DNA of 39,332 nt. Origin: Acidobacteriaceae bacterium (GTDB lineage: Bacteria > Acidobacteriota > Terriglobia > Terriglobales > Acidobacteriaceae). The notes below the pieces were generated by a model. It saw nothing but the letters and a program-made list of their open reading frames with translations. It searched no databases and was not told where the DNA came from. Each line of letters opens with the position of its first letter. Position 1 is the first letter of the stretch. The position numbers and the translations under genes were made by a program. The stretch spans positions 1-39,332 of the forward strand of contig PMAT01000134.1 of the NCBI GenBank assembly GCA_003152695.1, given 5' to 3'. Below are positions 1 to 39,332 of this stretch, one piece after another.

Positions 1-25
1 AGGAAGGTTGGATGGGGCACCCAAA
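1..25 (-). repeat. partial type C palindromic repeat (GGGTGCCCCA family)
   Basis: On the minus strand this edge reads GGGTGCCCCATCC, the same core seen at 25500-25541 and, more diverged, at 34651 and 10620. The hairpin part would lie beyond the window edge, so the copy is only partly visible. It sits just downstream of the STAS gene. Confidence 0.4.
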
Positions 26-47
26 CGTTTTCTCACCGCGGGTGGGG

Positions 48-398
48 TCACACCGACTGGAAGGATTGGATGGCCCTGCCTTCGTCTTCCTCGATGTCGA
101 ACACGGTGTAGAGCTTGGTGATCTGCAGCAGATCGTGGACGTTTTTGCTCAAGTGCATCAGCTTGAACTGACCGCCCTGATTGCGGACTGAGGTATAGCA
201 ACTCATCAACTCACCCACGCCGGCGCTGTCGATGTGGCGCACATCGGCCAGGTTCAGCAAGATGTTCTTGTAGTTTTTGCCCATCAGCTCGCGGACCAGG
301 TCGCGGACCACGTTGGTTCCCTCGCCCAGCCGTAGCTGGCCGATGATGTCCACGATGACAATGCCACTCACTACCCGTGTGCTGGTTTTAAGATTCAC
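48..398 (-). CDS. STAS-domain anti-sigma factor antagonist (SpoIIAA/RsbV type)
   Basis: A 116-residue single STAS domain. In this family an anti-anti-sigma factor binds an HPK-type anti-sigma kinase and is switched off by phosphorylation of one serine. That serine is present in the motif HIDSAGVGEL (Ser58), and the preceding strand ILLNLADV is typical. The reading frame stays open far upstream to 944, but that extension is the out-of-frame shadow of the next gene. I chose the GTG at 398 because GAAGG lies seven bases upstream and the length then matches stand-alone STAS proteins. No cognate kinase or phosphatase is in the window, so its partner must be encoded elsewhere. It follows the repeat-protein gene on the same strand after 158 bases in which I see nothing clear. 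Family assignment is strong; the specific pathway is unknown. Confidence 0.88.
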   Translation of the reverse strand: MNLKTSTRVVSGIVIVDIIGQLRLGEGTNVVRDLVRELMGKNYKNILLNLADVRHIDSAGVGELMSCYTSVRNQGGQFKLMHLSKNVHDLLQITKLYTVFDIEEDEGRAIQSFQSV

Positions 399-556
399 AG
401 GGCCGCCTTCACCTTCGCGAGAGTTCGCGATGCAGCTCCAGTCGTCCAACTCGGAGCGGCAACCCATCCTACACTGCCAGTGAATCGGTGGAAATGGCGA
501 AATAGGGTCACAAGCCGGAAATAAGAGAGGCCCGCTGCGTCTATCCCAGATCTCCG

Positions 557-1234
557 CTACGTGAGCTTGAACATGGCCGCGATCAGGAACACAGCTTCGG
601 CAGCCGCCAGTCCAATCCAGATTCTGCGCCGGAAGCGGGTGCGGCCCAGGTCGCGGGCCAACTGCATGCGAACCGCCCACAGCACGGGATCCCTGGGAAC
701 CGCTGGGACCGCGGGCGGCGCGGCTTCTTCGGCCTTCGACATCGAACCTTCTTGGTTGGGAGCGTCTTCCCTGGGGGCATCTTGCAGGAAAACCTTGGGG
801 GTGCTGATCAGTGTGGACCAGTCCAGAAGCTGAATACTTGACTCCGCTCCGAAAACCGGGACCGGCTGCGAGGTGAGATTCAGCGGTGGAAGTTTCTCGG
901 GCGCGAGCCGGTCGCGAAGGCTGGCCAGCAGCGTGTCCCACCATCCCCGGCTCAAATCATCCCCCAGGAGTTCGCCGACATCCACCGGCCGGGATTCCAG
1001 TTCCAGCGGGGGCAGCGTTTCCGGTGAAATGACATCGCCCAGGTTGGTGAAAACCGTGCGATACCAAGGCAGATCGACCAGGTCGCCCACCAGGATTCCG
1101 ACATCCACCGGTTTGGAGGTGAGCTGCAGCGGAGGAAGGCGCTCGGGCGATAGCCGGTCAACCACGTTGAGCAGGAGAGATCGCCACAAGGATATGGTCA
1201 GTTCGTCCGGGGGAGAAAAATCCAGTTCAGCCAT
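557..1234 (-). CDS. membrane-anchored protein with three tandem ~40-residue repeats, function unknown
   Basis: A 225-residue protein that I do not recognise. Residues about 16-51, 56-93 and 97-128 are three copies of one unit: an aromatic-rich helix start (LWRSLL, WYRTVF, WWDTLL), then D-x-[LI]-[SA]-P-E-x-LPPL-x-L-x-S-x-P-V, and in the first two copies DVG-x-L-x-GD. The third copy has lost the DVG part. An Ala/Pro-rich linker (about 150-182) leads to a basic stretch (RTRFRRR) and a single hydrophobic segment at about 206-222, ending in KLT. That suggests a tail-anchored inner-membrane protein with the repeats in the cytoplasm. It lies 19 bases behind the secreted-protein gene on the same strand, so the two are probably cotranscribed. 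An AAGGAG sits 16 bases before the ATG, which is longer than usual. The frame is clearly coding; the function is open. Confidence 0.8.
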   Translation of the reverse strand: MAELDFSPPDELTISLWRSLLLNVVDRLSPERLPPLQLTSKPVDVGILVGDLVDLPWYRTVFTNLGDVISPETLPPLELESRPVDVGELLGDDLSRGWWDTLLASLRDRLAPEKLPPLNLTSQPVPVFGAESSIQLLDWSTLISTPKVFLQDAPREDAPNQEGSMSKAEEAAPPAVPAVPRDPVLWAVRMQLARDLGRTRFRRRIWIGLAAAEAVFLIAAMFKLT

Positions 1235-1253
1235 CCAGTTTGCCGCCTGCTCC

Positions 1254-2102
1254 TTAATGTTTCACGCTGGCTGTTGCCGGTTGGGTTTCCTTCACCGTGT
1301 AATCCGAGGGCACCTGGAACAACTGTGCCACCGGCTCGGTGCGCGTGATGTTTACCAGCTTCATGGTGTTATGACCGGACCGGCCGTCATCGCTCTCCGT
1401 CAACACCGTCATCTTTAACTCGGGAGAAAACCACGTTTCAGTCACGGCGACAATCGGATTGTCGTTGCCCTGCGATCCGGCATCGATGATCCGCGTCGTC
1501 CGGGTCCCGGTGGCGTTAACGCCTTCGATGTACTTGTTCCCCAGGGCTTCGGTCCGGGTTTGGACCGGGCTGGTGGTACCGATCGTCGCTGACATTCTCG
1601 AAGTGGCACTCACTCCAGGTGTCGGCTTCGATTCCGCTGACCTTGGCGCTGCCTGCGCCGGAGCGATGTTTACCGGCGCACTCCCAACACTGCCCATCGC
1701 GGTCGCCGACGGCCTGGCTCCCTTGGCAAAGTGGAAAATCGTCGCCGTCTTAAGCTTGGGGTTGAGGTTGATGATCACCTGCTGGACCGGGTCATTGATC
1801 GTCGTGTATTCAAATTTTTCAGCCCCGGGCTGAGCGGACGGGGTCTCGCTCTCGGTGCGCAGCCGGCCTTGACTGTCGCGGAAGATTTTGCCGTGAGTTT
1901 CGCGATGGGTATGGCTGCCGTTGTCCAGGGTGCGATCGTACAGCGTAACCTCTTCGGCCGAGAACGGCGCGTTCTTGACCTCGGTTGGCGCGGGTGCGCT
2001 GGTAACTCCAGCGGGAGTAGCAACCGCGCGGGTGCTCACTTGTGCACCGGCAATCGTTGTGACCAGAAGCAGCAGCCCAGTTAGTATCCACCGCAGTCGC
2101 AT
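1254..2102 (-). CDS. secreted hypothetical protein
   Basis: A 282-residue protein with a clear Sec signal peptide (about residues 1-20, MRLRWILTGLLLLVTTIAGA, probable cleavage before QVS). The mature part begins with an Ala/Thr/Pro-rich linker. It is followed by a polar region with a basic, Glu- and Thr-rich stretch (about 60-115) and a second conserved-looking segment near the C-terminus with TETWFSPELKMTVL and DYTVKE. There are no cysteines and no lipobox, so it is probably periplasmic or released. Proteins of this type are common and uncharacterised in acidobacteria; I cannot assign an activity. AAGGGG five bases before the ATG supports this start. The upstream 210 bases (2103-2312) must hold its promoter, but I see no convincing -35/-10 pair there, only a short CCCG...CGGG inverted repeat near 2132-2147. 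Confidence 0.8.
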   Translation of the reverse strand: MRLRWILTGLLLLVTTIAGAQVSTRAVATPAGVTSAPAPTEVKNAPFSAEEVTLYDRTLDNGSHTHRETHGKIFRDSQGRLRTESETPSAQPGAEKFEYTTINDPVQQVIINLNPKLKTATIFHFAKGARPSATAMGSVGSAPVNIAPAQAAPRSAESKPTPGVSATSRMSATIGTTSPVQTRTEALGNKYIEGVNATGTRTTRIIDAGSQGNDNPIVAVTETWFSPELKMTVLTESDDGRSGHNTMKLVNITRTEPVAQLFQVPSDYTVKETQPATASVKH

Positions 2103-2312
2103 ATGACCCCTTTACTCGGCCCCACAGTCGTCCCGGCTAAACGCGGGTGTTGCTATTGTGTGCCGGATTGAGTCGCAATGCAACTTTATCCGCTCTACGT
2201 GTGCACGTGGGCGAACCTGAAAGCGCACTGGGGCGGAAGAGCGGCGTCCTGCAACTCTTCCTTTGCCGTTGGCTCGACTGGCCGCTCCAATATTTATGAT
2301 GGCTTCTAGGGC

Positions 2313-3302
2313 TCAGTACTCGGCATCCGCCAGATCGGGCGGCTCGGATTCGTCGGATCGGGTGTCGCCCGCTTGCTCAGGCCCGGCGGCGGCGCCTTCT
2401 CCGGTCTTCCCCCTCAATCGCACCACGGTAATCTTGGCGAAGCCCTCTTCAAACTTCGGCGGACGCAGCTTGGCCGCCATGCGCTGCATAACATCTTCCG
2501 GCACGTTGCGCTCGCGGCGGCGATTGCGTTCGATACAAACTTCCGGCGGCACATCGAAGAAGACCGCATGGGCCTCGTAGCCGAAGTCGTGCGCCAGCTT
2601 TATCCAACTGCGGCGCTCGTGGGCCGACAAGTTGGTGGCGTCCACGTAGTTCCAGGGACGCCGGGCCAGCAGCCGCGCGCGCAGCATGGAGCGCAAGGTA
2701 GAGAACACCAGGTCCTGAAAGCGCTGTTCGGTGACGTCGTCGAACAGCAGAATTCGCACCATGTCGCTGGACAGCGGCAGGATATTGTGACGCTTAAACC
2801 ATGTACTCTTGCCCGAGCCCGGCAGTCCGATGGAAAGCACTACCGCGCCTTTCGACGTCTTGGTCTCATGCGGCGCTGGAGGACGAGGCGCAGCGGGAAC
2901 AACGGCTGCGGGTTCGGCGGCCTCGGTTGTGTCCTCGGCTTCGCCCGCTTCTCCGGTTGGACCCCCCGGGCCCGGTAAGGCAGGGGTTTGCGCGGCCTGC
3001 TGTGGACGGCCACCACGGCCGCGTCGTCCGCGGCGGCGATTGCGGTCGCGCCGCAACGGCTGTGCAGGCTCCTGGCCTCCACCCGTCGGGGCGGTGGGCT
3101 GCGGCTCGTGCGATGTGATCTGGGGTTCTGCTTGAGCCTCGGGCTGCTGGGTTGCGAAATCGGGCTGCCGGTCAGCGTCGCCCTCAGCCATTGCGGGCTC
3201 GGGAAATTTCGGTTGCAGGGGGGCGGGATTCTCCTGCCCTTGCCCTGGCTTATCGTCTTGCGGTTTGCGCCGCTTGCCGCGGTCGCGCATCCATCTGCGC
3301 AT
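2313..3302 (-). CDS. polynucleotide-kinase-like P-loop protein with Arg-rich N-terminal segment
   Basis: The C-terminal half is a P-loop kinase of the T4 Pnk / AAA_33 type. It has Walker A GLPGSGKST (about 159-167), the acceptor-site motif SSDMVR (catalytic-type Asp about 180 and Arg about 183), a DATN turn, and an arginine-rich lid RNRRRERNVPEDV (about 259-271). In Pnk enzymes these residues phosphorylate 5'-OH ends of RNA or DNA. The N-terminal half is low-complexity Pro/Gln/Ala with a basic patch (RRDRNRRRGRRGRGGR, about 84-99) resembling the RNA-binding tails of RNase E/G. This points to an RNA substrate, but that is inference. There is no phosphatase or ligase domain. The start is uncertain: ATG at 3302 is used here, ATG at 3290 is equally good, and a GTG at 3362 would add 20 residues. 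None has a clear ribosome-binding site. It is divergent from gap. Confidence 0.75.
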   Translation of the reverse strand: MRRWMRDRGKRRKPQDDKPGQGQENPAPLQPKFPEPAMAEGDADRQPDFATQQPEAQAEPQITSHEPQPTAPTGGGQEPAQPLRRDRNRRRGRRGRGGRPQQAAQTPALPGPGGPTGEAGEAEDTTEAAEPAAVVPAAPRPPAPHETKTSKGAVVLSIGLPGSGKSTWFKRHNILPLSSDMVRILLFDDVTEQRFQDLVFSTLRSMLRARLLARRPWNYVDATNLSAHERRSWIKLAHDFGYEAHAVFFDVPPEVCIERNRRRERNVPEDVMQRMAAKLRPPKFEEGFAKITVVRLRGKTGEGAAAGPEQAGDTRSDESEPPDLADAEY

Positions 3303-3442
3303 GTTGCACTTGTAACACGGCTGCCTAGCTGGTAGCAATCGGCTGCCGCCGCCCAGGAGCACATTTTCGATAAGCGCGGATAGACCATTGCCTCGCCTTA
3401 CCCATGATGCTAGGCTTTTTGTTTGGCTCCCTGACGTGGCTT

Positions 3443-3471
3443 TTGGTTGTGGAGCGCAGTTCGGATTTATT
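3443..3471 (+). promoter_or_regulatory. possible sigma-70-type promoter for the gap operon
   Basis: TTGGTT and TTTATT are separated by 17 bases and end about 32 bases before the gap start codon. The -35 box matches consensus at 3 of 6 positions and the -10 box at 4 of 6, so the call is weak. It lies in the only intergenic stretch that could drive the plus-strand glycolytic genes. Confidence 0.28.
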
Positions 3472-3503
3472 GCATTTCAATCTGACGTTCTTAGCGAGGC
3501 AAA

Positions 3504-4514
3504 ATGGCAATCAAAGTAGGTATCAATGGTTTCGGGCGCATCGGCCGCAACATTCTGCGGACCGCGCTCGCCGACAAGGACCTGGAATTCGTCGCGGTCA
3601 ACGACCTCACCGATCCCAAGACGCTGGCGCATCTGCTGAAGTACGACTCCATCCTGGGCAACCTGCCGAACAAAATCTCGGCCACCGCCGACTCCATCAG
3701 CGTGGACGGCAAAAGCATCCGGGTGTTCGCCGAAAAAGATCCTTCCAAGCTGGATTGGGCGTCGGTGGGCGCGCAGGTGGTCATCGAGTCCACCGGCAAG
3801 TTCACCAAAGCCGAACTGGCCAAGCAACATCTGCGCGGGCCGGTGAAGAAAGTTATCATCACGGCGCCGGCAAGCGGTGAAGACATCACCATCGTGTTGG
3901 GCGTCAACGAAGACAAGTACGACCCGGCGAAGCACAACGTGATTTCCAACGCCTCCTGCACCACCAACTGCCTGGCGCCCATTGCCAAGGTCATCAACGA
4001 CAACTTCAAGATCGTGTGCGGCACCATGACCACGATCCACTCCTACACCAACGATCAGGTCATCCTCGACTTTCCGCACAAGGACCTGCGGCGGGCTCGC
4101 GCGGCCGCGCTGTCCATGATTCCGACCTCGACTGGCGCCGCCAAGGCGGTCTATTTGGCGATCCCTGATTTGAAGGGCAAACTCGACGGCTTCGCCATGC
4201 GCGTGCCCACGCCCAATGTCTCGGTGGTTGACCTGGTGGTGTTCGTGGAGAAGAAGACCAGCGTGGAAGAGGTGAACAGCGCGCTGAAGGCCGCGTCCGA
4301 GGCGGGCCCGCTGAAGGGCTACCTGGGATACGAGACCGAGGAACTGGTCTCCATCGATTACCGGGGCGATCCGCGCTCGTCGATCGTGGATGCGCCCATG
4401 ACCCGCGTCGTGGCCGGTAACTGCGTAAAAGTCATCTCGTGGTATGACAACGAGTGGGGCTACTCCTGCCGGGTCCGCGACCTGATTCACTACATCGCGC
4501 AGAAGGGCCTGTAG
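3504..4514 (+). CDS. gap: glyceraldehyde-3-phosphate dehydrogenase, type I
   Basis: A 336-residue enzyme converting glyceraldehyde 3-phosphate, NAD+ and phosphate to 1,3-bisphosphoglycerate in the cytoplasm. The N-terminal Rossmann motif is [11 protein letters not shown]. The catalytic Cys152 lies in [12 protein letters not shown] and its His partner is H179 in TTIHSYTND. The acidic residue in VNDL (Asp34) indicates NAD+ rather than NADP+ preference. The C-terminal [13 protein letters not shown] block is standard. The length is typical for the family. GAGG lies six bases before the ATG. It is the first gene of a tight cluster: pgk follows after nine bases, then a macrodomain gene and tpiA. 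This gives three consecutive steps of lower glycolysis / gluconeogenesis in one transcription unit. Nothing is unusual in the protein itself. Confidence 0.98.
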
Positions 4515-4523
4515 GCGGGGCTT

Positions 4524-5732
4524 ATGCCGAAATTATCCATTCGCGATCTTCCGCTGAACAACAAACGCGTTTTCATGCGGGTTGACTTCAATGTCCCGCT
4601 CGACGATGGCCGGGTCATGGATGACACCCGTATCCGCGAGACGCTGCCCACCATCGAGTACGCGCTACGGCATGGCGCCCGGCTCATATTGGCCTCTCAT
4701 CTTGGGCGTCCCAAGGGCCAGCCCAATCCCAAGATGAGCCTGAAGCCGGTGGCCGAGCGACTGCGCGTACTGCTCGACGAGGTGTTGCGGCGCGGAGAAA
4801 ACGTCGGCTTCTCTCCCGACTGCATTGGCGCGCAGGCCGAGGAGATGGCTGAGAAGCTGGAACGCGGCCAGTCCTTGCTGCTGGAGAATCTGCGCTTTCA
4901 CCCGGAAGAGGAAGCCAACAATCCGGAATTCGCGCGGCACCTGGGAAAGCTCTGCGACTTCTATGTGAACGACGCTTTCGGCTCGGCACATCGCGCCCAC
5001 GCTTCCACCGAAGGCATCACCCATTTTGTGGAGAAGAAAGCCGCTGGGTTGCTGATGGAGAAGGAACTCGAATACCTGGGCAAGGCTTTGTCTCATCCGC
5101 AAAAGCCGTTCGTCGCGATTCTCGGTGGAGCGAAGGTGAGCGACAAAATCGGCGTCATCACCCACCTGATGAGCAAGGTGGATACGCTCATCGTCGGAGG
5201 AGGCATGGCCTATACCTTCCTCAAGGCGCAGGGACACGAGATTGGCAAGTCGCTGCTGGAGGCGGACAAGGTGCAGTTGGCGGCGAAAATTCTCGCCGAC
5301 GCCAAGGCCCACCACGTGAAATTCCTGCTGCCCGTGGACCACGTGGTTGCCGACAAGATGGCCGCCGATGCCCGCATTCAACAAATCGGCGTTGGCAAGC
5401 CGATTCCCGCCGACATGATGGCGCTCGACATCGGACCGGAAACCGTCGAGCTGTTCTCCGCCGAGATCGGCCTGGCCCGCACCATCGTGTGGAATGGCCC
5501 CATGGGAGTGTTCGAGATCGAAGCCTTCGCCAAAGGAACCAAGAAGATGGCCTACGCCGTGGCGGACAACGGCGCGGCGGTTTCCATCGTCGGCGGCGGC
5601 GACAGCGTGGCCGCGGTCAAGGCAGCCGGTGTGGCCGATAAGATCACGCACATCTCGACCGGAGGCGGCGCGACGCTGGAGTTCCTGGAGGGCAAGAAGT
5701 TGCCCGGCGTGGAAGCGCTGAGCAACAAGTAA
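4524..5732 (+). CDS. pgk: phosphoglycerate kinase
   Basis: A 402-residue monomeric kinase transferring phosphate from 1,3-bisphosphoglycerate to ADP. Signature blocks appear in order: [19 protein letters not shown] near the N-terminus, [24 protein letters not shown] and [14 protein letters not shown] on the substrate-binding lobe. [20 protein letters not shown] and the nucleotide-binding GGGDSVAAV are on the C-terminal lobe. The length and the end of the protein are normal. The start ATG is nine bases after the gap stop, with a G-rich sequence (AGGCGGGG) in front, so translation probably follows gap directly. Only five bases separate its stop from the next start. The assignment is secure. Confidence 0.98.
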
Positions 5733-5737
5733 CCGAC

Positions 5738-6376
5738 ATGCATGTCAGCCCTCAGGCTCTGCGCGTAACCATGCGGGACCGCGTTCTCGCGATCTTCGGG
5801 CCCGGCGACATCACCCGCGAACAGAGCGATGCCATCGTGAACGCCGCCAACTCTTCCCTGCTGGGCGGCGGTGGCGTGGACGGCGCAATTCATCGCGCAG
5901 GTGGGCCGACGATCCTCGAGGCCTGCCGCCAGATTGTTGAGCGCATCGGCCGCCTTCCCGCCGGGCAGGCCGTCGCAACTCCCGCGGGACGCCTGCCGGC
6001 GCGCTACGTCATCCACACCGTCGGTCCGTTCTGGAGCGGCGGCAATCAGGGTGAGGCGGAAACGCTGGCCAGTTGCCATCGCGAGTCGATTCGCATTGCC
6101 GACGAGCTCCAGCTCACATCCATTGCCTTCCCTGCAATTTCAACCGGCGCCTACCGATATCCCGTGGACCAGGCATCGCTCGTCGCCATAACCAGCGCGG
6201 CTGAAGCACTCGAGAAGGCCGCCCACGTCCGGGAAGTGCGGTTCGTGCTGTTTGATTCTGAAACCTTTACCCAGTACGCCAATGCTGCTCGCACGCTGGC
6301 CGCCAAGTCGTCTCTGAGAGTGGACACACAATCCGCCAGCTCATCCCTGAAAATGGACTCAAATCATGACACGTAA
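5738..6376 (+). CDS. macrodomain protein (ADP-ribose / O-acetyl-ADP-ribose binding or hydrolase, YmdB-like)
   Basis: A 212-residue protein whose residues about 15-185 form a macrodomain. It has [17 protein letters not shown] (the NAAN pair that contacts the distal ribose), the glycine-rich loop [22 protein letters not shown], and the phosphate-binding loop [10 protein letters not shown]. Bacterial members of this MacroD/YmdB class bind ADP-ribose, and several remove ADP-ribose from proteins or deacetylate O-acetyl-ADP-ribose. It begins five bases after pgk and its end overlaps the tpiA start by 11 bases, so it is a true member of the glycolytic operon. The last ~25 residues are a polar tail created by the overlap. 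The ATG at 5738 is used; an internal ATG at 5771 ([12 protein letters not shown]) is an alternative closer to the usual domain start. The fold is confident; the substrate is unknown. Confidence 0.92.
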
Positions 6377-7118
6377 AAAGCTTATTGCCGCCAACTGGAA
6401 GATGTACAAAACACCGGAGCAGACCACCGCATTCTTCGCCGAATTCCTGCCCATGGTCGCCGGGCACTCACGCGACGAGATCGTCGTCTGCCCACCGTTC
6501 ATTGACCTGCACGCCGCTGTGCAAGCTGCGCGTGGATCGAACGTCGCCGTCGGCGCGCAGAACATGCACTGGGCGAAAGAGGGGGCCTTCACCGGCGAAG
6601 TTTCCTACGAAATGCTCAATGCGATTCAGGTGACGCATGTGGTCATCGGGCACTCGGAGCGCCGGCAGTACTTCAACGAGACCGACGACACGGTCAACCG
6701 CAAGCTGGAAATCGCACTGGAAAACGGCCTGACGCCCATCGTCTGCGTCGGCGAGGTGCTGGAGGAGCGCGAGGCCGGCCTGACCGAAGACGTGCTGCGC
6801 CGCCAGTGCACCCGCGCCTTCAATGGCATCTCGGCACGGAAGGCGGCAAAACTCGCCGTCGCCTACGAACCCGTGTGGGCCATTGGCACGGGAAAGACGG
6901 CGACGCCTCAGATGGCTTCGGATGCGCACATGGTGATCCGCCACGAGGCGGAGAAGACGTTTGGCAAAGAGTTCGCCCACGGCTTGCGGATTCTCTACGG
7001 CGGCAGCGTGAAGCCCGACAACGCCACCGCGCTGATGTCAGAGACTGAGATTGACGGTGCGCTGGTGGGCGGCGCCAGCCTGGATCCTGCGAGCTTCACC
7101 AAGATTGTCAAGTATTGA
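6366..7118 (+). CDS. tpiA: triosephosphate isomerase
   Basis: A 250-residue TIM-barrel enzyme interconverting dihydroxyacetone phosphate and glyceraldehyde 3-phosphate. Active-site residues are in place: Asn10 and Lys12 in AANWKMYK, the electrophile His96 in VIGHSERR, and the base Glu168 in AYEPVWAIGTG, followed by the mobile loop-6 sequence. The phosphate-binding LYGGSVKPDN and the final GGASLD block are present. The length is normal. The start overlaps the macrodomain gene by 11 bases, which suggests coupled translation. It closes the gap-pgk-macro-tpiA cluster. No hairpin terminator is visible in the 133 bases that follow. Confidence 0.98.
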   Translation: MTRKKLIAANWKMYKTPEQTTAFFAEFLPMVAGHSRDEIVVCPPFIDLHAAVQAARGSNVAVGAQNMHWAKEGAFTGEVSYEMLNAIQVTHVVIGHSERRQYFNETDDTVNRKLEIALENGLTPIVCVGEVLEEREAGLTEDVLRRQCTRAFNGISARKAAKLAVAYEPVWAIGTGKTATPQMASDAHMVIRHEAEKTFGKEFAHGLRILYGGSVKPDNATALMSETEIDGALVGGASLDPASFTKIVKY

Positions 7119-7251
7119 AGAAAGGGCCGTCGTGCGGTGGTGCAGCCGCGATCTCCTGCGATAGCATCCAATTAAATCTGTGAAACCCGTTTTATCTCTT
7201 CCATCTCGTCTGCGACGGTCGCCTGAGATTCTCCTTGCTGGGAGCCACAAG

Positions 7252-7989
7252 ATGAAGATGAACATCAGATTGGCCGTGTTTTACCTTTTGCTGGGCGCGA
7301 CCGCGTTGTCTCAGACTCCGGCAAACGGCCCGAGCACATCCGCCGGAGAACATGCGCCATCGGTCAGCAGTGCGCCCGTGTCGTCGGTGTTGCCCGATTT
7401 GGACAAACTGCGGGCAGCGGCATCACAGGCCACGCTCGATCTCGGCCACCTGCGAATCGACAAATGGAAAGCGGACGCAAACTCCAAACAGCAAGCCCAG
7501 GCCAACGCCGATTCCATCCAGCGCAACCTCACCTCCGCGTTGCCAGTATTGATCGACGCGGTACGCTCGGCGCCTCAGGACTTAAACGCCGAGTTTAAGC
7601 TCTATCGCAATCTCAACGCCCTGTACGACGTCTTCGCATCTCTGACGGAAGTCACCGGGGCCTTTGGGCCAAAGGGCGACTACGAGGCGCTAGCACAGCA
7701 ACTGGAGACCTTCGATTCCGTGCGACGCAACCTGGGGGATGCGCTGGAGCAATTGACTTCCTCCACGCAGTCCGAAGTGGTCCAGTTACGGACTCAGGTC
7801 CGCGCCTACCAACAGGCTGCGGCGGCAGCGCCTCCCAAAAAGGTTGTCGTCGATGACACCCAGCCGGCGAAGAAGACCGTGCACAAAAAGAAGAAGCCGG
7901 CAGCCCCTAGCGGCAGCTCCTCTTCGCCAGCATCCGATGCCAAATCCAAAGACAGCACCGGCGCCGCAAGTTCTGCTCCCAAACCGTAG
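7252..7989 (+). CDS. secreted helical protein with Lys-rich tail, function unknown
   Basis: A 245-residue protein with a short Sec signal peptide (MKMNIRLAVFYLLLGATALS, cleavage probably before QTPA). The middle (about 55-195) is predicted by eye to be mostly alpha-helical, with regular hydrophobic spacing and no cysteines. The last 45 residues are Lys/Ser/Ala/Pro-rich (KKTVHKKKKPAAP) and look disordered and strongly basic. The frame is open from a GTG at 7180, but the ATG at 7252 has GGGAG six bases before it and gives a clean signal peptide, so I use it. It starts 133 bases after tpiA and may be read from the same transcript. I do not recognise a family. Confidence 0.75.
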   Translation: MKMNIRLAVFYLLLGATALSQTPANGPSTSAGEHAPSVSSAPVSSVLPDLDKLRAAASQATLDLGHLRIDKWKADANSKQQAQANADSIQRNLTSALPVLIDAVRSAPQDLNAEFKLYRNLNALYDVFASLTEVTGAFGPKGDYEALAQQLETFDSVRRNLGDALEQLTSSTQSEVVQLRTQVRAYQQAAAAAPPKKVVVDDTQPAKKTVHKKKKPAAPSGSSSSPASDAKSKDSTGAASSAPKP

Positions 7990-8010
7990 CTGTAGGGCAT
8001 GAGGTAAATC

Positions 8011-8323
8011 CGGGAGTGTCTTCCCGGTGGGAGCCCCCGCATTTATGCGGGGGAAAGGGCCGCTTCAGCGCTCCGGAAAAGGTCGGCTTTGATCACGCGC
8101 TTTAGCGCCGGGAGTGAAAAGCCCAGGGCTAAAGCCCATTTCAAAATTGACTGCTTTTCCGCTGGACTGAAGTCCAGCTCCCCCTGCTGAAGCAGGGGGC
8201 TTCCACCAAGAGCTTTCTCCATGTAAGGCCCGCGCTGCCCGTGCAACCGGGTACACCAATGAGCGGGAACATTTGCACCCCATCCGGGGTCTATCTGATC
8301 AAGCCTTAGCCCGGGAACCGGGC
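8011..8323. repeat. type A hairpin array (tandem short stem-loops), plus flanking hairpin
   Basis: The 456-base gap between 7989 and the sigma-factor gene holds a run of compact stem-loops with very short loops. They are 8011-8026 (CGGGA arms), 8034-8053 (CCCCCGCAT arms), 8061-8070, 8097-8107, 8126-8137, 8161-8178 (GCTGGACT arms) and 8180-8199 (CCCCCTGCT arms). A further GCCCGG hairpin stands at 8309-8323. Several have the same core, CT-[TG]-[ACT]-AG. The 8161-8205 part is repeated in opposite orientation at 39231-39276. No convincing gene lies here: frames on the minus strand (for example 8043-8327) are translations of the palindromes. It may be a REP-like element; no transposase is nearby. 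Confidence 0.8.
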
Positions 8324-8445
8324 GCATTGTGTGTAGCTACGGCGAGATTGATTGGTTGGCTGCGAAACGGGGTGGTGGTGGCGCCGGGACCGTCGCGGAC
8401 AGTTGTTGCGGACTCCGAATCTATTTATCATTGAGGTACGCCGTC

Positions 8446-9168
8446 ATGGCGGGAGCAACAACCTTGAGTGACCTCGCAAGTGCGCTGGATGTCCGCACCG
8501 CGGAAGCCTCGATCGTGGCCGAACTGAAGACCGGATCGGAAGATGCTTTTTACTGGCTCATCGCGCACTATAACCAGCCGGTTTACAGTCTGGTGTACCG
8601 GATTCTGGACGATCCGTCCGACGCCGCCGACACCGCCCAGGAAGTCTTTATCAAGGTGTTTCGCGGGATCAGGAATTTCAACGCCGACTCCAGCCTGAAG
8701 ACCTGGATCTACCGGATTGCGGTGCATGAGGCGTCCAACCATCGCCGCTGGTGGTTCCGGCACAAGGTGCAGGAAATGTCGATCGAGCCGGCCAGCGGGA
8801 ACGGAAGTGAGCAGCCTTGCCTGGGAATGAAAGACACGCTGGTGGATGAAGGCAAGTCTCCACTGCAAAACGCATATGACGAGGAATTACGGGCCCGGGT
8901 GGAATGCGAACTGAAGGCCCTGAACGAGCCGTATCGGACAACGGTGATTTTGCGCGATATTGAGGAACTCTCTTACGAGGAAATCGCCGAGGTGATGAAT
9001 ATCTCGCTGGGGACGGTGAAGTCGCGGCTGGTGCGCGGACGCGATGCGCTGCGCAAACGCATGGAGCGTCACCTCGAGGATTTCGGAATGGGCCCCGGCG
9101 TGGCGCGCCATAGGAAACAACGCAAGGATGGTTCGGTGGGTGGTCAGAAGGTTGAGGTCATGCCATGA
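8446..9168 (+). CDS. ECF-type RNA polymerase sigma factor (sigma-70 family, RpoE/SigW-like)
   Basis: A 240-residue sigma factor with two domains. Region 2 (about 25-105) contains YSLVYRILDD, DAADTAQEVFIKVFRG and SLKTWIYRIAVHEASN. Region 4 (about 165-220) contains EPYRTTVILRDIEELSYEEIAEVM and the helix-turn-helix ISLGTVKSRLVRGRDALR. A linker of about 50 residues, longer than in minimal ECF factors, separates them. There is a short basic tail after region 4. The frame is open from 8329, but the ATG at 8446 has TGAGGT about eight bases upstream and removes a low-complexity lead, so it is preferred. Its stop overlaps the start of the next gene (ATGA), the usual layout of a sigma/anti-sigma pair; by family precedent the anti-sigma factor holds it at the membrane. 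Target promoters cannot be inferred here. Confidence 0.93.
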   Translation: MAGATTLSDLASALDVRTAEASIVAELKTGSEDAFYWLIAHYNQPVYSLVYRILDDPSDAADTAQEVFIKVFRGIRNFNADSSLKTWIYRIAVHEASNHRRWWFRHKVQEMSIEPASGNGSEQPCLGMKDTLVDEGKSPLQNAYDEELRARVECELKALNEPYRTTVILRDIEELSYEEIAEVMNISLGTVKSRLVRGRDALRKRMERHLEDFGMGPGVARHRKQRKDGSVGGQKVEVMP

Positions 9169-9827
9169 AGTGCTTAATTGCCAAGCGTCTCATGTCGTCG
9201 TACCTGGACGGTGCCGTGACGCGCAGCCAGTTGGCCCAGGTGAATGAACACTTGCAGGGTTGCGAGGACTGCGCCGGATTTTATTCGTCGGCACAGCGGA
9301 TTCAGATGCTGGTTGGGTCGCTGGGGCGAAAAGCCGCGCCGCCCGACCTGGCGCTGCGGCTTCGCGTCGCCGCTTCGCAGGAACTGGCCAACTCCCAGCG
9401 TTCACGATGGGAGATGCTGCGGGTGCATTGGGAGAACGCCTTCAATGCGACCATGGTTCCGGCCACGGCCGGCGTAGTGACCACCTTGATCGTTTTTGGA
9501 CTGCTGATCAGCTTCCTCTATCCCGCGCAAGTGCGCGCAGCCAACGATGTGCCCACCATGCTTTACACCCCGGCGGAATTGCAATTCACGCCGTTTGAAT
9601 TGTCGGGCGTGGCCAACGCGGAGTCGCTGGTCGTGGAGGCTTACGTCGGGACCGATGGCCGGGTAGAGGATTATCGCGTCCTGTCGGCGCCGGAAAATGC
9701 AGAGGACATTCTGCCACAGTTGAAGAACATGCTGATCTTCACCACCTTCCATCCCGCAACCGCCTTCGGACAGCCCACCGCCAGCCGGGTGGTCCTGTCG
9801 TTCTCCAAGGTTCAGGTCAAGGGGTAG
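9165..9827 (+). CDS. membrane zinc-finger anti-sigma factor with C-terminal TonB-like domain
   Basis: A 220-residue protein. Residues 1-45 form an anti-sigma zinc-binding domain with the H-x3-C-x2-C motif at His29, Cys33 and Cys36, and a further Cys3. One hydrophobic helix (about 97-119, TAGVVTTLIVFGLLISFLYP) crosses the membrane. The periplasmic part (about 145-220) has the pattern VEAYVGTDGRVEDYRVLSAP ending in a strand. It resembles the C-terminal domain of TonB-type proteins, an uncommon sensor for this family. Its start overlaps the sigma factor stop by four bases, so the two are made together. By family precedent it sequesters the sigma factor until an envelope signal triggers release or proteolysis. 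The TonB-like reading is from sequence pattern only and is less certain than the zinc-finger and membrane parts. Confidence 0.88.
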   Translation: MKCLIAKRLMSSYLDGAVTRSQLAQVNEHLQGCEDCAGFYSSAQRIQMLVGSLGRKAAPPDLALRLRVAASQELANSQRSRWEMLRVHWENAFNATMVPATAGVVTTLIVFGLLISFLYPAQVRAANDVPTMLYTPAELQFTPFELSGVANAESLVVEAYVGTDGRVEDYRVLSAPENAEDILPQLKNMLIFTTFHPATAFGQPTASRVVLSFSKVQVKG

Positions 9828-9865
9828 GAGGTTCAAATCGTCTCCTCCCAACTATTCATTTTGGT

Positions 9866-9879
9866 GTGACGCGGGTCAC
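9866..9879. promoter_or_regulatory. GTGAC-N4-GTCAC inverted repeat
   Basis: A perfect five-base inverted repeat, GTGACGCGGGTCAC, lies 39 bases after the anti-sigma gene in the 258-base gap before the orphan gene. It could be an operator or chance; it is not followed by a T-run, so it is not a terminator. Confidence 0.2.
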
Positions 9880-10085
9880 CGACACCCCGCCCGTTTCGGA
9901 GCATTGTCGTCCAGTAGTCAAACCCTAAACGCTTCGCTGGTCGGCGGAAGGCTCGCGAAGCGGCGGAAGAGAAACGCAAGGATGCGGCATACGACAGATC
10001 ACACAAGCAGTCTACGGCGGAGGCAACAAAATGAAGGGGTACGACAACCTGACGCAAGAAACGCCCTCTGGGAGTATTACAAAAT

Positions 10086-10613
10086 ATGAACATTCCAGAA
10101 ATTAAGCCCATCCAGCTAACCTCGGAAGAAGCCGACCTCCGCAAGCAAATGGAAGCAGAGCTTTCAGGTCCCGGCATTTATTCAGGAAGAGCAGCCCACT
10201 CCTTATGGCAGTCACTGCACGAGCGCGGCGTAATTCCTGAGGTCAGGGTTCGTGACTTCACTGAGCCGTTTCCGGGGGGACATGAAAAATCACATCGGGA
10301 TCTCTTTGAGAAAAATGGTTGTCTCGGAGACGCCATCTTTGAACACCCGCACTTCGTGAGCTATCTTTGCTATTTTATGGACGGCCCCGCACTCCCAGCC
10401 AAAACTATCGCGGGGTTTCGAAAGATTCTCATCGAAGATTCTGGGACAAGTGGAATGGTGATGGATCAACTATGCAAATTTGTCCGTTCAGAAACTAGAA
10501 GGCTGGGATTGGAACGAGACGTAGCGAGAGAAGAATTTTGGAGACTTGCGCAGGAAGCTGAATATTCCCATGCAAACGCTGTACGGGAAGCTGCGGGCAG
10601 CGCAGGGAAGTAG
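10086..10613 (+). CDS. orphan hypothetical protein, possibly acquired
   Basis: A 175-residue soluble protein with no signal peptide or membrane segment. It looks mostly helical. Recognisable landmarks are a charged Glu-rich start, GIYSGRAAHSLWQSLHERG, FPGGHEKSHRDLFEKNG and a C-terminal helix with EEFWRLAQEAEY. I do not recognise the family. The base composition is visibly richer in A and T than the neighbouring genes, with more A/T at third positions, which suggests recent transfer. A 61-codon frame (9904-10089) ends in an ATGA overlap with its start, but that frame is not convincingly coding. In another frame, bases about 9924-10031 read like the helical, Lys/Glu/Ala-rich end of a lost gene with no start. 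A degenerate type C repeat follows directly. Confidence 0.6.
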   Translation: MNIPEIKPIQLTSEEADLRKQMEAELSGPGIYSGRAAHSLWQSLHERGVIPEVRVRDFTEPFPGGHEKSHRDLFEKNGCLGDAIFEHPHFVSYLCYFMDGPALPAKTIAGFRKILIEDSGTSGMVMDQLCKFVRSETRRLGLERDVAREEFWRLAQEAEYSHANAVREAAGSAGK

Positions 10614-10619
10614 TCAGCC

Positions 10620-10665
10620 TCGTGCCCCAGGTTCGCGTCCCTCGTTTGGACGCCGACATGGGCAG
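10620..10665 (+). repeat. degenerate type C palindromic repeat
   Basis: The stretch reads CGTGCCCCAGG followed by a GCGTCC...GGACGC stem-loop (10636-10652). It is a diverged form of the GGGTGCCCCA-plus-hairpin unit seen at 25500 and 34651. It fills the gap between the orphan gene and the TPR gene. Confidence 0.4.
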
Positions 10666-10769
10666 AGGAAGTTTCGCCGGCCCACCGACATCTCCGATTT
10701 GCGTCCCCCATACTCTGCTCGTAAACTGGAGTAACTGATTCCCCGCCGAAATCGTGTCAGGAGGCTCTT

Positions 10770-12272
10770 CTGGGCTGTTGTCGCCGTTGGTTTGTCTTGC
10801 CGCTCGTGCTGGCGTCGCTAGCCTGCGCCGCACCGGCGCAGTCCAAGGCCACGCTCGATGTGAGCGAGACGTTGTTCAGCGTGGTGTCCGCCATGAACGT
10901 CTGCGGATACGACCAGGAGCTGCCGTCGTCGTCGCCCATCCGCCTGGAAGTTCGCGCTGACCTGGTTGAGGCGAGCAAATCGCCTGCCGCTGCGGCTGCC
11001 GCCAAAGAGATGTGCCGCTTCTATCGCGATCACCAGCCGAGCGATGCCGCACACGATCTGGCGCAATACGTTTCCCTGGCGTTGTACCTGGGGCCGCCGC
11101 CAGATTTCACTCCCAGGGTCAAGGAATCCGACATGCCTCCGGATTCGACCTACGTGTTGGGATTCGTGCCCTTGCTCAAGCAGTATTACGCCGCCGCTGA
11201 TCTGCATTCCATCTGGCTCAAGCACCAAGCTGAATATCTTGCCCTGATCGACCGCTACCACGAGCCGGTCGCGCACATGATCACCGCCGCCGACACCTAC
11301 CTGCGGATGCCACTTGCCGGATATCTGGGCCGCAGCTTCACCGTGTATCTGGAACCGATGAGCGCGCCCGGGCAGGTGAACTCGCGCAATTATCTTCAGG
11401 ATTATTACTACCTGGTGATCTCTCCCGCGGGCGAGAACATCCACATCGACGCCCTGCGGCATACCTATCTGCATTTCGTGCTCGATCCGCTGATTGCCAA
11501 ACGGGCGACGGCGCTGCAGCGGCTGAAACCAGTGCTGGTGGCAGTCCAGAAAGCGCCCATGGCGGACGACTACAAGCTCGATCCTGGACTGCTGGTGGTT
11601 GAATGTGTGATTCGGGCGATAGAAGCGCGGTCCCCGTTCGATCCCAAATTGCCGGAGAAGGAACGCCAGGCCATGTTGCAGCGGGACGAAGCCGAAGGCT
11701 TCATCTTCACCCGGCACTTCTACGACGAATTGCGGGACTTCGAGAAGGAAAACACCGGCCTGCAGGATGCCTTCCCGGACTGGCTGCACAATATTAACGT
11801 GGACCGCGAAAAGAAGCGCGCCAGCCAGATCGAGTTTGCATCGCAAGCTACGCCCGAGGTGATGCGGGCCGCAAAACCTGCAGCTCAACCGAAGGTAAAT
11901 TTGGCCGAGCGCCAGCTGGAGAGCGGCGATCCCGCGGGCGCCCAGAAGCTGGCGGAAGAAGCGCTCCAGGAAAAGGAAGATCCGGCGCGCGCTTATTTCG
12001 TGCTGGCCCGGGCGGCCACCATGAGCGGTAACATGCAAGGTGCGCAGGAGAACTTTCAAAAGGCGCTGAATGCCACCCCCGAACCTCGCATAGCAGCCTG
12101 GTGCCACATCTATTTAGGGCGCATTCTGGATTTGCAGGCGGAGCGGGAAAATGCGCTCGCGCAATATCAGGCGGCGCTCGGCGCCGGGGATGCGTCGGCC
12201 GACACCAAGCAGGCGGCGGAACGCGGGCTCCAGGAACCGTACCAGCCGCCAAACGGAAAGCGGGAGCAGTAA
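10770..12272 (+). CDS. secreted TPR-containing protein, probable CTG start
   Basis: About 500 residues. The signal peptide is GCCRRWFVLPLVLASLACAA, probably cleaved before or after PAQ. The body has no recognised enzyme motif. The last ~130 residues have TPR-like helical pairs (AERQLESGDPAGAQKLAEEA, ARAYFVLARAATMSGNMQGA, WCHIYLGRILDLQAERENAL). The start is odd. The first standard in-frame candidate is a TTG at 10797, which lies inside the hydrophobic core of the signal peptide and has no ribosome-binding site. A CTG at 10770 gives a complete signal peptide with its Arg pair and has a perfect AGGAGG ending five bases before it, so I use it; the frame is closed upstream at 10722. It is followed after 56 bases by a second TPR-type gene. 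It probably acts in the periplasm; the function is unknown. Confidence 0.75.
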   Translation: MGCCRRWFVLPLVLASLACAAPAQSKATLDVSETLFSVVSAMNVCGYDQELPSSSPIRLEVRADLVEASKSPAAAAAAKEMCRFYRDHQPSDAAHDLAQYVSLALYLGPPPDFTPRVKESDMPPDSTYVLGFVPLLKQYYAAADLHSIWLKHQAEYLALIDRYHEPVAHMITAADTYLRMPLAGYLGRSFTVYLEPMSAPGQVNSRNYLQDYYYLVISPAGENIHIDALRHTYLHFVLDPLIAKRATALQRLKPVLVAVQKAPMADDYKLDPGLLVVECVIRAIEARSPFDPKLPEKERQAMLQRDEAEGFIFTRHFYDELRDFEKENTGLQDAFPDWLHNINVDREKKRASQIEFASQATPEVMRAAKPAAQPKVNLAERQLESGDPAGAQKLAEEALQEKEDPARAYFVLARAATMSGNMQGAQENFQKALNATPEPRIAAWCHIYLGRILDLQAERENALAQYQAALGAGDASADTKQAAERGLQEPYQPPNGKREQ

Positions 12273-12328
12273 TAGCTTCGCAGTGACGGGAAAGCGAATG
12301 TATCTTCCCCCGGAAAGGAAAAGCGATA

Positions 12329-13342
12329 ATGAGATCGAATTTCGCAATTTTGACGCTGCTGCTGGCAGCGACGATGACCGTGGCGCAGATGAGGCCGCCC
12401 CAGAGTCAGGCTCCTTATCCTCCCCAGAACCCTTTCCCTAACGCACAGCCGCAATCGCCGAACCCAGCTGGGAACCAGCCGCCAAGCGCCTCCCCGAGCA
12501 ACCCGCAGGCGCCGTCTTCCACCACGGGCGGCCATAAGGTGCTGCAGGCGAAGTCGCAGGATGAGTTGAAGGCCTATCAGGACGCTGTGAGTAAGACTGA
12601 GGCTGCGCAAATGGATGCTGCCGCGAGCGCGTTCGCCGCGAAATACCCCAGCAGCGAACTGAAGGCGTCCCTCTTCATTCGCGCCATGAATCTGTACGGT
12701 CAGGCCAATAATGCGGAGAAGGTGATCGAACTGGGGCGCAAAGCCATAGTCGCGGATCCCACCAATCCGGTGTCGCTGGTACAGGTCGGCGCCGTGTTGG
12801 TGGAGGAGACGCGCGACACCGATATGGATCGCGACCAGCGTCTGGCCGAGGCGGCCAAGGATTCCCAGTCCGCCATCGACAACCTTAGCCAACTGCTGAC
12901 TCCACCGGACGCCACACCGGAACGGATCGCAGCGGTAAAGGCGAGCATTTTGACCATGGCGTATGACACCCTGGGCATGGTTGACCTGAACAAAAAAGAT
13001 CCTGCCGGCGCCGAGCAGCAGTTCTTGAAGGCGGTGGATGCCGGCAAGGCGCAACCGGAAGCGGCGATATTCTTGCGCCTGTCGGTGGCCCAGGACCAGT
13101 TGAAGAAGTATCCCGAGGCACTCGACTCCGCCAATAAGGCCCTGCAGTACGCGACGCAGGGAAGTGCAGCCCAGAATCTGGCCAAGCAGCAACAAGAACG
13201 GCTGCAGAAGCTGATGGCGGCGGGCAGTGGTACAGCGATTCCAAGCAGCATTGCTCCAGCTACGCCTGCTGCGAATCCGCCGGCAGCACAAACGCCGTCT
13301 CAGACACCTCCGGCCCAGGCACCACCGAACCCGCCGCATTGA
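12329..13342 (+). CDS. secreted TPR-type protein with Pro-rich linkers
   Basis: A 337-residue protein with signal peptide MRSNFAILTLLLAATMTVAQ. A Pro/Gln/Asn-rich linker (about 22-68) follows. The helical repeat region (about 75-295) contains LKASLFIRAMNLYGQANNAEK, PTNPVSLVQVGAVLVEE, ILTMAYDTLGMVDLNKKDP and PEAAIFLRLSVAQDQLKKY, the spacing expected of degenerate TPRs. The tail is Pro/Ala-rich and probably disordered. GGAAAGG about nine bases before the ATG supports this start. It follows the other secreted TPR gene and lies just upstream of rnc. TPR proteins of this sort are scaffolds in the envelope; the partner is unknown. Confidence 0.8.
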   Translation: MRSNFAILTLLLAATMTVAQMRPPQSQAPYPPQNPFPNAQPQSPNPAGNQPPSASPSNPQAPSSTTGGHKVLQAKSQDELKAYQDAVSKTEAAQMDAAASAFAAKYPSSELKASLFIRAMNLYGQANNAEKVIELGRKAIVADPTNPVSLVQVGAVLVEETRDTDMDRDQRLAEAAKDSQSAIDNLSQLLTPPDATPERIAAVKASILTMAYDTLGMVDLNKKDPAGAEQQFLKAVDAGKAQPEAAIFLRLSVAQDQLKKYPEALDSANKALQYATQGSAAQNLAKQQQERLQKLMAAGSGTAIPSSIAPATPAANPPAAQTPSQTPPAQAPPNPPH

Positions 13343-13376
13343 TGACACGGACCGCGGCTTTAAAGCCATCGAACGC

Positions 13377-14195
13377 ATGAATCCTGACCCTCATGACCTT
13401 TCCGCGCTGGAGAAAGCTCTCGGACATCGCTTCGCATGTCGCGGTCTGCTGGAACAGGCCCTCACGCACGCGTCCTATGCCCGCGAGCGGGAGTCGCAGA
13501 ATGCGGCCGAGGGATTTCCGGCTGCGGCGGCCGATAACGAGCAGATGGAATTTCTAGGTGATGCGGTGCTGGGTTTCGTGGTGAGCCGGGAACTTTTCCA
13601 GGGTTTTCCCGAATATCAGGAAGGAGAACTTTCCAAGCTGCGCGCGCACCTGGTTAGCGCCAGCCACCTGCTGCGGCCGGCGCGGGAGCTGGAACTTGGG
13701 CAATACCTTCGCCTGGGGAGGGGTGAGGAACGCAGCGGCGGACGCAGCAAGGTGACTCTGCTGGTGGATGCGCTGGAGGCGGTCATTGCCGCCCTGTTCC
13801 TCGATGCCGGCTTGGACGTGGCGCATCGTTTCATTCAGCAATCCATCCTTGAACCCGGCCTCGCCGAAGTGCACCAGGACGGCAGCAGCAAACTCCCGGT
13901 GATTGACTACAAGTCGGCGTTGCAGGAAGCGGTGCACGCCAGTGGACGTTCGCAGCCGCGTTATGTGCTCATTAAGGAAGAGGGCCCCGACCATCGCAAA
14001 GTATTCACCATGGAAGCACAGGTTCCAGCCGCTCCCAACGGGGACAAGGGCTTTGCCCGCCGCGCCCAGGGCAATACCAAAAAGCTGGCCGAGCAAAGAG
14101 CGGCGCGCGCGGCTTGGGATTTTCTACAATCGCTAAAGAGAGGTCCCGAGGCAGAGGATACCGATCCCCCGAGCGACTTCTCGCCACCTTCATGA
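13377..14195 (+). CDS. rnc: ribonuclease III
   Basis: A 272-residue double-strand-specific endoribonuclease, involved in rRNA and mRNA processing. The nuclease domain (about 8-160) carries the signature NEQMEFLGDAVLGF with Glu58 and Asp62, and the second metal pair Asp131 and Glu134 in LVDALEAVIAALFLDAG. The C-terminal dsRNA-binding domain (about 187-257) shows DYKSALQEAVHASG and the end GNTKKLAEQRAARAAWDFL. A polar tail of about 15 residues follows. The frame is open upstream inside the TPR gene, but the ATG at 13377 gives the normal family length. Its stop overlaps the lepB start in ATGA, so it is translationally coupled to signal peptidase. Pairing of rnc with lepB is a common bacterial arrangement. 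Confidence 0.96.
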   Translation: MNPDPHDLSALEKALGHRFACRGLLEQALTHASYARERESQNAAEGFPAAAADNEQMEFLGDAVLGFVVSRELFQGFPEYQEGELSKLRAHLVSASHLLRPARELELGQYLRLGRGEERSGGRSKVTLLVDALEAVIAALFLDAGLDVAHRFIQQSILEPGLAEVHQDGSSKLPVIDYKSALQEAVHASGRSQPRYVLIKEEGPDHRKVFTMEAQVPAAPNGDKGFARRAQGNTKKLAEQRAARAAWDFLQSLKRGPEAEDTDPPSDFSPPS

Positions 14196-14998
14196 ACGAA
14201 GTCCGCACCGAGTTGTCCGTTGAGTCGGTGGCCCAAGAGCCGAAAACTCCCGGGCCGCAGCACCCCTCGCGCAGCCATGCGGGCGGCATGAATTCCCTGC
14301 AATCGCTGGCCACTACGATCGTCATCGCGGTCTTTGTCATCGCCTTCATTGTGCAGGCCTTCCAGATTCCTTCGCCCTCGATGGAGACCACCCTGCTGGT
14401 GGGCGACTACCTGCTGGTGGACAAGGCGCACGACGGAAACTCGGCGTTTTGGCGATGGCTCATGCCTTATCAGCCCGTACGGCGGCAGGACATCATTGTC
14501 TTCCGCTATCCGCTCGATCCGCGGCAGCACTTTGTTAAGCGTGTGGTGGCGGTTCCCGGCGACCGGGTGCGGCTCATCGACAAACACGTTTATGTCGGAG
14601 GCGTTCGTCAGGACGATGCCTACGCCACGTTTCATTGGGAGCAGCGCGATGGATTCCGCGACAATTTTCCCGATGGCAATTTGATGGTCCTCGGAATGTC
14701 ATCGCCATGGTATCTGCAAATTCACAAGCTGCTGGACGACGGTGAGTTGATCGTTCCCGAAGGCTCCTACTTCGTGCTGGGAGACAATCGCGACGACAGC
14801 TCTGACTCGCGCTATTGGGGATTCGTGCCTGCGGAGAACATTGTTGGCCGCCCGCTTGTGATCTACTGGTCAGTGCTGCGATCGGCTTCCGCCGCCGCTG
14901 GCGTGGTTCCGTCTGGTAAACTTTCGAGTCTGGCCTACGACGTTACTCACATGCTGCGCGACGTGCGCTGGCGTCGTATGTTACGCAGCGTGCAATAG
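14192..14998 (+). CDS. lepB: signal peptidase I (first copy)
   Basis: A 268-residue inner-membrane serine protease of family S26, which removes Sec signal peptides. A cytoplasmic lead of about 35 residues is followed by one membrane helix (about 38-57). The nucleophile is Ser63 in PSPSMETTLLVGD and the general base Lys116 in FVKRVVAVPGDRV. Box D/E sequences GSYFVLGDNRDDSSDSRYWGF are intact, so the enzyme should be active. Between the boxes is an insert of about 60 residues (HWEQRDGFRDNFPDGN and onward) shared with the second copy. The C-terminus carries a basic segment without an obvious second membrane helix. The start overlaps the rnc stop by four bases; the longer frame from 14114 is inside rnc and is rejected. 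Confidence 0.95.
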   Translation: MNEVRTELSVESVAQEPKTPGPQHPSRSHAGGMNSLQSLATTIVIAVFVIAFIVQAFQIPSPSMETTLLVGDYLLVDKAHDGNSAFWRWLMPYQPVRRQDIIVFRYPLDPRQHFVKRVVAVPGDRVRLIDKHVYVGGVRQDDAYATFHWEQRDGFRDNFPDGNLMVLGMSSPWYLQIHKLLDDGELIVPEGSYFVLGDNRDDSSDSRYWGFVPAENIVGRPLVIYWSVLRSASAAAGVVPSGKLSSLAYDVTHMLRDVRWRRMLRSVQ

Positions 14999-15044
14999 GA
15001 CGGTTTCCGATTGGCGTGTTTGAGAGATGAAAAACTTTATCGCC

Positions 15045-15112
15045 TGTCATCCTGAGCGACGAGTCCGGTCGCCATGGCGACCGGACGAGGAGTCGAAGGA
15101 CCCCTATATTGC
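15045..15112 (+). repeat. type B dispersed repeat, copy 1
   Basis: It begins GTCATCCTGAGCGACGAG and ends GAGTCGAAGGACCCCTATA. Between these lies a perfect 24-base palindrome, 15063-15086 (GTCCGGTCGCCA arms). The same frame recurs at 19500 and at 35572/35739. It fills most of the 215 bases between the two lepB genes, a stretch with no other feature. Confidence 0.85.
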
Positions 15113-15213
15113 CCACCCACTTTTGCCGGGCAAGTCATTGACCGAGTGAAGCCGAAGGGGTGGTAAATGATTTTCGACAGGTGCGCCCCTCCAAGGCGTA
15201 AGGAAGAGTGCTT

Positions 15214-16038
15214 TTGGCTACGACGAAAAAGACTGTGAAGACTGCGCCCAACAAATCTGCGGGAGCGGAAAAATCGGAGAAGGCGGAGAAACCGCAGAAG
15301 CCGGAAAAGCCGAAGGAGACAACTGCGGAATTTATCGCCTCGATCGCCATTGTGCTGGTGACCGGGCTGTTCATTATCACCTTCGCGCTGCAAGCCTTCA
15401 CCATTCCATCGAGTTCGATGGAAAACACTCTGCTCATTGGCGACCACGTATTCGTGGACCGCATGTTGCTGGCCCCGCAAACCAACTGGCTCGGCAAGCT
15501 GATTCCCTATCGTGAACCTCGCCACGGCGACATCTTCGTCTTCATCTCCCCGGCCCAGCCCGGTCTTTACGTCGTCAAACGCGTCATGGGTGTCCCGGGT
15601 GACCGGATTCATCTCCAGGACGGGGTGGTGTACCGCAACGGAGAACGCCTCGATGAGCCCTATGTCATCCGCAGAGGCGATTACAACGGGTACCGCGATA
15701 ATTTCCCCAGCGTGCCGGTCAGCGATTTCGAAGATGTAACCCCGGAGTGGCGCCTCACCATGCCCTCGCACTTGCAGAACGGCGACCTAGTCGTGCCGCC
15801 AGGCAGCCTCTTCGCCATGGGCGACAATCGCGACGTCAGCCTCGATTCCCGCTACTGGGGTTTCGTGCCGCGCGAGAACGTCATCGGACGGCCCATGTTC
15901 ATCTACTGGTCGTTCGTCACGCCGCGCGATGAGTACGAACGGCAGGGTCTCGGCGATCGCATCCAGTGGATGTTTAATATCCTGTTCCACTTCTTTGATC
16001 AGACCCGCTGGTCCCGCATGTTCCACGTGGTGCGTTGA
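15214..16038 (+). CDS. lepB: signal peptidase I (second copy)
   Basis: A 274-residue paralogue of the preceding gene. It differs in its N-terminus, a Lys/Glu/Pro-rich cytoplasmic tail (about 1-38, EKSEKAEKPQKPEKPKE). One membrane helix follows (about 39-60). Catalytic residues are conserved: Ser68 in PSSSMENTLLIGD and Lys122 in VVKRVMGVPGDRI. GSLFAMGDNRDVSLDSRYWGF completes the active site. The same DGFRDNFP-like insert (GYRDNFPSVPV) occurs as in copy 1, which supports a local duplication. The start is most likely TTG at 15214, seven bases after AAGGAAG; a GTG at 15208 is too close to that site. Its stop shares a base with the next start (TGATG), coupling it to the AsmA-like gene. Confidence 0.93.
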   Translation: MATTKKTVKTAPNKSAGAEKSEKAEKPQKPEKPKETTAEFIASIAIVLVTGLFIITFALQAFTIPSSSMENTLLIGDHVFVDRMLLAPQTNWLGKLIPYREPRHGDIFVFISPAQPGLYVVKRVMGVPGDRIHLQDGVVYRNGERLDEPYVIRRGDYNGYRDNFPSVPVSDFEDVTPEWRLTMPSHLQNGDLVVPPGSLFAMGDNRDVSLDSRYWGFVPRENVIGRPMFIYWSFVTPRDEYERQGLGDRIQWMFNILFHFFDQTRWSRMFHVVR

Positions 16039-18575
16039 TGCCGGGCCGCACCGCACGGCGAATGACATGGGCGGTCCTGCTGATCGTTCTGCTGGCGGTG
16101 CTGGTGCCTCCGTTTGTCAACGTGAATCGCTACCGCAAGCGCGTGGCCGAGGCCATCGGCCGGTCACTGGGGCGCGATGTCACGGCTTCCCGCATTGCCC
16201 TCAAGGTCTTGCCTCGCCCCGGCATCGTGCTCTCCAATTTCGTTGTCGCGGAGGACCCCAGCTACGGCGCCGAACCCATGCTGCGCGCCGATACCGTCAC
16301 CGCCTTTCTGCGACTGACCTCACTTTGGCGCGGCCGGCTGGAGATCGGGACGCTGGATCTGGATAGTCCCAGCTTGAATCTGGTTCGGCGCTCCGACGGC
16401 CACTGGAACGTGGAGGAACTGGTCGAACGGGCCTCGCAGGTCACCTCGGCGCCCACCACCGAGACCCGTCCGGAGGTGCGCCCCCGCTTCCCCTATGTGA
16501 AAGCGTCGAGCGGGCGAGTGAATTTCAAGCTCGGCCAGGTGAAGAAAGCATTTGCCTTCACCGATGCCGATTTTGCGCTTTGGCTGGAGTCGGAAAACCA
16601 ATGGGGCATCCGGTTGGAGGCGCGTCCCACACGCACCGATGTGGACGTGCATGACACCGGCACGCTCAAGCTGGATGGGCATTTCCAGCGGGCCTCAAGT
16701 TTGCGTGAGACGCCGCTCGATCTTAAGTTCACCTTCAGCGGCAGTCCGCTGGGACAGCTCACCAAACTGATCTACGGGCGCGACCGGGGCTGGCGCGGCA
16801 ACGTTCAGTCCAACGCCTCGTTGACCGGGACCCCGGCTTCGTTGGCCGTGACGCTGGACGCCCACGTTGATAACTTTCGCCGCTACGACATCGCGTTGGG
16901 TGAGGCCCTGCGCCTTCAGGTGCATTGCACCGGGACCTATTCCTCGCCCGACGACGCATTGCACGACCTGCAATGCCAATCGCCAGTGGATCCGGGCATG
17001 CTCGAGGTCCGCGGCAATGCCCAAGGGTGGGCTGGTGGTGCGTACGATTTGAGCGTCTCCGCCGAGCGTATTCCAGCGGCGCGAATTGTCGCGTTGGCCC
17101 GCCACGCCAAGAAGGACCTGCCCGCCGACCTTACCGCAACCGGCGAGTTGGAAGCAGAATTTTCCGTCCGCCGGCAGCCCGGCGGCGCTCCTGCCTGGGC
17201 AGGCGGCGGACGCACCAATCTCCTGGCGCTGCGGTCCGGCGTGTTGAAGCAAGACTTGCAGATCGGAACCATCGAGATCGCGATTCCCAATGCGATGGCT
17301 TCCATCAGTCCACACCCTCGGCGTTCCGCTCCACGCAAAGTGATGCCACCGCCAGCCAACCCGGAATGGCGTCTTGTGGTCAAAGCCTTTCCGCTTGCAC
17401 TCGGGGCGCTTTCACCTGCAACCGCCAGCGCGGCATTCGATGAAGACCATTACAGCCTCCATCTCAAGGGCGAAGCGGAATTGGCGCGCTTGTTAAACAT
17501 CGCCAAAGCGCTGGGAGTCGGCACACCCGGGGTCGGGCTGGCAGGAATCGCCCAAATTGACCTCGATGTAGCCGGTACATGGGTTGGATTTGCGCCTCCT
17601 GGCACCTCGGGAAACGTGCAACTGCACAGCGTGACCGCCGAGTTGCAGGGTGTTGCCGAGCCCTTGCTGCTCTCCTCGGCTGTGGCAACGCTGGCCAATC
17701 AACAGGTGGCCGTCACTTCGTTTACGGCAGGGTTCGCCAAGGGGCCTGAACTCAGTGGATCGGCCAGTTTCCCGGTGCATTGCACCGCTCCCGAGAGCTG
17801 CACTTTGCGCTTCGACGTTCGTACCGACGACGCGTCACTGGCGCGGCTGAACCAACTGCTGAATCCCAGCTATTTCAATCGGCCGTGGTATCACCTGCTG
17901 GAGATCGGACAGCGGCGCGAAGATGCGCTCCTGAAGTTGCACGCCAACGGACATTTTTCCAGCTCACGCTTCGAAGTGGGAACCGCCGTTGCCAGCAATG
18001 TGAGTGCGACCGTTGAGTTCGACGCCGGCAAGCTGCGCGTGCGCGAGCTGCGCGCCGACATCCTCGCCGGTCGGCACAACGGTACATGGACGGCCGATTT
18101 CACCGTCGCGCCGCCAACCTATTCTGGGGCCGGAAGCATTACGCGCGTGTCGATGGCGCAACTGGCAACTCTCATGCACGACAATTGGGCCGCCGGAGTG
18201 GTTGACGCCCAATACAGCCTGGCCATGCGCGGGTTGGACCGCGCCAGCCTGCGCGATTCGGCAAGCGGCTCAGCCGACTTCACCTGGAACGACGGCTTGT
18301 TGCGCCATGTTGTCCTCGACGGCCGAGGCGCTCCTTTGGCCTTTTCGAATTTCGTTGGCAACGTTGCTCTGGCGAATGGAGCGTTCACTCTGGCTGACTG
18401 CAGGCTGCAATCGGGCGGCGCAAGTTACACCGTCAAGGGAACGGCGTCCTATGACCGCAGCCTGGCCCTTCGGTTGGAGCGTGCGGGCGGCCGCTCCTAC
18501 GTGATCTCCGGGCCACTCGATAAACCGCGCGTCCAGACTTTGACGGCGCCATCCGCGGAAGCAGCGCTGCGATGA
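16038..18575 (+). CDS. AsmA-family protein
   Basis: An 845-residue inner-membrane-anchored periplasmic protein. The N-terminus has a basic start and one membrane helix (about 10-28, WAVLLIVLLAVLVPPF). The AsmA N-terminal pattern NVNRYRKRVAEAIGRSLGRDV and the paired strands LPRPGIVLSNFVVAEDP and LEIGTLDLDSPSLNLVRR follow. The long middle is beta-rich with repeated VxVxG-type strands. The C-terminal third (about 640-800) has the AsmA-like segment with LRDSASGSADFTWNDGLL. Family members form bridge-like or chaperone-like structures tied to outer-membrane lipid or protein homeostasis. The ATG at 16038 overlaps the lepB stop by one base; a TTG three bases earlier is possible. It ends 18 bases before the convergent gene, with no clear hairpin between them. 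Confidence 0.88.
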   Translation: MPGRTARRMTWAVLLIVLLAVLVPPFVNVNRYRKRVAEAIGRSLGRDVTASRIALKVLPRPGIVLSNFVVAEDPSYGAEPMLRADTVTAFLRLTSLWRGRLEIGTLDLDSPSLNLVRRSDGHWNVEELVERASQVTSAPTTETRPEVRPRFPYVKASSGRVNFKLGQVKKAFAFTDADFALWLESENQWGIRLEARPTRTDVDVHDTGTLKLDGHFQRASSLRETPLDLKFTFSGSPLGQLTKLIYGRDRGWRGNVQSNASLTGTPASLAVTLDAHVDNFRRYDIALGEALRLQVHCTGTYSSPDDALHDLQCQSPVDPGMLEVRGNAQGWAGGAYDLSVSAERIPAARIVALARHAKKDLPADLTATGELEAEFSVRRQPGGAPAWAGGGRTNLLALRSGVLKQDLQIGTIEIAIPNAMASISPHPRRSAPRKVMPPPANPEWRLVVKAFPLALGALSPATASAAFDEDHYSLHLKGEAELARLLNIAKALGVGTPGVGLAGIAQIDLDVAGTWVGFAPPGTSGNVQLHSVTAELQGVAEPLLLSSAVATLANQQVAVTSFTAGFAKGPELSGSASFPVHCTAPESCTLRFDVRTDDASLARLNQLLNPSYFNRPWYHLLEIGQRREDALLKLHANGHFSSSRFEVGTAVASNVSATVEFDAGKLRVRELRADILAGRHNGTWTADFTVAPPTYSGAGSITRVSMAQLATLMHDNWAAGVVDAQYSLAMRGLDRASLRDSASGSADFTWNDGLLRHVVLDGRGAPLAFSNFVGNVALANGAFTLADCRLQSGGASYTVKGTASYDRSLALRLERAGGRSYVISGPLDKPRVQTLTAPSAEAALR

Positions 18576-18593
18576 AGCTGGCCCTTCGCTAAG

Positions 18594-19445
18594 TTACTTC
18601 GCTCGCGCGTGCGAAGGATCGGGGGAGTTGGCCGCGTCCACGTCAACATAGATCCCCGAGCTGGCAGGCATGGCGGGCGGATAGCAGCTGCCATCAGAGG
18701 CATAGGTTTGACGGCAGGCCGCCGTCACGTCCGAACGGCGCGGCGATTGCGCGAACTGCCATGCGTCGGCGAAGGCCACGCCACTGGCGGCGGGCGTTGG
18801 CGGCCGCTTCGGGAACACGCAGCCCGGCGATGGACCGCACTGGTCGTTGCTCACGAAGAAATGGATCTCGCGGCCGCCGGCATGATCGCGAATGTCGTTG
18901 GCCGTCACCACCGAAACGCCCTTCGGCTCGCGAAACGGGATACCCGAACAATAAACACCGGCACGATAGCCTGCGCGCACCACACCATCCACCCAGGCAT
19001 GAATGTAGGCGCGCTGCTCGGGCAGCATGCGCCCGCCTTGCTCCTGATCGAGAAACAGGATCGAGCCCCGGGGAAAGCCGTCACGCGCGGCCGACTTCAC
19101 CGCCGTTGCGGCGTCGTCGCTTCCGACTTGGGCTGCATTTCCTGAAGCCTTGAGCTGCCGGTAATCGCGGCCATTAAACAGCAGCAGAAATCCGTAGCCC
19201 ATCGCTTGAATAACTTTGCGCTTGCCTTGCCAGGTATTGCCGGTTGCCCCAGGCGGGTTGTTCAACCAGTATCCCGTGAACGCACACGTCTTTCGCAAAG
19301 CTGCCATGTTCGCATCGCCGGGATAACCATTGCGGTCCATCCCAAGGTAGGTTTTTTGCGCTTGTGCTGACATCAGCGGAAGACAAATCGCGATAACCGA
19401 GCTAAGAGCGAGTAGCGCAAGTCGAATTGGGAGCCTCAACCTCAC
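18594..19445 (-). CDS. secreted DUF1906-type glycoside-hydrolase-like protein
   Basis: About 283 residues. A signal peptide (MRLRLPIRLALLALSSVIAI, cleavage probably after SAQA) is followed by a TIM-barrel-like domain. It opens with YLGMDRNGYPGD, continues with FTGYWLNNPP and GYGFLLLFNGRD, then GSILFLDQEQGG and AGYRAGVYCSG, and ends with FADAWQFAQSP and GIYVDVDAA. This order resembles the Rv2525c-like (DUF1906) fold related to lysozyme-type glycoside hydrolases; acidic residues in LGMD and FLDQEQ would be the catalytic candidates. The frame stays open to 19664, but that lead runs through a type B repeat, so it is not used. The GTG at 19445 is preferred though the spacing from GAGG is short. 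The substrate, perhaps peptidoglycan, is a guess. Confidence 0.75.
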   Translation of the reverse strand: MRLRLPIRLALLALSSVIAICLPLMSAQAQKTYLGMDRNGYPGDANMAALRKTCAFTGYWLNNPPGATGNTWQGKRKVIQAMGYGFLLLFNGRDYRQLKASGNAAQVGSDDAATAVKSAARDGFPRGSILFLDQEQGGRMLPEQRAYIHAWVDGVVRAGYRAGVYCSGIPFREPKGVSVVTANDIRDHAGGREIHFFVSNDQCGPSPGCVFPKRPPTPAASGVAFADAWQFAQSPRRSDVTAACRQTYASDGSCYPPAMPASSGIYVDVDAANSPDPSHARAK

Positions 19446-19497
19446 GTCCTCGAATATCGCACATCTACGAAGAGCGATGCTTAACTCACACTCAGAT

Positions 19498-19565
19498 CTG
19501 TCATCCTGAGCAACGAATACGGTCGCCGTGGCGACCGTACGACGAGTCGAAGGACCCCCTATAGC
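19498..19565 (+). repeat. type B dispersed repeat, copy 2
   Basis: It has the same frame as at 15045: GTCATCCTGAGCAACGA, a stem-loop at 19518-19539 with TACGGTCGCC arms, then GAGTCGAAGGACCCCCTATA. It fills the gap between the divergently shifted ends of the DUF1906 gene and the helicase gene, and is read through in the spurious N-terminal extension of the former. Confidence 0.85.
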
Positions 19566-19576
19566 TGCAAGAAAAT

Positions 19577-22500
19577 CTAGTTCACCGTCGCCGTGCGTGC
19601 GACGGGCTGAACCACGATCAGTTCCGTCGCCGGACAGATGCTGCGATACGAACAGAAGCGGCAATGCCGTCCTGGCGTGGGACCGAAGTTCCCAGCGCCA
19701 ATATTAGCGGCGGCATCGCTCACCCTCGCCTCTTCCGCTGCGAGTTCTTTCTCCGAGCGCCGCGACTCGATGGCGCTGCAATTCGCAAGGTTGACGATCA
19801 CCAGTGAGTCGGCGGCAAAACCCATGCTCTTGGCCGCCAGCGCGTAGATGGAAAGTTGCAGGCTCTCATCGGCATCCTCCTGCGTCTTCGGCTTTCCCGT
19901 CTTGTAATCCACAATGCTGACGCGGTCTCCGTCGATCCGCTCCAGCCGGTCCATTCTTCCCTTCACCAGGGTGCCGCCAATGTCGGCGCGGAAGAAGCGC
20001 TCGTTGTTGAGAATTTCTCCCACCGGCTGCGCCAGATCGGAACGCAGAAATTGCCGCAGTTGCTCGCAGCCATCCTTATCGTAAAGATCGCGTTGCGCGT
20101 CCTCCTCGATTTTCGCCTTGCTAAACTCGTCGCGGAAACACGCGATGACCGCCTCTTCATCCGGTGGATGCCCGGCACGCACGCCATCGAAATAGGCCTT
20201 CAGGGCCAAGTGCATCGCCGAGCCAAATTGCATCATGGCCGCCGGTTGCTCAGGGATGCACCAGTCGCGGCTGAGCTTGAATGCCAGCGGACAGCGTTCG
20301 TACTGCTCGATGGCGCTGGCGCTCAACTCGCCGAGGGGAGCATCGCACCGCGCGGGAAGCTGCACCCATTGCGAGATCATCGGCTGTGGCTCGGCCGCGG
20401 CCTGCAGCGTGGGAACGATGTCGTCCGGCGGCAACACCCGCGATTCAATTGCGCCCTTCAGCGCGGACTTTCCTGCGTTCACCAACTCGCGCATGTACTG
20501 TTTCGGGGCGGGATCGTTCTTTGCGCGACTAACCCTGGCGCACAGGTAGAGCTCGTCCTCGGCGCGCGTCATGGCAACGTAAAACAGGCGGCGCTCCTCC
20601 TCGTCGTGAAGGACCTTAGGCGGGCTTTCGGCGGCGGTTTCCTTGCTGCGCAATTGCTGCGGAAACTCAACCAGCGGTTCCTTGTAGTTGTGGGGAAACG
20701 ATCCCGACGACAGGCGCAAGACAAAGACGCAAGGGAATTCCAATCCCTTGGCAGCGTGCACGGTCATCAATTGCACAGCATCTTCGAGGACTGGGCTGCT
20801 GAATTCGGTAGGCGCCAGCGCCGCCACTGGATCGTCCTCCCCGCCATCCTCGGCAAGGCATCCACCCGCCTCGCGCAACAACTCGACGTACTCCAGGAAT
20901 TCGCGCAGAGTTCCCTGCCCCACTAGCGGCTTAGGTTTGCTGCACCATTGATCGGCCAGTTCCTGTAAGCGCCGCAGCGGAAGCGAATCCGCCAGTTGGA
21001 ATACTTGTTGCGCAATTTTCATCGCCGGTCCCAGCAGGCTGTTGGCGTTGGCCAGGTCATGTCGCGCCTCGCGCACCGATTCCATCACCGCGAAGCCGCC
21101 GGATACTTTCTCCAGCACCGACTCAATGGAAGCCTTCTTGCCGGCAAGGGCGAGAGCAGCGCGAAACTCTTCCGGGTCCACGTTGAACTGGGGAAACGCC
21201 GCGACCCGGACCAGCGCGATGGGATGGGCCGACTCCATGATCTGCAACGCCGCCATGGCGTCGCGGGCATCGGGCGTGTCGAAAAGATCGACGCCCTGAA
21301 CGTGCACAGGGATGTCGCGACGGCGAAGTTCGGCGAGCACCTCATCGCGATTGGCGTGGGTGCGGTACAACACTGCGATGTCGTGGAGCTTCATCGCAGG
21401 TCGCTGCTGATGCATGGCCGCGATGGTGTTGGCGACGAACTCCGCTTCTTGCTGGCAGCCGTTATGTATGACCGCCTGCACCGCCGATGCATGCGCCAGT
21501 GCCGGGTCTTCTTCCAGGCGCGCGCAGCCCAGTGGCTCGCGCGGCCAGCCGCCGTCGTGCAATTCTTTGCTGGCGATGGTCGGGTTGAGCTTAATTGTTT
21601 GATAGGCGCACCGCAGGATGGGCGGCGTGGAGCGGCGGTTCTTCGCCAACGTGGCGCGCTGCACGCGGGCGGGGCCAAAAGTCTTCAGAAACTGGTCGAA
21701 GGCCCCGCTGGTGGCGCCGCGAAAACGATAGATCGCCTGGTCGGGATCGCCGACCGCGAATACGTTGGCCTCTTGCCCGCCGAGCAGCTTGGCAAGCTGA
21801 ATCTGGGCGACGTTGGAGTCCTGGAACTCGTCGATCAGGATGAAGCGGGCATATTTCTGCGCGCGTTGCAGCACGGATTGACGGCGACTGAGCAAATCGA
21901 CCGCGCGCGTGATGATGTGGCCGAACGTCCCCAGGCCTTCCTGCTTCAGCAGATCTTCGACATAATGGAAGACCCGCGCGATCTCGCGACAGCGCTCCAG
22001 CACCTCCGCATCCGGCATCGTCGCGGCATCTTTCGACTTCCCCACGCGGGGCAGCGGATTGTCTTCGCGCTCCACACTCATGAGGTAGGCGTCGTAATCG
22101 TCAGGGGTGCGGAGCTCGTCATGGCAACCGCGAAAGAATTCCAGCAAATCCTTGAGGAACTTTCCCGGGTCGGACGCCTTGATGAAGCGCTTGAGCGGCA
22201 GGTCCTGAATGCGGCGCCGCAACAGAATTTGCAGGTCTCTCTCATCGAGCAGCGCAAACTGGATGTTGGCGTCGTGCAACAATCCGTAGCAATAGGAATG
22301 AAAGGTGTGAGGCCGCAAGCCGCTCGCCATCAGCTTGCGCGCCGCAGTCTGCCGGTCGAGGTGAGGATAAAGGATCTCGCCAACCTTGGCGATCAGTTGC
22401 GCGGCCGCATTGCGAGTGTAGGTGACGGCAAGAATTTCCTTCGGCCTGGCGGCTTCGCTGTCGATGAGGTGGGCGATGCGTCGCGCCAGCACGGTGGTTT

Positions 22501-22639
22501 TGCCGGTGCCCGCGCCCGCCACCACCAGCATCGGGCCATGCAGATGCTCAATGGCCCGGCGCTGCTCATCGGTGGGCTCGAAGTCGAATGGTAGGTAGTT
22601 CTGCACCCAGCTCTCACTATACGAAGAAAAAGCGAACAT
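19577..22639 (-). CDS. UvrD/Rep-type helicase fused to PD-(D/E)XK Fe-S nuclease
   Basis: A 1020-residue helicase-nuclease. Superfamily 1A motifs appear in order: Walker A AGAGTGKTT (about 41-49), Walker B IDEFQDS (about 268), GDPDQAIYRFRG (about 296), TVHAAKGLEFPCVF (about 622) and YVAMTRAEDELY (about 686). The C-terminal ~250 residues form a RecB-like nuclease with GRMDRLE (about 890) and VDYKTGKP (about 909). It is enclosed by cysteines in ERCPLAF (about 781) and CRFCSYRSIC (about 992-1001), the Cys-(x)n-Cys-x2-Cys-x5-Cys pattern of AddB-type 4Fe-4S nucleases. By family precedent it unwinds and trims DNA ends in repair. No separate AddB/RecC partner gene is adjacent, so it may act alone. 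The ATG at 22639 is used; a GTG at 22606 (start VQNYLPFDFEP) is possible. No good ribosome-binding site is seen for either. Confidence 0.92.
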   Translation of the reverse strand: MFAFSSYSESWVQNYLPFDFEPTDEQRRAIEHLHGPMLVVAGAGTGKTTVLARRIAHLIDSEAARPKEILAVTYTRNAAAQLIAKVGEILYPHLDRQTAARKLMASGLRPHTFHSYCYGLLHDANIQFALLDERDLQILLRRRIQDLPLKRFIKASDPGKFLKDLLEFFRGCHDELRTPDDYDAYLMSVEREDNPLPRVGKSKDAATMPDAEVLERCREIARVFHYVEDLLKQEGLGTFGHIITRAVDLLSRRQSVLQRAQKYARFILIDEFQDSNVAQIQLAKLLGGQEANVFAVGDPDQAIYRFRGATSGAFDQFLKTFGPARVQRATLAKNRRSTPPILRCAYQTIKLNPTIASKELHDGGWPREPLGCARLEEDPALAHASAVQAVIHNGCQQEAEFVANTIAAMHQQRPAMKLHDIAVLYRTHANRDEVLAELRRRDIPVHVQGVDLFDTPDARDAMAALQIMESAHPIALVRVAAFPQFNVDPEEFRAALALAGKKASIESVLEKVSGGFAVMESVREARHDLANANSLLGPAMKIAQQVFQLADSLPLRRLQELADQWCSKPKPLVGQGTLREFLEYVELLREAGGCLAEDGGEDDPVAALAPTEFSSPVLEDAVQLMTVHAAKGLEFPCVFVLRLSSGSFPHNYKEPLVEFPQQLRSKETAAESPPKVLHDEEERRLFYVAMTRAEDELYLCARVSRAKNDPAPKQYMRELVNAGKSALKGAIESRVLPPDDIVPTLQAAAEPQPMISQWVQLPARCDAPLGELSASAIEQYERCPLAFKLSRDWCIPEQPAAMMQFGSAMHLALKAYFDGVRAGHPPDEEAVIACFRDEFSKAKIEEDAQRDLYDKDGCEQLRQFLRSDLAQPVGEILNNERFFRADIGGTLVKGRMDRLERIDGDRVSIVDYKTGKPKTQEDADESLQLSIYALAAKSMGFAADSLVIVNLANCSAIESRRSEKELAAEEARVSDAAANIGAGNFGPTPGRHCRFCSYRSICPATELIVVQPVARTATVN

Positions 22640-22688
22640 GCTATTATGCTTGGTCGGCGGGCAATTGGCAAGAGGAAATAGTTAGGAG

Positions 22689-22874
22689 ATTGTCACGCTA
22701 ACCGCGAGCATCGCCGTCATTAAGACGCTCCTCCAGGAGTTCGACATCCTGCACGTCAATGGCAAGACCGGGCACATCCGCTCCACCGTAGTGCGCGACG
22801 GAAACGACGCCTATTGGTTCACCGTCTTCACGCAGAAGGACGGAGCGTGGACGCAGGAATTCAAAATTCGCTAG
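22689..22874 (+). CDS. small conserved-looking protein, no standard start codon
   Basis: A frame of about 60 codons, closed upstream by TAG at 22683 and ending in TAG at 22872-22874. It has strong third-position G/C bias over its whole length and encodes a plausible small alpha-beta protein: an N-terminal helix (TASIAVIKTLLQEFDILHV), a turn NGKTGHIRS, then strands STVVRDGNDAYWFTVF and WTQEFKIR. No ATG, GTG or TTG occurs in frame before residue 33. TTAGGAG lies at 22682-22688, so initiation at ATT 22689, GTC 22692 or ACG 22695 would be needed, or the start has been lost by mutation or sequencing error. The TTG at 22690 is out of frame. It is divergent from the helicase gene and ends 108 bases before the Mrp gene. 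I do not recognise it; it could be a pseudogene. Confidence 0.4.
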   Translation: MVTLTASIAVIKTLLQEFDILHVNGKTGHIRSTVVRDGNDAYWFTVFTQKDGAWTQEFKIR

Positions 22875-22982
22875 GAGCGGAAGTGAGCCGGTCTAGCGCG
22901 GCATCTATCGCTGAGTTGTCCTACCTCCCGCAGGGTATAATCGTGCCTTGCGCACTTCATTCCCATCACCACAGGAACCCAC

Positions 22983-23834
22983 GTGAGTCATCAGCATTCG
23001 CACATGCCCGGCCAGCCGCAGGCTGGGCCGCAGCCGCTTCCGGGAGTCAACAGCATCATCGCCGTAGGCTCAGGCAAAGGCGGCGTCGGCAAAACTACGC
23101 TGGCGGTCAATCTTGCCATCGCGCTGGCGCGCCTGGGCCACAAGGTCGGGCTACTGGATGCCGACGTGTACGGCCCTAACGTCCCGCTGATGCTGGGCAC
23201 CACCATGGCCCCAAGTGTGGTCGGCGAAGATCGCATTCTGCCGCCGGAGCGCTACGGCCTGAAGGTAATGTCGGTGGGCTTTCTCAGTCCGGGCGACAAG
23301 CCTCTGGTGTGGCGCGGCCCCATGCTGCACTCCATCGTCAAGCAGTTTCTCGGCCAGGTGGATTGGGGACAGCTCGACTACCTTATCGTCGATCTGCCGC
23401 CGGGCACCGGCGATGTCGTGATCTCGCTGGTGCAGACCGTGCCACTGACGGGCGCAGTCGTGGTCACCACGCCAAGCGACGTTGCCTTGCAGGACGCGCG
23501 CAAAGCCATCGAGATGTTCAAGCAGGTGAAGGTGGACATCATCGGCATCGTCGAGAACATGAGTTTCTTCATCTGCCCGCATTGCCAACATGAGATCGAC
23601 ATCTTCTCCAAGGGCGGCGGCGAGCGCACGGCACAACAGTTCAACGTGCCATTTCTCGGCAGCATCGAACTCGATCCCGACATCCGCAAGGGCGGCGACA
23701 GCGGCCACCCCATTGTGCTCGAGGGCGACCAGTCTCCGCACGCCAAGTCGCTGTTCGCCTTCACCCAGCGCGTGATCGAGCGCACCAAAGAATTGCAGGA
23801 AGCCGACAGCGGCAGCGTGATCGAGATTCAGTAG
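22983..23834 (+). CDS. mrp: Mrp/ApbC-type Fe-S cluster carrier ATPase
   Basis: A 283-residue cytoplasmic P-loop ATPase of the Mrp/Nbp35 group, which binds and hands over 4Fe-4S clusters. The deviant Walker A SGKGGVGKTT (30-39) is followed by LLDADVYGPNVP, VMSVGFL, the Walker B-like region DYLIVDLPPGTGD and VENMSFFICPHC. The Cys198-x-x-Cys201 pair binds the bridging cluster. The usual N-terminal MIP18 (DUF59) domain is missing. In its place is a short His/Gln/Pro-rich lead (SHQHSHMPGQ). The GTG start is used with AGGAA about six bases upstream. It stands downstream of the small frame and is followed by the cysteine-hydrolase-like gene. Its position next to two Fe-S proteins (the helicase-nuclease and the FAD/Fe-S dehydrogenase) is suggestive only. 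Confidence 0.95.
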   Translation: MSHQHSHMPGQPQAGPQPLPGVNSIIAVGSGKGGVGKTTLAVNLAIALARLGHKVGLLDADVYGPNVPLMLGTTMAPSVVGEDRILPPERYGLKVMSVGFLSPGDKPLVWRGPMLHSIVKQFLGQVDWGQLDYLIVDLPPGTGDVVISLVQTVPLTGAVVVTTPSDVALQDARKAIEMFKQVKVDIIGIVENMSFFICPHCQHEIDIFSKGGGERTAQQFNVPFLGSIELDPDIRKGGDSGHPIVLEGDQSPHAKSLFAFTQRVIERTKELQEADSGSVIEIQ

Positions 23835-23920
23835 AAGACTGCCTCGCCCTGGCCAACACCCGGCTAAAGCGGGGTACCCACACGCAGTTTTCCGGACGAA
23901 CTCTGGACCTTGAGGCAAGG

Positions 23921-24349
23921 ATGGCTGATCCTACTCCGCAGCAAAAGATCATCGACACGTGTGAAGCGAACTTTGACGCGCACACCAGCGACTGCAGCGG
24001 CTTCTTGAAGGCCGTGGCCGGCAGCCTGGGAATTGCGATCACTGGGATGGCTAACGACATCGTCGATGAAATCCAAACTGCGCCCTGGACGCCGCTGCCC
24101 GATGGCGTTGCGGCAAAGGCCCAGGCCGACCAAGGCTTTTTCGTTGTGGGAGGCCTGAAAGACACTCCGCATGGCCATGTCGTCGTGGTGGTGCAGGGAC
24201 CGCTGGCGCAGGGAAAATATCCGACCGGATACTGGGGCCGCCTCGGCGCGACGGGAATGAAGAACACCACGATCAACTGGGCCTGGAACGCCGCCGACCG
24301 TGATCGGGTGACCTACGCCTACGTGGCGCTACCCGCGCAATCAGATTGA
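23921..24349 (+). CDS. small papain-fold (NlpC/P60-like) cysteine hydrolase candidate
   Basis: A 142-residue protein with no signal peptide or membrane segment. It has the NlpC/P60 nucleophile pattern SDCSGFLKAVAGSLGI (Cys25) and a downstream strand HGHVVVVVQGP with His84/His86, one of which would be the catalytic base. A conserved-looking YWGRLGATGMKNTTINWAWN segment follows and could supply the third residue. Family members cut peptidoglycan peptides or related amides. The lack of an export signal is unusual for a cell-wall enzyme and would fit either an intracellular target or export by a contact-dependent system, as in type VI amidase effectors; no such system or immunity gene is obvious nearby. 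It begins 86 bases after mrp. A weak GAGG lies about ten bases before the ATG. The fold is a pattern match, not proven. Confidence 0.65.
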   Translation: MADPTPQQKIIDTCEANFDAHTSDCSGFLKAVAGSLGIAITGMANDIVDEIQTAPWTPLPDGVAAKAQADQGFFVVGGLKDTPHGHVVVVVQGPLAQGKYPTGYWGRLGATGMKNTTINWAWNAADRDRVTYAYVALPAQSD

Positions 24350-24391
24350 TCGCCCTGGTGCAGTCATAGCCGGCAGAAACCGGCCCCTCTT

Positions 24392-27313
24392 CTACCGCGT
24401 CGCTTTCTCCAGAAGGTACATATAGGAACGGTAGATCTGCCCGGTGGAGCGGCTCATGCCAATCTCGCAGGTGCGGCTGCTGGAATAGCACTCCTCGGGC
24501 TGCTTGGCTTTCACTTCAGCCGCTTCGGGCCTGGTAGCCGACTGCGTCAGTTCCGGAAATAGAAAACCGCGATCACCCGCAAATCCGCAACAACCTGCGT
24601 CCAGCGGAATTGTCACCTCCTCGCTACAGGCGCGCGCAATCGCTTCCAGCTTCGCCCCGATGCCTATCTTCGTCACCGAGCACACCGGATGCAGGGCCAC
24701 GGAGCGCGACTTGGTTTGGACCGGCAACTTCGGCAGCAACTCGTCGTGAACGAACTCGATGGCATCGACAAATGTTATCTGGTCGAAGCGCTCCTGGTTC
24801 TCCGGCGTTAGATACGAACGCGCCGTCTTGAATCCATAGGTGCAGGGACTGGTGTCAATCACGATGGGCAGTTTTCCCTGCTCCGACCACTTCCAGAAGC
24901 GCTCCACCGCGGCATTGATGGTAATGGCGTGAGCGCTGCTGAATCCCTTCGACGAGAACGGTGTGCCGCAACAGGTTCCCGCCACGTCCCGCGGGATGTG
25001 AAGCGGAACTCCGGCGCGGCGTCCCAACTCGACGGTCAACTCCATCAGGGAACGGTCCTTGGGTTCGCCGGGCAAGCGTCCCATCACGCGCGAGATGCAG
25101 GCGGGAAAGTAAATGGCCTGCGCTCCGGTGCGCTTGGTCCTCGGCACCCGACCCGCCGCATGAGGAGTGTCGGGCATCCATTCCGTCAGGTTGTCTCCGG
25201 CGAAACGCTTCAGTGTCCGAGTCAAGCGGCGCATTCCCTCAACTCCAATTACGGCCTCGGCAGCATGTCCCAGCCGCAGCGCCCAGCGCAATGTCCATTC
25301 CGTCAGCTTGAAATGCCGGCTGATCCGTTCCGCCCACTGCTTGGCCGCAGCCGATGAACGCATTCCGCGGAAGCGCTTAACCAGTTGCCCGGTGTCGATG
25401 CTCACCGGACACGCGGTGGCGCAAAGCCCATCGGTAGCGCAAGTGTCGAGCGCCATGTAGGGAAATTCTGCGTCGAGAGCGTCATACAGTTCATTCCTTC
25501 CCACCCTTTTCCCAAAACCCGGGGAAAAGGATGGGGCACCCGCACTCACCGAATTGTTTCCGTTCTCCTGCAATCGTGCCATCTCGCGCCGCACCACAAT
25601 GCGCTGCCGGGGTGTCAGCGTCAGCTCGCGGCTGGGACACTTGGGCTCGCAGTAGCCGCACTCGATGCACTTATCGATCTCAGGCTCTACCGACGGCAAC
25701 TGTTTCAGATTGGCCAGGTGGGCTTGCCGGTCGGGATTGATGATCACACCCGGGTTCAGCAGGTTGCCGGGATCGACCAGCTCTTTCAGACGGCACATGA
25801 TGGCGTAGCCATCGCTTCCCCACTCGGTTTCGACGAACGGAGCCATGTTTCGCCCGGTGCCGTGCTCCGCCTTAAGAGCGCCGTCATAGCGCCACACCAC
25901 CAGATCGACCACGTCGTCCATGAAGCGGGCGTACTGGTCAATCACGGCCTGGTTGTTGAAACTCTGGGTGATGACGAAGTGCAGATTTCCGTCCTTGGCA
26001 TGACCGAAGACGATGGCGTTCTCATACTCATGTTTGCGGAAGAGCCGGGTGAGGTCGTGGGCCGCGTTCGCCAGGGTTTCGATGGGGAACGCGACATCTT
26101 CGATGATGACGGTGGTGCCGCTCTGGCGCACTGAGCCCACCGACGGAAACAGGCCGGCGCGTATTTTCCACAGCAGCGCCTGCTCGGTTGCGACATGGGT
26201 GAATTGCGCCGGCTCGCACAGCTTCAGGCCGCCTACGGCGTCGGCGGCAACTTTCTCCAGTTCGGTCCGTTCCTTCTCGTCGGCCGATTGAAACTCAACC
26301 AGCAGGCCGGCAGCGGCGTCTGGCAGGCTGCGAAGTGAGGGCGGCACACCGGCCTGATTTTCCACCGAGCGCAGCGAGGCGCGATCCATGATCTCCAAGG
26401 TCTTGGCGCCCGCTTGCCGCAAGGGCACGATGGAATCTGCGGCCGCGTACAAATCCGGGTAGAGCAGCAGTCCGGTGTACTTCACGGGAAGATCGGGAAC
26501 GGTGTTGAGCACGGCTTCGGCGATGAAGGCCAACGTGCCCTCGGAGCCAATCAGCAGGTGCTGGAAGATGTCCACGGCCCGTTCAAAGTCGAGGAACGCA
26601 TTCAAGGAGTAGCCGGTGGTGTTCTTCATCCGGTACTTGTTGCGCACCCGCTCGCGCAAGCCGGGGTTGTCTCGCAACTGCGATTTCAGGGCGAGGATGC
26701 CGCGCGCCAGCTCCGGTTCGCGCGCATGAAATTCCTCGTCGGCGCCGGGCAGCGCCGTATCGATGACGGTCCCCGAAGGCAACATGAACTTCATCGAGTG
26801 CAGGGTGTGGTAGGCGTTCTGCTCAACCCCGCAACACATGCCGCTGGAGTTGTTGGAGAGTATTCCGCCCAGGGTGCAAGTGGCGATGGAGGCGGGATCG
26901 GGTCCGATCTTGGCGCCATAAGCAATCAACACCTGGTTGGCGCGCGCCCCGATAACGCCCGGCTGTACGCGGATTCTTCTGCCACTCTCCTCCACGCGCA
27001 CTTCCCGCCAGTGACGCGCCACGTCCACCAGCAATCCATCGGAAATCGACTGCCCCGACAGGCTGGTGCCGGCAGCTCGAAAGGTCATCGGCACCTGCGT
27101 CTGTTGGCTGAAGGCAAATAACCCGCGGACCTCATCTAGGCCCTGCGCCTGCACCACGGCTTTGGGGATCAGCCGGTAGAAGCTGGCATCCGAGGCGCAG
27201 GCGATCAGGTCGATGGGGCGAATGAGAATGCGGTCGGCGGCGATAATTCCGGCCAACGAAGACTTGATTTCTTGCGATGAAAGCTGCGCGGGAACGAGGA
27301 CGGATATCGCCAT
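24392..27313 (-). CDS. FAD-linked 2-hydroxyacid dehydrogenase with Fe-S and CCG domains (Dld/YdiJ-like)
   Basis: A 973-residue cytoplasmic or membrane-associated flavoprotein. A VAO-type FAD domain (about 30-270) includes RAAGTSLSGQSISDGLLVD, CTLGGILSNNSSGMC and GSEGTLAFI. The FAD-oxidase C-domain (to about 530) contains FGHAKDGNLHFVI and AEHGTGRNMAP. Two 4Fe-4S motifs follow, CIECGYCEPKCP (about 549) and CATDGLCATACP (about 620), then a GlpC/HdrB-like C-terminus with paired cysteines in CCGTPFSSKGF and DAGCCGFAGDRGF. This architecture matches D-lactate or D-2-hydroxyglutarate dehydrogenases that pass electrons to quinones. Between the two Fe-S motifs is an extra peptide (SAGAPSFSPGFGKRVGRNE) translated from a palindromic repeat. 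AAGGAAG five bases before the ATG fixes the start. The exact substrate cannot be told. Confidence 0.93.
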   Translation of the reverse strand: MAISVLVPAQLSSQEIKSSLAGIIAADRILIRPIDLIACASDASFYRLIPKAVVQAQGLDEVRGLFAFSQQTQVPMTFRAAGTSLSGQSISDGLLVDVARHWREVRVEESGRRIRVQPGVIGARANQVLIAYGAKIGPDPASIATCTLGGILSNNSSGMCCGVEQNAYHTLHSMKFMLPSGTVIDTALPGADEEFHAREPELARGILALKSQLRDNPGLRERVRNKYRMKNTTGYSLNAFLDFERAVDIFQHLLIGSEGTLAFIAEAVLNTVPDLPVKYTGLLLYPDLYAAADSIVPLRQAGAKTLEIMDRASLRSVENQAGVPPSLRSLPDAAAGLLVEFQSADEKERTELEKVAADAVGGLKLCEPAQFTHVATEQALLWKIRAGLFPSVGSVRQSGTTVIIEDVAFPIETLANAAHDLTRLFRKHEYENAIVFGHAKDGNLHFVITQSFNNQAVIDQYARFMDDVVDLVVWRYDGALKAEHGTGRNMAPFVETEWGSDGYAIMCRLKELVDPGNLLNPGVIINPDRQAHLANLKQLPSVEPEIDKCIECGYCEPKCPSRELTLTPRQRIVVRREMARLQENGNNSVSAGAPSFSPGFGKRVGRNELYDALDAEFPYMALDTCATDGLCATACPVSIDTGQLVKRFRGMRSSAAAKQWAERISRHFKLTEWTLRWALRLGHAAEAVIGVEGMRRLTRTLKRFAGDNLTEWMPDTPHAAGRVPRTKRTGAQAIYFPACISRVMGRLPGEPKDRSLMELTVELGRRAGVPLHIPRDVAGTCCGTPFSSKGFSSAHAITINAAVERFWKWSEQGKLPIVIDTSPCTYGFKTARSYLTPENQERFDQITFVDAIEFVHDELLPKLPVQTKSRSVALHPVCSVTKIGIGAKLEAIARACSEEVTIPLDAGCCGFAGDRGFLFPELTQSATRPEAAEVKAKQPEECYSSSRTCEIGMSRSTGQIYRSYMYLLEKATR
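25500..25541 (-). repeat. type C palindromic repeat captured inside a gene
   Basis: On the coding strand of the dehydrogenase it reads GGGTGCCCCATCC and then a stem-loop with nine-base arms CCTTTTCCC / GGGAAAAGG (25505-25513 with 25522-25530). It keeps the reading frame and adds a Gly/Ser/Pro-rich loop between the two Fe-S motifs. The same GGGTGCCCCA core occurs at 1-25 and 34651. Confidence 0.75.
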
Positions 27314-27503
27314 TTTTCTTCCTTACTCTGGTTTGACTAAGCCCTGGCGTCGAACGCCAAGCGGATGCCGCGGACGAATTTGTCCGCCGAGTTACGCCTA
27401 ACGAAAATGTAGAGCAGGCCACCAAAGCGGGACGCGGAAGCGGGTCACAAGCAGTTGTGACTTATGACCCACCGGCGGGCGGCGGCGCTGGAAACCTGGC
27501 GCA

Positions 27504-27539
27504 AGAAAACGGGGTGGCGCGCTGCTGCGGCCACCCCGG
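27504..27539 (-). terminator. rho-independent terminator of the porin gene
   Basis: On the minus strand, 21 bases after the porin stop, an eight-base stem GGGGTGGC / GCCACCCC (27530-27537 with 27511-27518, loop of 11) is followed by GTTTTCTT. This is the expected GC stem and T-run downstream of the gene. Confidence 0.75.
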
Positions 27540-27560
27540 TGGAGGTTGAACAACCGTTTC

Positions 27561-29558
27561 TCAGAAGGTAAAGATTGGGCCGAACTCCGAACGCCAATCG
27601 GTTGAGGTGCAGCTTGGCAACCCGGCGACCTTAGTCGTACACGAGCCGGCGTGTTCACCGCTGCTGGCCGGAAGGGCGAAGCCTTCGTACTTGCTCTCTT
27701 CAAAAGCGAACTGGACCCAAGGGTTCATCTTGTACCAAATGGTTACACCTTTGAGCGTGTCCTTGATCGGTCCACCACCGGCCGCACCAATGTCCTTGGC
27801 GTACCTGAAGTCATTGGCATTGGCTGCATCGATACCATATTGCACGGTCGCTTGCCAGCCCGCATTCCGGCCCTTGGGGTCGGCATTGAACCAGCGCGAA
27901 ATTGGGAGTCCGAGCTGAGCGAATCCGCCGTAGCCTCGTACCGCCCTCTGCGGGGCAACGACGGGTTGTCCGGCGGCATTGGTTCCAAAAAACACCGTTG
28001 AAGAGCGATCTACCGATAGGCCGTCTGCGAGGCCGGTCAGCCCACCCGTCTGGTTGTAGTTGGACAAAGTCTCGCCACCGAAGAAGAATCGCAGGTCAGC
28101 TCCCATGTAAGCGCTGGTCACGAAAGTTACCCAGCGGGTGGGGAGTGAGAGGGCGATTTGGTTGCCGTAGCCGTGGCTGGTGGCGTCAGCACCCACGGGA
28201 AAGGCAGCTTTATAAGCCGCCGGTATGCCGGAGGCCAGCACAGTCGCCTGGCGCGTATTGTAGAAGCCGCTCCAAAGGATCTGCGCCGGAACAACGCCCG
28301 GAGCTTTGTCGGCCTGGAACTGGAGTACGACTCTGGATTCCAGTTCGGGTTTACCCGAGTCAGCGCCTTGGCGCTCGCCGTATCCAATCTGGCTTGCAAG
28401 GCCGTTGACGAGGGTGCAGCTCTCGGTTGTGCCGGAGCAGTCAATAACGGCACTTGCCGGGAGATTGCCCTCGGACGGCATCATGATGGCAAACTCAGGA
28501 GAGAGCTTCCAATTAAGCGAGCCGCCCAGCTTTTGCGTGAAGCCAAGACGAAACTGTGGAGAACGTTCGTAAATGTTGCCCCAGTAAGCGCCATAGAACG
28601 TCGTCTCCAACAGGTTCATCATCGCGCCGGAGCCGAAAAGCGTCCAGTCTTGTCCGGCTTCGAAGAAGATGTCCGTGTCCGGCGCAACGGTCCAGTCGAT
28701 TCGTCCGTAGGCCAGCCGCAGCGAAAGCATACTGCTGCGAATGCTGGAGACGTTGCGGTTGTCAGCAGCGCTGAAGTTGCCCTCGAAATCGGCCTCGATC
28801 TGGCCGGTGACGGTGACATTTTTCGAGATATCCGGCCACTCGAACTTGGAACCGAAACGAGTAGAACGCGCCTTGAGATGGAATTCCGGATTGCTATTCG
28901 GGCCGGTATCGGCGGCGGTGAAGCCCGGTCTGGGAAAATCATCGCCCGTAGGATCAAGTGAGTCGTACACCCCGGTGGCCTTGATGAAGCCGTAGGGCAA
29001 CAACCTGACCGCGCCCAACTTCAGGGCCGGAGCCAGGGCATCCTTGACCGGCGGATCAATCGAAAGTACCCGGACCGGCGCGTAGGCGGGAATGACTACC
29101 GGCCCTGGGGCCTCTTTGGGTGCTGCAGCTTGCCCCGCGCCCGGAGTGGTGAGAATTGCATACTGAGTGGGACCCGATTCTGTATCGACCAGCGAGTGCA
29201 AAGTATCTGCGTCCGCGGCACTCTTCAGCTCGGCCGCTTCCGAGTCATTGACCACGCCTTTGGCCTTCAACAGAAGCAACAACTGCTGCATCCCTGCGGA
29301 ACCTGACATGGTTCGCAGACTGTTGGCTTCTGCTGTGGTTAGGATTCCCTTTTTTACCAGGAGATCAACCAAGGTTTGACTGATAACGGCTGCCGTTCCT
29401 ACACTGGCGCCGCTGTTGGTGGGTGCGGCGCTGGTAGCCGCGTTGGTGGGATCCGCCGTGGTCGTGGCATTTGAGTCAGCGGCAATCAGCGCCACCGGAA
29501 CCAAAAGGCACGCGACCGCGAGCAGGCACACTACCGATGACCGGAAACAATCTCGCAT
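27561..29558 (-). CDS. outer-membrane beta-barrel porin
   Basis: A 665-residue protein. The signal peptide (about 1-27, MRDCFRSSVVCLLAVACLLV, cleavage after IAA) is followed by a Thr/Ala/Asn-rich linker and two short helical segments with LLVKKGILTTAEANSL and LLLLKAKGVVNDSEAAEL. These may be a periplasmic, peptidoglycan-facing module. From about residue 190 the protein alternates polar and aromatic residues in strands typical of a barrel (LLPYGFIKATGVYD, TVTGQIEADFEG, DIFFEAGQDWTLFG). It ends in the beta-signal PIFTF with a C-terminal Phe. Two Cys pairs occur in loops (DCSGTTESC, SCTTKVAGLPSC). GGAGG six bases before the ATG at 29558 fixes the start. It is a single-gene unit with its own terminator and a Crp-type palindrome upstream. 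The cargo is unknown. Confidence 0.88.
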   Translation of the reverse strand: MRDCFRSSVVCLLAVACLLVPVALIAADSNATTTADPTNAATSAAPTNSGASVGTAAVISQTLVDLLVKKGILTTAEANSLRTMSGSAGMQQLLLLLKAKGVVNDSEAAELKSAADADTLHSLVDTESGPTQYAILTTPGAGQAAAPKEAPGPVVIPAYAPVRVLSIDPPVKDALAPALKLGAVRLLPYGFIKATGVYDSLDPTGDDFPRPGFTAADTGPNSNPEFHLKARSTRFGSKFEWPDISKNVTVTGQIEADFEGNFSAADNRNVSSIRSSMLSLRLAYGRIDWTVAPDTDIFFEAGQDWTLFGSGAMMNLLETTFYGAYWGNIYERSPQFRLGFTQKLGGSLNWKLSPEFAIMMPSEGNLPASAVIDCSGTTESCTLVNGLASQIGYGERQGADSGKPELESRVVLQFQADKAPGVVPAQILWSGFYNTRQATVLASGIPAAYKAAFPVGADATSHGYGNQIALSLPTRWVTFVTSAYMGADLRFFFGGETLSNYNQTGGLTGLADGLSVDRSSTVFFGTNAAGQPVVAPQRAVRGYGGFAQLGLPISRWFNADPKGRNAGWQATVQYGIDAANANDFRYAKDIGAAGGGPIKDTLKGVTIWYKMNPWVQFAFEESKYEGFALPASSGEHAGSCTTKVAGLPSCTSTDWRSEFGPIFTF

Positions 29559-29570
29559 CTTCGCCTCCAA

Positions 29571-29968
29571 GCAAGTGGGCGCAATTCAATACCAGACGGG
29601 AAAGCCTGGCGTCATCGGGATTCCTGATCGGTAAATCCCATCTGTGAATTGGCCTTGGAGCGGAACTGTAAGGGACAGTGTGGGGAAGGCAGGCGGACAT
29701 AGCTCACCCCTGAATGTGATGTTTATCACAGAAGGCATGTGAGCATAGACCTCCGGCTCTGCGATAGATGAACTCGTAATCTACAGATTCTAAGCTAATT
29801 AACTGAAGTAACAAGCGTTTTACGAGAGTAACATCGACGCCCATTGCCACTTTGGTGGGATAACCTACGGCGATCTCGGCGTAAGCCAAAGCGCAGTATG
29901 GGTTTCAAGTTCGGAAGCGCGATCGCGCGGGGCATGTTTTCTTGCAGGAATGAGCTGGCGACCTGGCG
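29571..29968. other. 398-base intergenic region, AT-rich, upstream of the porin
   Basis: This is the least GC-rich stretch near the porin. It holds the Crp-type palindrome at 29715-29730 and a perfect GCGCGATCGCGC palindrome near 29919-29930. A 61-codon minus-strand frame (29704-29889) starts with TTG without a ribosome-binding site and is not convincing. I see no clear -35/-10 pair. Confidence 0.5.
29715..29730. promoter_or_regulatory. perfect Crp/Fnr-family operator TGTGA-N6-TCACA
   Basis: TGTGATGTTTATCACA matches the Crp half-site consensus on both sides with a six-base spacer. It lies 157 bases before the porin start codon and behind the 3' end of livF, so the porin is the likely target. 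It suggests control by a Crp/Fnr-type regulator, with cAMP, oxygen or another signal unknown. Confidence 0.6.
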
Positions 29969-30682
29969 CTACAGTCCCAGGTAGGCTCGCCGCACTTCGT
30001 CCATGTTGGCGACCTCGCGCGAATCGCCTTCAATCTCCACCCGGCCTTCGGCCAGCACATAGGTATAGTCGCTCAGCGCCAGAGAGAGGTGCACGTTCTG
30101 TTCGACCAGCACAATGGTCAGTCCTTGCTTTCTCAGCTTTTTCAGAGTGAGGAACAACTGCTGCGCCAGCACCGGCGCCAGACCGAGCGAAAGCTCGTCG
30201 ATCATGAGAACGACCGGCTCCTGCATCAATCCGCGGCCCATGGCCAACATCTGCTGCTCGCCGCCGGAGAGGGTGGATGACCTCTGCTTGCGACGCTCCT
30301 TCAAGCGCGGAAACGTATCGTACACGCGCTCCAGGTTGTCCTTCTGCCGTGGGCGCGCGCGTTGCGAATACGCGCCCATCTCCAGGTTCTCTTCCACCGA
30401 CATGTCGGGGAAAAGCTGCCGTCCCTCAGGCACCAGGACCAGGCCGCGTCTGGCTTTGGCGTGAGGCGAAAGACGGGTCACGTCTTCTCCGTTCATTAGG
30501 ACGCGGCCGCCCCAGCAAGGCACGCTGCCCATAATGGTGCGCAGCGTGGTGGTCTTGCCCGCGCCATTGGCGCCTATGACCGTGGTCATCTTGCCCGCTT
30601 GCACCTGCAGCGATATGCCCCATAGCACCTGCACCTCGCCGTAGCCAGACTCGAGTTTTTCGATCTGCAAAACGGCGTCCAT
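29969..30682 (-). CDS. livF: branched-chain amino-acid ABC transporter, ATPase LivF
   Basis: A 237-residue cytoplasmic ATPase subunit. Walker A is GANGAGKTTT, the Q-loop region is followed by LVPEGRQLFPDMSVEENLEMG (a LivF hallmark), the ABC signature is STLSGGEQQMLAMGRGLM, Walker B is VVLMIDELSLGLAP and the switch His is in VEQNVHLSLAL. The length is normal. Its start shares a base with the livG stop, and it is the last gene of the liv operon. In the family the LivF/LivG pair powers uptake of leucine, isoleucine and valine, or of related substrates such as urea or amides in other members. The substrate cannot be fixed from the ATPase. Confidence 0.95.
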   Translation of the reverse strand: MDAVLQIEKLESGYGEVQVLWGISLQVQAGKMTTVIGANGAGKTTTLRTIMGSVPCWGGRVLMNGEDVTRLSPHAKARRGLVLVPEGRQLFPDMSVEENLEMGAYSQRARPRQKDNLERVYDTFPRLKERRKQRSSTLSGGEQQMLAMGRGLMQEPVVLMIDELSLGLAPVLAQQLFLTLKKLRKQGLTIVLVEQNVHLSLALSDYTYVLAEGRVEIEGDSREVANMDEVRRAYLGL

Positions 30683-31434
30683 CAGTTGTTCTCCTTCAGT
30701 TTTTCCGCGATGTCCGGGTCGCCCAGATAAGCTTCAATTACCTGGGGATCGCGCGCCACCTCCTCGGGCTTCCCTTCGGCGAGCTTCTGGCCGAAACTCA
30801 ACACCACAATGCGGTCAGAAAGACTCATGATGGCCTGCATGACGTGTTCGATCATGAACACCGAAATGCCGCCGTCGCGGATGTCTCGCACAATGCCGAT
30901 CATGTGCGTGATCTCGGTGGGATTTAACCCGGCCAGCACTTCGTCCAGCAGAAGCAGCTTAGGACGCGCCGCCAATGCGCGGGCAACCTCCAAACGCTTC
31001 TTGCCGGCGATGGTCAGGGAACGGGCCGACATCTCGGCACTCTTGGCAAGTCCGACGCGTTCCAACACTTCCAGCGCCACATTACGCGCCGGCTTCAGGG
31101 CCAGATATTCGCGGCCGAAGCAGGCGCCGACGGTCACGTTTTCCAACACCGTCATGTCCTGCAGCGGCTTCACGATCTGGTGCGTGCGCGCCAACCCAAG
31201 GTGGACGACTTGGTTGGGAGAACATTTGGTGATGTCCTCACCGGCAAACTTTACCGTTCCTTTGTCTCCCTTGTACACGCCGTTCACAACGTTGAACAGC
31301 GTGGTTTTACCGGCGCCGTTGGGGCCGATCAATCCCAGGATCTCGCGTTCGCCGAGGCTGAAGCTCACATCGGAGACCGCCAGCAGTCCGCCAAAGCGTT
31401 TGCTTACGCCGCTTACTTCCAGCAGGGGAGTCAT
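30682..31434 (-). CDS. livG: branched-chain amino-acid ABC transporter, ATPase LivG
   Basis: A 250-residue ATPase with Walker A GPNGAGKTTLF, the family block LGLARTHQIVKPLQDMTVLENV, Walker B LLLLDEVLAGLNP and switch His in MIEHVMQAI. The C-terminal LAEGKPEEVARDPQVIEAYLG is diagnostic of LivG. The ABC signature position reads LTIAGKKRLEVARAL instead of LSGGQ; comparable relaxed forms are common in LivG, so this is probably normal. It overlaps livM by four bases and livF by one, giving tight translational coupling. Confidence 0.95.
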   Translation of the reverse strand: MTPLLEVSGVSKRFGGLLAVSDVSFSLGEREILGLIGPNGAGKTTLFNVVNGVYKGDKGTVKFAGEDITKCSPNQVVHLGLARTHQIVKPLQDMTVLENVTVGACFGREYLALKPARNVALEVLERVGLAKSAEMSARSLTIAGKKRLEVARALAARPKLLLLDEVLAGLNPTEITHMIGIVRDIRDGGISVFMIEHVMQAIMSLSDRIVVLSFGQKLAEGKPEEVARDPQVIEAYLGDPDIAEKLKENN

Positions 31435-32396
31435 TCGATCACCTTGCGGGCGCGTGGCACCAGGCGATAGAGCCAGCCGATCAGTCCGCCGGGCGCAAAC
31501 AGTACCACCAGCAGTAAGAGTGCGCCGGCAATCACGAGTTGAAAATTAGAGAGCTTGGGAGACGTCAACAGATACGAGCGCAGCTTCTCGTACAACCCTC
31601 CGCCTAACGCCGCGCCGACCACCGTACCTTTGCCGCCGAGCATCAGCATCACGATTCCCTCCAGCGAGAGCATGAATTCAAATGCAATCGAGGGATCGAT
31701 CATGCCGTTCTTGTAGAACATCAGCGCGCCCGCCACCGCCGGAAGAAATGCCGACACGCTGTAGATGATGGCCTTGAACACGGTGGTGTTAACGCCCAGG
31801 ACCACGGCCGCATCTTCATCTTCGCGAATGGCAAACAGACCCAGTCCGAATTTCGAGATCTTGATGCCCAGACTCAGAATCATCGACAGCGCCATCACGC
31901 CGATCACCAGGAAGTAGGTCATCCAAAGAGCATGACGTGCTCCGCCCAGCCTCTGATAGGCGGAGAAGTCCACATACATGCCCGTGGACCTGCCCCAGGG
32001 ATCGAAGTTGGCGACAAAGGATTGCACCGCGAGCAGGACCCCGATCGTGGCCAGCGCGAAATAGGCGCCCCGCAATCGAAGAATGCCCATCCCTAACGCC
32101 AGGGCGAACAGGCTGACCACCAGACCCGCAGCCAGAGCGGCCAGCACCAGATTCCAATTGCGCACCGTGGCGAGATAGAGTCCGACGTAGCCGCCCAGCC
32201 CGTAAAACACAATGTGCCCGAAGTTCACATACCCGGTATAGCCGATCATCAGGTTCAGGTTGCTGGCCAGAATGACGGCAAGGGCAACCAGGATGAGGTC
32301 TTCGCGCATGGACACATCGTTGGCATGGAACGGAATGAACGCCATCAGCGCAGCAAAAACCAGGATCAGCCAGAAGACCGGGCGCCGCAAGATCAT
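31431..32396 (-). CDS. livM: branched-chain amino-acid ABC transporter, permease LivM
   Basis: A 321-residue integral membrane protein with about nine to ten hydrophobic helices. The family blocks NLNLMIGYTGYVNFGHIVFYGLGGY (split here only by the usual Gly turns), LRGAYFALATIG and the coupling-helix region FAIREDEDAAVVLGVNTTVFK are present, followed by GGKGTVVGAALGG near the C-terminus. It forms the channel with LivH. It overlaps livH and livG by four bases each. The length is normal. Confidence 0.94.
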   Translation of the reverse strand: MILRRPVFWLILVFAALMAFIPFHANDVSMREDLILVALAVILASNLNLMIGYTGYVNFGHIVFYGLGGYVGLYLATVRNWNLVLAALAAGLVVSLFALALGMGILRLRGAYFALATIGVLLAVQSFVANFDPWGRSTGMYVDFSAYQRLGGARHALWMTYFLVIGVMALSMILSLGIKISKFGLGLFAIREDEDAAVVLGVNTTVFKAIIYSVSAFLPAVAGALMFYKNGMIDPSIAFEFMLSLEGIVMLMLGGKGTVVGAALGGGLYEKLRSYLLTSPKLSNFQLVIAGALLLLVVLFAPGGLIGWLYRLVPRARKVIE

Positions 32397-33253
32397 GCCG
32401 TCGCCCTCGTGAAAATGCCTTTGGGAAAGGCAACCAGCACCACCACAAACAGTCCGAACTCAATCAGCGGGATCCAACTGACGGCGATGAAGGGGGTCAC
32501 TGCTCCCTCCAACAAGCCCAGCAATACGCCGGCAGCGAGCGCCCCGAGCGGCTTGCCCAGTCCAGCCAGCACGGTCACCACGAAGCTCTTCATCTGGTAA
32601 CCGGCGCCGGAAAGAATGGTGAAGGGAAACAGGGTTGACACCAATGCGCCCGAAGACGCCGCCAGGGCGATGCCGATGGCAAACGCCAAGGCCAGCACCA
32701 TGGTCGAGGAGATGCCCATCAACTCGGCGGCTTCGCGGTTGTCGGCCACGGCCCGGATGGCCTTGCCGGGCCGGGTGCGATACAGAAACAGCTCCAGCGC
32801 CAACGCAATGATGACGGCAGCGGTGGCCGCGGCAATGTGGTTCCCGGTAAAGGTGTAGTCGCCTACGGTAAAGCCGCGCAGCGTGAAGTTCACGTTGTAG
32901 GGACTGGTACTCCAAATCGCGGTGCCGATCCCAATGATCATCATGTTCACGGCGAAGGTGGACAGCAGGCTCGACAACTGGGAGCGCCCGATCACCCAAT
33001 GCACGGAGATCCAATAAATGACCAGGCCGAGCAGCAAACCCGCCGCCAGGATGGGCAGCAGGAGGAAGTAGGCATTCACCGGGAAGGCGGCAAACAAAAT
33101 GTACATGCCGAACATACCCAGCGCGATGACCGAGCCATGGGTAAGGTTGATAACATCCATCACTCCCCAGATCAGACTGAGGCCCATAGCGGCCAGCCCA
33201 TAGACCGAACCGATCAGCAGGCCATCAATCATGGAAGCGAGAATGCCAGACAT
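32393..33253 (-). CDS. livH: branched-chain amino-acid ABC transporter, permease LivH
   Basis: A 286-residue permease with about eight membrane helices. The N-terminal GLLIGSVYGLAAMGLSLIWG and VINLTHGSVIALGMFGMY are typical of LivH. The coupling helix AIRAVADNREAAELMGIS precedes a Gly-rich ALAAGVLLGLLEG segment. GAGAA lies about seven bases before the ATG. It starts 69 bases after the binding-protein gene and overlaps livM by four bases. It forms a heterodimeric channel with LivM. Confidence 0.95.
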   Translation of the reverse strand: MSGILASMIDGLLIGSVYGLAAMGLSLIWGVMDVINLTHGSVIALGMFGMYILFAAFPVNAYFLLLPILAAGLLLGLVIYWISVHWVIGRSQLSSLLSTFAVNMMIIGIGTAIWSTSPYNVNFTLRGFTVGDYTFTGNHIAAATAAVIIALALELFLYRTRPGKAIRAVADNREAAELMGISSTMVLALAFAIGIALAASSGALVSTLFPFTILSGAGYQMKSFVVTVLAGLGKPLGALAAGVLLGLLEGAVTPFIAVSWIPLIEFGLFVVVLVAFPKGIFTRATA

Positions 33254-33322
33254 TTCTCACCCTTTGCGCCGCATCGTTCGCCGGTGTGGCGCGCAACATC
33301 CGTCAATCAATGTACTGCAAAA

Positions 33323-34525
33323 TTAATGGATCGGATATACCAGATTGGCGCTCTTGGCGGCCAGCGGCCAGACCACCTGCTTCACCAGCTTGCCGGACTT
33401 GTCCTTCTGCCATTGCGCCAGGACCATGGCATGGCCCACCTGCAAACCATGCTGATTGGCCTCGGTCGCAAACTTGCTGCGGCCATAGAACGTAGTAATG
33501 TCGGTGGCGTTCAGCGCCGCCGCCACTTTCGCCGTGTCGATGCTGCCCGCCTGTTCAATCGCGCGTTGCAGGATCAGCCCGGATGCGTAGCCGCCCGCCG
33601 ATTCGTAGCTGGGCGGAGTGTTGTACTTGGCGGTGTAGGCTTTGGCAAAATCGGCGCCGCTCGGTCCATATTGCGCCTTGAAGGTGGTCTGCGGCTCCCA
33701 CTGCGAGGGCACGATCACACCCACGGCGGCATCGCCCAACTCGCCCCACTGCGGACTGTCGGGGGCCACCAGCAGGGTGATCATCTTCAGCGGAACTTTG
33801 TGGCTGTACACTTGCCGCGCCAGCGTGGAACCGTCGGCGTAGTGCCCTCCGCCCAGCAGCACGGTGGACTTCGACGCAATCACCTTGTCGATAATGGCGC
33901 TGAAGTCGGTGGTGTTCGGGGCATAGGCTTCACTGAAAGCCACGTTGAATCCGAGCTTCTGGGCATACTCCTTAGCGGGATTGACCACCGCTACCGAGAA
34001 CGAGGCGTCTTCATACACGAACGCAACCGCCGCCTTCGGGTCCTTGGTCTTCAGCATGTCTAGAACGCCCTTCAGGTATTCCGCTCCCGGGGTGAACATC
34101 TGGAAGAGGTAATGATTGCCCAAGGTGTAGGTCTTGCCCTCCGCCGCGCCGGTGGTCAGCATGATCTTTTCATACTGTTCCGTCACGATGGCGGCCGTGG
34201 CGGTCAGACTCGAAGAGTACGGGCTGAACAGAAAATCGGCCTTGTCCTGCAAGACCATGCGCGAGTAAAGCTGCTGCACGCGCTTGGTGTTGGATTCGTC
34301 GTCGTAGCTGACGAACTGGATCTTGTAACTCTTGCCGCCCGCTTTGATGCCTCCGGCAGCGTTCACCTGATCGCGCCAGAGTTCGAAGCCGTGGAGCTGC
34401 TCCACGGAGTCCACATTCAGGGCCCCCGTGTTGGAGACGGTGAAGCCCAGGGTAAGGTTTTGTGCAAATCCTGTTGTGACGAAGAGGGCAACAACCAGAA
34501 AGATGGGGAGAACAAGTCGTTTCAC
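33323..34525 (-). CDS. livK: ABC transporter substrate-binding protein, LivK-like (Peripla_BP_6)
   Basis: A 400-residue periplasmic protein. The signal peptide is MKRLVLPIFLVVALFVTTGFA, cleaved before QNLTLGF. The mature protein has the type I periplasmic-binding fold: SVEQLHGFELWRDQVNAAGG, FVSYDDESN, FLFSPYSSSLTATAAIV, and the lobe-2 blocks VAFVYEDASFS and YESAGGYASGLILQRAIEQAG. The Ser/Thr-rich SPYSSSLT loop matches the ligand-binding loop position. The GTG start has GAGAAGG about six bases before it. It is the first gene of the operon. Ligands in this family include branched-chain amino acids, amides, urea and aromatic acids, so the exact substrate is open. Confidence 0.93.
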   Translation of the reverse strand: MKRLVLPIFLVVALFVTTGFAQNLTLGFTVSNTGALNVDSVEQLHGFELWRDQVNAAGGIKAGGKSYKIQFVSYDDESNTKRVQQLYSRMVLQDKADFLFSPYSSSLTATAAIVTEQYEKIMLTTGAAEGKTYTLGNHYLFQMFTPGAEYLKGVLDMLKTKDPKAAVAFVYEDASFSVAVVNPAKEYAQKLGFNVAFSEAYAPNTTDFSAIIDKVIASKSTVLLGGGHYADGSTLARQVYSHKVPLKMITLLVAPDSPQWGELGDAAVGVIVPSQWEPQTTFKAQYGPSGADFAKAYTAKYNTPPSYESAGGYASGLILQRAIEQAGSIDTAKVAAALNATDITTFYGRSKFATEANQHGLQVGHAMVLAQWQKDKSGKLVKQVVWPLAAKSANLVYPIH

Positions 34526-34650
34526 GGTTCACCTTCTCGGATAGTCTTAGTCTTAGGGTGGTTGAAAGCGTACGGCGAGGATTGCGGAACCCCCTATGAC
34601 ACCAGTCACTTGCAAATGTGATTCTGCTCACAAGAAGCGTGGACATGGCC

Positions 34651-34785
34651 GGGTGCCCCAGGTCTCGCGCCTTTCGAGGCCTAGGCGGCTACGCCGTAGA
34701 AGCAGTTATTGGCTTCGGATGGGTTGGCGAGCACCCTATCCAAGCGACTTCCCGGGTCTCGAAAATCGCGAGACCCGGGCCACCC
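34651..34785. repeat. two facing type C palindromic repeats
   Basis: The first (34651-34680, plus) reads GGGTGCCCCAGGTCTCGCGC with a degenerate hairpin. The second (34749-34785, minus orientation) contains a perfect 11-base stem CCCGGGTCTCG / CGAGACCCGGG (34751-34779, loop of 7). Both share GGTCTCGCG and TTTCGAG around the loop, showing they are diverged copies in inverted orientation. Confidence 0.65.
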
Positions 34786-34926
34786 ACCGCAAACTTCGGG
34801 AACTCTTGGTCCCCCATCCAGTAATAGTCTGTGAGGACAATTGCTGCGTTGCACTGCAGCACAAAACTTAACATTTCTGTTACCTGACTTTACCGTCGAA
34901 CTCGCATTGCTGGGGTTTCAATACAT

Positions 34927-34941
34927 GACAGTGGAACTGTC
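34927..34941. promoter_or_regulatory. GACAGT-N3-ACTGTC palindrome before the LTXXQ gene
   Basis: A perfect six-base inverted repeat ends two bases before GAGGAGGAG, the ribosome-binding region of the next gene. It could be an operator or a 5'-leader hairpin that controls access to the start. No regulator gene is next to it. Confidence 0.35.
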
Positions 34942-34961
34942 GAGGAGGAGTTGAAAAGATT

Positions 34962-35468
34962 ATGAAAACCAAGTTTTGGAGCGTGGCTGTGGCGTTGTTA
35001 GCGCTGGTGCTGTGCGGCACGGCGATTTTTTCGTACGCGCAGCAGAACGACACCGCAGCTGCTTCGGGATGGAGTGGGCACCAGCACGGCCGCATGGGCT
35101 TTATGGCCCGCGAGCTTAACCTGACGGATGCCCAGAAGCAACAGATCAAGACCATGATGCAGTCGCAGCACGCGACCATGCATCCGCTGGTGCAGCAACT
35201 GGCTGAAAACCGCAAGGCCATGCTGGCCGCCACGGCGAACGGCGCCTTCGACCAGGCCAAGGTGCAAGCGATTGCCAATCAACAGTCGCAAGCCATGGCG
35301 CAATTGATGGTGCAGAAAGCGTCCATCCAACACCAGATCTACACCCAGGTGCTGACGGCCGATCAGCGCACCAAGGCCGACCAGATGCGCGAAAAGCAAA
35401 TGGAACGCATTGATCAGCGCCTGCAAAGGTTCTCGCAGCCACCCACGGAAGCGACGCAGCCGCAGTAA
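34962..35468 (+). CDS. periplasmic LTXXQ-motif protein (Spy/CpxP-like)
   Basis: A 168-residue secreted helical protein. The signal peptide (1-26, ending FSYA) is followed by a His/Gly-rich lead with HQHGRMGFM. The two diagnostic LTXXQ motifs are LTDAQ (54-58) and LTADQ (131-135), with Gln/Met-rich helices between. Spy and CpxP are small periplasmic proteins of envelope-stress responses: Spy is an ATP-independent chaperone and CpxP damps a sensor kinase. Methionine and histidine richness also occurs in metal-responsive members such as CnrX/ZraP, so metal sensing is possible. A strong GAGGAGGAG stands about 13 bases before the ATG. No two-component genes lie nearby. It is convergent with the drug exporter across a repeat-filled gap. 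Confidence 0.85.
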   Translation: MKTKFWSVAVALLALVLCGTAIFSYAQQNDTAAASGWSGHQHGRMGFMARELNLTDAQKQQIKTMMQSQHATMHPLVQQLAENRKAMLAATANGAFDQAKVQAIANQQSQAMAQLMVQKASIQHQIYTQVLTADQRTKADQMREKQMERIDQRLQRFSQPPTEATQPQ

Positions 35469-35484
35469 CGTCAACAGCGTCAGG

Positions 35485-35739
35485 TGTCATCCTGAACGTA
35501 GCGCCCGCCTGACCCGCCTCCTTTGCGGGTTGGGCGAGCGCGCTGTCAAAGGACTTCCTTTCTTCCCGTCTGTCATCCTGAGCGACCCCGAACGTCGTGA
35601 GGGGGAGTCGAAGGACTCCTATACCCGCGAGAAATTTCAGCGTGGCCGCTTGGCATAGCAACAATTTGGGATTGCTGGCGGCAATAGGGATCCCTCGACT
35701 CCTCTCTCGCCACGGCGACCTCGTCGCTCAGGATGACAG
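35485..35739. repeat. type B repeats, copies 3 and 4 face to face, with a preceding partial copy
   Basis: 35485-35541 begins GTCATCCTGAACG and contains a CCCGC...GCGGG hairpin (35513-35529). 35572-35626 is a plus-oriented type B unit (GTCATCCTGAGCGACC to GAGTCGAAGGACTCCTATA). 35682-35739 is the same unit in minus orientation (CCTCGACTCC to CGCTCAGGATGAC). Together they fill the 272 bases between two convergent genes; no other feature is seen and they may also serve as transcription stops. Confidence 0.8.
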
Positions 35740-35740
35740 C

Positions 35741-37309
35741 TCAGTGCACCATCGCCGCTCCCGCTTTTCCTCGCTTCGGCTTTCTCAGCAGGAACAGGAA
35801 CGGAATCATGGCCACGAACATCATGGCCATGAAGAAAAACGTGTCGTTATAAGACAGCATTGCCGCCTGCCGTTGTACCATTCCCCACATTGACTGATAG
35901 GCCTGCTGTGTCGCAGTGGCAGCACTCGAGCCCTGGCTCATGAATAATGCTTTCAGGCTTTCGAACATCTTCTGGGCTGCACTACTTTCGGGATAGACAT
36001 GCGCACTCAGTGTGTTGATGTGCTTCTGCTGATTGCGGAACTGCACGGTCTCAACCATGGCGATTCCGATGCTGGCGCCAATGTTTCGCATCAGGTTGAA
36101 TAAGCTGGTGGCATTGCCCATGCGCTCATTCGGGATACCGCCATTGGTGATGGTAGTAAGCGGCACGAAAACAAAACCCAGCGCTGCACCTTGAATCAGG
36201 AGCGGCCACCAGAAATCCACGGAAGCTACGTCCAGGCTGAAGCGGGAGAGCGACCACATGGCATAGGCGGAAGCCACAAGGCCAATCCCCAGCAACTTTC
36301 GCTGATCGAATTTTCCGATCAAGCGGCCGACGATTGGCATGATCAGGAACGACGCCAGGCCGCGCGGCAGGTTGGTAATGCCGGCGTGCGTCGCCGTGTA
36401 GCCCAGCAGCACTTGCATCAGCAGCGGCAATAACACCGTGCTGCCGTACAACACGAAGCCGATCAGCGTCATCAGGAATGTACCGATGGCGAACGAGCGA
36501 TACTTGAACACCGTGAGATCCAACACTGGATGCTCGGCCCTCAGTTCGCGAATGATCAGCGCAGTCAGTCCTCCCACCGCCAGGATGCAAAGCGTGACAA
36601 TGAAGCGCGAACCGAACCAATCGTCCTCCTGACCCTTGTCGAGCATGATCTGAAGGCTTCCAATGCCCACCGCCAGAAGGCCAATTCCCCAATAGTCGAT
36701 GCCCGTCTTTTCGCGCCGCAGATAAGGCGGATCGAAGATGAAAATCTGGGTCAGGATGATTGCGATAACGCCGATGGGGATATTGATGTAGAACACCCAG
36801 CGCCAACTGTAGTTATCGGTGAGCCAGCCTCCGGCCACTGGACCCAGCATGGGCGCCACCACGATACCGAGGGCCCAGAATGCCATTGCCTGGCCGCGCT
36901 TCTCGGGCGGAAACGATTCCAACAGGATGGCCTGCGAAAGCGGTTGTAGTCCGCCGCCGCAAGCGCCCTGAATTACGCGGCACACAATCAGGAACGGCAG
37001 GGTAGGGGCCAGCCCACACAGAAATGACGCAACCGTGAATCCGGTCACCGAGAGCATCAGCAGCCGTTTTCTGCCGAAGCGCCCCGCCAGCCAGCCGGTC
37101 ATGGGAAGGATGATGGCATTGGCGACCAGGTACGAGGTGAGCGTCCAGGTGGCTTCGTCGTTGCTGGCCGACAAGCTGCCCGCGATGTGCGGCAGCGAAA
37201 CGTTCACCACGGTAGTGTCCAGCACTTCCATAAATGTGCTGGACATGACCGCGATGGCAATCAGCCACGGATTGATGTCCCGATGTTCCCTGCTTCCGAT
37301 CAGTGGCAT
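35741..37309 (-). CDS. DHA2-family (14-TM) major facilitator drug exporter, EmrB/QacA-like
   Basis: A 522-residue inner-membrane proton antiporter. Motif D1 LDTTVVNVSLPHIAG lies in helix 1, motif A GWLAGRFGRKRLL between helices 2 and 3, motif B-like VCRVIQGACGGG in helix 4, and motif C GIVVAPMLGPVAGGWL in helix 5. The remaining helices give about 14 membrane spans, as in EmrB. A periplasmic loop of about 55 residues (HINTLSAHVYPESSAAQ and onward) precedes the last helix. In tripartite systems EmrB works with an EmrA adaptor and an outer-membrane channel; neither is next to it. An ATG at 37309 is used; a TTG at 37348 would add 13 residues. Neither has a good ribosome-binding site. Substrates are unknown. 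Confidence 0.93.
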   Translation of the reverse strand: MPLIGSREHRDINPWLIAIAVMSSTFMEVLDTTVVNVSLPHIAGSLSASNDEATWTLTSYLVANAIILPMTGWLAGRFGRKRLLMLSVTGFTVASFLCGLAPTLPFLIVCRVIQGACGGGLQPLSQAILLESFPPEKRGQAMAFWALGIVVAPMLGPVAGGWLTDNYSWRWVFYINIPIGVIAIILTQIFIFDPPYLRREKTGIDYWGIGLLAVGIGSLQIMLDKGQEDDWFGSRFIVTLCILAVGGLTALIIRELRAEHPVLDLTVFKYRSFAIGTFLMTLIGFVLYGSTVLLPLLMQVLLGYTATHAGITNLPRGLASFLIMPIVGRLIGKFDQRKLLGIGLVASAYAMWSLSRFSLDVASVDFWWPLLIQGAALGFVFVPLTTITNGGIPNERMGNATSLFNLMRNIGASIGIAMVETVQFRNQQKHINTLSAHVYPESSAAQKMFESLKALFMSQGSSAATATQQAYQSMWGMVQRQAAMLSYNDTFFFMAMMFVAMIPFLFLLRKPKRGKAGAAMVH

Positions 37310-37358
37310 TCCGTAGGTCGGTCTCGTTTTCCCAAGATGATCAGCCAATGTAATACTT

Positions 37359-37387
37359 TTGTCATTTCAATCAGAACGTAGCATAGA
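37359..37387 (+). promoter_or_regulatory. possible promoter for the radical-SAM gene
   Basis: TTGTCA (5 of 6 matches to the -35 consensus) and CATAGA (3 of 6) are 17 bases apart and end 38 bases before the ATG. It lies in the short divergent region, the only place for a promoter, but the -10 box is poor. Confidence 0.3.
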
Positions 37388-37425
37388 TCACAGAATCAAT
37401 AGCAGAGGTTCCTTAGCATAAACTC

Positions 37426-39219
37426 ATGGCTTCGACCTTAAACTCTGTTTGGATTACCCCACATCCCAAAGGGACTCAGGCGCGAGTGCTGCTGAGCTCG
37501 GTGTTCGGCCCGTATGCGCAGGACGACGAATTCGGCAGCCGCTCCATCAATCCCATGGAGCTGTATCACAACCAGGTCACGCGCGAGCAGGGCAGCTTCT
37601 CGTTGCGCATGTTCCATCGCTCCTGGGGACTGATGATGATCCAGAAGAACATCTCCGCGCCCAGCACGCTGCTCGACTTCCCCACGCTCAAAGATTTCCA
37701 GCGCGAACTGACCTCCTCCGAATACGACATCGTTGGGATTTCTGGAATCATTCCGAACTTTGGCAAGGTGCGCGAGATGTGCCGCCAGGTCCGCCGCCTG
37801 TCGCCCAACTCCATCATCGTGGTGGGCGGACACGTCGCTGCCATCCCCGAACTGGATACGTTAATTGATGCCGATTACATCGTTCGCGGCGAGGGCATCT
37901 CCTGGATGCGCCGTTATCTAGGCGAAGATCCAGAAGCGCCCATCGCTCATCCGGAAATCGTCTCCGGCTTCGGTTTCCGCATCCTGGGAATGAGCGTGCC
38001 CGACAGCAAGTGCGATACCGCCGCCACCATCATTCCTTCGGTCGGATGCCCGCTGGGATGCAACTTCTGCGCTACCTCTTCCTTCTTCGGCGGCAAAGGC
38101 AAGAGCATTCACTTCTACGAAACGGGAGACCAGCTCTTCGACGTCATGCGGCAGATGGAGGGTTCTCTGGGCGTGAATTCGTTCTTCATGATGGACGAAA
38201 ACTTCCTGCTGAATCGTCCGCGCGCCATGCAGCTTCTGGCGCGCATGAAGCAAGCCAACAAGAGTTGGGCGCTCTATGTTTTCTCGTCGGTGAATGCCAT
38301 CCGCAAGTACACCATGGAAGAGCTGGTGCAACTTGGCGTTTCATGGATCTGGGTGGGACTCGAGTCGCCCAACTCCAGCTATGCCAAGTTGAAGAATTCC
38401 GATACGCGAGCTCTGGCGGCGGAGCTGCGCCAGCACGGCATCAAGATCCTCGGTTCAACCATCGTGGGCCTCGAGCACCACACGCCCCAGAACATTCACG
38501 CGGAAATCGAATGCGCGGTCTCGCACGGCACTGATTTCCACCAGTTCATGCTATACACGCCGGTGCCGGGCACACCGCTATTTGCCCAGATGCAGCAAGA
38601 AGGCCGCATGCTCGACGACGTGGACCTCGCCGACATTCACGGGCAATTCAAGTTCAACTACAAGCACGCCGCCATCTCGCGTGACGAGTCGAAAGTATTT
38701 CTCGACTGGGCTTTCCGCCATGACTTCGAGCGCAACGGCCCCAGCTTGTTTCGCATTTGCGAGACTACCTTCCAAGGATGGAAGCGCTATCACAACGATC
38801 CCGACCTGCGAGTGCGCCGTCGCTTCGCCGCGGAAGCCAGGAAGTTGCGCACCACTTACAATGCGGCGCTCTGGGCCATGGAGAAGCGGCTTCGCACGAC
38901 CAATCCGCCGATATCGAAGCGGATTCGTGAACTGCGGCGCGAAATCGAAGGCGCTTTTGGTACGCTCACTCGCGTGGTGCGATCCGTGGTCGGCCCGGTT
39001 TTGCTATGGACTTCGAAGCGCGAAGACAAGCGGCTGGCCAATGGCGTCACCTACGAGCCGCAGACATTCGTCGAGCGTCGCAACTGGATCGCCGACAAAC
39101 TACGGCACACCGCGGACGTCATCACCATGCGCCCGCGCCATAGCGAGCAGCCGTTGACCAACATCGCAGCCGCACGGGTTGCGGTGGATAGCTTCAGCCA
39201 GGTGACGACGGGCGATTGA
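37426..39219 (+). CDS. radical-SAM protein with N-terminal B12-binding-like fold
   Basis: A 597-residue protein. Residues about 85-165 resemble the Rossmann-type B12-binding domain of class B radical-SAM enzymes (EYDIVGISGIIPNFGKV, SIIVVGGHVAAIPE, ADYIVRGEG), but the cobalamin-ligand motif DxHxxG is not visible. The SAM domain carries the 4Fe-4S motif GCPLGCNFC (Cys208, Cys212, Cys215), followed by FFMMDENFLLNRPRA, WIWVGLES and GSTIVGLEHHTPQN, the expected barrel strands. A C-terminal region of about 190 residues (from about 405), rich in Arg and helices, has no match I know. Related proteins include BchE, HpnJ and methyltransferases that act on lipids or aromatic rings. No biosynthetic partner genes are next to it. 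It is divergent from the drug exporter. The reaction cannot be named. Confidence 0.85.
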   Translation: MASTLNSVWITPHPKGTQARVLLSSVFGPYAQDDEFGSRSINPMELYHNQVTREQGSFSLRMFHRSWGLMMIQKNISAPSTLLDFPTLKDFQRELTSSEYDIVGISGIIPNFGKVREMCRQVRRLSPNSIIVVGGHVAAIPELDTLIDADYIVRGEGISWMRRYLGEDPEAPIAHPEIVSGFGFRILGMSVPDSKCDTAATIIPSVGCPLGCNFCATSSFFGGKGKSIHFYETGDQLFDVMRQMEGSLGVNSFFMMDENFLLNRPRAMQLLARMKQANKSWALYVFSSVNAIRKYTMEELVQLGVSWIWVGLESPNSSYAKLKNSDTRALAAELRQHGIKILGSTIVGLEHHTPQNIHAEIECAVSHGTDFHQFMLYTPVPGTPLFAQMQQEGRMLDDVDLADIHGQFKFNYKHAAISRDESKVFLDWAFRHDFERNGPSLFRICETTFQGWKRYHNDPDLRVRRRFAAEARKLRTTYNAALWAMEKRLRTTNPPISKRIRELRREIEGAFGTLTRVVRSVVGPVLLWTSKREDKRLANGVTYEPQTFVERRNWIADKLRHTADVITMRPRHSEQPLTNIAAARVAVDSFSQVTTGD

Positions 39220-39230
39220 TCAGACTCTTG

Positions 39231-39332
39231 GTGGGAGCCCCCTGCTTCAGCAGGGGGAGCTGGACTTTAGTCCAGCGGAGAAAAGCGTTTGCTCTTAAAA
39301 AGGCTTTAGCTGTGATGTTTCAATAGGTTGTT
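39231..39332 (+). repeat. type A hairpin array, second copy (cut by window end)
   Basis: Just after the radical-SAM stop come a CCCCCTGCT-arm hairpin (39238-39257), a GCTGGACT-arm hairpin (39259-39276), then an A-rich spacer with AAAAGCG and a partial GGCTTTAGCT stem. This is the reverse complement of 8126-8205 in the same order, with loops TC and TT in place of GA and GA. It may also end transcription of the preceding gene. Confidence 0.85.

Follow-up and report, generated by a model that had tools for sequence, protein, structure and literature searches.

A hairpin-array repeat in an Acidobacteriaceae genome that resembles IS5-type MITEs at its ends and RAYT-associated palindromes in its core

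The window, by which we mean the whole 39,332-nt stretch of DNA analysed, carries two copies of a hairpin repeat that are likely to be old insertions of an approximately 262-bp non-autonomous IS5-type MITE with a RAYT-like hairpin core. The repeat is a family with its own anatomy and ends, with 4-bp target duplications among the elements bearing such ends, with empty sites in related genomes and with an IS5-family element of a related genome that shares its ends; the common ends, the duplications, the empty sites and the IS5-family element with the same ends are what make an IS5-type MITE the most likely explanation.

Copy 1 comprises 6 hairpins in series at 8034-8199, which we checked with our own scripts. 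That serial stem-loops stand here, as an initial annotation of the sequence had proposed, is borne out by the fold of 8005-8212, which is better than all 200 dinucleotide shuffles (z = -5.8 for the plus strand as RNA and -5.9 for the minus strand as DNA; 0/200 controls as good). The core of copy 1 (8026-8212, plus strand) is an imperfect inverted repeat of approximately 187 bp with two three-hairpin halves. On the plus strand, H1 (8034-8053) has the loop TTTA, H2 (approximately 8061-8070) the loop TTCA and H3 (8097-8108) the loop TTTA; H2 is imperfect in this copy, and most copies other than this one have the H2 stem GGAGCGC. The second half, also on the plus strand, consists of H4 (8126-8137, loop TAAA), which in some other copies is a landing site of other transposons, H5 (8161-8178, loop TGAA), a landing site in two other copies, and H6 (8180-8199, loop TGAA). 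In the inward direction, each half consists of an 8-bp hairpin (the outer one), one of 7 bp, a stretch of approximately 23 nt and a 4-bp hairpin (the inner one), and the consensus loops of the core hairpins are TTYA. A default-setting repeat search of 7600-8600 reported no repeat.

H5 and H6 occur again in inverse orientation at 39238-39276, in agreement with the recurring block described by the initial annotation. The altered loops that it saw there (GA versus TC/TT) came from a comparison of opposite strands: when both copies are read on the same strand, H6 is identical in the two (CCCCCTGCTGAAGCAGGGGG) and H5 is one base apart (TGAA/TAAA). Copy 2 is only half a copy because the contig ends inside it; its right half, with H6, H5 and one H4 arm plus loop, lies at 39218-39310 on the minus strand and has an intact orthologue in a related genome (G002, L092).

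A search with the 8026-8212 core gave 28 matches, fragments included, in the genome to which the window belongs (the own genome; 141 contigs, 4.50 Mb, 99.38% complete), which is far more than two and disposes of the objection that the two window copies might be the only ones. The core is found in 5 of 9 genus genomes and absent from the other four, one of them 99% complete. Of 61 genomes searched (the own genome and others of the genus, family, order and class), 8 yielded a match of any length, and long matches were confined to 5 of these, every one a member of the genus. An exact search of genome_contigs for the H1 block gave 36 stretches in five assemblies (Acidobacteriaceae, Acidobacteriales or Acidobacteria), while viral_contigs gave 0, and a phage origin was rejected on this result. 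Among hairpins with a stem of at least 7 and a loop of 4, TTYA/TRAA loops occur in 14 of 48 in a 400-kb sample of the own genome and in 0 of 34 after shuffling; ten of the 14 fall within three copies of the element, and four are other hairpins.

To describe conservation, we aligned 49 of the 50 near-full copies, leaving out L169 (the orthologue of L147); some of the remaining rows are orthologous to each other. Mean column identity over the 49 copies is 0.972 for stems, 0.943 for loops and 0.772 for spacers, so that the loops, nearly as constant as the arms, cannot be called free. Depending on the hairpin, 36 to 45 of the 49 copies retain full pairing, with G-T allowed. Paired substitutions are few, yet not zero: double changes affect 4 of 38 pairs (6/500 shuffles as high) and 7 of 1853 cells (0/500 as high), and the covariation score is 0.035 versus 0.029 in shuffles (0/500) and 0.011-0.023 in slid versions. 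Further pair types number 13 with a shuffled mean of 12.9, i.e., without excess, so that most measures of covariation, but not all, lie above both kinds of control (shuffled and slid). Between the two halves of the core, 8 of 19 stem pairs differ and 8 of these 8 are still paired (hand count on the consensus). Taken together, the identity and pairing results show that the hairpins keep their letters as well as their pairing. Selection on structure rather than on sequence, as proposed earlier, finds no support in these data, since stems, loops and exact letters are all kept and covariation among copies is small.

Given the strong fold, and hairpin letters that are kept better than the spacers, the array might be thought to be retained for the host, as a transcript 3'-end structure, an attenuator or a nucleoid-protein site. 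Its positions are compatible with such a use, as copy 1 lies between two same-strand ORFs, one without a Pfam match (7180-7989) and one encoding an ECF-type sigma factor (8329-9168), and copy 2 starts from a stop codon. However, the only intrinsic terminator in 7900-8450 is at 7952-7967, outside the array, and we discarded a terminator within the array, where none with a T run is present. A folded RNA, one of the options raised by the initial annotation, was discarded too: Rfam at its gathering threshold gives 0 matches in the whole window, and promoter- and terminator-like sites inside the array number 0. In addition, the corresponding sites of sister species are empty, and other elements interrupt some copies, making a host function very improbable.

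Many copies extend beyond the core to approximately 262 bp with a terminal CAGGCTGCKGAAAAASTC, and intact members are bounded by 18-bp inverted repeats of this sequence. In the aligned flanks, CAGGCTGCGGAAAAACTC lies approximately 46 nt to the left of the core and its inverse approximately 9 nt to the right. When an outer end is called recognisable at up to 6 mismatches in 18, the 50 near-full copies divide into 14 with both ends, 7 with only the left, 9 with only the right and 20 with neither; of 2000 trials with shuffled flanks, 20 reach the end score on the left and 18 on the right. The both-ended copies are short and without a transposase gene, 12 of them spanning 257-264 bp and the others 234 and 249 bp. 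Neither copy in the window has recognisable outer ends (9 and 10 mismatches of 18 for copy 1), which counts against the MITE reading; because these ends have decayed, both copies are probably immobile now.

The end pattern is widespread, with 251 matches in the 9 genus genomes versus 1 for the reversed pattern. It is commonest in G001 (89 matches), a genome without the window element. We paired ends into 43 elements, which became 39 after removal of overlapping calls and one duplicate site, and 18 of the 39 have an exact 4-bp target duplication, where 3.2 are expected from re-paired flanks (5000 permutations, maximum 9). Exact duplications of 2, 3 and 5 bp occur at 2, 0 and 1 of the 39 elements. 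The duplicated words include TGAA, TTCA, TTTA, TAAA, TAGA and CTAG, and also CCAG and GTCA. Outside the duplication, the flanks pair with each other at no fewer than 6 of 8 positions at 11 of 39 sites (expected 4.0, P = 0.0002), and the element sits in a hairpin loop at L160 (ACGGC-TGAA...TGAA-GCCGT), L151, L196, L226 and L259; the majority of the 39 sites are no such clear hairpin. Within the 262-bp family itself, only 4 of 14 both-ended copies (L160, L048, L101 and L091) have an exact 4-bp duplication, a further point against the MITE reading. The two window copies have no readable duplication. Elements of 109-196 bp have ends in common with the 262-bp family and other interiors. Elements of approximately 140 bp with CAGGCTGC ends and a different interior are present at L067, L151, L196, L199, L226, L259 and other loci. 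The left flank of L101 contains an approximately 110-bp block rich in ACGGAGACACGGAG, which is found in dozens of places in several genus genomes.

Comparison with related genomes, using eight joined flank pairs as queries and retrieving contiguous matches, identified empty sites. The insertion footprint of copy 1 (7996-8262, given without strand) is approximately 267 nt, comprising the core and the decayed outer ends; its bounds were read by eye from the alignment to G006 and are uncertain by a few nt. A complete element together with its 4-bp duplication would have about this length. The own genome (G000), G002 and G008 all carry copy 1, and G006 (L333) and G003 (L346, 73% identity) lack it. 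Copy 2 is intact in G002, with 266 nt where empty sites have 6, and its site is empty in G006 (L354) and G008 (L355). Its start coincides with the stop codon of a gene for a B12-binding radical-SAM protein (37426-39219). Since the empty sites have GATTAG where the window has GATTGA, the stop codon now seems to be supplied by the insertion. At L032, L040, L048 and L101, the empty-site alignments contain further indels beyond the element. An origin of the repeat by chance or through misassembly, for which one could cite the position of copy 2 at a contig end, is hardly credible, as copy 2 is intact inside a G002 contig and copy 1 is common to two other species (L144, L145). The suggestion of a mobile REP-like element is thus on the right track, with many copies, presence and absence between sister genomes, target duplications of the end family and a core partly like RAYT ends.

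A candidate for the source of the ends is a 1287-bp IS5-family element from a related genome (L302), CAGGCTGCGGAAAAA...TTTTTCAGCAGCCTG, which has the same ends as the MITE and a protein scoring 267.6 bits against NF033581 (NCBIfam cut-off 140). A second element, L303, is 1284 bp long, and the ends of L302 and L303 read CAGGCTGCGGAAAAA...TTTTTCAGCA(G/T)CCTG. Both are from the same taxonomic family as the window genome and from other genera, so that the IS5 partner comes from another genus, which again counts against the MITE reading. A third, L301 (1300 bp), has CAGGATGCTGAAAAA ends and an IS5-family protein (264.2 bits, cut-off 140). IS5 relatives duplicate YTAR. The flanks of the L302 and L301 elements are ttag/ctag and ctaa/ctag and those of L303 aata/ctag, with the L302 element's own flanks agreeing in only 3 of 4 bases, which suggests a 4-bp duplication that is not exact. 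L301-L303 derive from 30 loci fetched after a search with an IS1182 model, which has matches in 73 of 120 family genomes and above its cut-off in 19. DUF772 (IS5/IS1182 transposases) occurs in 6 of the 9 genus genomes. The own genome gives 0 DUF772 matches and just two IS1182-type ones, both sub-threshold and the best at C69 60358-60666, a result that also counts against the MITE reading. This best match is an IS1182-like transposase C-terminal fragment (82 bits, below the cut-off), and an element copy, at C69:57427-57615, lies approximately 2.7 kb away. IS1182 elements were considered as end donors and rejected in favour of the IS5-type L302, because their ends (e.g., L288, L290 and L262) share only the inner TGTTGAAAAA and have no clear 4-bp duplication. 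In the mechanism that we propose, an IS5-family DDE transposase acting in trans would bind the ends and move the element, and insertion would duplicate 4 bp, mostly TNNA and often the tetraloop of another GC-rich hairpin. The cargo between the ends is the 187-bp core of two inverted half-modules, each with three hairpins.

An alternative explanation is that the 187-bp core is itself the mobile, REPIN-like unit, moved by a RAYT (HUH tyrosine transposase), with the CAGGC ends belonging to a second element around some copies. The core has the inverted doublet layout, with conserved ends and a variable spacer, as is described for REPINs in the consulted sections of PMC3116915. RAYT genes (PF01797) are present in 8 of the 9 genus genomes and, in a sample of 60 genomes from the family, in 51. 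However, there are 0 matches in the own genome, which is the exception within the genus even though it is 99.38% complete, so the search for a RAYT gene that the initial annotation had advised came out negative here.

Hairpins do accompany these genes. They stand on both sides within 400 bp at 22 of 40 RAYT loci versus 0 of 40 at 950-1350 bp (stem 7 or more, 4-nt loop; some loci are shorter than this outer zone); as controls, two-sided hairpins occur in 0 of 15 IS loci and one hairpin in 16 of 480 own-genome windows. Inward TTYA loops are on both sides at 11 of 40 RAYT loci and outward ones on both sides at 0 of 40 (stem 6 or more), and other RAYT loci carry loops other than TTYA. For spacing, we used 49 loci (nine matches from G150), some of them overlapping, which together hold 69 hairpins with stems of at least 8: the next hairpin is 37-39 bp away inward in 29 of 55 cases and 28-30 bp away outward in 36 of 48. 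For 38 other own-genome hairpins, 17 neighbours were counted, 2 at 37-39 bp and 3 at 28-30 bp. Many acidobacterial RAYT ends (loci L103-L142 and L357-L365) have a sharp three-hairpin layout with 28-30 and 37-39 bp between centres. The inward, central-to-inner distances of the window core, 37 and 38 bp, fit RAYT ends, but its outer-to-central distances of 22 and 20 bp do not fit the 28-30 bp of RAYT ends.

At the level of sequence, the product of the L138 gene is identified by NF047646 as a REP-associated tyrosine transposase (103.5 bits, cut-off 80). At the left end of this gene, an 8-bp hairpin with the loop TTTA is followed 38 bp on, by reading, by GGGCTTTAGCCCCGG, an inner hairpin equal to the element consensus and one base off from the window copy. 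The bare 10-mer GGTGGNAGCC or its inverse occurs in 3 of 49 RAYT loci (L113, L115 and L130). None of the 49 loci, some of which overlap, has the H1/H6 hairpin after GGTGGNAGCC, with related hairpins present, and none has the GGTGGGAG end with its hairpin. The core starts with GGTGGGAG, and a GTAG or CGTC tag was not found at its foot. We also looked for left-half pairs facing inward 0.5-1.5 kb apart, and there are none among the matches listed. An exact partner RAYT was sought and is present in neither the 40-locus nor the 49-locus set. Because five copies in two assemblies (JAICXB and PMAA) seem core-only, the core may move by itself. The copies apparently without outer ends are L068, L094, L096 and L100 (JAICXB) and L075 (PMAA); their spacers are strongly different and their hairpins conserved. 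Weighed against footprints of approximately 262 bp and not 187 bp for the window copies, the own genome without PF01797, and a core whose ends, spacing and foot depart from those of RAYT loci, a RAYT-driven core unit is an unlikely explanation. Under the preferred IS5-type MITE reading, the core may derive from the inverted ends of a RAYT gene that was lost.

Like REPINs, RAYT-associated REPs and TIRtrons, as sections of PMC3116915 and PMC3733652 describe them, the element is an interspersed inverted doublet of palindromes with a variable spacer, and the hairpins that flank many RAYT genes in our analysis extend the likeness to RAYT-associated REPs. According to the section of PMC3733652 consulted, TIRYT genes (RAYT relatives) with inverted ends occur in Acidobacteria. 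Unlike REPINs, the element has three hairpins per half, no GTAG foot, and outer CAGGC ends with 4-bp duplications, and it resides in a genome without PF01797 matches, with no examined RAYT sharing its ends. It resembles IS5-family MITEs in being short and non-coding, in its IS5-common inverted ends, in the 4-bp duplications and in its presence or absence between relatives, and it differs from them in the RAYT-like hairpin array inside and in the share of insertions in hairpin tetraloops. The element joins two kinds of mobile DNA that are usually kept apart, DDE-type MITEs and RAYT-associated palindromes. Within the portions of the open-licence PMC literature that our search covered, there is no account of it.

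Tetraloops are also the places where some partial copies are cut, exactly in the H4 or H5 loops. A AGTGTGYGTGAGAAC-ended family has inserted at CTGAAG in L154 (the place of L073; H5) and at CTAAAG in L054 (the place of L045; H4), with the respective six bases on both sides of the insert in each case. The same pattern of this family is seen in other hairpins at L250 and L256, and L028 and L084 have one of its junctions each. The insert at L154 carries a RAYT-like triple hairpin. The AGTGTGYGTGAGAAC-ended family is MITE-like, with CTRAAG loops and a 6-bp duplication, and L207 has CTTTAG/CTTCAG. H4 loops are also cut by a third type of insertion, at the window end and the C87 end in the own genome, in G002 (L067) and in G006 (L228), bringing to three the transposon types in tetraloops of such hairpins. 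Over all 33 partial-copy breakpoints, 15 lie within 2 nt of a loop versus 9.2 expected (P = 0.02), a weak excess; we do not take breakpoints as a general loop signal, and the argument for loops rests on the individually readable cases.

We tentatively propose, as a possibility short of an even chance, that within this lineage of acidobacteria the TTYA/TRAA tetraloops of RAYT-type hairpins could be a docking site common to unrelated transposases, which might read either the loop structure or the loop word. The proposed users would be IS5-type elements (4-bp TNNA), the AGTGTGYGTGAGAAC-ended family (6-bp CTRAAG) and IS481-type elements. Insertion would then be self-feeding and nested, because non-autonomous members carry such hairpins and each insertion adds docking sites. 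Targeting of palindromes and stem-loops is already known: in the sections of PMC1525189 that we consulted, IS1397, ISKpn1, IS621 and ISPpu9 insert into REP palindromes, and in those of PMC5678879, IS1272 targets stem-loops and is reported to replace its target without duplication. One IS1272 pathway set out there, where attack by the ends falls on the 5' side of each loop, predicts a duplication of the loop only. The elements described here share with these systems the use of palindromes as targets. They differ in that several transposon types use TTYA/TRAA loops, some of them carrying such hairpins, and this convergence of several types on one loop word is the unusual part. Should hairpin loops be the choice of transposases from several classes, target choice guided by structure would have a clean and testable signature in a duplication that matches the loop.

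Such repeats break assemblies, and the end of the window is an example. Here the H4 loop of copy 2 is probably interrupted by an IS481-type element, in whose end the contig breaks off (39311-39332, minus strand), to judge from L359, where a similar end encodes the C-terminal part of an IS481-type transposase (46 residues; 33.7 bits, E = 2.7e-8); the IS481-type score is under the full-length cut-off, and rve_3 (25.2 bits) is just under its own. The remainder of copy 2, with the matching insertion end, is the end of contig C87 of the own genome, and the window contig and C87 are probably adjacent in the genome. The sequence TGTGRTGTKTCAAKAGGTTGTT is present at both contig ends (39311-39332 in the window; L015/L356 at the C87 end), in each case reading into the missing insert.
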